This document shows positions 1 to 36,098 of a stretch of 36,098 nt of DNA, piece by piece. The notes beneath the pieces were generated by a model. The model saw only the letters and a program-made list of their open reading frames with translations, made no database searches and was not told where the DNA came from. The position numbers and the translations under genes are program-made. The DNA lies in IMG/VR virus record IMGVR_UViG_3300039098_000026, positions 1 through 36,098 of that record; one strand, given 5' to 3'. Every line of letters starts with the position of its first letter. Within the stretch, counting starts at the first letter, position 1. This DNA comes from a virus.

Positions 1-99
1 AACAAAAAGTACGCATATATCGGATTATCAATTCACATACTAACTAGGATGGCACAACATTTAGTAGGCTATAAAAAGAAAAACCCACAACACATTGAC
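1..99. repeat. Terminal direct repeat, left copy (circular closure)
   Basis: Bases 1-99 are identical to bases 36000-36098. The repeat lies inside one continuous reading frame (the GIY-YIG nuclease), so it is best read as the overlap left by assembling a circular or circularly permuted molecule, not as a true phage terminal repeat. Removing one copy gives a 35,999-bp unit. Overlaps of this fixed odd size commonly equal an assembler k-mer length; that part is inference. Confidence 0.95.
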
Positions 100-462
100 C
101 TATCCTTAAAGAAACATAAACTACTAAGCGACTTTAACATTGATGGTTGGAACTTGGAATGGGTTGAAGTGATTGAGCCTACAAAAGAAAAACTAGACAA
201 TGAAGAAAGGTACTACATTAAACATTATCAAAACGAGGGCTACGAACTACGCAATAAAACTGGTGGTGGTCAGGGTAAAGGCAAAGAACAAATTGCAGAG
301 TACACACGCAACGGTTATAGAAAAGGTGTTGCATATGGTAAGTCAAAACTAAGAAAAGAAATCAAATACATTTTAGATAAGTACTTTGATATTGTCGCTA
401 AAAAAGATAACAAGCTAACTGCAAATGCAAGGGTTAAACTTGATAAACTTTTAGAGGAGTAG
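1..462 (+). CDS. GIY-YIG endonuclease, 3' part (continues from 35886-36098)
   Basis: Frame 1 is open from the first base and ends at TAG 460-462. Joined across the circular junction with 35886-36098 it makes a 191-residue protein. The N-terminal half carries the GIY signature (residues 29-31), the YIG-like triplet (44-46), then R54 and H58, spaced as in the GIY-YIG nuclease fold. A later acidic stretch (LDNEERYYI) would supply the metal-binding glutamate. The C-terminal part is lysine-rich, as in DNA-binding tails of free-standing homing-type nucleases. The gene follows an HNH endonuclease directly, so two mobile-type nucleases lie in tandem. The ATG at base 49 is internal, not the true start. 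Fold assignment is confident; homing activity is inference. Confidence 0.88.
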   Translation, partial: NKKYAYIGLSIHILTRMAQHLVGYKKKNPQHIDLSLKKHKLLSDFNIDGWNLEWVEVIEPTKEKLDNEERYYIKHYQNEGYELRNKTGGGQGKGKEQIAEYTRNGYRKGVAYGKSKLRKEIKYILDKYFDIVAKKDNKLTANARVKLDKLLEE

Positions 463-465
463 ACT

Positions 466-810
466 ATGAAAACATACCTAAAACAAAAATGCTGGACTTG
501 CACAAAATGCACCAATGCGTTTGAATGCGACTGGGTAATGGAAATAACCGAAAAAGAGTTCCCACAACCTAAGAGCTTCCAAACACTTGATAAAGATGGT
601 TATGTTATTGACTGTGAAAATTACGAGTATGACACATTATTTGACCGATACATCACAAGGTTAAAAGCAAGTCTAATTCTAAATATGAGTTACAGAAGTT
701 TTTTAAGACTTTACAACATACCACATATGAAGAAGACGCTTGACAAACAACTGGAAGAAAAAGGATTTAAAATAAAACCAAATAATTGGCATATAAGTGT
801 AACAGATTAG
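466..810 (+). CDS. Small cysteine-rich phage protein, function unknown
   Basis: The gene encodes 114 residues and starts three bases after the GIY-YIG stop, in the same operon. The N-terminus has closely spaced cysteines (C10, C13, C16, C22) that could bind zinc. The C-terminal half is basic and predicted helical (about residues 60-105). I do not recognise the family. Its last codons overlap the promoter repeats of the small RNA at 835, so coding and regulatory sequence share the same DNA there. Confidence 0.75.
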   Translation: MKTYLKQKCWTCTKCTNAFECDWVMEITEKEFPQPKSFQTLDKDGYVIDCENYEYDTLFDRYITRLKASLILNMSYRSFLRLYNIPHMKKTLDKQLEEKGFKIKPNNWHISVTD

Positions 811-828
811 CATAAAGTGTGTTATACT
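786..828 (+). promoter_or_regulatory. Promoter with paired TTGGCATATAAGTG repeats (small RNA / mid operon)
   Basis: TTGGCATATAAGTG (786-799) is followed by TTAGCATAAAGTGTG (807-821), then an extended -10 box TGT-TATACT (820-828). The two repeat cores are 21 bp apart, two helical turns. The same arrangement precedes the -10 boxes at 28481 and 29551 on the minus strand. A -35 box is poor, which fits activator dependence. The expected start site is about 835, exactly where the structured RNA begins. Confidence 0.7.
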
Positions 829-834
829 ATTAAT

Positions 835-930
835 AGGTCTGACAACAATGAGCTATTAACTGCAACGGCAGATTAATATAAAACTAACAAACAAGCACTG
901 TCAGAAGTCAGACCCTGATGGTGCTTTTTG
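835..930 (+). ncRNA. Small structured RNA with pseudoknot and intrinsic terminator
   Basis: The expected transcript is about 95 nt. Its 5' end GGTCTGAC (836-843) is perfectly complementary to GTCAGACC (907-914), which forms the loop of the terminator hairpin, so a loop-closing pseudoknot is predicted. An internal hairpin pairs 854-863 with 868-878 (ten pairs, one bulged A). The 3' end is a 12-bp terminator stem followed by a T run. The 810-951 gap has no ORF. It could be a free small RNA or a terminator-controlled leader for the gene at 951. I do not recognise it as a known riboswitch class. Confidence 0.65.
893..929 (+). terminator. Intrinsic terminator of the small RNA
   Basis: AAGCACTGTCAG (893-904) pairs with CTGATGGTGCTT (915-926), twelve pairs including two G:T, and is followed by a run of T. 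The loop 905-914 is the segment complementary to the RNA 5' end. Confidence 0.85.
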
Positions 931-950
931 TTATTTAAAGGAGAAAGATT

Positions 951-1235
951 ATGGAAAAATATTTAGTAAAAGCAAGGGTAATGCAAACGGCATATTTTGA
1001 TTATGATGGAGATGGGTTTTCAACTGATAGTCCAAAACAAAGCTATGATTGGTATAAGCTGGGAGAAGATTATTATATTTTAAAGACAGGAACTATACTA
1101 TATTTTAGAAAAGATGAAGACTGCTGTAATAAATTTATATATTATGGTGAAACCAAAGGTTCTGGAAATGGAATTAGATTTGAAACAATAGAAGATATAT
1201 TGGAGTGTAGCTTCTTGGAAATATTAGAATATTAA
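951..1235 (+). CDS. Hypothetical protein, tyrosine/acid-rich
   Basis: The gene encodes 94 residues; the start is supported by AAAGGAG seven bases upstream of the ATG. The sequence is rich in Tyr, Asp and Glu, with no membrane segment and no clear motif. It is the first gene after the pseudoknot RNA/terminator, so it may be expressed only on read-through or after antitermination. Family not recognised. Confidence 0.7.
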   Translation: MEKYLVKARVMQTAYFDYDGDGFSTDSPKQSYDWYKLGEDYYILKTGTILYFRKDEDCCNKFIYYGETKGSGNGIRFETIEDILECSFLEILEY

Positions 1236-1247
1236 GGAGAATAAATA

Positions 1248-1541
1248 ATGGCAAATAATAGAATATATATACAATGTAGAGAGTGTGGTGATTATTGTTT
1301 TTTAGGTAAAACATCTAGCGGAATATACTATCATAAACAATATTATAATATGCCACCACTTGAAGAAAAACTAAATAAATTTTATGAATACCACTCGTTT
1401 TGTATAAATAAAGATGAGCCAGACTATCATTATGAAAACCAATTTAGATTAGCCTATGAAACACATTATGATGATGAAATAGGATTGAGTTTATATGAAT
1501 ACGAAAAACAAAAACGATTGCAAAAATTAAGGAGAGATTAA
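1248..1541 (+). CDS. Hypothetical protein with N-terminal zinc-ribbon-like cysteines
   Basis: The gene encodes 97 residues, with an AAGGAG site before the ATG. Near the N-terminus CRECGDYC gives a CxxC pair plus a further Cys, suggesting a small zinc ribbon. The rest is charged and probably helical, ending in a basic tail (QKRLQKLRRD). It ends directly against the initiator gene (TAA then ATG), consistent with translational coupling. Function unknown. Confidence 0.72.
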   Translation: MANNRIYIQCRECGDYCFLGKTSSGIYYHKQYYNMPPLEEKLNKFYEYHSFCINKDEPDYHYENQFRLAYETHYDDEIGLSLYEYEKQKRLQKLRRD

Positions 1542-2282
1542 ATGGCATATAGAATTATACAACCAACATTTTGGACTGATGCAAAAGTAGTAGATGACTT
1601 CACACCAGAAGACAAATACTTTATGCTTTACTGTTTAACCAATGAACACACAAACATAATTGGTTGCTATGAAGTAAGCAAAAAACAAATGTCTAATGGT
1701 ACTGGTTACAACAAAGACACGATAGACCGACTTATTGAAAGACTACAAAACACTCACGAAGTACTAGAATATGACAACAAAACAAAAGAGATGTTTGTTA
1801 GTAACTGGCATAAATATAACTGGACTAAAAGCCCTAAACTTGATAGTGCTATTTTAAAGCAATTAGAGAAAGTTAAGAGTGAAAAATTTAGATTAGATTT
1901 AATAGATTTATATAATAATAGAGATACGGTATGTATACCCTATGCATACCATAGGGATACAACTGTTACTGTTACTGTTTCTACTACTGTTACTGATATT
2001 GTTAATTACTTAAATGAAATACTAGGAACTAAGTATAACGCTAGTGCCAATAGTACTAAAACACCTATACAGGCTAGACTTAATGAGGGCTACAAGCTAG
2101 AAGACTTTAAAAAAGTAATTGACAAAAAGTATAATGAGTGGTTAGACACCGAGTGGGCTAAGTTTTTAAGACCATCTACATTATTTGGAAATAAGTTTGA
2201 AGGTTACTTAAACCAGAAGAGCGGTAAAAAAGTAAAAACAACACTTTCACAAGAAGAGTCTAAGGCATTTGGAGGAAAATAA
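1542..2282 (+). CDS. DnaD-like replication initiator (winged helix plus phage C-terminal domain)
   Basis: This 246-residue protein has the usual layout of Firmicutes-phage replisome organisers. The N-terminal winged-helix region (about 1-105) opens with MAYRIIQPTFWTD and contains VSNWHKYNW. A Thr/Val-rich linker follows (about 135-150), then a C-terminal domain (about 150-228) ending FGNKFEGYLNQ that resembles the conserved phage C-terminus Phg_2220_C. It should bind the phage origin and recruit the helicase loader encoded next (stop and start overlap by one base). The linker coding sequence contains ACTGTT repeats and palindromes that look like the origin. Family placement is by motif memory. 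Confidence 0.85.
   Translation: MAYRIIQPTFWTDAKVVDDFTPEDKYFMLYCLTNEHTNIIGCYEVSKKQMSNGTGYNKDTIDRLIERLQNTHEVLEYDNKTKEMFVSNWHKYNWTKSPKLDSAILKQLEKVKSEKFRLDLIDLYNNRDTVCIPYAYHRDTTVTVTVSTTVTDIVNYLNEILGTKYNASANSTKTPIQARLNEGYKLEDFKKVIDKKYNEWLDTEWAKFLRPSTLFGNKFEGYLNQKSGKKVKTTLSQEESKAFGGK
1928..2003. other. Candidate replication origin inside the initiator gene
   Basis: The palindromes GGTATGTATACC (near 1929-1940) and CCCTATG-CATAC-CATAGGG (near 1938-1956) are followed by tandem hexamers from 1962. ACTGTT occurs at 1962, 1968, 1974 and 1986, with degenerate copies ACTGAT at 1992 and ATTGTT at 1998. The hexamers encode a low-complexity Thr-Val linker, so protein constraint is weak there. Many phages of Gram-positive hosts keep their origin iterons within the initiator gene; assigning it here is inference. 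Confidence 0.6.
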
Positions 2283-3172
2283 TGGATAAACTTTATAACA
2301 ATACAATGAAGTATGATGATTTATACGATAAAAAACTAGAACAACAACTAAAATTCATAAATAAAGATGAACACATTGTTGATAATATGATTTATTGTAA
2401 GAATTGTGATACACAAAGGTTGTGGATAAGCCCAAACAAACAAATTGTAACAAGGGTTTTGTGTGAATGTCAGTCAGAAGAACTGGAAAGAGAAGAAATT
2501 GATAAAGAGTTAGAAAAAGTCAAGGCATATTCTAAGCTCCTTAAAGACCGCTCTAAGCTAGGTAAAAGATTTTATAATGTAACACTCGGAAAATCTAAGG
2601 AAACCGCTGACAAGCTAAGTGACAGCCTTAAAACAGCACATGAGGGTGCCGAAACATATGTTAATAACTGGGATAGTAATTTAAAGCAAGGAAAAGGGTT
2701 TTATTATTGGGGTGAAAACGGTGTTGGTAAAACACACCTAGTGGCTGGCTTATGTAATTTTCTAATAGATAAGTATTATGCCAAAGTATTATTCACATCA
2801 ACTGGCGATATCTTAAAAGAAATTAGGGCAAGCTTTGATAATCCAAATAAAACAGAACAGCAAGTATTTAACTTTTATGTAAGTTTAGATTTATTAGTAA
2901 TTGATGACATAGGAAAACAAAGATTTAAATTAAAAGGCGAAGATACACACGCGCAGGAAAAACTTATTGAAATTGTCGAGGCTAGATACAAGGACAAAAA
3001 ACCAACTGGGCTAACTTCAAACCATTCACTAAGACAATTAGTAGATGAAAAAGGGTTAGATAAAGCAGTTGCAGGTAGAATTTATGAATGTTCAAAAGAT
3101 TTTACGCTAGAAATTAAGTCACCAAACATTAGAATTATGACCGATGAAGAAAAATGGTGGCAAAAAGATTAG
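2282..3172 (+). CDS. dnaC: DnaC/DnaI-like AAA+ helicase loader
   Basis: The protein is 296 residues. An N-terminal zinc finger is suggested by C39, C42, C61 and C63. The Walker A motif is GENGVGKT (about 144-151), Walker B is LLVIDD (204-209), and a sensor-type LTSNHS and an arginine-finger-like GRIYE lie near the C-terminus. The family loads the replicative helicase onto origin DNA. The gene overlaps the upstream initiator by one base, the standard initiator-loader pair. The phage encodes no helicase or DNA polymerase, so it must recruit the host's. Confidence 0.92.
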   Translation: MDKLYNNTMKYDDLYDKKLEQQLKFINKDEHIVDNMIYCKNCDTQRLWISPNKQIVTRVLCECQSEELEREEIDKELEKVKAYSKLLKDRSKLGKRFYNVTLGKSKETADKLSDSLKTAHEGAETYVNNWDSNLKQGKGFYYWGENGVGKTHLVAGLCNFLIDKYYAKVLFTSTGDILKEIRASFDNPNKTEQQVFNFYVSLDLLVIDDIGKQRFKLKGEDTHAQEKLIEIVEARYKDKKPTGLTSNHSLRQLVDEKGLDKAVAGRIYECSKDFTLEIKSPNIRIMTDEEKWWQKD

Positions 3173-3210
3173 AAGAACAGAACAAGAAGAAGTATTTTAG
3201 GAGGAAGATT

Positions 3211-3483
3211 ATGAGATATGAAGCAAATTTAGAAAAATTTAATGATGAACACCATATATATCACAGTTACAACGAGAGAGCAGAGGGCTATTATTCTTCC
3301 TCTATTAAAGGGGAAGACATAGTTTTAGTGGTTAATAATTCAACAAATGAAGTTATAGTATACTTAGATTTTGGATGCAGTAGTGGTGGTTATCCAGTTC
3401 ATATTGGACTTGAAACATTTAAAACATTAAAAAAGGTTATCAATAAACTATTAAAAGATGGAATAATAAAGGAGTGTGAGTAG
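3211..3483 (+). CDS. Small accessory protein with LLKDGII C-terminus
   Basis: I place the start at ATG 3211, behind AGGAGG, giving 90 residues; an upstream in-frame ATG at 3154 overlaps the loader gene and lacks such a site. The C-terminal motif (KVINKLLKDGIIKE) closely matches that of the protein at 5643-5897, so the two are probably divergent paralogues or share a domain. No membrane segment or catalytic motif is visible. Function unknown. Confidence 0.75.
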   Translation: MRYEANLEKFNDEHHIYHSYNERAEGYYSSSIKGEDIVLVVNNSTNEVIVYLDFGCSSGGYPVHIGLETFKTLKKVINKLLKDGIIKECE

Positions 3484-3484
3484 T

Positions 3485-3895
3485 ATGTATAATCAATGTG
3501 AATGTGGCAATATGAATTTTGATACAGGCGGTAACTGTAATAAGTGTGGTAAGTATTATAAGCCACTGATTTCTAGAACTATAAATGGTATAATATACCC
3601 AGTAATACAGTCACCAACCTACACCCTTTCAACAGGAGAAACAACTACGAGCGAGGCGGATTATTTGTTTGATAAGTTGGGGTATAGATTAGTGGCAAAT
3701 AAAGATGAACACCACTTGTATACTTTTGGAAATTACGAACAAGATGATAATTACCCAAACACAACAAGTTATAACTCAAAAGAGGTTGTTTTTAGAAATG
3801 ATGGGATGTATGAAACAAGCGACTACTTATACCCACTATACATAACCCCAGAACTACATAAAGCTATAAGCGTTAAATTGGAGGAATTAGTATGA
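3485..3895 (+). CDS. Zinc-ribbon phage accessory protein
   Basis: ATG 3485 is chosen over GTG 3476 because it sits about ten bases after GGAG, giving 136 residues. The N-terminus has CECGN and CNKCG, a four-cysteine zinc ribbon. The C-terminal part contains an alpha/beta segment (HHLYTF, KEVVFRNDG, ITPELHKAI) that resembles small accessory proteins common in early regions of Firmicutes phages. The stop overlaps the next start (ATGA). Function unknown. Confidence 0.75.
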   Translation: MYNQCECGNMNFDTGGNCNKCGKYYKPLISRTINGIIYPVIQSPTYTLSTGETTTSEADYLFDKLGYRLVANKDEHHLYTFGNYEQDDNYPNTTSYNSKEVVFRNDGMYETSDYLYPLYITPELHKAISVKLEELV

Positions 3896-4185
3896 GTAAA
3901 ATATATACACCAGAACAAGGTAAATATGGGGTATTAAAACCAATAGGGAAACATAAAAAGTACCGTGTTGTTAAGATACATAGCTGGACTGAACCTAATA
4001 AAAACTATGATTATAATAAAGGCGAAGAACAAGATATATATTTTAAGACATTTAAAAGTATGTTTAATAGACCGCCATTTGGTAAAAGTGTATTTGCATA
4101 TAATAGTGAATTTCATTCATTTGAAGAAACTAGAAAAGAGGCAAGAAAAACTAAAAGATATAGAAACAAATATTGGAGGAATTAG
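3892..4185 (+). CDS. Hypothetical basic protein
   Basis: The gene encodes 97 residues and overlaps the preceding stop by four bases (ATGA), a sign of coupled translation. The C-terminus is strongly basic (EARKTKRYRNKYWRN), so nucleic-acid binding is possible. No family recognised. Confidence 0.68.
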   Translation: MSKIYTPEQGKYGVLKPIGKHKKYRVVKIHSWTEPNKNYDYNKGEEQDIYFKTFKSMFNRPPFGKSVFAYNSEFHSFEETRKEARKTKRYRNKYWRN

Positions 4186-4188
4186 AGA

Positions 4189-4605
4189 ATGGAAGAGATT
4201 AAGAAATGGATACACGAGAATAAATTTATGGATAGTGATAATCCAAGTTCAGATACTAGGCTTATTGATGTTGCAGAGTTATTAGATTTTTTAGACACCG
4301 CACAAGCAAAGCCACTAGTACTTACGGAAACGAGCTTTGAGTTTGAGCAAGATATTATAAATAGATGGGTATATGGTTATAGATTTGATGAGAATATGAA
4401 GATTAACGCCGATAACGGTAAATTACATATTGAAATTAGACAATTTGCAGACCATTTTGATATTAAATTTATGGTTGGGTATACTCATATGGTTTTACCA
4501 AACAATAAAAACAGATATAGAACGATAAAAGATGCTTTAACAGCAATCAACCAAAAACTAAAACAAATTTTTGAAGCCGTAAAGGAGAACAACAATGACA
4601 AATAA
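4189..4605 (+). CDS. Hypothetical acidic protein
   Basis: The gene encodes 138 residues behind GGAGGAATTAG. The N-terminal third is helical and acidic (LIDVAELLDFLD); the C-terminus ends in a helical lysine-rich stretch. No membrane segment and no recognised motif. It overlaps the next gene by eleven bases, in the same accessory operon. Confidence 0.68.
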   Translation: MEEIKKWIHENKFMDSDNPSSDTRLIDVAELLDFLDTAQAKPLVLTETSFEFEQDIINRWVYGYRFDENMKINADNGKLHIEIRQFADHFDIKFMVGYTHMVLPNNKNRYRTIKDALTAINQKLKQIFEAVKENNNDK

Positions 4606-4834
4606 AAACTATATACCAGAAGTATTTGTGATTATTGAACATTTTGTAGATGGTATGGAATTTAGTAGTCATAATGATAGTATTTATGGTATTTATGCAA
4701 CAAAAGAAATTGCTGAAAGTCATAAGCCCAAAAGTCATACTAATGAATTTGATGATAGTTATAGTTATTCTATTAAAAAATTTAAAGTAGACAAAGACCC
4801 ATATAATATAAAAGAACTTTTAAAGGAGGATTAG
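4595..4834 (+). CDS. Hypothetical small protein
   Basis: The gene encodes 79 residues; AAAGGAG lies upstream inside the end of the preceding gene. The predicted alpha/beta mix (YIPEVFVIIEHF, GIYATKEIAESH) resembles small phage proteins that open with a beta strand and continue with a kinked helix. Not assigned. Confidence 0.65.
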   Translation: MTNKNYIPEVFVIIEHFVDGMEFSSHNDSIYGIYATKEIAESHKPKSHTNEFDDSYSYSIKKFKVDKDPYNIKELLKED

Positions 4835-4838
4835 AGTT

Positions 4839-5024
4839 ATGGAAAAATGTGTAAAACATATTGGAAACTGTAAGAGGTGTGGAACCCTTATAGTAGAGAA
4901 ACAAACAAAAATAATAACACTAAAAGAAGCTAAAAACAGTCTAGAAAAATCACTAATATTAGATTATATAAAAGACTTAGAGCTTAAAGAAATTGTTGAG
5001 TTTTTTAAAGGATTTGGGGAGTAA
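4839..5024 (+). CDS. Small protein with cysteine pair
   Basis: The gene encodes 61 residues after AAAGGAGG. The N-terminus has C4, then CKRC, possibly an incomplete zinc ribbon. The remainder is one or two amphipathic helices. Function unknown. Confidence 0.62.
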   Translation: MEKCVKHIGNCKRCGTLIVEKQTKIITLKEAKNSLEKSLILDYIKDLELKEIVEFFKGFGE

Positions 5025-5027
5025 CCT

Positions 5028-5204
5028 ATGATTAACACAATACTAATAATCCTAACATTCTTCATAGTAATTATGGTATTAGACTACTGTACAAATAATA
5101 TAGTAGTTAAGTCCATAGTATTGACACTAGGTTTAATAGGTGTTATAATGATAGGGTTGTATCAGATAGATATAGTTGAAAATATAGTGAGGTTATTATG
5201 GTAA
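5028..5204 (+). CDS. Small two-helix membrane protein
   Basis: ATG 5028 to TAA 5202-5204 encodes 58 residues. Two hydrophobic segments (about 3-22 and 32-49) would span the membrane, joined by a short polar loop (DYCTNN). The ribosome site GGGGAG lies over the preceding stop. In an early operon such proteins can modify the host envelope or exclude other phages, but nothing specific is visible. Confidence 0.6.
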   Translation: MINTILIILTFFIVIMVLDYCTNNIVVKSIVLTLGLIGVIMIGLYQIDIVENIVRLLW

Positions 5205-5214
5205 GGAGGAAATT

Positions 5215-5646
5215 ATGAGAGAGATAAAATTTAGAGGTAAAACGGTTGAAAACACAGTATATTTTGACAAGGATAAATTTGTGTATGGTAGTTTACAAAT
5301 ATTTAAAGGGTATTCTATATTTGTTAATTACTTAAAAAATTGGTTTGTGGTTGACCCTAAAACAGTAGGTCAATACACAGGGCTTAAAGATAAGAACGGT
5401 GTAGAGATTTACGAGGGTGATATATTTAACTTTCAAATAGATTTTGATGATGGTATGTTGTCAAAAACTACAAACTTTAAATGTTTTATAGAATACAATG
5501 ATGAGTTTGGAGCATTTATGATGTGTTGGGAAGAGGTATTTAAAGGTCATTATGGTTATGATGAATTAATTGAGTATAAAGACAATGATGATTTTGTTGT
5601 AATAGGAAACATACACGACAACCCAGAACTATTGGAGGAATTATGA
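5215..5646 (+). CDS. YopX-family phage protein
   Basis: The protein is 143 residues. It opens MREIKFRGK and has the hallmark middle segment VGQYTGLKDKNGVEIYEGDI, with VIGNIHDNPELL at the C-terminus; these are the conserved blocks of the YopX family, widespread in phages of Gram-positive bacteria. Molecular function is unknown for the family. The gene has a strong AGGAGG site and its stop overlaps the next start by four bases. Confidence 0.93.
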   Translation: MREIKFRGKTVENTVYFDKDKFVYGSLQIFKGYSIFVNYLKNWFVVDPKTVGQYTGLKDKNGVEIYEGDIFNFQIDFDDGMLSKTTNFKCFIEYNDEFGAFMMCWEEVFKGHYGYDELIEYKDNDDFVVIGNIHDNPELLEEL

Positions 5647-5897
5647 AATATAAAGTAATTAAACCAGAAGATTTACATAAATATGGTTTTAGAATGGATG
5701 AGTTTATAAACGATGAATTACAAATTGGTGGAATACATCTTTATGTATTTTGCGATGAAAACATACCACCATACCTAACATATAATTGTTATGATAGCTG
5801 GGGACAAGAAGTTGAAGAAAATGCAGAAAGTATCTATGAATTATATAAGTTAATAACAAACTTATTAAAAGATGGTATTATAACGGAGGAATTATGA
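5643..5897 (+). CDS. Small accessory protein with LLKDGII C-terminus (second copy)
   Basis: The gene encodes 84 residues. The C-terminal segment (KLITNLLKDGIITEEL) matches the end of the protein at 3211-3483, suggesting duplication and divergence or a shared fold. It is coupled on both sides by ATGA overlaps, between YopX and the metallophosphoesterase. Function unknown. Confidence 0.72.
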   Translation: MKYKVIKPEDLHKYGFRMDEFINDELQIGGIHLYVFCDENIPPYLTYNCYDSWGQEVEENAESIYELYKLITNLLKDGIITEEL

Positions 5898-7003
5898 ACG
5901 AACTAGAACTACTAAAAAAATGTAAACCAGTGGCTGACTTACCACCGATAAAAGGAAAGTGGGATAAACTGTGGGAAACATTAACTGAAAATGAGCAACT
6001 ATTGTTTCACACTGGCGACAAGCTAAGGCAGTTTTACAAAAATCACGGCTACAAACTAGACCTAATACAAAACGCAAACCCTACAAGCCAAACAGTGACT
6101 AAAAGTGAGCGAATTGTAGATGGTAAGATTGTAACTGTAAAATCAATTAGAACAACAAGCCGAACACAAAAATTGCCACCAGTTGATTACATTAAAGAGA
6201 TAAGAAAAGCACTACAAGAAATGACACCGCCAACATACAAAGTAATTAAACACGATAAAAACAGCGATGGCGTAGACCTAGTAATACCGATAGCAGACTT
6301 TCACTATGGTAAAAGGGGTTTAGACTATACAAGTTTAAAAGCTGAAAGGTTGCTGTTTAAATTAGTTGATGGTGTGTTATCAAAAACAAGCCACTTAAAA
6401 ATAAACAATATTTATGTATTTGTTCTAGGCGACTTTCTACACTATGACACGATGGGCAAAACAACAACAAAAGGCACACCGCAAGACACGGACTTACAAC
6501 CTAACGAGATGGATAGAAATGCAATTAGGATACTTGGTAGCTTACTATTAAAACTATCAAAGTACGCCAAAGTACAACTAAGCCAAATAGCTGGTAACCA
6601 CGATGAGCGAACATCAATGCTTTTAAGGTATGCAATGGGCTTCGCTTTTAGAGATAACGCAAACATTAAAGTTACAACTGGCAGTCCTTACAGAGAATAC
6701 ATCAAAGTTAATAAAACCGTATTTGCTATCACACACGACATCAAACTAGACAAAGCAAGGGTTAGTATGAACACGGAAGCCAAACAGCTTAACGGCAAGA
6801 ATGAACGCTTTATATGGCTATTAGGACACTTACACAATGCAAGCCAAGTTGGTGATTATGGTGATATGGAGATATGGCGACAACCTGCATTTTGTGGGGA
6901 AGACCATTGGACTAATAAAGAGGGTTACAAATCAACAAAATTTTTACAATGTTATGTGGTAAATGCAGACAATGAGATTGATACATTTACAGCAAAGGAG
7001 TAG
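5894..7003 (+). CDS. Calcineurin-like metallophosphoesterase
   Basis: The 369-residue protein carries a full set of metallophosphoesterase motifs: D135-x-H137 (ADFHYG), GD180FLHYD, GNHDE (234-238), H281 (ITHD) and GHLH (311-314). Two metals should be bound in the usual phosphodiesterase site. The first ~125 residues are helical and lack the motifs; they form an additional N-terminal domain with a possible DNA- or partner-binding role. It follows the replication genes in the same operon. Likely a nuclease or nucleotide phosphodiesterase; the substrate cannot be read from sequence. Confidence 0.9.
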   Translation: MNELELLKKCKPVADLPPIKGKWDKLWETLTENEQLLFHTGDKLRQFYKNHGYKLDLIQNANPTSQTVTKSERIVDGKIVTVKSIRTTSRTQKLPPVDYIKEIRKALQEMTPPTYKVIKHDKNSDGVDLVIPIADFHYGKRGLDYTSLKAERLLFKLVDGVLSKTSHLKINNIYVFVLGDFLHYDTMGKTTTKGTPQDTDLQPNEMDRNAIRILGSLLLKLSKYAKVQLSQIAGNHDERTSMLLRYAMGFAFRDNANIKVTTGSPYREYIKVNKTVFAITHDIKLDKARVSMNTEAKQLNGKNERFIWLLGHLHNASQVGDYGDMEIWRQPAFCGEDHWTNKEGYKSTKFLQCYVVNADNEIDTFTAKE

Positions 7004-7006
7004 GGG

Positions 7007-7270
7007 ATGGATACTATAAACAATATAACTGAAAAGCATTTTATAAAAGGCAAAGAAAGGTATAAGTATAAAAACGGACTACTAAAAATAGAATATTATT
7101 ACGATAGTTTTCATAAAGTCTATGAATATTTAGTTTTTATTAATGCAATATGTGTTTATAATGGATGCAAATCAAACAAAGATATGCTGTTTGAATACAT
7201 AAACATTAAGCTATCTGATGTGTTTAACAGCCTAGTAAATAAAGAAAAATACTTTTTAAGTACAATTTAA
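7007..7270 (+). CDS. Hypothetical protein
   Basis: The gene encodes 87 residues and starts right after the phosphoesterase, using the GGAG that overlaps that gene's stop. Tyr- and Lys-rich, no motif or membrane segment. Family not recognised. Confidence 0.65.
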   Translation: MDTINNITEKHFIKGKERYKYKNGLLKIEYYYDSFHKVYEYLVFINAICVYNGCKSNKDMLFEYINIKLSDVFNSLVNKEKYFLSTI

Positions 7271-7284
7271 AGGAGGTAGAAAAA

Positions 7285-7449
7285 ATGAAATATACAGAAT
7301 ATGAAGTAGATTTAAAAAACAAAGACAACGAGATGGAAAGATTGCTAAAAATTAAAGTATTTGATGATGGCGTAGTATTTGTTAAAGAACAATCAGATAA
7401 AATTGTTTTAACAAAGAATATAATAAATTTAGAGACGGTAGTTTTATAA
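7285..7449 (+). CDS. Small hypothetical protein
   Basis: ATG 7285 to TAA 7447-7449 encodes 54 residues with an excellent AAAGGAGGT site. The protein is charged and looks like a small beta-rich domain (LLKIKVFDDGVVFV, KIVLTKNIINLE). Not assigned. Confidence 0.65.
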   Translation: MKYTEYEVDLKNKDNEMERLLKIKVFDDGVVFVKEQSDKIVLTKNIINLETVVL

Positions 7450-7461
7450 AGGAGGTATAAA

Positions 7462-7719
7462 ATGAAACTAAAACAAAATAAAGTTATTAGAATTATTAAT
7501 AACAAGAAACACAAAATGTACTATGGAAGAATTAAACACGGCTTATTTAACTACTTGCTTGTAAGGAAGTATAGAACAGACCAACAGTTACTAGAAATTG
7601 TAAATGATTTTGCAAACAACTTTAAAGAGCATTACACGGCTAAGTCATTAAGAAAGCCAACAGTTTTAGAAGATTATGTAGATAAAGCGTTGGAGATTTA
7701 CGAGAATAATAAAAAATAG
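7462..7719 (+). CDS. Hypothetical basic protein
   Basis: The gene encodes 85 residues after AAAGGAGG. The strongly basic N-terminal half (MKLKQNKVIRIINNKKHKM) suggests nucleic-acid or membrane-surface contact; the C-terminal half is helical. It is the last gene before the promoter at 7756. Function unknown. Confidence 0.68.
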   Translation: MKLKQNKVIRIINNKKHKMYYGRIKHGLFNYLLVRKYRTDQQLLEIVNDFANNFKEHYTAKSLRKPTVLEDYVDKALEIYENNKK

Positions 7720-7755
7720 AACAAATGTTTTGGTTAATATGTACATATGATTTAC

Positions 7756-7784
7756 TTGACTTTACTCATATTATGTGTTATACT
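7756..7784 (+). promoter_or_regulatory. Early-type promoter TTGACT-17-TATACT
   Basis: The -35 box TTGACT (7756-7761), a 17-bp spacer and the -10 box TATACT (7779-7784) sit just upstream of the gene at 7812. The segment TTGACTTTACTCATAT is shared exactly with the promoter at 29627. A 12-bp palindrome ATATGTACATAT lies just upstream (about 7737-7748) and could be an operator. Confidence 0.8.
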
Positions 7785-7811
7785 TAGGTATAATCAAATA
7801 TGGGGGTGCTT

Positions 7812-8051
7812 ATGGAATTTGATAAAATTTATAAAAATATGCCTACATTAAATAAATTAATTAATATGCAAAAATTTAAAGATGTATATTTAAGAATAAA
7901 AGATGATAGTGCTAATGAAGAAGAAGATTGGCTTGTTTGGGATTATTCTTTTAATAATTCTTTTGCTGAAAAAGACCACAATGAACTAATTTATTTGTTT
8001 TGCAGGTTGGGTGTTGATAATTATGAAGATAAAAAAAAGTATAGCATTTGA
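7812..8051 (+). CDS. Small hypothetical protein
   Basis: I prefer ATG 7812, preceded by GGGGG, over the in-frame ATG 7800, giving 79 residues. The sequence is acidic and aromatic with no known motif. It has its own promoter at 7756 and overlaps the next short gene by 29 bases. It ends with TGA, one of several natural TGA stops showing the standard code. Confidence 0.62.
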   Translation: MEFDKIYKNMPTLNKLINMQKFKDVYLRIKDDSANEEEDWLVWDYSFNNSFAEKDHNELIYLFCRLGVDNYEDKKKYSI

Positions 8052-8169
8052 AGAATATCTAAAAGCAAAGACAAGGGTTTTAAAAAAATACGGCAGTTAT
8101 AAAGTTAATGAAGTGTTTAAGGGCGGTGTGGACAATAACACAATAATTGTACATATTCAAAGAAAATAA
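8023..8169 (+). CDS. Very small basic protein
   Basis: ATG 8023 to TAA 8167-8169 encodes 48 residues, overlapping the preceding gene in another frame. Sequence starts MKIKKSIAFEEYLKAK and ends in a short beta-like stretch (NTIIVHIQRK). It ends directly before the operon terminator, which supports it being the last gene of the rightward arm. Confidence 0.55.
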   Translation: MKIKKSIAFEEYLKAKTRVLKKYGSYKVNEVFKGGVDNNTIIVHIQRK

Positions 8170-8170
8170 A

Positions 8171-8200
8171 AAAGAAGAGAGTTTAATTACTCTCTTTTTA
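8171..8200 (+). terminator. Strong terminator of the plus-strand early arm
   Basis: AAGAGAG (8175-8181) pairs with CTCTCTT (8190-8196) around an 8-nt loop, preceded by an A run and followed by TTTTT. The symmetry makes it plausible in both directions. Confidence 0.88.
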
Positions 8201-8607
8201 TTGCATTAAATTGTTATTATAATGTGCAATAAATTACTAAAAACTGGATATGATAATAACAAAAAGTGTGAAACATTGTATCATAAAAAGTATGTTATTG
8301 TATCACATAATGATATGATAAGTGCTAATATATGAGCTATTTAAAGTATAGCTTACATTACTCTGAATTTGTTCTGAATTTGTTCTGAACTATTCAAGTT
8401 ATTCGAATAGTTGGAATAACTGAGATGTTGGGAAAACCCGAATAACTGAACTGTTGGGGATTTCCGAACAGTTGGTTACAGGTTATAACCGACTGACTTG
8501 TATGTTACCTTGTATGTTTTCCTGTATACTGGAAAGCAAGTGCAGTTTCGTTGTTAGTTTCCTGTTGAAAGTGTAATTGACTACCATACCACAAAAAGAC
8601 TAAAAAG

Positions 8608-8680
8608 TGTTATATTTGTCAAACGTACGGCACTTGTCACAAACTTGCCGTATAATTGTCAACATTTGTGACACACACAC
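8608..8680 (+). ncRNA. Possible pseudoknotted small RNA
   Basis: TACGGCA (8626-8632) pairs with TGCCGTA (8646-8652), while TGTCACAAA (8635-8643), inside that loop, pairs with TTTGTGACA (8665-8673). Crossing stems of 7 and 9 perfect pairs give an H-type pseudoknot. An extended -10-like TGT-TATATT (8608-8616) would start transcription at about 8623, just before the structure. No terminator as clear as that of the 835-930 RNA follows. At DNA level the same dyads could instead bind protein. Confidence 0.4.
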
Positions 8681-8698
8681 AAAAAGGGGTGTATTTTG

Positions 8699-8761
8699 TT
8701 TTGTTCCGCAAGTGCTAAAAATAGGGTTAAAATGCTACTATCGGACATTTGCGGAACAAAA
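8699..8761. repeat. 16-bp inverted repeat with 31-bp spacer
   Basis: TTTTGTTCCGCAAGTG (8699-8714) and CATTTGCGGAACAAAA (8746-8761) are complementary at 15 of 16 positions, the odd pair being G:T. This may be a large hairpin, an operator pair or an origin element; it lies just upstream of the late-operon terminator. Confidence 0.75.
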
Positions 8762-8790
8762 TAGAGTATTTTTTCTTTTTGGTGTCCAAT

Positions 8791-8815
8791 AAAAAACCAC
8801 CCATTTAGAGTGGTT
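8791..8815 (-). terminator. Terminator of the late (minus) operon
   Basis: On the minus strand AACCAC/GTGGTT forms a hairpin (8795-8815) followed by a T run (A run at 8791-8796 on the plus strand), just after the last minus-strand gene at 8841. Confidence 0.82.
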
Positions 8816-8840
8816 AAGTATTTATTTTTTAGGACACTTT

Positions 8841-9125
8841 TTATTCCAAAACGCCTTTCCTTTTTAGCTTTCTAACAACTATAACACTCAACCATATAGT
8901 TAATGGTATAGCTGGAATTGGAAGTGGCAATGATATAAAACCAAATATGCTCCAACCAGTTCCAATCAAAAACTGTGAATTAATCACATAACCAACAATT
9001 AAAGTTATCAATGCTGGCGAATAAACTACCGACCAACATATTAAAAATATTAATGTGTTTATTATTAGGTTTTTAAGCCCTTGTCTTTTTATGTTATTGA
9101 ACGCCTGCTTTATCTTTTTTAACAT
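8841..9125 (-). CDS. Small membrane protein, holin-like candidate
   Basis: The protein is 94 residues: a basic N-terminus (MLKKIKQAFNNIKRQ), about three hydrophobic segments (roughly 18-47, 51-65 and 69-85) and a basic C-terminus (RKLKRKG). Size, topology and position at the end of the late operon fit a holin, but there is no recognisable endolysin partner. It overlaps the upstream 303-residue gene by 32 bases. Holin role is inference. Confidence 0.65.
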   Translation of the reverse strand: MLKKIKQAFNNIKRQGLKNLIINTLIFLICWSVVYSPALITLIVGYVINSQFLIGTGWSIFGFISLPLPIPAIPLTIWLSVIVVRKLKRKGVLE

Positions 9126-10005
9126 CTTGTAACCCCTCTGTTGTGAAGAAATCTTGGCTTTGACTAATTAAAAAGTCAGTACTAAAAGCATCTCGCTTTT
9201 TCATAACATTAACTCTACTAACAGTTTCGTGTCTATACGATAGATAGAAAGATATTAAAGCAGTAAATGCCAACCCTGCAACAGCAGTTAATCCTACATA
9301 CCAAGCGTATAATTTATTCTCTGGAAAAGCCATTAAAAGTCTAGGTAGTATAAATGAAAACGCACTCGTAATAACACCCCAAATAACATATTCACCAAGC
9401 TTTATCCATTTGATATTATCCGAAAGGCTATATATCCTAGAATATACCGAGCCAGTTGAGAACAGTGATATTTTATATGGTCTAACTTTAACGCTTCTAT
9501 AAACAAGCCTAATCAATACTCTTTTTTGTCTTTTGCCTAAATCTTTTTGATTGTTAATCCACTCTTTTGCTGTTTCCTCTTCTATTTCAGTATCTTTTTC
9601 TTTAATCAATAAATCCTTAGCACTATTATAAAAGTGTTGGTCTATTCCTCTTCTATCAAGCTTTGAGTGTATCTTGTTTAGCTTTTCATCATCAGTAAGT
9701 TTTTTACACCAAACCTTTCTTTGGTCATAGGTGGTTTTAGTTTTCACAAGGTTTCTATTTTTGTTCAAAGTGTTTTTATTGGTTGTGTGTATTTCACTTG
9801 ATACCCCAACCATTTTGCCTTTCATATTATATAAAACCTTTAACATCCCAGCACCTGCCACCATTATAATACCAACCGCCATCATTAACTCTGTTAGTGG
9901 GTCAAGCCCTGCAACAACAGTAACACCAAATACTACAAATACAAATATTGCGACAGTCGCCACTACTAATAATATATCAAATACTAGTTTTTTTACATCT
10001 TCCAT
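9094..10005 (-). CDS. Multi-pass membrane protein, unknown function
   Basis: The protein is 303 residues with two hydrophobic helices near the N-terminus (about 8-32 and 38-56), a long charged cytosolic-type segment (about 65-205), two more helices (about 208-228 and 235-260) and a polar C-terminus. I know no phage structural or lysis family with this layout. It sits in a cluster of membrane proteins in the late operon; possible roles are host-membrane remodelling, release or exclusion. Confidence 0.7.
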   Translation of the reverse strand: MEDVKKLVFDILLVVATVAIFVFVVFGVTVVAGLDPLTELMMAVGIIMVAGAGMLKVLYNMKGKMVGVSSEIHTTNKNTLNKNRNLVKTKTTYDQRKVWCKKLTDDEKLNKIHSKLDRRGIDQHFYNSAKDLLIKEKDTEIEEETAKEWINNQKDLGKRQKRVLIRLVYRSVKVRPYKISLFSTGSVYSRIYSLSDNIKWIKLGEYVIWGVITSAFSFILPRLLMAFPENKLYAWYVGLTAVAGLAFTALISFYLSYRHETVSRVNVMKKRDAFSTDFLISQSQDFFTTEGLQDVKKDKAGVQ

Positions 10006-10008
10006 AAT

Positions 10009-10515
10009 CTACTCCAATCCCAGTTCTATTACTGGTTTTTCTTTTTTAACCATATTGTGTACCAACCCAAACATTGAACCGATAAACGCAAGTGCCACTA
10101 TTAGCAACCAGTTTTGTACTAGATTTTCTGTTAGTCTTGACATCAAATAAAATATAAATGTTATAATTCCTAGTTTGAAAAACTTAATAATGTTCAACCC
10201 AAACCATCTTATAAATCCGTACTTACGTTTAATAAAATAATCCCTAAGAGATTTAACACCATATTTCCTAAGTGTAAATTCTCTTATCTTTTTTCTTAAT
10301 CCTATAAATAAAACTGTTAATGCTAGTATGCCATAAATTGTAAGTTTCCACGCAATGTGAACTTCAATGTATTTAACTTTTGTTCCGATAAATACCAACG
10401 GCAACACCCAAGTAAATATAAAATTTAATACCTCAAACTTGTTTGACCAAATATATTTAGAGCGTTTTGTTATGCTCCCCCATATTCTTTTAATAAATCC
10501 TTTCAACTTTCTCAT
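10009..10515 (-). CDS. Multi-pass membrane protein, unknown function
   Basis: The 168-residue protein has a very basic N-terminus (MRKLKGFIKRIWGS) and about four hydrophobic segments (roughly 28-45, 56-73, 108-128, 134-155) separated by a basic loop. It overlaps the upstream gene by 26 bases and lies four bases from the next, so the group is translated as a unit. No family recognised. Confidence 0.68.
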   Translation of the reverse strand: MRKLKGFIKRIWGSITKRSKYIWSNKFEVLNFIFTWVLPLVFIGTKVKYIEVHIAWKLTIYGILALTVLFIGLRKKIREFTLRKYGVKSLRDYFIKRKYGFIRWFGLNIIKFFKLGIITFIFYLMSRLTENLVQNWLLIVALAFIGSMFGLVHNMVKKEKPVIELGLE

Positions 10516-11005
10516 CTTTTACCGCCTTTTTGCCAGCTTTCTTTTTTGCCTTACGCTCCTTGCGTGTTAAACGCACCTCTTCGCTTTGTGGCTCTTCTTC
10601 TACCTCTTCCACGACTTCTCGGCCAATGGTTTCGTTTTCACCTGTTAGAACGGCTAATTTAGCCTCATACGTATCTTGCAATACTTCCATAGCTTCCGCG
10701 TTGCTTTCAATCATAGTTAATCTAAAAGCATCTTGTTTTGCATATTCTTGGATTTGTCTTTGTTCCATTCTGTCCACAACGCCTTTATTATATTTTACTA
10801 TATTTAAAATGTTTGCAACCTTGACTTTAATTTTGTTTACTTTTCTAAGCAACCCAGCTGTCAATTTATTAACAATTATTTTTGAAGTTGATTTTGAAAA
10901 CAATTCCCTAATTGTAACAGTACCCCACCTAGATGCTAGTAGTGTTAAAATACCCGCACTAACTACTTCCCAGTTTTCGCCTATATCTATTAAAAATTCT
11001 TCCAT
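10490..11005 (-). CDS. Membrane-anchored coiled-coil protein, unknown function
   Basis: The protein is 171 residues. A weakly hydrophobic N-terminal segment (about 13-28) precedes a basic helical region (about 42-75), a helical segment (about 80-120), an acidic cluster (EEVEEEP) and a Lys/Arg-rich tail. The switch from acidic to basic charge at the C-terminus is unusual. Its start overlaps the preceding stop by one base. Not assigned. Confidence 0.62.
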   Translation of the reverse strand: MEEFLIDIGENWEVVSAGILTLLASRWGTVTIRELFSKSTSKIIVNKLTAGLLRKVNKIKVKVANILNIVKYNKGVVDRMEQRQIQEYAKQDAFRLTMIESNAEAMEVLQDTYEAKLAVLTGENETIGREVVEEVEEEPQSEEVRLTRKERKAKKKAGKKAVKDEKVERIY

Positions 11006-11286
11006 TATTGTTCTCCTTTGCTGATACAGTTGTCTTGGTGTACCATTTTTTTACTTAATATTTTTCCAGTCATTGGGTTGGGTATAATCTTTGGTTTATC
11101 TATTAAACAAAACCCCTCATTCTCTAACTGTTTATACCATTCTTGCTTTTTCAAAATTTCTGCATCAATCTTCTTATTGAAAACCAATTTTTTATTTTGC
11201 AATTTCTCAATATCTTTTTTAGCCACTTGCAGATATTGACAGCCCTCACTTAAACCAATGTCTTCTTCTTTAACTATTCGCCTCAT
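11005..11286 (-). CDS. Hypothetical protein
   Basis: The gene encodes 93 residues, mostly charged and helical (VAKKDIEKLQNKKLVFNKKI), with two isolated cysteines and no membrane segment. Starts in-phase with GGAGAG upstream and overlaps the HExxH gene's end by 17 bases. Function unknown. Confidence 0.6.
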   Translation of the reverse strand: MRRIVKEEDIGLSEGCQYLQVAKKDIEKLQNKKLVFNKKIDAEILKKQEWYKQLENEGFCLIDKPKIIPNPMTGKILSKKMVHQDNCISKGEQ

Positions 11287-11797
11287 AGGTTCTCTCCTTA
11301 TAATAATTTACTAATAATTGTGTACAGTCGTAGTTGCCTTTGTAACCACCCAACAGCACCTGCCTTGCTAATTTACTAGCACTATATCTTAAATAGTCTA
11401 TATCACTCTCCCACAGCCTTATAATCGCATTGTGGTTTGCTTTATACTCACGTATTGTAAAATATGTGTGTTCTATTTCGTGTGCCATAACGACAGGCAA
11501 ATTTGGTGTACTGTAATTAATATGTATTCTATTTCCATAATAGTGTGCCTTGTTCTCAGTACTATTGATTATTTGTATTTTCTTTCCATAAAGGTTTTTA
11601 ACATCCCTTTCAATTTCAAATAAATTAGTGTTTATAACTCTATCAATTAAAAAATATTCAAACGTGTCGTTAATTTCTTCGGCACTTGCTGTGATTTTCA
11701 ATGTGGCGTTTCTACCATATGCTATGAGTGAAATTGTTCCAAACATAGATACAGTAAAACACACCAATAAAATTAATAAAAATTTAATCGTTTTCAT
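11270..11797 (-). CDS. Exported zincin-like HExxH protein
   Basis: The 175-residue protein has a signal peptide or anchor (about 3-27: basic start then hydrophobic core) and a zinc-protease motif H106-E-I-E-H110 (VMAHEIEHTYF), with E117 as a possible further ligand. This is the HExxH arrangement of metallopeptidases acting outside the cytoplasm. It lies at the head of the membrane-protein cluster, just after the fibre genes. It could cleave a surface protein during entry or release, or replace a conventional lysin. Active-site call is from the motif only. Confidence 0.65.
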   Translation of the reverse strand: MKTIKFLLILLVCFTVSMFGTISLIAYGRNATLKITASAEEINDTFEYFLIDRVINTNLFEIERDVKNLYGKKIQIINSTENKAHYYGNRIHINYSTPNLPVVMAHEIEHTYFTIREYKANHNAIIRLWESDIDYLRYSASKLARQVLLGGYKGNYDCTQLLVNYYKERTYEANS

Positions 11798-11873
11798 AGT
11801 CTGGGTTTACCTTTTCTTCACCATTCTCATCTTGTAATATTAATGGCTCTAATTCTTCATATTGTTCACACAT
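11784..11873 (-). CDS. Very small acidic ORF
   Basis: ATG at 11873 to TAA at 11784 encodes 29 residues, strongly acidic (MCEQYEELEPLILQDENG). A GAGGAG site precedes it, and it overlaps both neighbours by 8 and 14 bases, which suggests a coupling peptide or a real tiny protein. Confidence 0.45.
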   Translation of the reverse strand: MCEQYEELEPLILQDENGEEKVNPDYEND

Positions 11874-12060
11874 TTCGTAACTCCTCACCAAGAGCTTGAA
11901 CATCCTTTCCTGCATTTCCTGTTAGCGTGCGTTCTTCTCCAAGTTCATCTAATTCTATAACTGTAAATGGCATTAACTTTTCTTGTATAAGGTCTCCAAA
12001 TTCATTAAACATTCTTTGTTTAAACTCTAAATATAGAGCTTCTTTTTCTTCATATGTCAT
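11866..12060 (-). CDS. Small acidic protein after the tail fibre
   Basis: The gene encodes 64 residues, acidic and helical at the N-terminus, ending VQALGEELRNV. It follows the large fibre gene with one base between them. Position resembles the small proteins that follow fibre genes in many siphovirus-type modules, but there is no clear sequence match. Confidence 0.62.
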   Translation of the reverse strand: MTYEEKEALYLEFKQRMFNEFGDLIQEKLMPFTVIELDELGEERTLTGNAGKDVQALGEELRNV

Positions 12061-12061
12061 A

Positions 12062-15000
12062 TTACACCGCCTTTCCTAATCTTACTAATTGATAATCAAA
12101 ACTACCTGTGTTTGCATTTTGTGTACATATATCTAATGCAGTTGCATCATAAGCTATAATAAATTGAATTATAACATTTGTGTCAGAGGTTGATATAAAG
12201 TCTGCATACATACGGTGGTTTGTTCCAAATTTCTTTGATATTGTAATTTCATCTTGTGCACCTGCTGTGCTATCTAATCCATCAGCAACCAACGTTATAC
12301 CAGTTGTAAATGTATCTGACAACCCATCAGTCCTTTGTTTATAACCTTCATCCCTAAGAGTAGCACCCTCTTTAAAAGCTATCCTTATAAAGTTTGCTAT
12401 GCTTGAACTGTTTGTAATGTATAGTTTATATATACCATCATCTATAAGCGTGTTAGCTATGAATACTCCACCTGCTGTTGGGTTGGTTACTGTTCCCTCA
12501 GCAACTACCGTTCCAAAGCCACCAGCTCCACCACCTAATGCAGATTTCTTAACATATTTAACAGCACCACTATCTTCGCTGTCGTTAATAGCTATAAGGT
12601 CATCATCGTGTGGCGTAACCTTTTCATCATACCCACCGAAATCTATATTAAGTTTGTTTGGGTCGTTGGTCATTTCTTGCCAAGCACCCCATACTGGACT
12701 AGCTAAATCAATTTGACCCCACCTAATCCAAGCATCATCATTAAACGGCTCTCCATATGTTTGTTGTATATACTCAACATCTGAAAGCCTTTGACCTCTT
12801 ATAACAGTAATAAACCCAGTCACTACACTAGCATCTGTTGGTCTATTTGTTATAGTACCACGAATTGAATAACGCCCACTATCTACATAATCATTTGCAT
12901 CTACATTGCCTGTAACTTCTTGTACAGTTAATGCTTCAACAGCCTCTTTGCTAGTTGTGGCAGTTGCCAATTCAGCTTTTGTACTTGTATTAGTAATTGC
13001 TGTATCTGGATGTTGGTCTGGTAAACTTCTATCAGATAGTATTGAGTGACTTGTACTAGACAATGCACCTCCACCTACTACTGATGCTTCCCTATAATCA
13101 GTTGCTATTGAACCATCTGCTGTTGAAACAGATGCCGACTTGTATGTGTTTGCAAATGAACTTTTTGTTTTATAAAGTTTAGAATAAGCGTGTGTATATT
13201 CTGGTGCTGGTATTAAACCTCTTATAATTCCAAGTTCTGTACTTATACCCTCATCCGCATCATTCGCATCATCATAAAAACCAAACCCCATTATACTTAT
13301 ATAATTTGTTCGTGTTTTATCTACTTCTGGTATTGCATATATATGTCGCCATACATATTTGTTGTCATCTGGCTCAGCCACACTATATGTAGAGCCACTT
13401 AATAAGTTATAAGCAAGCCTACCAGTTCCTGTTGTTGATAGTCCATATTGATTTTCAGCAGTTCTTGTAAACACAGGAGTTCCTGTTCCTACAAAAGCAT
13501 ATTCCCTAATATCATCTGTTGTGCCTTTTTCTGTAATTGCGTGTGTAATGTCCTCATCTTTATTTCTACCGCTTGTTAAAGAAAACTCTAATGCAGTATC
13601 ATCTGTTGGGTTTGCAACATCTATATTTGGTATTGTTATTGCCATTCCATCTAAGTATACAGTTCCTATTGATTGATGAGCCCATAAATGTGTTGTTGGT
13701 GGCATTAATCCGTGTCTTTCATCTAGTATAAATTCAGCTCTTTGTTCTGCAAAATTCCAATTAAAAATACTAACTAAACATTTATTTAAAACAAAGTTTT
13801 CAAAATCTTCCCCATCTGGATTTGCCATTGTAGTTAATACATCATCATCAAAATAAACTGCGTGTAAACCATCTACATCTGTAAATACTACACTTTGGTC
13901 AGATGTTTTTTCAAACTTTTCGCCATTTTGGTAAAAATGATAGTCTGATATTTTAACTAAATTAAAAGTGTGTGCAAGTTCAGTTATATTCATAGATGTT
14001 TTAAATCTTTCATCAGGTGGAAACCCGTTTTGGTTTGTAACATCTACTGTTAATTCACTATAAGTAGGGTTTACCTCTATAACACCATCAGTTGCGTGTA
14101 TTACAACAACCTCTCCTATGGTTGTAATAAAATGCCCATCAACAGGTCTAACCTTTGTCATTAGCCCATCTTCACCCAAATATACTTTATTACTTGTATA
14201 ACCACTCCAATCAGATGTATCTAAACCTCTTACTAAACCACTTTTTGTAGCTATTCCAACGCTGTCTTCTGCTATGTCGTGAGTAATAACAGCAATAGGT
14301 GACCTTAGATTTTTATATCTAGCATCAGCCTTTACTGCGTTAATGTAAAACGAACCATCAATAGTTTCACTTCCATCTAGCGTGGCTACCGTACCATTTG
14401 CTAGTGTGCCTGTACCCCTCCAAACTATGTCTGCTATTGTTTCTTTACCAATCTCTAATTCAGTATCTGTGTGTATATCTCTAAATACTAACCCGTTTTT
14501 TTCTTTACTATAAAAGAATTGCCCATCTTCATATGTTGGGTCTGGGTCTTGTTGGTTAAGTTTTAAAACATCTACATCATTTGCCTTAACATACTCACTT
14601 GCAAGCTCTCCACCTAATTTTGGACTATCTAAAACATCAACGCTGATTTGATTATTGATATTGTCAACATTTGTTTCAGCTGTTGCTGTGTCTAGCCCTG
14701 TGTAGTCATCACCAGTTCCCTCATTGATAACTCTAATTCCGCTATCTAATATGGCAAGGTCTTCTTCTCCACTTGCAACTATTAAATTGATACCGCCTGC
14801 ATCATATACATTAAAGCTAATTTTAAGCGTTCCTGCATACAGCGTTTCAGTACCCACCAAGTCGTAATAAAAATCAGTACCACTAAGCACCATATTTTTA
14901 GTTTCTGGCTTTGTACCTTTTTCACGCCTAAACTTTATTTGCATATCAAAGCTACTTGTACCATAATCAGCACTGTCAATTACGACACGCACTGTACCGC

Positions 15001-15097
15001 TTGAACCCTGATGTATTGGGTCTATGCTTGATGGTGCAGTTAAAACTCCGTTAGCGTTCATTGTATAGGTTATTGTATTTGTTATTCCTATTGCCAT
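12062..15097 (-). CDS. Large tail fibre / baseplate upper-type receptor-binding protein
   Basis: The start is placed at the ATG at 15097, behind AAGGAG; a more upstream ATG would overlap the previous gene. The product is 1011 residues. The N-terminal ~130 residues (SSGTVRVVIDSADYG, MQIKFRREKG) resemble the BppU N-terminal domain that anchors baseplate proteins. A helical joint follows (TATAETNVDNINNQ), then repeated beta-rich blocks with many Thr, Asp and Gly, typical of fibres, and a compact C-terminal domain. It should form the adsorption device with the 836-residue protein upstream. BppU assignment rests on pattern memory. Confidence 0.75.
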   Translation of the reverse strand: MAIGITNTITYTMNANGVLTAPSSIDPIHQGSSGTVRVVIDSADYGTSSFDMQIKFRREKGTKPETKNMVLSGTDFYYDLVGTETLYAGTLKISFNVYDAGGINLIVASGEEDLAILDSGIRVINEGTGDDYTGLDTATAETNVDNINNQISVDVLDSPKLGGELASEYVKANDVDVLKLNQQDPDPTYEDGQFFYSKEKNGLVFRDIHTDTELEIGKETIADIVWRGTGTLANGTVATLDGSETIDGSFYINAVKADARYKNLRSPIAVITHDIAEDSVGIATKSGLVRGLDTSDWSGYTSNKVYLGEDGLMTKVRPVDGHFITTIGEVVVIHATDGVIEVNPTYSELTVDVTNQNGFPPDERFKTSMNITELAHTFNLVKISDYHFYQNGEKFEKTSDQSVVFTDVDGLHAVYFDDDVLTTMANPDGEDFENFVLNKCLVSIFNWNFAEQRAEFILDERHGLMPPTTHLWAHQSIGTVYLDGMAITIPNIDVANPTDDTALEFSLTSGRNKDEDITHAITEKGTTDDIREYAFVGTGTPVFTRTAENQYGLSTTGTGRLAYNLLSGSTYSVAEPDDNKYVWRHIYAIPEVDKTRTNYISIMGFGFYDDANDADEGISTELGIIRGLIPAPEYTHAYSKLYKTKSSFANTYKSASVSTADGSIATDYREASVVGGGALSSTSHSILSDRSLPDQHPDTAITNTSTKAELATATTSKEAVEALTVQEVTGNVDANDYVDSGRYSIRGTITNRPTDASVVTGFITVIRGQRLSDVEYIQQTYGEPFNDDAWIRWGQIDLASPVWGAWQEMTNDPNKLNIDFGGYDEKVTPHDDDLIAINDSEDSGAVKYVKKSALGGGAGGFGTVVAEGTVTNPTAGGVFIANTLIDDGIYKLYITNSSSIANFIRIAFKEGATLRDEGYKQRTDGLSDTFTTGITLVADGLDSTAGAQDEITISKKFGTNHRMYADFISTSDTNVIIQFIIAYDATALDICTQNANTGSFDYQLVRLGKAV

Positions 15098-15107
15098 TTC
15101 TTTCTCC

Positions 15108-17618
15108 TTATAATTTGTTTCTATAATTAAAATATTTAATAGCAACTAATCCTGAAACTATTGTAATTAAGGTTTCGTTTACTGCTAAATATAAATTACC
15201 ATCGGCATCGCCTAACGCCCACGCATCGTGAGGTATTTGAATGCCTGTTGATGTTCCTTCTCTATTAATCCTCAATACTCCATTTTTCTTCCCAGATGCT
15301 TTTATATGGCTAGATGTAAAGTCTGCGTGTGTATACTTGGTTGCCTGTGTTGTGTCTATTTTTTTTCTATTAAATTTCCCAACCTTATAATCTAATAACC
15401 AAATAAATAATTCAGTTGTTGCTGTGTTTGCTACAAGGGTGTTATTCTCTGTAAACCCTGCACCAAGTACAAACTTCTTATCATCTGGCATAAACTGTAT
15501 TTGATGGTTATAGTTTATTGTTTCCCTTGCATCTTTTTCAATCTGTAATAATTCGGTAGGCTCTAAAAACCCATAGTTAAAATCAATGTCAGGGTCTACG
15601 CTTGGTGTATATGTTGATATATTATAACCGGGATATTCATAAGCCACTGCTTGTAAGTCAGTACTATTTGCTGGTAACCCAGTTTTTGAAAACATACCCA
15701 TACTTAAATATTTAATATCACCATCAGAGCCTGAATATTCTTGACCCTGTGAATATCTATTACTTCCATCTAAAACAGTTGTTTGACCTGCCGAGTAGTT
15801 GTCTTCCATCTTAAAGTTAAAATGGAGTGTGTCACCAAAACCTATTGAACTAACATTTACAATTAAATATTGTTCTTCTACTATTAGTTCATTTTGTGTT
15901 CTAAGTATTGCAAAAGATGTTTGTTCATCATCAGTTGTTCGCACTGCTATCGGATTAAATACCGCACCTATACGCTCTAATCCAGTATCTGTTATATTAT
16001 GTGTTTCATATGTGTCATCATACTCATCATCTGATATAATACAATATTCATTAAAGTGTAATTTTCTTTCTACTATGTCGCCAGTTTGCGGTACATTGCT
16101 AAATCTATTTAAACTATCAATACCTACAAATTCTTCTAATTTTATATAGTCGTTTGAATATGTAACTTTTTGTTCTATAAAGCCATTCCAATAATATAAG
16201 TCATACCCATCAGCAAAATAGTTATCACTGTTAAATGTTCCTATTTGTTTTATACCTGTTAACTCTTCAAACGAGTATACATTTTCATATGTCTTAACAC
16301 CAAGCCTTGCAGACTTGTTTATTAACGCCTCACCAAAACTAATTGCATCTGTAATATTTTCGCTTTGATTATACATTAAATCAAGCTGTTGATTGTTTGG
16401 TGTAATTTTTGTTTTTTTAGTTAGTATTGATGTTGTTGGTGAATATTCTATTTGATATGGTATGTCTTCAAATGGGGTTGTTAATGTAAACCCAAGTGGC
16501 ACACTGCCAAATAATTTTAATGCAATTATTCTTTCTATTGTATAAATAGATATAAATAATATTACAGGATTTTCATAAAGTAGCCCATCAATTTTATTGT
16601 TATCTTGGTTATAATATAAAAAGCTACCCTTTCCATCATCATCGCCATTCAATGTATCATATTCTCTTTTTTCAATTAAATAATCTGATAGGTCTAATGT
16701 ATCTGTATAAGTTACACTACCTCTAATAAATGGTGCAACTAAACCATATTGCCAACCAAAATTTGTAACATACAATTTAGGCAATTTACCATATATCGGA
16801 TTATCAACTAATAAATACATACCAGCTGTTGTAGATATTCTTTCGCCATTATCGTTTCTAGGTGTAGACCATATAGACTGTATGCTACTTGCATTTGATA
16901 TTGTTTCTGGTAATGTGTTTTGTAAGTTACTAACTAAGTTATTATGATATTGGCTTTCAAGCAATGTTTCTAGTTTTGCACTATAATCACCATCTTCAAC
17001 CTCATCAACCAAATCACTATAAAAATCAAATGTCAATGTTTCAAAATCTATAAGTCTTGGGTATGCTCCAATATACTCGCCAATTTCAGCCAGTATTTCA
17101 AGCATCATTTTGTCTGGAGAAAAGCTAAACTCTCTTGCATCTATTGCATCTAATCTATCTTCTATTGTTGCATCAATTTCAAATGGTCTATCAGTTCCAC
17201 CAACAACCAAGCCACCTCTTCTTAATGGTGTTACATCACGCAATATTTCAATTATTTCTAATATTGTTTTAGGTGTTCCATCTAACGGATTACTAAATGT
17301 CTTAGCCCCAACATATAATCTTTCTAGTCTTTTTGTAGGTTCTATTAAACCCACTTTATGTTCGTACTGTGGAGTGCCTACAAACGTAACCTGTTCACTT
17401 GTGCTTGAAGAATACCAATAACTTATATTGCTATCACTATCTGTTATCTTGCACTCTGTAAATGGTGTTATTGGGCTTTCTTGGTTTAACCATACATTAA
17501 AACCACCAGTGTCTAATTCTTCACCTAGTCGCCTACTAATAGTCAATGGGTCATTAAATGGTACTGATGTATAATTTGTATTATCAAGTTTTAATTCTAT
17601 TGAAGTTATTAAACCCAT
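15108..17618 (-). CDS. Large tail/baseplate protein
   Basis: This is an 836-residue beta-rich protein with an N-terminal segment (VPFNDPLTISRRLGEELDTG) reminiscent of tail-hub or baseplate proteins that orient the tail tip. The middle has many Tyr/Asn/Asp-rich strands and no peptidase or lysozyme motif that I can find. It lies between the small putative tape-measure protein and the fibre, the place of the distal-tail/tail-associated protein in siphoviruses. The assignment is positional. Confidence 0.65.
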   Translation of the reverse strand: MGLITSIELKLDNTNYTSVPFNDPLTISRRLGEELDTGGFNVWLNQESPITPFTECKITDSDSNISYWYSSSTSEQVTFVGTPQYEHKVGLIEPTKRLERLYVGAKTFSNPLDGTPKTILEIIEILRDVTPLRRGGLVVGGTDRPFEIDATIEDRLDAIDAREFSFSPDKMMLEILAEIGEYIGAYPRLIDFETLTFDFYSDLVDEVEDGDYSAKLETLLESQYHNNLVSNLQNTLPETISNASSIQSIWSTPRNDNGERISTTAGMYLLVDNPIYGKLPKLYVTNFGWQYGLVAPFIRGSVTYTDTLDLSDYLIEKREYDTLNGDDDGKGSFLYYNQDNNKIDGLLYENPVILFISIYTIERIIALKLFGSVPLGFTLTTPFEDIPYQIEYSPTTSILTKKTKITPNNQQLDLMYNQSENITDAISFGEALINKSARLGVKTYENVYSFEELTGIKQIGTFNSDNYFADGYDLYYWNGFIEQKVTYSNDYIKLEEFVGIDSLNRFSNVPQTGDIVERKLHFNEYCIISDDEYDDTYETHNITDTGLERIGAVFNPIAVRTTDDEQTSFAILRTQNELIVEEQYLIVNVSSIGFGDTLHFNFKMEDNYSAGQTTVLDGSNRYSQGQEYSGSDGDIKYLSMGMFSKTGLPANSTDLQAVAYEYPGYNISTYTPSVDPDIDFNYGFLEPTELLQIEKDARETINYNHQIQFMPDDKKFVLGAGFTENNTLVANTATTELFIWLLDYKVGKFNRKKIDTTQATKYTHADFTSSHIKASGKKNGVLRINREGTSTGIQIPHDAWALGDADGNLYLAVNETLITIVSGLVAIKYFNYRNKL

Positions 17619-17619
17619 A

Positions 17620-18075
17620 TTATCTCCTATTTACATTTCTACCACTTCTACTTGTGGCACTTCTTCCTAGTCTATCTGCATTTACATTTGCTTGTATGTT
17701 ATCCCATTTTCTTTGGTATTGTAAGTCTAAAAGGTCATTTGTCTTTGATGCTATAAGTGATATACTCCCAATCACTGGACTTGCAGCTATTAACGCACTG
17801 TACCCAACATACTCTAGTGCTTTGTTTACTTTTTGTTGCAATTTTGCATCGCCTGTATATTTTCCTATGTTTGAAGTTGCAAAACTCCAAGCCTCTTTTC
17901 CTATTAATAAAGCACCACTTATTGCACCAGCCTTAATTATTTCAGACCTTGTTTTAGCATCTTTCTTTTGTCTAGGCGGTTTTTTGTTTTCTGCTGTTTC
18001 ACCAATATCTCCCTCTGCATCTATTGCATCAGTTGATGGCGTACCTATTATTCTAATTATAATTTCTTCTGCCAT
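17620..18075 (-). CDS. Candidate miniature tape measure protein
   Basis: The protein is 151 residues: an acidic N-terminus, a basic patch (KKPPRQKKDAKTR), a central hydrophobic region (about 50-60 and 90-110), then a basic Ser/Arg-rich tail (RSATSRSGRNVNRR). No other gene between the neck proteins and baseplate could be a tape measure. Hydrophobic centre and position fit a tape measure, but its length would imply an extremely short tail. It could instead be a podovirus-type internal or tail-tip protein. Confidence 0.45.
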   Translation of the reverse strand: MAEEIIIRIIGTPSTDAIDAEGDIGETAENKKPPRQKKDAKTRSEIIKAGAISGALLIGKEAWSFATSNIGKYTGDAKLQQKVNKALEYVGYSALIAASPVIGSISLIASKTNDLLDLQYQRKWDNIQANVNADRLGRSATSRSGRNVNRR

Positions 18076-18076
18076 A

Positions 18077-18994
18077 TTATCCCCTCTTTTTGAACGGTAC
18101 TGTTAATACTGGTAAACCACTTAATTGTAAAGGTGCCCTACTACCAGCATAAACAACATCACTCCAAATGTAAGTTTTTACAGTTGTAGTCCCATTGACT
18201 ATTTTTAATTCTAACTCATAATCTTCTGCCTCAATCTCTCCCATAAGTAAATCAAAAAAATGTAATGCCAGTGCATCATCTTTTCTAAATGGATATAGTA
18301 TTGTTATGTCATTTTCAGTAAAAGCTATGTAAGGCATAATTCTTCCACCAAGTTGCTGTTCTTTTAACCTACTGTTTGATGTTGGTTCTATTGAACTCGC
18401 CCCATCAATTTCAGTCTTAGCAAACGTGTCACCAGTAATTGATAAAACAAAGTTATCCCCAAAGTATAAGCCTTTAATTCCAAGTGTTGCATCTTCTGCT
18501 GTAATCGTAGCCTCTCCACTCATTGTTACTTGTTGATATTTAGTGCCCTGTATTGTTTTTGTTGCAAATGCTGTTGGCTTATTAAAACCCCAAGCTATTG
18601 AATATGTAGTAGTTCCATATATGTGTTGTGTAACCTTACCATTATATTGACCATCATTTTCATCAAATATAAGTTTGTAAATATCGTTAATTACTTCTGT
18701 TGCATTCTCTTTGATATCTAGCCAAAAGTTTACTGTGAATGGTGTTATAACAGCATATGTGCCACCTACTGGGTCGTAAGGTGTTATTGGCGTACTAACT
18801 ACGCCCCTAACTTCTTCACTTGCTATTTGCTGTTTAATCATCTCATCTGATGTTTGGTTAAACCTTTCAAGTGAGCTGTCAAAACGCTCGTTTTCTAGTG
18901 GGTTAAAATCAGCGTAAATGTCATACGCTTTGCTCCCATTATCATTAAACCAGTCGTTAAATGTATTTGCTATTATTTGTGTTTCTGTTATCAT
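18077..18994 (-). CDS. Tail protein (tube or completion type)
   Basis: The 305-residue protein is beta-rich after an N-terminal helical segment, with repeated strands (FTVNFWLDIKEN, VTMSGEATITAED, DYELELKIVNGTT) like tail-tube or baseplate-ring folds. It follows the neck genes and precedes the putative tape measure, the position of a tail tube or terminator protein. No sequence signature lets me choose. Confidence 0.55.
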   Translation of the reverse strand: MITETQIIANTFNDWFNDNGSKAYDIYADFNPLENERFDSSLERFNQTSDEMIKQQIASEEVRGVVSTPITPYDPVGGTYAVITPFTVNFWLDIKENATEVINDIYKLIFDENDGQYNGKVTQHIYGTTTYSIAWGFNKPTAFATKTIQGTKYQQVTMSGEATITAEDATLGIKGLYFGDNFVLSITGDTFAKTEIDGASSIEPTSNSRLKEQQLGGRIMPYIAFTENDITILYPFRKDDALALHFFDLLMGEIEAEDYELELKIVNGTTTVKTYIWSDVVYAGSRAPLQLSGLPVLTVPFKKRG

Positions 18995-19275
18995 TGAACT
19001 CTAATGCCTCCTAATAATTTTGCTATAATCTCTACTGCCTCATCTGTTCTTTCATTAGCCCATTTGTAATGCTTATTTTTTTTCCCTCTTATAATTGCGT
19101 TATCGTTTAATATAGTTCCGTGTGGTGCATTTTGACCACCTATTTTAAAAAACACTTCAAACTCACCATTTGATGCCAATGCCGTAAAACTCTTTCTAAG
19201 GTCACCATTTAAGTATGGTGAATTATTATAAATATATGCTCTTAGCTTATTGCCAGAGTTTTGTATATATGCCAT
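18991..19275 (-). CDS. Neck protein, HK97 gp10-like candidate
   Basis: The protein is 94 residues. The segment FFKIGGQNAPHGTILND and a C-terminal helix (ERTDEAVEIIAKLLGG) match the pattern of short head-tail joining proteins of the HK97 gp10 type. The gene overlaps the next tail gene by four bases. Confidence 0.6.
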   Translation of the reverse strand: MAYIQNSGNKLRAYIYNNSPYLNGDLRKSFTALASNGEFEVFFKIGGQNAPHGTILNDNAIIRGKKNKHYKWANERTDEAVEIIAKLLGGIRVQ

Positions 19276-19276
19276 C

Positions 19277-19606
19277 TTATTCTCCTAAATCTAAAACCCA
19301 AGCAATTTGATTTCTTGCATACCTAGATTTTGCATTGTTTGTTTCTGGTGTTATTCTCTTAATTGAGTATGGTATAGTCGCATCTTCTGTTTGGAATTTA
19401 TCGTGTAATGTATATGAGCCTTCCGCACTTAATCTAATTGTCTGTAATGCACTTATATAATCCATACCTTGTATAATATCGTTTTGCACTCCATACTTTC
19501 TAGTTGTCAGTTCTTCGTAGTTTCTTTCATATTCTTTGCCATCTGCTGTAATCAACTTGCCACGCTTTAATTGGTTTTTATTATTCCTTGCTAATAACCA
19601 AGCCAT
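19277..19606 (-). CDS. Head completion / stopper-like protein
   Basis: The protein is 109 residues and starts with a basic segment (ARNNKNQLKRGKL), followed by beta strands around LQTIRLSAEGSYTLHD. Its size and place directly after the connector suggest the stopper that closes the portal. Assignment is positional. Its start overlaps the connector stop by one base. Confidence 0.58.
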   Translation of the reverse strand: MAWLLARNNKNQLKRGKLITADGKEYERNYEELTTRKYGVQNDIIQGMDYISALQTIRLSAEGSYTLHDKFQTEDATIPYSIKRITPETNNAKSRYARNQIAWVLDLGE

Positions 19607-20109
19607 TAAATCACCTCATTTGGAAATAACACATTAAACCCATACAACATATTAAGTTGTTTTAAAAGTATTGTGTACACTTCCTGATTAACTGTAATGC
19701 TCCCCTCTCTGCCATTATAAACGCCCTCTTTAAGTCCATTGATGTAGCTTATAATCAAAGAGCTTTGAGCGTACCTAAACGCATCCTGTCTTTCACTTGT
19801 AAGCGTAGTGTCCTCACTATAATCATCGCTATCTAAATACTCTTGCATTTGTGTAAGCGTGCCGTGTCTATACCAATAAAACGGTCTGCCATATTCATCC
19901 ACGTAAGAAGTTAGCCCAGCCTCTACATCGCTGTTCTTAAACATATTCTCATTATGTGCTTTAATGTAATTTAACACATCTATATAAGCCATACTGATTA
20001 TGCTGTCAGCACTTAGTCCGTTTTGTGCCTTAATCTCATAGTCAAGGTCAAACCCACCAACATTATTTGTCATCCAGTCAACACTGGTTATTGTTCTTAA
20101 ATCTGCCAT
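19606..20109 (-). CDS. Head-tail connector (adaptor) protein
   Basis: This 167-residue, mainly helical protein (SLIISYINGLKEG, YTILLKQLNMLYG) comes after the capsid gene and before the stopper candidate, as in HK97 gp6/SPP1 gp15-type adaptors that bind under the portal. Family inferred from order and helical content. Confidence 0.62.
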   Translation of the reverse strand: MADLRTITSVDWMTNNVGGFDLDYEIKAQNGLSADSIISMAYIDVLNYIKAHNENMFKNSDVEAGLTSYVDEYGRPFYWYRHGTLTQMQEYLDSDDYSEDTTLTSERQDAFRYAQSSLIISYINGLKEGVYNGREGSITVNQEVYTILLKQLNMLYGFNVLFPNEVI

Positions 20110-20112
20110 TTA

Positions 20113-20439
20113 TTACTCCTTTATTAAAATCTTTGTAAACCCTTGTGTAAATATGTCTAGTCTTAGTTCTTCTTTAAATTTCTTCCTAAATGCTTTCTCA
20201 AACCTTTCATATGCCTCTGCACATTTCTTTGCACTTGTGTGTTCTGATGTTATCTCTAACATAGCATTTTGTTCATTATCAAAACCAAATACTGTAAGTG
20301 TTATCCCATCTGCAAATAAACCCTTCTTAGCCCTTTGCTCTTTGAATATTTTGTCATCCTTGTTTAGCTCGTTAAATTTGTCCTGCTTTAGTGTGCTTGT
20401 GTAGCCAGCCCTGATAAAGTTTAGTTTAGTATATTTCAT
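20113..20439 (-). CDS. Hypothetical protein between capsid and connector
   Basis: The gene encodes 108 residues, basic, with a central beta pair (GITLTVFGFDNEQNAMLEI) and a basic helix (AEAYERFEKAFRKKFKEEL). It is separated from the capsid gene by a stable hairpin. A decoration or head-completion role is possible; not recognised. Confidence 0.6.
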   Translation of the reverse strand: MKYTKLNFIRAGYTSTLKQDKFNELNKDDKIFKEQRAKKGLFADGITLTVFGFDNEQNAMLEITSEHTSAKKCAEAYERFEKAFRKKFKEELRLDIFTQGFTKILIKE

Positions 20440-20467
20440 ATTTTCTCCTTAATTTTTTGTAATGGTA

Positions 20468-20489
20468 AGGGGTTTTTGAAGCCACCCCT
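20468..20489 (-). promoter_or_regulatory. Hairpin after the capsid gene
   Basis: AGGGGT/ACCCCT (20468-20473 and 20484-20489) forms a 6-bp stem with a 10-nt loop, just downstream of the capsid stop. There is no T run in either direction, so it is more likely an mRNA-end stabiliser or processing point, or a weak attenuator that keeps capsid expression above that of the connectors. Confidence 0.55.
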
Positions 20490-20537
20490 AAAAACTTATA
20501 ATTATTAAATTGTATAATTATTCATAGTTATGTATAA

Positions 20538-21728
20538 TTATGCCTTACTTACCACAGTAGTGTTACCACCTGAAACTGCTTCATCAGAACTATCTACAAC
20601 TGCTACTGTAATTTTATGTCCAGTAGTTGCTGTGATGTCATCACCGTAAGTCCAGTCAGTCCAACCACTTAGGTCATCACCAAAACTGAATGTAGGTGCA
20701 ACTGTTGCGTGAGTACTATACACGTAGCTATAATCACTTGTATTACCAATTACAGTATCAAGTGTCAATAGTGTATCGCCTGAAGCAGTACCTTCAACAG
20801 ATGTAACTGTTAATACTCTCATATCAAAGCTTAGGTAAATTGATTTAACACCTCTGTGTCCATCAGGGAATACAAACGCATCACTTAATGAACGGTTTTG
20901 GTATAAGTATCCATCACCCTTAGTATGTGCACCGGGTGCGAAGAAGTATACTGAATTAATTTTAGGTACAATAGAACATCTTGCCTTATCAGTAATAACG
21001 TAGTTAATAGGTGAGCTTTCCGCTACATCCCCATCAAAACCAGCTTCACCAGCATTTGTATTTGCTGAGTAACTAGGTTTAGTGTAAAATCTTTCTACAT
21101 CATATACTTCTATGATAGCAATACCATCAATAGCAGTAATTCTTGTTTCTAAAGCTACTCCACCTTGAGCTACTTGTGTAAACTCAATTTTTCTTGTTAA
21201 TTCACTTGAGCGTTCTAGTAAATCCATTTGCTCAGAACTAATAAATACCTCTAGGTCTTTTCTGTATCTACGAACTTTTGCCAAAGATGCTTTCATCAAT
21301 GTATAGATAGTTCCAACTGCTGGTGTTTCATCAATATACAGACTAGCTGCGATTGCTGCTGCTGAAACGTTACCGAAGAATATTGCATCCAATTCTGGAT
21401 TTGCGTGTTCTTGGATAAACACTTTAGTTACGTTAGCTGCACTTGCAGTACTGTTAGTTTCATCAACTCTTGCGATGTCTACTTGAAACTCTACATCTCT
21501 ATCGTGTGCTACTGTATAAGTAACATCTGCTTGCGTGATTACACTTGTGTTCCAAGTGTTCTCGGTATGGTTACCATAACCACCCGTTTGCATAGTTGTA
21601 AAATGGAATGTTTTAGCGTTTAGCCAATTAACATTGTTTGTAATATACTTTGCTGCGAATGTGCCCTCAGCCATTGCTTCAAGTATTTCGGCTTCCCATT
21701 TAGAAGCCAAGTTATATGTATTTGCCAT
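20538..21728 (-). CDS. Major capsid protein
   Basis: The 396-residue protein sits after the scaffold in the canonical order. It starts MANTYNLASKWEAEI, has an E-loop-like region, then RKDLEVFISSEQMDLL and a hydrophobic FAPGAHTKGDGYLYQNR stretch common in SPP1-like HK97-fold capsid proteins. After about residue 305 there is an additional Thr/Ser/Asp-rich beta domain (VLTVTSVEGTASGDTLLTL onward), probably a surface immunoglobulin-like or decoration domain. Confidence 0.82.
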   Translation of the reverse strand: MANTYNLASKWEAEILEAMAEGTFAAKYITNNVNWLNAKTFHFTTMQTGGYGNHTENTWNTSVITQADVTYTVAHDRDVEFQVDIARVDETNSTASAANVTKVFIQEHANPELDAIFFGNVSAAAIAASLYIDETPAVGTIYTLMKASLAKVRRYRKDLEVFISSEQMDLLERSSELTRKIEFTQVAQGGVALETRITAIDGIAIIEVYDVERFYTKPSYSANTNAGEAGFDGDVAESSPINYVITDKARCSIVPKINSVYFFAPGAHTKGDGYLYQNRSLSDAFVFPDGHRGVKSIYLSFDMRVLTVTSVEGTASGDTLLTLDTVIGNTSDYSYVYSTHATVAPTFSFGDDLSGWTDWTYGDDITATTGHKITVAVVDSSDEAVSGGNTTVVSKA

Positions 21729-21741
21729 TTAATTTCTCCTT

Positions 21742-22287
21742 TTAATATCTTAGATTTTTATTTGTACCAGCTCCCCATTCTTTCTTTTCTGGTTTCGCTG
21801 GTTTAGTATCGGCTATTACTTGTTTAGGCGAGTTAGCCAATTTACCCGTTACGCCTTTCTCAATTTGCTCTGCTATATAGCTTTTTAGTCCAGCTATGTT
21901 TTCAAGCATTTTGTCATTATCGGTGTTAGCCACCATATCAACAAATTTGTTGCTTAGACCCTCTTCGCTTAGTTTATTTAAAGCGTTGAACTTAGCCTCT
22001 TTGTTTGCAAACGATTTTCTCTGCTCTTCAAACTTTTCTTGTTCACTTAGCGTTGCCAATCTTTCAGCTTCTGACCTTTTAAAGTCAGCCTCTTTATTTG
22101 CTTTCTCTAAGACCTTTTCAGTCCTCTTTGCAATAATCTCTTCAATCTTTGCATTTTGTTCTGGTGTAAAATCTACTTTCGCATTTCCCGCTTCCGCACT
22201 GCTGGTAGCATCTTTTACTTCTGGTGTAACATCTGGTGTTACTACTGGTTCTGTGGCTTTTACAACCCCTTTGTTTTCTTCTGACAT
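21742..22287 (-). CDS. Capsid scaffold protein (DUF4355-like)
   Basis: The 181-residue protein has the composition of scaffolds: an acidic disordered N-terminus (VVTPDVTPEVKDATSS), a long charged coiled-coil (about 45-105, with ERLATLSEQEKFEEQRK) and a lysine-rich tail ending KKEWGAGTNKNLRY. This fits the DUF4355 family found just before capsid genes. It guides procapsid assembly and is expected to leave before DNA packaging. Confidence 0.82.
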   Translation of the reverse strand: MSEENKGVVKATEPVVTPDVTPEVKDATSSAEAGNAKVDFTPEQNAKIEEIIAKRTEKVLEKANKEADFKRSEAERLATLSEQEKFEEQRKSFANKEAKFNALNKLSEEGLSNKFVDMVANTDNDKMLENIAGLKSYIAEQIEKGVTGKLANSPKQVIADTKPAKPEKKEWGAGTNKNLRY

Positions 22288-22367
22288 ATTGTTCTCCTAG
22301 TTTATAGTTCTCCAACTCTTATTTTAGTTTAAAGTCCTCCGACCTGTAATGTTCCCATCACTATATA

Positions 22368-23570
22368 TTAAAATTCAGGCTTAAATTTCTCAAACTTGAA
22401 CTCAATATTCTCTTTGTTTGACTGTCTATAAAATGGTATGTTATTCCTCTTAGCTACTTTACCCAATCTTGTAAGTTTTGCTTGGTTGTTTTTAACCAAC
22501 TGTCTTGCTCGTATTCTTTCGTTCTCTGTCAATGCGTTAGCCTCAACCTGTTTATACTGTCGTACTTTTCTTTGTAGTTTTCGTTGCTCTTGCTCTATTG
22601 CGTATGTTTGCTTAGACTTAGCACTATTCACGCTACCGCTCTTATTTGTCTTGGCATCGTTTGGTGCTTGCGGTCTATCAAACCCACTAGGAGCTTTTGT
22701 AACCGTGTGTCTACAATTAAAGTGGAACAATCCTGCTCTTCCTCGTTCTTGTATTACACTACTCAGTAATGGTAAATTATTCCATCTACCCCTACGCCCT
22801 TGTCTATAAACATCATCTATATAATATTTGCCTTGATGTGGTCTACACGCATCACTTGCACTTGCGTGCTCACTTACGAATACCCTATCATCCTCATCAC
22901 TTACTACTGCTCCGCCACCCTCTAACATTGTCTTCTGTGAGTTCTCACGTATAACGCCTGTATTGTAGCTTGCTAACGATGTTCTTCTATTGTTGCTTGA
23001 TACCTTGCCAGTAACGCCCTTAGCTGTTGAGCTTCTTGTAGTGTCATCTATTATCTCGTATAGTGTCTTCTTTTGCCCTAGTTGTTTTGATGCGAACACC
23101 GCACCTACTATTGCACCAGTCAATAACGCTAATTCTGTTTGTTGTGTATTAACTGCTGTTGCTTGGCTTTGTCTGCTAGCCTCTTTTGTGTTATCTCGTA
23201 TTGCATCTGCTTGTTGTGTTGTTTGTGGTATTACTTCCGTTACTTCATCAGCTTCCTCTACTGCATTTTTAACACCCACTTGAAACGCACTGCCTAAATC
23301 ATTGTCAATCACTATCTCAACTTGGCTTTGTGCCTTTCTAACGGTTTTAGTATTATCTTTGAGTAATCTATCACCAAACTTGTTAAAGTCTGTTAGAAGC
23401 CCTAATAAGTACGTGTTGATGTTTTCTATATCTTGTATATCAACATTCTTTAAACCCTTGAATAACTTAGTACGGTTTTTAAGCATTTGTGTTTCTTGCG
23501 TTTGGGTTACCTCAAACATATCGTTGCCATTGCTTAATCCGCTACTATCAAAATTGCTTGTGTTAGCCAT
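22368..23570 (-). CDS. Minor head protein (phage_min_cap2 / MuF-like)
   Basis: The protein is 400 residues. The C-terminal half contains FVSEHASASDACRPHQGKYY and GLFHFNCRHTVTKAPSG, the conserved Cys/His blocks of minor capsid type 2 proteins, related to SPP1 gp7/MuF. The N-terminal half is helical, with ASRQSQATAVNTQQTELALL. It lies directly after the portal (start overlaps the portal stop by one base) and is probably injected or needed for head morphogenesis. Confidence 0.85.
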   Translation of the reverse strand: MANTSNFDSSGLSNGNDMFEVTQTQETQMLKNRTKLFKGLKNVDIQDIENINTYLLGLLTDFNKFGDRLLKDNTKTVRKAQSQVEIVIDNDLGSAFQVGVKNAVEEADEVTEVIPQTTQQADAIRDNTKEASRQSQATAVNTQQTELALLTGAIVGAVFASKQLGQKKTLYEIIDDTTRSSTAKGVTGKVSSNNRRTSLASYNTGVIRENSQKTMLEGGGAVVSDEDDRVFVSEHASASDACRPHQGKYYIDDVYRQGRRGRWNNLPLLSSVIQERGRAGLFHFNCRHTVTKAPSGFDRPQAPNDAKTNKSGSVNSAKSKQTYAIEQEQRKLQRKVRQYKQVEANALTENERIRARQLVKNNQAKLTRLGKVAKRNNIPFYRQSNKENIEFKFEKFKPEF

Positions 23571-25087
23571 TATTCTACCTCTTCTTCTACAACCTCTTCT
23601 ACTGGCTCTTCTGGGTTTATGTTGCCATCTGCTTGTGCAAATAACTCATCTACTGAAAACTCTTTGGTTTCCTCAACCTCTTCAAGCTGTTCATCACTAT
23701 TAACAAAACTAAACTCTTTTGCAAGCACCTCTTTCTTCACCCCAACACTTAATGCACTTGGAATTATTAAAGCTGTTTCTTGGTCTACATTAGGTCGCTT
23801 AGTTGTGAACGTGATTGTTACATCTAATACATCAAGCTCTTCTCCACCCTTAGTAACTAATACATTTGTGTACTTTTGCAACCTTGCTTGTAATGCACTA
23901 ACCATAAATGGGTTTTTATCTTCTAATAATACTTCAATACCTATTAACCCAAAGCTCAATGCTATACCGCTTATAATGTTGCTATACCTTTCACTTGTAA
24001 AGTCTGGCACCATACTATATTTTGCAATGTCGCTTGTTAGTTGATTTTGACTTGCTATCATACCCTCGTTATTGATTTGTTGTGTAACATTTTCTATCCT
24101 GCTACCTTGACCAAACTTAGTACTAAACCATCTGTTTTTCTTAATCTTATTATATTGCTTTGTGCTTTCTTTTTCATTATTACCAAGACTAATACCATAA
24201 AACACTAATATGTTTTCAATAAATTGTCTTACTGCGTTTATATGGTCACTACCTGCCTCATTCTTTGCATCTATCAAACTTATAGCCGGCTCTACATCAC
24301 TTAGTAAATCATCGTTATTCCAAACCTCTGTTATCGGGTTTGTTTTTACATTATGTGCCATTTTCTCTGTTGGCTCACCTAAACTATTTATTTGAGGTAT
24401 GTTTATTAATCTATTCATCTTATCAGGTGCAACAGTATTTGTCTTATACTTAGTAACAAACACATCATCGTATACTGCAACCTCATAATAATCTTCTTGG
24501 TCTTTTGGCGTGTATATCCTTGTATATTCCACAGAGTATACTGGTTCTTGCTCATCTTCATTATTATAAACAACAAATGCATTTAGTGGCTTTTTAGCCT
24601 TAGCTCTTGGCTCTGCATTCTTATCAACATAAACCTTATCAACTGCAACACCATATCTGCTTTGATATTTTGCAAGCGTTTTTGTTTGCTTTTTAGTGTT
24701 TTGTCTTCTGTAAAGCCTTTCAACCTCACTTAGTGCTTTCTCGGTTTTAACCTTATTATCAACATCTTCTGCTATTTGATATGTTCCACCTGCACCATAC
24801 CCGTAACCACTAACCATTCTTTCGATATAGCTAGGCTCTTGATATACTAACTTATAGTTAATAGCACTCTCTAATTCGCTTAAACGCATCCTATTAAAAA
24901 TATTAGCAAACCCCTCTGCATATGCTTCTAACATTAAGTATCTAGGCACCTTTCGTGTATGTTGCTTAATTGCATCTAATACATCAATCTCGCTTTGGTA
25001 TATTGGTCTGCGTGGTTGGTAAGCAAGCCATATTGCTACATAGCTATCCTTTATGTTATTTAAATCTAACCCCGTGTTATTTGTCAT
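23570..25087 (-). CDS. Portal protein (SPP1 gp6-like)
   Basis: The protein is 505 residues. Features of the gp6-type portal family: IKQHTRKVPRYLMLEAYAEG near the N-terminus, RIYTPKDQEDYYEVAVYDD in the middle, LIDAKNEAGSDHINAVRQF, and a long helical region before an acidic C-terminus (PEEPVEEVVEEEVE). It forms the dodecameric DNA channel at one capsid vertex. The gene follows TerL with a nine-base gap. Confidence 0.88.
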   Translation of the reverse strand: MTNNTGLDLNNIKDSYVAIWLAYQPRRPIYQSEIDVLDAIKQHTRKVPRYLMLEAYAEGFANIFNRMRLSELESAINYKLVYQEPSYIERMVSGYGYGAGGTYQIAEDVDNKVKTEKALSEVERLYRRQNTKKQTKTLAKYQSRYGVAVDKVYVDKNAEPRAKAKKPLNAFVVYNNEDEQEPVYSVEYTRIYTPKDQEDYYEVAVYDDVFVTKYKTNTVAPDKMNRLINIPQINSLGEPTEKMAHNVKTNPITEVWNNDDLLSDVEPAISLIDAKNEAGSDHINAVRQFIENILVFYGISLGNNEKESTKQYNKIKKNRWFSTKFGQGSRIENVTQQINNEGMIASQNQLTSDIAKYSMVPDFTSERYSNIISGIALSFGLIGIEVLLEDKNPFMVSALQARLQKYTNVLVTKGGEELDVLDVTITFTTKRPNVDQETALIIPSALSVGVKKEVLAKEFSFVNSDEQLEEVEETKEFSVDELFAQADGNINPEEPVEEVVEEEVE

Positions 25088-25096
25088 ACTTCTCCT

Positions 25097-26641
25097 TTAT
25101 ACAAGCTCTTCACCTCGTATATAATACGCTATTCCTAACGCCATTACTTTATCATCGTGTTTGCCTGATATTGCCTCAAGCTTAATGTTACCACTCTTCT
25201 TCTTATTCCTTATAAATGTGAGCATTTGCCTCATTGTGTCCTTGTCATTCAACAGCTCTATATGGTTGTTTACTATACTCTTTAATCCGCTTATAAATAA
25301 CGGTCTTGTAATCGTGGTAGTTTTAACACCATATTGCATTGTAACCCCTGTTCCAGCCGTATCTTCTTTTCTTCTTGCAAACTGATTTGGATAGTCTAAT
25401 TTTTCAAGCTGTTTTGTTGGGTATGTTGAAAAGTTGTTTTCTATACCTATACAAGCCCAGTCATACATTTTGCCTAAGCAGTACATTTGTTCTACATAGT
25501 AATCTTCATCATTTAAGTGTGTGAACGTGAATACTTGCTTACCTGTTGTAAGGTGTATTCCCTGTGCCTCAAAACTATCACTACCCTCTCCTGCGGTGTC
25601 ACCACCTATCACATAGCTCTCTCCATTCTTAAATTCCTCATATATTTTAATATATCCATCTGAACTCTCTACAAATTGTATGTTGTTTATGCCAATATTA
25701 CCATTGCTATAAAACTCTTTCTCATACACAAACTCCCCTCTTCTAATAGGCTTGGGTGCTTTTTGTATTCTGTCAATTATGATGTCTTTATCAAATACAC
25801 AATCTCCTGTACTTAAAAACGCCTCTTCTGGTGTTATTGGATACTCTTGTCTAAATTGTCTAATATCACCCTTCGCCCTATTCTTAATAGCCCACCTACG
25901 CCACTCTAATTGGTCATTGGTCAGGTTATGTTGTTTTTTTAGATTATCTTCTATATCTGTTAATTTAAACCCTGTATATGTTTTGGAATATTCATCCATC
26001 TCACACCACGGTACAAATATGAATATAAAGTCATTGTCACCCATCATAGCATCATCACACAGGTCTTTAAAGTAGTTAAACCCATTGGCTGTACTTTCTA
26101 TGAATATCATTGTGTTTGGCTCATCTGGAACTGCTTGCATTAACCCAAGCATCTGTTCATCTATGTTATCACCCCAGAATGCCACCTCTGACAAATGGAG
26201 GTTGTTCATTGTTTCGCCCCTCAGTATATCCTTACCACCTGCCGTTTCAACCACTATATAGCTGTTAATCTTATCAAACACTAATTCTCTGTCATTTGAG
26301 TACTGTTTGTGTGGTTTAATCTCTTCAGGTAACCCCTCATAGAATGACTTACCCATATTAAATAATGCCTTAGTGCTTGCCTTTTTATGTGCTATTACCG
26401 CTGACCTTGTATTAGGTGTGGTGAGTGTTATAGCAGTAGTTAGTGCCTGCCCCTGTGTTGAGCCTCCTACCTGCCTACTCTTTAGCTCTATTATCCTTAT
26501 AGGCTTGCCCTGCTCGTGTTGTGACTTAATTGCCTCATACACCCTCTGCTGTGCTGTATTAAATACTAATGGCACAATGTTTGACTTCTTATCACGTATC
26601 TTAAAGTACTTCTCTGTATATGCTTGTATATTGATTGCCAT
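25097..26641 (-). CDS. terL: Terminase large subunit
   Basis: This 514-residue packaging motor has an ATPase domain with an atypical Walker A (KSRQVGGST, 54-62), a Walker-B-like segment with acidic end (NNLHLSEVAF, 146-155) and the coupling motif ESTANG (182-187). The C-terminal nuclease domain has D348 (VIGGDTAGEGSD), a central glutamate (GIENNF) and a late aspartate (KHDDKVMALGIAYY). Length and motifs are complete. It is separated from terS by a 500-bp non-coding stretch, which is unusual for this gene pair. Confidence 0.93.
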   Translation of the reverse strand: MAINIQAYTEKYFKIRDKKSNIVPLVFNTAQQRVYEAIKSQHEQGKPIRIIELKSRQVGGSTQGQALTTAITLTTPNTRSAVIAHKKASTKALFNMGKSFYEGLPEEIKPHKQYSNDRELVFDKINSYIVVETAGGKDILRGETMNNLHLSEVAFWGDNIDEQMLGLMQAVPDEPNTMIFIESTANGFNYFKDLCDDAMMGDNDFIFIFVPWCEMDEYSKTYTGFKLTDIEDNLKKQHNLTNDQLEWRRWAIKNRAKGDIRQFRQEYPITPEEAFLSTGDCVFDKDIIIDRIQKAPKPIRRGEFVYEKEFYSNGNIGINNIQFVESSDGYIKIYEEFKNGESYVIGGDTAGEGSDSFEAQGIHLTTGKQVFTFTHLNDEDYYVEQMYCLGKMYDWACIGIENNFSTYPTKQLEKLDYPNQFARRKEDTAGTGVTMQYGVKTTTITRPLFISGLKSIVNNHIELLNDKDTMRQMLTFIRNKKKSGNIKLEAISGKHDDKVMALGIAYYIRGEELV

Positions 26642-26748
26642 TAATTTCCCCTTTAAGTTAAATCAAAAGTTAACTTTGTTTTTCTCTTCAACTCCAAATT
26701 ACACTTTAAGAAAATGTCTTGCCTAAACTATCGCTCTTTTCATTTTAG
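26642..26748. other. Leader between insert and terL
   Basis: This AT-rich stretch contains the 12-bp palindrome AAAGTTAACTTT (near 26665-26676) and, next to the terL start, the ribosome site AAAGGGG on the minus strand. No ORF is visible. Confidence 0.5.
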
Positions 26749-27142
26749 CTTTTCTAAATAAATCTCTTTGAAAACAAGTTCGGTTTCAAATGATATTTCT
26801 TGAGAATTGTGTGGCTGAAAATGAATTGTGTCCGATTTGTTTCAAGTGAAATTATTTTGAAATTTAACTTAATATATTATTTAATACGCTACAGGCTAGT
26901 GTTTATAGGCACTGTGGGGTCTAAATTGTTTACCAAGTTTAAAATTGAAATTAATTACGTTTAAATCAAATCGGTGTTTTTTTAAAAAAGTTACAGAAGT
27001 TTTTATTGAATGTAAAATTTATTATTTATTGATTTTGTTGAAGTAAAATACTGCGTGGTTATTTGCTTCAGCTTTTTTATATTTGTTAAGAAACCATACC
27101 CTTAAAATGCATTTGCGTTTCAAGAGGATTTATTTAGAAAAC
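26749..27142. repeat. Non-coding insert bounded by ~25-bp inverted repeats
   Basis: The left end (26749-26775) reads CTTTTCTAAATAAATCTCTT then TGAAAAC; the right end (27117-27142) is its imperfect inverse, sharing TTTTCTAAATAAATC exactly (15 bp) plus a matching CTT-GAAA-C block. The right repeat stops exactly at the terS stop codon. The interior has no ORF but several TTTGAAA/TTTCAAA dyads. It resembles a MITE-like or structured-RNA insertion; a packaging-site role is also possible. No transposase is present. Confidence 0.6.
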
Positions 27143-27574
27143 TTAAAACTTTTTGCCTTCTAATTCCTTTAGGTAGTCCGCATAGTTTAGTTCTGTATTT
27201 ACGGTGTTTATGTTCTTAGCGTTAAAGCCCATCATATTATTAATCTCTTTAACTCCGCCTATCCAATACTTTAATTGTCCACTGTCCTTAGCTGTCTTGT
27301 AAGCCTCCATTAATTCTCTTAGGCTATCATCAACAGTCCATTGTACTTTGTCTAATGCAACTTTATTCATTTTATTGTATAAATATTCATACCTTGACTT
27401 TACCTTAACTTCTGACAGTAACCTTGAAGCCTTTTGGTCTACTAAATCCATATTCCCTTTTTGGTTAGAATACCCAGCACCCAAATAAGCCTGTCTTTGA
27501 TTACCTTTGTTCTTGACAAGCTCTTGCACAAACTTTTCTTGTAAGTGACTGTGTAATGGTTTGTTTGGGTTCAT
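27143..27574 (-). CDS. terS: Terminase small subunit
   Basis: The 143-residue protein opens with an HTH-like segment: QEKFVQELVKNKGNQRQAYL and GAGYSNQKGN, followed by ASRLLSEVKVKSRYEYL, which matches the terminase_2 small-subunit family. The middle is coiled (residues about 65-115) and the end is YADYLKELEGKKF. It recognises the packaging site and delivers it to TerL. It is preceded by AAGGAG. Confidence 0.88.
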   Translation of the reverse strand: MNPNKPLHSHLQEKFVQELVKNKGNQRQAYLGAGYSNQKGNMDLVDQKASRLLSEVKVKSRYEYLYNKMNKVALDKVQWTVDDSLRELMEAYKTAKDSGQLKYWIGGVKEINNMMGFNAKNINTVNTELNYADYLKELEGKKF

Positions 27575-27577
27575 TGT

Positions 27578-27760
27578 TTACTCCTTGTACTTAGCGTTTA
27601 GATGTAATAAGTGTTCTAATCTAATCTTATCCTCTTTTACTTGTTGTATCCTAACTTTATCTTCTACACCATTAAATAACTCACTCTCTGGTGGTGTTAG
27701 CTCTAAGTATATATTCTCATATAATATCTTCAATTCTTCTTCTAAATTAATCTTTAACAT
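27578..27760 (-). CDS. Small acidic coiled-coil protein
   Basis: The gene encodes 60 residues, almost wholly charged and helical, without a membrane segment. It sits three bases upstream of terS within the late operon. Function unknown. Confidence 0.6.
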   Translation of the reverse strand: MLKINLEEELKILYENIYLELTPPESELFNGVEDKVRIQQVKEDKIRLEHLLHLNAKYKE

Positions 27761-27761
27761 A

Positions 27762-28022
27762 CTACCCCCTAAACTGAATACTGTCTGCTATGTCTTGAAG
27801 TCGTTTGTTGTCGGCTTTTAGTTTGTATGCCGTATTTATGTGGTCATCAGCAATTTCTAATAGCTGTTCATTGTTTCTTTCTAAATCAATGCACTTGTCA
27901 TATAATTCTCCATAGCCCTCAACCCAGTCTATTAACCTTCTATCAATGTCTTTAATCTTAAACATCAACCCCAATATCCCTACTAGGCTTAATATTAATA
28001 ATGCTGTTAATAATGTAATCAT
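27762..28022 (-). CDS. Membrane-anchored coiled-coil protein
   Basis: The 86-residue protein starts with a hydrophobic segment (about 2-20) followed by a charged helix (DLERNNEQLLEIADDH, LKADNKRLQDIADS). The single N-terminal anchor plus coiled coil resembles spanin-like or Rz-type geometry, but spanins are not expected outside diderm hosts. Function unknown. Confidence 0.62.
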   Translation of the reverse strand: MITLLTALLILSLVGILGLMFKIKDIDRRLIDWVEGYGELYDKCIDLERNNEQLLEIADDHINTAYKLKADNKRLQDIADSIQFRG

Positions 28023-28025
28023 AAA

Positions 28026-28259
28026 TTAATCCTCCAATTCTAAATATCTTTTAAGTAATTGCTTTAACGCTTTAATCTCTAATTCTAATCTTTCAATAGT
28101 TATAATGCTTTTGTTATAATAGTCTTCATAGTCTATACTTACATCTGTAAATCTGTTTTTTGGTGTTACATTAGTCATTACCGAAATAATACACCCGTGT
28201 TTACAGTTCCCCAATGTATCTATTGAATATCTACCACATATTGCACACATATTATCCAT
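28026..28259 (-). CDS. Small protein with Cys cluster and coiled coil
   Basis: The gene encodes 77 residues. The N-terminus has MCAICGRYSIDTLGNCKHGC, a possible zinc site (C5, C8, C17, C21); the C-terminus is helical (ITIERLELEIKALKQLLKR). It is the first gene of the late operon, behind the structured leader, with a GGAGGG site. It could be a regulator or a small structural factor. Confidence 0.65.
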   Translation of the reverse strand: MDNMCAICGRYSIDTLGNCKHGCIISVMTNVTPKNRFTDVSIDYEDYYNKSIITIERLELEIKALKQLLKRYLELED

Positions 28260-28474
28260 AAATTCCCTCCATTAAATGCAACAAAACAAGCCTATTAAGC
28301 CTGTTTGCTGTCTGACACCCTCCGTTTAGGGCGTGGTTATTGGTCTGTGGTTTTACGTTCCACAGAAACGAATTTGGTTACTAGCTAATGTTGTTTATTC
28401 AAGTGACTAGCTCGGGTTTTAAGTCTTATACCGACTTCCTCGTTGGTTTGCCATTGTGAGAATTTACACCCTCT
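28260..28474 (-). ncRNA. Structured ~215-nt leader of the late operon
   Basis: Between the promoter at 28481-28509 and the first gene there is no ORF but a chain of hairpins on the transcribed strand. AAGTC/GACTT (28421-28437) has a 7-nt loop; TCTGTGG/CCACAGA (28344-28366) has 7 pairs; ACGCCCT/AGGGTGT (28315-28334) has 7 pairs with one G:T. A terminator-like AACAGGC/GCTTGTT (28285-28305) follows, with a short T stretch. Such leaders often control read-through into late genes. The segment complementary to 28310-28317 can pair with the small RNA at 835. Confidence 0.6.
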
Positions 28475-28480
28475 TGTATC

Positions 28481-28524
28481 ATTATACACTATATTGCATA
28501 ATTAGTCAACACTTATATGCCAAA
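28481..28524 (-). promoter_or_regulatory. Late promoter with paired GCATATA repeats
   Basis: On the minus strand: TTGACT (28504-28509), a 17-bp spacer, TATAAT (28481-28486). TTTGGCATATAAGTG (28510-28524) abuts the -35 box and ATGCAATATAGTG (28487-28499) fills the spacer up to the -10. This matches the layout at 786-828 and 29551-29592. Confidence 0.82.
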
Positions 28525-28552
28525 AAGTTTACAGTATTTTTATTTACTGTAA
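28523..28552 (-). terminator. Terminator of the short minus operon
   Basis: On the minus strand TTACAGTA/TACTGTAA forms an 8-bp stem with an 8-nt loop, followed by ACTTTTTGG. It ends the operon of the 84-residue membrane protein immediately before the late promoter. Confidence 0.75.
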
Positions 28553-28807
28553 TTAATTTTTATTTTCATCCCATATAACTGGGTATATTAGCATATTAAA
28601 CCAGTGTGTTACCACAAAAATCAATGCACTTCTTCCAACTACTAAATTAAATGTATAATTTTTTATTGGGTCTGTTATCCCAGCAAACATATTAAAATAT
28701 ATATTTAAACCAGTTAAGTGTAATACTATAACCATTGACCATATAAACACTAATGTAATCAGTGACACTAATGCACTATACTTAATTCCTTTTCTAAATT
28801 CTTTCAT
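28553..28807 (-). CDS. Small two- or three-helix membrane protein
   Basis: The 84-residue protein has hydrophobic segments at about 11-33 and 52-77, with an aromatic loop between them and a basic N-terminus (MKEFRKGIK). It belongs to a separate short minus operon under a late-type promoter. A holin or superinfection-exclusion role is possible but unsupported. Confidence 0.62.
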   Translation of the reverse strand: MKEFRKGIKYSALVSLITLVFIWSMVIVLHLTGLNIYFNMFAGITDPIKNYTFNLVVGRSALIFVVTHWFNMLIYPVIWDENKN

Positions 28808-28816
28808 AATCTCCCC

Positions 28817-28978
28817 CTATAAATATTTTTTAACCGCCACTTTAACCTTTACAACCTCAACAACTACTAAATCACCCTTAGAACTCCACATTTGCAGTGT
28901 TCCGTGACTTTGTAACTTCTTGGCGAACATTGGTGCGTTTTTTATTAATTGCTCTGTAAGTCTCTCTAATTGGCTCAT
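28817..28978 (-). CDS. Small hypothetical protein with structured ribosome site
   Basis: ATG at 28978 to TAG at 28817 encodes 53 residues: helical start (MSQLERLTEQLIKNAPMFAK), beta-rich basic end (VVVEVVKVKVAVKKYL). The Shine-Dalgarno AGGGGG lies partly within the hairpin CCCTAC-GGG-GTAGGG just upstream, so translation may be regulated. Function unknown. Confidence 0.58.
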   Translation of the reverse strand: MSQLERLTEQLIKNAPMFAKKLQSHGTLQMWSSKGDLVVVEVVKVKVAVKKYL

Positions 28979-28983
28979 ACTCC

Positions 28984-29034
28984 CCCTACCCCGTAGGGTT
29001 GACAGCTGGGTTTTAATTGCGTACCCGAGCTGTC
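28984..29034 (-). promoter_or_regulatory. Double hairpin that masks a ribosome binding site
   Basis: The first hairpin is GACAGCT-C-GGGT / ACCC-AGCTGTC (29001-29034), 11 pairs with one bulge. Next CCCTAC/GTAGGG (28984-28998) has 6 pairs and a GGG loop, and its 3' strand overlaps the Shine-Dalgarno of the 53-residue ORF starting at 28978. This is a likely translational switch. Confidence 0.6.
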
Positions 29035-29068
29035 CTTAAATGTTAATTAAACCACTTTTAATGGTTAT

Positions 29069-29134
29069 TGGTGGAGCACAATGGAATTGAACCATACTAC
29101 ACACCCCTCGCGGGTTGCTGAATCAAGATGCCCC
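29069..29134 (-). ncRNA. tRNA-like RNA with G3:U70 acceptor stem and encoded CCA
   Basis: Read on the minus strand, GGGGCAT (29134-29128) pairs with GTGCTCC (29079-29073) as a 7-bp acceptor stem including G3:U70, the alanine identity pair, then discriminator A and CCA (29071-29069). A T-arm (ATGG-TTCAATT-CCAT) sits in the correct place. Only 31 nt separate acceptor and T-arm and they fold as one hairpin with a GCGA tetraloop (ACCC-GCGA-GGGT), so no normal D-arm or anticodon arm exists. It could be a degenerate tRNA or a true minimal tRNA mimic. Confidence 0.5.
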
Positions 29135-29204
29135 ATAATGACAAGTTTTAAGACTGGTAATTTCTTACGTATCTTGGGAGGTCGCCTAAGGCACTTGTCA
29201 AACC
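29135..29204 (-). other. Hairpin-forming spacer between the two tRNA-like elements
   Basis: GACAAGT and ACTTGTC (minus strand, about 29198-29192 and 29147-29141) can pair, and the flanking CATAAT and ATTATG extend this, so the segment folds back and brings both tRNA-like units together. It includes the small palindrome GCCTTAGGC. No T-arm motif is present, so it is not itself a canonical tRNA. Confidence 0.4.
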
Positions 29205-29281
29205 CGATTATGTGGGGATTTGAACCCCAATGGTATGCACTTGTTATGGACAAATGCAGTTAAACCAGATGCTAATGCACC
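29205..29281 (-). ncRNA. tRNA-like sequence with D-, anticodon- and T-arms but no acceptor stem
   Basis: On the minus strand the D-arm GCA-TCTGGTTTAAC-TGC is followed by the stem GCATTTG/CAAGTGC with 7-nt loop TCCATAA (CAT in anticodon position, C instead of T before it), then a perfect T-arm TGGGG-TTCAAAT-CCCCA (29213-29229). The flanking 7-mers GGTGCAT and CATAATC do not pair, so it cannot form a normal acceptor stem. Likely a damaged tRNA-Met-like gene or part of a larger fold with the element at 29069-29134. Confidence 0.4.
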
Positions 29282-29300
29282 GAGATACCTTGCCAGTTGG

Positions 29301-29519
29301 TTAATTAATATATTCTATAAATTCTAATGTAGCATCTTCATTACTTATGCTTATTGCATATTCTGAATAATCGTTACCAACAAAAATTGGATATCCGCTT
29401 GGAAAATTAATCCTAGTTTTTGTATATATTTTAAATTTTTTGTCTTCTTCTAACCAATCAACCCTCACTATCTCATCTTTTTTAATATGAATATTATTTG
29501 TTACTTTTATAAACTCCAT
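29301..29519 (-). CDS. Small hypothetical protein
   Basis: The gene encodes 72 residues, soluble, beta-rich (NNIHIKKDEIVRVDWLEEDKK) with an acidic end. It is the first gene of the short minus operon, after a promoter of the paired-repeat type; GGGGG precedes the ATG by about ten bases. The composition is like small regulatory or inhibitor proteins, but nothing specific is recognised. Confidence 0.62.
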   Translation of the reverse strand: MEFIKVTNNIHIKKDEIVRVDWLEEDKKFKIYTKTRINFPSGYPIFVGNDYSEYAISISNEDATLEFIEYIN

Positions 29520-29550
29520 AATCTTTTTCCCCCTTATTTAATCTAACTCC

Positions 29551-29592
29551 ATTATACCACACTATATGCAAATCTGAGCCATTATATGCCAA
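29551..29592 (-). promoter_or_regulatory. Promoter of short minus operon with paired GCATATA repeats
   Basis: On the minus strand: TTGGCATATAATGG (29592-29579), TTTGCATATAGTGTGG (29572-29557), then TATAAT (29556-29551) preceded by TGG (extended -10). No good -35 box. Spacing from the first repeat to the -10 is 36 bp, against 37 at 786 and 28481. Confidence 0.72.
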
Positions 29593-29626
29593 TTATTTTT
29601 TTGTGCATATTGACCATACTTTTTAG

Positions 29627-29655
29627 TTGACTTTACTCATATGATGGTGTAAACT
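29627..29655 (+). promoter_or_regulatory. Early promoter TTGACT-17-TAAACT
   Basis: TTGACT (29627-29632) and TAAACT (29650-29655) have a 17-bp spacer that begins TTACTCATAT, as at 7756. The start region contains TACAAATCAA, which recurs after the promoter at 29862. It is divergent to the promoter at 29551. Confidence 0.82.
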
Positions 29656-29686
29656 GTGACTACAAATCAAAAACGAGGAGGGCGTT

Positions 29687-29848
29687 ATGGAAATTACAAG
29701 AGAACAGTTTGAGGATTTTGTTGAAGTTCAAAAAAGTGGGCTTTACAATATGTTTGACCAAAGGGCAAGGCTACAAACTGACCTAACAAAAGAAGAGTGG
29801 ATGTCTATTATGGATAACTATGATGAACTAGAAAAAACTTTTAAATAA
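29687..29848 (+). CDS. Small DUF5049-like phage protein
   Basis: ATG 29687 to TAA 29846-29848 encodes 53 residues with a GAGGAGGG site. The sequence (MEITREQFEDFVEVQKSGL, then a helix ending in IMDNYDELEKTF) resembles the short DUF5049 proteins of Firmicutes phages. It is the first early gene; function unknown. Confidence 0.65.
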   Translation: MEITREQFEDFVEVQKSGLYNMFDQRARLQTDLTKEEWMSIMDNYDELEKTFK

Positions 29849-29861
29849 GCACTAATTTTAG

Positions 29862-29890
29862 TTGACTTTACATTAAAAGTGTAGTAAACT
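29862..29890 (+). promoter_or_regulatory. Early promoter TTGACT-17-TAAACT (second)
   Basis: TTGACT (29862-29867), 17-bp spacer, TAAACT (29885-29890), followed by TACAAATCAA and GGAGGG. It shares TAGTTGACTTTAC with the promoter at 29627. Confidence 0.8.
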
Positions 29891-29918
29891 ATAAGTACAA
29901 ATCAAGGAGGGAAAGATT

Positions 29919-30203
29919 ATGACATACGAAAGTTTTAAGAAAACAATTGACAACTACAAAGAGCAATTAGAGTTTATAGAAAATGCCACTGATAAAACCA
30001 TAATGTTTAATGGTTCGGTTACACTTGAAATTGGTGGCGTTAAATATGAAATCAAAAAAACAAGCACATTGATGGATGAATTAAACAACTTTTTAGAAGA
30101 GACAAAAAAATCATTAGTTTATAACATTAATTACTACACAGCTTATTTTGCAAAAGAGCAGGATAAAAACAAAGAAATTAAAAAACTTATGGAGGATATG
30201 TAA
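29919..30203 (+). CDS. Small hypothetical coiled protein
   Basis: The gene encodes 94 residues: a charged N-terminal helix, a beta hairpin (VTLEIGGVKYEIKKT) and a C-terminal helix (AKEQDKNKEIKKLMEDM). It has AGGAGGG upstream and lies directly under the second early promoter. Not recognised. Confidence 0.68.
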   Translation: MTYESFKKTIDNYKEQLEFIENATDKTIMFNGSVTLEIGGVKYEIKKTSTLMDELNNFLEETKKSLVYNINYYTAYFAKEQDKNKEIKKLMEDM

Positions 30204-30205
30204 TT

Positions 30206-30478
30206 ATGATTATTAAATGTTTAGAATGTGAAAAGAACTTTGACACCGATTGCCTAGAAGTGCAAGCTGTGGAAATTGACAAGGAAACCAAACACCTTTG
30301 TATTGACTGCTTCCAAGAAGTAGAAAATGATTACACCGTATGTTATGACTGCGGACATTATGTACACAACGAAAACTTTACCAATGAACTTGAAGATATA
30401 TGTGATTGGTGTGCTGAACACGAAGATTACAAAGAAGAAAGCTATAACGGTTTAACCGATTATGAAAGGAGTATGTAA
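30206..30478 (+). CDS. Multi-zinc-ribbon protein
   Basis: The 90-residue acidic protein has CLEC, CIDC, CYDC and CDWC pairs, enough ligands for two zinc sites. Such small phage zinc proteins often act as transcription regulators or inhibitors, but there is no specific match. The stop overlaps the next start (TAATG). Confidence 0.72.
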   Translation: MIIKCLECEKNFDTDCLEVQAVEIDKETKHLCIDCFQEVENDYTVCYDCGHYVHNENFTNELEDICDWCAEHEDYKEESYNGLTDYERSM

Positions 30479-30597
30479 TGACTGAATTAACTTATAAATA
30501 TTATATGAAATTACACTTAGTTGCATTATCCCAAAACAATTTTGGCTTAGCTGAAAAGATTGCGACAATGTGTTACAACACTAAAATAAATTATTAA
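30478..30597 (+). CDS. Very small ORF
   Basis: ATG 30478 to TAA 30595-30597 encodes 39 residues (MTELTYKYYMKLHLVAL start), coupled to the preceding gene by TAATG, with GGAG upstream. A single amphipathic helix is likely. Its stop lies within the first stem of the structured RNA that follows. Confidence 0.5.
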   Translation: MTELTYKYYMKLHLVALSQNNFGLAEKIATMCYNTKINY

Positions 30598-30697
30598 CAA
30601 GCCTTAGGGCAGACCAGCCAGTGTTTTACTTTCCATTTTACACTGGCATTGACACAGTTTGTTTTTGAACACTAACAGTACAAGGCTGTTGACTGTG
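30596..30697 (+). ncRNA. Pseudoknotted leader upstream of the 117-residue gene
   Basis: The outer stem is AAC-a-AGCCTT (30596-30605) with AAGGCT-GTT (30682-30690). A nested 8-bp hairpin GCCAGTGT/ACACTGGC lies at 30617-30647. CACAGT (30653-30658), inside the outer stem, pairs with ACTGTG (30692-30697), outside it, giving a crossing helix. The structure ends about 12 bases before the AGGAGGG of the gene at 30720. It could control translation or RNA processing, or be a trans-acting RNA. No ORF in this gap. Confidence 0.55.
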
Positions 30698-30719
30698 AGA
30701 TTAAATTAGGAGGGAGATT

Positions 30720-31073
30720 ATGAAAAACGAATTAAAAAGGTTAGCTAATATGCTAGAGGAAAAGGGGATTGAATACGATTTGAAGTCGTGTGTTAATGGT
30801 GAAAAAAATGGTATGAATATTAAACTAGAAAACACAAGCATATCGGCAATTTCACACGAATACTCATATGGTGGTAAAGATGGGCTTATTGAAGTTATGT
30901 CTGATGTTTTGCCTTATGATGTTGAGGGTCATTTATATGCCGAGCAAGTCATCCAATTAATAGATGTTTATGATGAGTTATTAGCCTATAAAGCAGTTGT
31001 TGATAAAAAAAGAGAAAATCTGAGCAATGTTTATAAAAAACACATTCAAGAAGTTTTAAAAAAGGAGGACTAA
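30720..31073 (+). CDS. Hypothetical protein
   Basis: The gene encodes 117 residues with a strong AGGAGGG site. The N-terminal helix (LKRLANMLEEKGI) and mixed centre (KLENTSISAISHEYSYGGKD) are followed by a long helix ending in lysines. The family resembles hypothetical proteins of early phage regions but I cannot name it. It lies just after the pseudoknotted RNA and just before the HTH gene. Confidence 0.7.
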   Translation: MKNELKRLANMLEEKGIEYDLKSCVNGEKNGMNIKLENTSISAISHEYSYGGKDGLIEVMSDVLPYDVEGHLYAEQVIQLIDVYDELLAYKAVVDKKRENLSNVYKKHIQEVLKKED

Positions 31074-31310
31074 ATGGGCAGACCAACAAAACACCCAAAA
31101 CACCCAATAAACGCACAGTTTAGGGTCTTAGGCACTAATCAAACAGAAGTGGCTAAGTTAATGGGGTGTAAACAACAAAGGATTTCAAGGCTAATTAACA
31201 AGCCCACAACTACAATAAACATAGTTTGGTTTAATAGGTTGTGTGACTTGCTTGACATTGACACTTGGAAGACATTACAAAAAATTTATAATTATTATGG
31301 AGGAGAATAG
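31074..31310 (+). CDS. Cro-like helix-turn-helix regulator
   Basis: The 78-residue protein has a clear HTH (NQTEVAKLMGCKQQRISRLI, about 22-41) and a following WFNRLCDLLDID segment typical of Cro/CI-type DNA-binding domains, with no dimerisation or cleavage domain. It is the best candidate in the genome for a regulator of the early and late-type promoters. It follows the 117-residue gene without a gap. Target sites are not known. Confidence 0.8.
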   Translation: MGRPTKHPKHPINAQFRVLGTNQTEVAKLMGCKQQRISRLINKPTTTINIVWFNRLCDLLDIDTWKTLQKIYNYYGGE

Positions 31311-31313
31311 AAA

Positions 31314-32003
31314 ATGTTTAATGAAAACACACAAGAGTATAGTAAAAAACAAAACGGAAACATACCAGTTTGGCAAAGCCCAAAGTATAAAGAGAGCAAG
31401 AAAAAAGCTATTGAGATACTTGAAAGTAAAAAATATGGTTTAGCTGAAAGCGACTTTTGGATTTTAATGAATGAAACGAAAACTAAAAAAATGGGTTATA
31501 CTGGATTAATTGTTAGTCATAATGGTTGTTTAAAAATTAATGACAAATTAGAAGAAAAACTACAATTTAAACCAAGCTGTGTAACCAGAATAGAGAGTGG
31601 TTATGGCAACTCGTTAGTATTTCAATATGCTAATGATGAGCAAGGATTGTTTGAGGTTGGCGAAGTGTCTTCTAGCAACTTAAAAAACGCATACCCTTAT
31701 GCAATGGCTTTTAAAAGGTTGTTTGATAGGGTTGTACTAAAAAACTGTAAATTGGCATACGCTGGAATTTATAGTGATAGTGAAGCTGATGAGTTTGCAG
31801 ACCCACACAATGAAACTGTAACTAAACCAACAAAAGCACAACTAATCAAAGAGCTTGAAAACTACAAAGCAGACCTTAAACAAACAGCACAATATTTTAA
31901 TAAAGCCCTTATTCAAGACTTAACAGTTGAAGAATTACAAAATGCTATTGATATTAAAACTGGTAAAGTAAAGGTTAATGCAAATAGTTATGGTGGCAAG
32001 TAA
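31314..32003 (+). CDS. Candidate ssDNA-annealing recombinase (ERF/Sak-type position)
   Basis: The protein is 229 residues. The conserved block AYPYAMAFKRLFDRVVLKNC and GIYSDSEADEF matches a phage family found next to SSB genes and usually annotated as ERF-like single-strand annealing proteins. The C-terminus (KAQLIKELENYKADLK) may bind SSB. The gene is followed by SSB and a NinB-like protein, the usual recombination module. Family name not certain. Confidence 0.65.
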   Translation: MFNENTQEYSKKQNGNIPVWQSPKYKESKKKAIEILESKKYGLAESDFWILMNETKTKKMGYTGLIVSHNGCLKINDKLEEKLQFKPSCVTRIESGYGNSLVFQYANDEQGLFEVGEVSSSNLKNAYPYAMAFKRLFDRVVLKNCKLAYAGIYSDSEADEFADPHNETVTKPTKAQLIKELENYKADLKQTAQYFNKALIQDLTVEELQNAIDIKTGKVKVNANSYGGK

Positions 32004-32119
32004 TGAAAAAACAATGTGATAAGTGCAATAAAAAAACAGAAGCATACAAAAGCATTATAGATAATAAGTTTTATTGTCTACCTTGCTTAGTAAAGATTAA
32101 TAAAAAGGAGAATAGATAA
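32003..32119 (+). CDS. Tiny zinc-ribbon protein
   Basis: The gene encodes 38 residues, starting on the last base of the previous stop (TAATG) and ending the same way with the next. CDKC and CLPC give a four-cysteine zinc ribbon. Confidence 0.58.
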   Translation: MKKQCDKCNKKTEAYKSIIDNKFYCLPCLVKINKKENR

Positions 32120-32397
32120 TGAAACAAACATTAAGCGTAAGAGATTTTGCAATGCTTTATAATATTGCAAATAGAGAGGTTGAGGATATTAAAAAAAGAC
32201 AACCACGATATGAATATGATGATACACCAGAAATCCAATTAGAAAAAAAGAAACAACACAAAAAAGAGCTAAAAACAAACGGTTATTACCAAGACCTATT
32301 AAGAATTAGAGAACAGCTTGGTACAATAAATGTAGAATTGGAAACACCAAAAATTAAACTAGAAGAAATTAAAGTACAAACAAAGGAGAACAAATAA
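32119..32397 (+). CDS. Hypothetical charged helical protein
   Basis: The gene encodes 92 residues, nearly all charged helix (REVEDIKKRQPRYEYDD, LEEIKVQTKENK). It is coupled on both sides, between the recombinase and SSB. A recombination mediator or accessory role is possible from context only. Confidence 0.66.
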   Translation: MKQTLSVRDFAMLYNIANREVEDIKKRQPRYEYDDTPEIQLEKKKQHKKELKTNGYYQDLLRIREQLGTINVELETPKIKLEEIKVQTKENK

Positions 32398-32777
32398 TGC
32401 AAAAATTTATAGGAATAGGTACAGTTGGAAAAGATGTTAAACTAGACACAACAACAAGTGGAACAAGTGTTTTAAGCAATAGCATCGCAATTCAAAGAAA
32501 ATATAAAAACAAAGACAATGAGTATGAAACGGACTGGATTAATTTAGTATTTTGGCGTTCTACTGCTGAATATGTAAGTAAGTACATCAAAAAAGGCGAC
32601 AAAATTGCAGTTGTTGGAACTTTACAAACTAGAAGCTATGATGCACAAGATGGAAGCAAGCGTTATGTTTCTGAAATTGTTTGTGATGAAGTAGAAAAGT
32701 TAAACTGGGAAAAGAAAAGTACATCTCAAAGGGTTGAAAAGCTAGAGCCTATTGAAGATAGTTCTCTTCCATTTTAG
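32397..32777 (+). CDS. ssb: Single-stranded DNA-binding protein
   Basis: The 126-residue protein has an OB-fold: MQKFIGIGTVGKDVKL, then WINLVFWRSTAEYVSKYIKKGD and AVVGTLQTRSYDAQDGSKRY, matching bacterial-type SSB. The acidic tail ends EDSSLPF, the partner-binding tip. It binds exposed strands in replication and annealing. The start overlaps the preceding stop by one base. Confidence 0.95.
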   Translation: MQKFIGIGTVGKDVKLDTTTSGTSVLSNSIAIQRKYKNKDNEYETDWINLVFWRSTAEYVSKYIKKGDKIAVVGTLQTRSYDAQDGSKRYVSEIVCDEVEKLNWEKKSTSQRVEKLEPIEDSSLPF

Positions 32778-32824
32778 TTAGCCACTATTAACATTATTTT
32801 ATATTCCACAAATAAGGGGTAAAT

Positions 32825-33298
32825 ATGAAACTAAAAACAAACAAAAAAACAATACACAAAGACTTTGCAAAAAACTACAATGCAGATAACTACAAAACAG
32901 ATGAGTTAGTAATTGAGGTTAAAGAGTGGAAAAACAAACGCTCTTTATCTCAAAACTCATTGCTATGGTCTATAATTGGAAAAATGGCAACAGCTATTAA
33001 AACAACAAGTAACGAGGTGTACTTTCAAATGCTTAAAAGTTATGGCGTAACAGCTGACAACCCAATAGGTTTAGAAAAAGCACACCCACAATACAAGCAA
33101 ATATTAAGCCAAGTTAAGTATTATATAATTAGAGATGGTCAAAATCCAAAACTTGATTATGTTTATATGGTATTTGGTAGCTCTACATACGACACTAAAC
33201 AAATGGCACACTTTATTGATGGTATATTAAGCGAGTGTGAGCAAATGCAGTTGGATGTTAGTTATGAGAGTGGGCAGTTAAAGAGTTTAAAGGAGTAG
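32825..33298 (+). CDS. NinB-like recombination protein
   Basis: The 157-residue protein contains the signature KNKRSLSQNSLLWSIIGKMA and a C-terminal segment (FGSSTYDTKQMAHFIDGIL) typical of the NinB/Orf recombination-mediator family, which helps load annealing proteins onto SSB-coated DNA in lambda-like phages. It has a GGGG-type ribosome site and follows ssb after 47 bases. Confidence 0.85.
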   Translation: MKLKTNKKTIHKDFAKNYNADNYKTDELVIEVKEWKNKRSLSQNSLLWSIIGKMATAIKTTSNEVYFQMLKSYGVTADNPIGLEKAHPQYKQILSQVKYYIIRDGQNPKLDYVYMVFGSSTYDTKQMAHFIDGILSECEQMQLDVSYESGQLKSLKE

Positions 33299-33302
33299 GG
33301 TT

Positions 33303-33677
33303 ATGAAAATTAAAAAAACTGAAAGAGGTTGGGCAGGTCACTATATTTGCTCATACGAATGTTTATTTACAAGAAATACATTAATTGAATATGGTGATAA
33401 GAAATGGATTGTAAGTACTGTTGGAAATAAATATGTTTACGACACAGAAACAATGGATAAGTTACAAGACACTATTGGTCATAATAGATATTACGAAACA
33501 ATGGCTTTTAAAAGTTGTAATGATGAGTATGATGATATTGATGTAAGTAGGCAAATTAGTTTTAATAGTAATTGGGCTATTAATGATATGGAAAACAAAC
33601 CTGATTTAAGAGCTAATAAACTGCACGATGATGTGGTTAAAGAATTATCTATAAAGATTAAGGAGATTAAACTATGA
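33303..33677 (+). CDS. Conserved phage hypothetical protein
   Basis: The gene encodes 124 residues. The middle (TIGHNRYYETMAFK) and DVSRQISFNSNWAI resemble a conserved hypothetical family in replication regions of Firmicutes phages. No catalytic motif. It overlaps the next gene by four bases (ATGA). Confidence 0.7.
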   Translation: MKIKKTERGWAGHYICSYECLFTRNTLIEYGDKKWIVSTVGNKYVYDTETMDKLQDTIGHNRYYETMAFKSCNDEYDDIDVSRQISFNSNWAINDMENKPDLRANKLHDDVVKELSIKIKEIKL

Positions 33678-33802
33678 AAAGAGTATACACAAAAGAACAA
33701 AAAGAATATAGCAACTATTCAAGCAGTATAAATGAATACTTTGCTAAACTTGAAAAGAAAGACTATTTTAAATTAAGAAAACACGTTGGCAAACAACTAT
33801 GA
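33674..33802 (+). CDS. Small basic protein
   Basis: ATG 33674 to TGA 33800-33802 encodes 42 residues, lysine- and tyrosine-rich, joined by ATGA overlaps to both neighbours. It is part of the tightly coupled early block. Function unknown. Confidence 0.55.
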   Translation: MKRVYTKEQKEYSNYSSSINEYFAKLEKKDYFKLRKHVGKQL

Positions 33803-34098
33803 AAGATAAAAGGTTTAGTATAATATGTGATTTAGACTACTGCATTATTTGTGGCAGTCCACACATTCAAAAGCACGAAGTATTTTACGGAACTGCTAAC
33901 AGGAAAAAATCTATTGAATACGGTTTAGTTATACCTTTGTGTTATGCACACCACAATAAAGACAAACAAAGTGGTAGCATACATTTTAACCCAGACTTTG
34001 ATTTGGAGCAAAAACAAAAGGCACAAAAAATAGCTATGGAAAAATACGGTTGGACTATTGAAGATTTTAGAAAGGTCTTTGGTAAGAATTATTTATAG
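33799..34098 (+). CDS. HNH / NinG-type nuclease-like protein
   Basis: The 99-residue protein has CIICG (C15, C18), HEVFYG (H26), then PLCYAHHNK (C48, H51, H52) and H62, a zinc-supported HNH-like arrangement. The ending (GWTIEDFRKVFGKNYL) is typical of the short HNH proteins next to NinB in phages. It may trim branched recombination intermediates. Catalytic residues partly visible. Confidence 0.75.
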   Translation: MKDKRFSIICDLDYCIICGSPHIQKHEVFYGTANRKKSIEYGLVIPLCYAHHNKDKQSGSIHFNPDFDLEQKQKAQKIAMEKYGWTIEDFRKVFGKNYL

Positions 34099-34107
34099 GA
34101 GGAAATT

Positions 34108-34902
34108 ATGGAACAATTTAAAAAAACAACAAAAGTAGAATTATACAATGACCACTTTCAAAATTACAAAAGGTATAATATACCAAAGGCACAATTAGTT
34201 ATTGCTGATATACCATATAATTTAGGGAATAACGCTTATGCTTCAAGCACTAAGTGGTATGTTGGTGGAGATAATAAAAATGGAGAAAGTAAGCTAGCAA
34301 ATAAAGCATTTTTTGACACAGATACTGATTTTAGAATATCTGAATATATGCACTTTTGTAGCAAACTTTTAAAACCAGAGCCAAAGGAAAAAGGAAAAGC
34401 CCCTGCAATGATTGTATTCTGTGCTTTTGAACAAATGCAAATGGTAATTGAGTATGGTAAAAAATATGGGTTTAAAAACAGTTACCCATTAATATTTTGT
34501 AAAAATTATTCAAGTCAAGTATTAAAGGCAAATATGAAAATAGTTGGAGCAACTGAATATGCCGTTGTATTATACCGTAATAAGTTGCCAAAATTTAACA
34601 ACGGTAAAAAAGAAACTGGAAAGGGTAAAATGATATTTAATTGGTTTGAGTGGCGAAGAGATAACTCAGTTCCTAAAATACACCCAACACAAAAACCAGT
34701 GCCATTATTAAAAAAATTAATTAAAACATTTACTGATGAGTTTGACGTTGTAATTGACCCAGTAGCAGGAAGTGCTACAACATTAAGGGCTTGTATGGAA
34801 ATGAATAGGAGTGCCTATGGGTTTGAAATAAAGAAAGAGTTTGTTAAAAAAGCAAAAGAAGAAATGTTAACAAGCGTACCAGTAAAAATGAATTTAGACT
34901 AG
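34108..34902 (+). CDS. DNA methyltransferase (beta class)
   Basis: The protein is 264 residues. Order of motifs is catalytic first: ADIPYNLG (D34-Y37), then HPTQKP (192-197), DPVAGSATT (217-225) in place of DPFxGxGT, and YGFE (237-240), as in beta-class N6-adenine or N4-cytosine methyltransferases that use S-adenosylmethionine. No partner nuclease is present, so it is an orphan enzyme, probably protecting phage DNA or marking regulatory sites. The VAGSA variant of the cofactor loop is slightly unusual. Target unknown. Confidence 0.85.
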   Translation: MEQFKKTTKVELYNDHFQNYKRYNIPKAQLVIADIPYNLGNNAYASSTKWYVGGDNKNGESKLANKAFFDTDTDFRISEYMHFCSKLLKPEPKEKGKAPAMIVFCAFEQMQMVIEYGKKYGFKNSYPLIFCKNYSSQVLKANMKIVGATEYAVVLYRNKLPKFNNGKKETGKGKMIFNWFEWRRDNSVPKIHPTQKPVPLLKKLIKTFTDEFDVVIDPVAGSATTLRACMEMNRSAYGFEIKKEFVKKAKEEMLTSVPVKMNLD

Positions 34903-34911
34903 GAGGAAATT

Positions 34912-35130
34912 ATGAAAAACAAAACACACAATAAATTAGTTTTAGACTACTTAAAAAGAGGCAAGAAACTAACACAAAGAAAAGCAAATAGAATGGGTAT
35001 AAGCCATTTGCCAAATACTATTAGACATTTACGAAACTTAGGCTACAACATTAAAACCGATATGGTTAACGCTAGAAATATGTGGTTTCAAAAAGTTAGG
35101 TATGGCGTTTATACTTTGGAGGCTTTATGA
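34912..35130 (+). CDS. Winged-helix / HTH small protein
   Basis: The 72-residue basic protein contains KLTQRKANRMGISHLPNTIRHL, a probable helix-turn-helix, then a wing (YNIKTDMVNARNMWFQKVRYGVYTL). Small phage proteins of this type follow recombination or methyltransferase genes. It is preceded by AGGAGG and overlaps the next start. Confidence 0.72.
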   Translation: MKNKTHNKLVLDYLKRGKKLTQRKANRMGISHLPNTIRHLRNLGYNIKTDMVNARNMWFQKVRYGVYTLEAL

Positions 35131-35375
35131 GGAACAAATTAACAGATTTAAATAATTATTTATTTGGTGAACTTGAAAAACTAGATGATGAAGAACTTAC
35201 AGGTACACAACTTGATGAACAAATAAAAAAAACAAAGCAAATAACAAAGGTTGCACAGACAATAGTAAATAACAATAAATTATTGCTTGAAAGTACTAAA
35301 GTTTTTAGCAATAACGGATACATTAATGCAGAAGAAACCATTAAACAGCTTGGGCTTATTTCTTATGAGGTTTAA
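35127..35375 (+). CDS. Conserved small phage protein
   Basis: The 82-residue helical protein starts MRNKLTDLNNYLFGELEKL, a pattern common to small proteins just upstream of HNH genes in Firmicutes phages. Overlaps the preceding gene by four bases and the next by eleven. Function unknown. Confidence 0.68.
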   Translation: MRNKLTDLNNYLFGELEKLDDEELTGTQLDEQIKKTKQITKVAQTIVNNNKLLLESTKVFSNNGYINAEETIKQLGLISYEV

Positions 35376-35538
35376 ATATACAAAAGAACATATAGACTTT
35401 TTAAAAAATGTTGTTCCAAATAGAACTTTAAAAGAGGCTACTAGACTGTTTTCAAATAAATTCAATATAAGTATGACAACAACAAAGGTAAAGAGTGGAG
35501 TGAGTTTATGCCAAAAGAAAGCCAAGAAAATTGTTTGA
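35365..35538 (+). pseudogene. HNH endonuclease, N-terminal fragment (frame 1)
   Basis: ATG 35365 to TGA 35536-35538 encodes 57 residues (KEHIDFLKNVVPNRTLKEA, SNKFNISMTTTKVKS). This is the usual N-terminal DNA-binding segment of the HNH endonuclease family whose catalytic part follows in another frame from 35508. A single base change in length within GAAAATTGTTTGAAAA (35526-35541) would join the frames. Either a real mutation, a sequencing error or a programmed shift; no standard slippery heptamer is visible. Confidence 0.7.
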
Positions 35539-35885
35539 AAACTTGCTATAAAAAAGGGCATATGCCAATACAGCACAGACCTATTGGAAGTGAAAGGTTT
35601 ACAAAAGATAGATATGTTGAAATTAAAGTTAAAGAGCCTAGAACTTGGATGTTAAAACAACGTTATATTTATGAACAAAATTATGGAAAAATACCAATCG
35701 GACATAAGATTACATTTGCAGACCAAAACAAAACAAACTTTAATATAGATAATCTTGTTTTAATTAATTGTGCTGAAAATATGATTATGAATAAAAATGG
35801 ATTATATAGCAATAATAACCAATTAACAAAAACAGGGTTGCTAATAGCAAAAGTAATTAACAAAACAAATAATATGGAGGCTTAA
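35508..35885 (+). CDS. HNH endonuclease, C-terminal catalytic part (frame 0)
   Basis: The 125-residue product includes CYKKGHMPIQHRPIGSERF, then LKQRYIYEQNYGKIPIGHKI and NKTNFNIDNLVLI, the HNH_3 core of free-standing homing-type nucleases. The conserved His and Asn are present, so the catalytic half seems intact. It may be made from the internal ATG or as a fusion with the upstream fragment. It lies directly before the GIY-YIG gene. Confidence 0.78.
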   Translation: MPKESQENCLKTCYKKGHMPIQHRPIGSERFTKDRYVEIKVKEPRTWMLKQRYIYEQNYGKIPIGHKITFADQNKTNFNIDNLVLINCAENMIMNKNGLYSNNNQLTKTGLLIAKVINKTNNMEA

Positions 35886-36098
35886 ATGAATTACGCACAA
35901 ATTAAAGCAATAGAAAAATCAAACAAAGAAAGGCTAATTAAACACTTTGGCAACATACCTGATACAAGTGGTATTTATATTTTAACTAGGTTTGCCAACA
36001 ACAAAAAGTACGCATATATCGGATTATCAATTCACATACTAACTAGGATGGCACAACATTTAGTAGGCTATAAAAAGAAAAACCCACAACACATTGAC
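35886..36098 (+). CDS. GIY-YIG endonuclease, 5' part (continues at base 100)
   Basis: ATG 35886 is preceded by TGGAGG. The 71 codons visible here contain GIY (29-31), Y44-I-G46, R54 and H58; the frame continues without a break at window base 100 to the stop at 462. The full protein is 191 residues. Confidence 0.9.
   Translation, partial: MNYAQIKAIEKSNKERLIKHFGNIPDTSGIYILTRFANNKKYAYIGLSIHILTRMAQHLVGYKKKNPQHID
36000..36098. repeat. Terminal direct repeat, right copy (circular closure)
   Basis: This is the exact second copy of bases 1-99. Joining the two copies restores an uninterrupted frame through the GIY-YIG gene (71 codons up to 36098, continuing at base 100), which independently supports circular closure. 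Confidence 0.95.

Follow-up and report, generated by a model that had tools for sequence, protein, structure and literature searches.

A covarying kissing-loop leader RNA ahead of phage replication operons and its possible role in transcription attenuation

Introduction

The guanidine-IV riboswitch (GGAM-1 or mepA) lies upstream of several unrelated genes and controls transcription termination (Lenkeit 2020, PMC7736828; eLife 2024, PMC11611296). Its kissing loop makes it harder for the terminator to form completely, and competition between the two via a short linker has been proposed (PMC11611296, PMC7736828). In the HMP-PP (thiS) riboswitch, a terminator state and a folded state are opposed through a specialised terminator hairpin, the loop of which takes part in a possible pseudoknot (PMC6478431). 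The put RNA of phage HK022, about 70 nt long with two stem-loops, binds the zinc-binding domain of the polymerase β′ subunit (PMC9378689).

The window analysed here is an IMG/VR record of an uncultivated virus, 36,098 bases in length. A preliminary description had proposed that it encodes a free-standing RNA of about 95 nt, the bare 5′ end of which closes its own terminator loop into a pseudoknot, and had offered a trans-acting RNA, a ligand sensor controlling the operon from 951 or a decoy as possible functions. We describe the element and its relatives and compare them with the systems above.

The element in the window

The element is housed in a 140-base gap, the preceding ORF ending at 810 and the next one starting at 951; all of its parts are given on the plus strand. 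A consensus scan predicts a promoter with an extended −10 TGTTATACT at 820–828 (TATACT box at 823–828), accompanied by a candidate −35, GTAACA, at 799. A second candidate promoter is predicted at TTGGCA (786) and TAGCAT (808–813). The promoter type is σ70-like, and the position of the TATACT box, taken alone, predicts a transcription start near 835. Close to this RNA 5′ end lies the octamer GGTCTGAC (836–843, hereafter K), which is the exact complement of GTCAGACC (907–914, hereafter K′). K′ is located in the loop of the terminator hairpin P2 (893–926), a 12-bp stem (893–904/915–926) closed by the 10-nt loop AAGTCAGACC (905–914), in which K′ abuts the 3′ arm and has two A's on its 5′ side; a U5 run occupies 925–929. 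Between the two octamers, an internal hairpin, TATTAACTGC-AACG-GCAG(A)TTAATA, spans 854–878 (arms 854–863/868–878, one bulged A); it is specific to the window and has no counterpart in the family alignment described below. The promoter (as a prediction), the 5′ octamer, the internal hairpin and the 12-bp terminator reported in the preliminary description are thus all found in the sequence.

The folding energy of the element is −25.2 kcal/mol (z = −2.8 against dinucleotide shuffles). An exact complement of a loop octamer arises within 59 nt upstream in 155 of 200,000 shuffles (about 8 per 10,000), a figure that on its own is weak support, as the window contains many terminators.

A possible hairpin P1 could also form at the 5′ end. 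The 7-bp complementarity between TTAATAG (830–836) and CTATTAA (853–859), present in the minimum free energy fold of an RNA starting at 829, would enclose GGTCTGAC in the loop of a 5′ hairpin, the arrangement seen in the relatives. It requires an RNA start at or before 830, and the predicted start near 835 would truncate it. The 3′ strand of P1 shares bases with the 5′ arm of the alternative internal hairpin, and the two hairpins are mutually exclusive, except for the 4-bp tip of the latter (860–863/868–871).

A family of leaders with covarying octamers

Scanning IMG/VR for GGTCTGAC...GTCAGACC returned chance matches together with about 33 loci that possess a terminator. Most of these share one architecture: a −7 promoter, a 5-bp P1 whose loop begins with K, a linker, P2 and a U-run. 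The P2 loop of the family is always built in the same way, A-N-K′(8), i.e. ten nucleotides composed of two bases plus K′. We then scanned viral contigs with the related P2 stem alone as the query, all ten loop bases being left free. Among the matches, 71 are distinct and have a good inner stem, a U-run and sufficient upstream sequence; every one of these 71 terminator hairpins has a fully pairing octamer 39–45 nt upstream, and 17 different octamers are represented. Matches lacking the stem or the U-run have no paired octamer, and when loops are set against the upstream region of another class only 5.5% pair.

An alignment of 48 diverse members (A1) gives a similar picture: every cell of the kissing helix is paired (100%), and six of the eight pairs have changes on both sides. 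Entry into A1 required the complement, so that the free-loop test is the unbiased evidence for K·K′. P1 and both parts of P2 covary as well, and the observed values were reached by none of 500 shuffles. Near-invariant loop positions are limited to the AC/GT ends and a few A's. By its covariation, the K·K′ leader is a real RNA family and not a product of chance. The exact complementarity of 836–843 and 907–914 is therefore real and kept by covariation in relatives; its loss in homologous phages had been named beforehand as a possible refutation. The proposed pseudoknot stands as far as the pairing of the terminator loop is concerned, but not in its bare 5′ end: in the family K sits in the P1 loop, which makes this a kissing-loop interaction.

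About 150 distinct members have been collected (an expanded set of 159, about seven of which are probably false). Almost all come from Bacteroidota-type phages; Cellulophaga phage phi18:3 and Tenacibaculum phage Gundel_1 are among the carriers. The family promoter is the Bacteroidota −7 (TATATTTG), located 9–14 nt before K, and the U-runs are long. Most phage records contain a single copy, and three phages contain two or three; K differs within each of these three phages (seven elements in all) and also varies between closely similar elements.

The terminator stem in A1 has a conserved internal loop, TGAA/GGAT (tandem G·A), which is common without being universal and is possibly a protein or polymerase contact. 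It is strand-swapped, GGA(T/C/G)/TGAA, in some members (loci L045, L054, L316 and L319). One contig (L398) has a second, divergent element on the minus strand near 6950, with the octamer GCATCGGA and its own promoter, in addition to a typical element.

The window element as a divergent member

A covariance model (R1), derived from A1 with neither the window nor the kissing pair included, matches 830–928 of the window with 32.9 bits (E = 3.9e-5), compared with 15.3 bits for the next match in the window, although part of this score reflects the shared K octamer, which was itself the search key. Independent points of membership are the two A's and the closing G–C around the same 8-base stretch, the promoter-proximal place, the possible P1 (830–836/853–859) and synteny with phi18:3, in which the gene order (RNA, small ORF, DnaD-like loader) is that of the window. 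On the other hand, the window differs from its relatives in three respects: its P2 stem has tandem G·U/U·G wobbles in place of the TGAA/GGAT loop, its linker is longer and contains a hairpin of its own, and its promoter is σ70-like. From these sequence comparisons we regard the window element as a divergent member of the family.

Position ahead of replication genes

In 77 of 77 distinct elements, a co-directional ATG ORF begins 3–103 nt past the U-run, with a median of 21 bases in the expanded set. The downstream ORFs belong to many unrelated families, typically of the phage replication module: their products are replication initiators, DnaD-like loaders, primosomal proteins, primase/helicase, helicase, ParB-like, Ant and HNH proteins and small unknown proteins. 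Since the terminator stands between the promoter and the gene, about 20 bases ahead of the latter, only readthrough can lead to expression of the gene, and this obligatory readthrough is a structural argument for attenuation. The RNA is consequently not free-standing as was first proposed, its relatives being consistently leaders directly ahead of a gene; control of the operon from 951 is the best supported of the functions then offered.

The window element likewise directly precedes a replication-module operon. Its first ORF (951–1235, plus strand, 94 aa, no family match) starts about 20 nt past the U-run, with an SD-like AAAGGAG upstream, and is followed on the same strand by a second small ORF (1248–1541, 97 aa, no match), a DnaD-like helicase loader/replisome organizer (1542–2282; PHROG 1701 and 6251, Pfam Phg_2220_C) and a DnaC-like helicase loader (2282–3172; PHROG 50). 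A search for relatives via the 94-aa ORF found none. The ribosome-binding sites of the window look Firmicutes-like (AAAGGAG), and the DnaD-like protein is nearest to proteins of Psychrobacillus and Streptococcus phages. The large terminase (25097–26641, minus strand) has distant relatives only, the best being that of Roseobacter phage CRP-7 at about 32% identity, which places the phage far from cultivated phages. Just upstream of the element, a frame entering from before the window start (1–462) contains a GIY-YIG-like motif (YIGLS) and matches only PHROG 19106 (unknown function); its product may be a homing endonuclease.

Comparison with described RNAs

The family resembles guanidine-IV in its kissing-loop/terminator layout, its varied downstream genes and its proposed short-linker competition. 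However, the highly conserved loop nucleotides of guanidine-IV form a ligand pocket, whereas the octamers of the new family covary freely in 17 types; and guanidine-IV is located at guanidine-related genes in bacteria, whereas the new family is located at phage replication, HNH and Ant genes. With the HMP-PP riboswitch it shares the specialised terminator hairpin, a loop in a possible pseudoknot and, as proposed, the opposition of terminator and folded state; the riboswitch differs in its conserved ligand-binding loop, its thiamin genes and its helices (PMC6478431). By analogy, the new family might work like guanidine-IV or a terminator-embedded riboswitch; neither Rfam, the loop nor the genes assign it to such a class. 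As for put, compared here by description, the likeness lies in a phage leader RNA of similar size near an early promoter, with two hairpins and an effect on the downstream operon; no kissing pair with a terminator loop is reported for put, which is not itself a terminator, whereas the second hairpin of the new family is a terminator (PMC9378689).

Rfam 15 gave no match at gathering or permissive thresholds (for the window region E values up to 5 were admitted, for five relatives up to 1), a result that bears on guanidine-IV only if Rfam 15 contains that model. No match to the window element was obtained by blastn against annotated phages, and four phages with related replication genes gave no R1 match. 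A pattern scan of bacterial genomes with K = GGTCTGAC yielded no members among the loci examined, only chance matches and palindromic or MITE-like repeats. R1 likewise found none in 395 genomes of the Bacteroidota phylum, a search of limited sensitivity (ten candidates scored per genome, without a positive control). The MITE-like repeats, with GGTCTGAC...AAGTCAGACC ends, occur in Flexibacter/Cytophagales and Saprospiraceae assemblies (loci L201, L249, L257, L265, L283, L297 and L308; L217, L223, L255, L279 and L296) and are unrelated to the leader RNA. Within phage DNA, the elements' own K/K′ octamers are not enriched elsewhere (six occurrences against 4.5 expected in 471 kb), and the decoy and trans-acting functions first suggested are without positive evidence. 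A literature search, mostly of papers available without subscription, found no description of a K·K′ leader family, which is apparently undescribed.

Some comparable arrangements were encountered along the way. At 1377–1456 of locus L134, a single example upstream of an HNH gene, the 5′ octamer AACCTGAA pairs with the terminator loop TTCAGGTT; a search for further Firmicutes examples with this K returned the same phage only. Another single example, near 2000–2085 of locus L136, precedes a methyltransferase gene and has CTCCTAC/GTAGGAG within an 8-bp P1. Lactococcal P335 phages (L510–L515, and L509, which is TP901-1, NC_002747.1, about 11804–11928, minus strand) have a conserved promoter and a terminated RNA of about 90 nt, the 5′ end of which, TGACC, complements the terminator loop TTGGTCA by 5–7 bp and which is antisense to flanking early genes. 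Despite its similar layout, we kept this RNA apart from the family: the pair is short and without covariation, and the RNA lies antisense between genes.

A kissing-loop attenuator and its alternatives

On balance, we lean towards reading the element as the 5′ leader of a phage replication operon in which a kissing-loop transcription attenuator sets kissing against termination. The promoter would give rise to a leader of about 95 nt that ends at the intrinsic terminator, some 20 nt before the first gene, and the operon would be expressed by readthrough. As the terminator loop exits RNA polymerase, K′ would pair with K near the RNA 5′ end and, with K presented in the P1 loop as in the family, a kissing complex would form around the upper terminator hairpin. 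K′ mostly ends 17–19 bases before the U-run in the family, so that it should leave the polymerase at about the time when termination is decided. As long as the 3′ arm of the terminator has yet to be transcribed, K·K′ is the only helix of the nested consensus fold in 47 of the 48 sequences.

In the Bacteroidota form, the linker would be too short to accommodate P1, the kissing helix and the zipped terminator in one straight stack. Its median length is 13 nt between P1 and P2 compared with a stack of about 32 bp, and its maximum length is below that of the stack in two thirds of the members, an argument that presumes a straight coaxial stack and an intact P1. Such a short linker suggests that kissing and complete termination compete with or strain each other, and the balance between the two would set the flow of polymerase into the replication genes. 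We infer that kissing acts as the antiterminator and that a factor, an ion or the speed of the polymerase tips the balance. The sign is less certain in the window, with its longer linker and a P1 that hinges on where transcription starts. A conserved antiterminator helix between the linker and P2 is possible in many single sequences, but has no consensus support by covariation. We discounted a negative correlation of linker length with P1 or stack length, because a longer P1 consumes linker bases by definition.

Several features speak against the attenuator reading. The window is without the TGAA/GGAT loop, has the longer linker and may have no P1 if transcription starts at 835. Moreover, the constant 10-nt loop of two bases plus K′ suits the coexistence of K·K′ and P2, and possibly kissing that assists termination. 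Kissing would then promote termination or stabilise the terminated RNA of about 95 nt, which would mainly be a compact and stable small RNA or a 5′ cap structure that sequesters its own 5′ end, the operon being served by leak-through. The window, with K at the predicted RNA 5′ end and a linker that leaves room for both, is compatible with such a role, which we nevertheless consider unlikely: compared with the stack, the linker of the Bacteroidota form is short, a gene invariably follows the element and the octamer counts given above provide no trans-target signal.

The P4 CI RNA and the P1 C4 antisense RNAs are small RNAs derived from phage leaders, which exert control in trans by short complementary stretches. 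K and K′ are complementary, hence two copies of the element are able to pair in trans, and one may wonder whether terminated leaders pair in this manner with nascent leaders that match them in type, much as the P4 CI RNA pairs in its own leader. This would provide type-specific feedback or superinfection control, K serving as a type address. The variation of K between closely similar elements and within each multi-copy phage would fit this scheme, which we hold to be distinctly improbable. Intramolecular pairing normally beats pairing in trans, the same K is common to unrelated phages, and the differences within a phage fit drift of paired positions, the chance of differing being high given the K classes. 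In addition, P4 CI and P1 C4 act in trans, whereas the new family conserves its pairing inside a single element, and no target elsewhere came to light.

It is very improbable that the folded leader stays on RNA polymerase in the manner of put and confers readthrough of its own and later terminators: the promoter-proximal place, the two hairpins, the early/replication operon with diverse downstream genes and a potential contact site in the conserved internal loop would suit this, but put has two stem-loops in about 70 nt (PMC9378689), every retained member of the new family has a U-run on its second hairpin, and there is no Rfam match.

Returning to attenuation, a more far-reaching form of it may be put forward tentatively. 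The internal kissing loop might itself switch the replication operon, responding to polymerase kinetics or to a phage or host factor and not to a metabolite. K would be an interchangeable address by which the switches within one phage are kept separate, and the leaders would then form a widespread undescribed class.

Concluding remarks

Almost nothing is known about early-operon switching in Bacteroidota phages, and phages must time the replication of their DNA. Here, a compact RNA with unusually clean covariation stands at the head of replication operons, probably in the phages of two bacterial groups. As cultivated phages, phi18:3 and Gundel_1, carry the element, it is experimentally accessible now. 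The kissing-loop/terminator layout of a riboswitch recurs in it without a visible ligand pocket, which makes the family a test case for whether loop–loop pairing alone can tune intrinsic termination.
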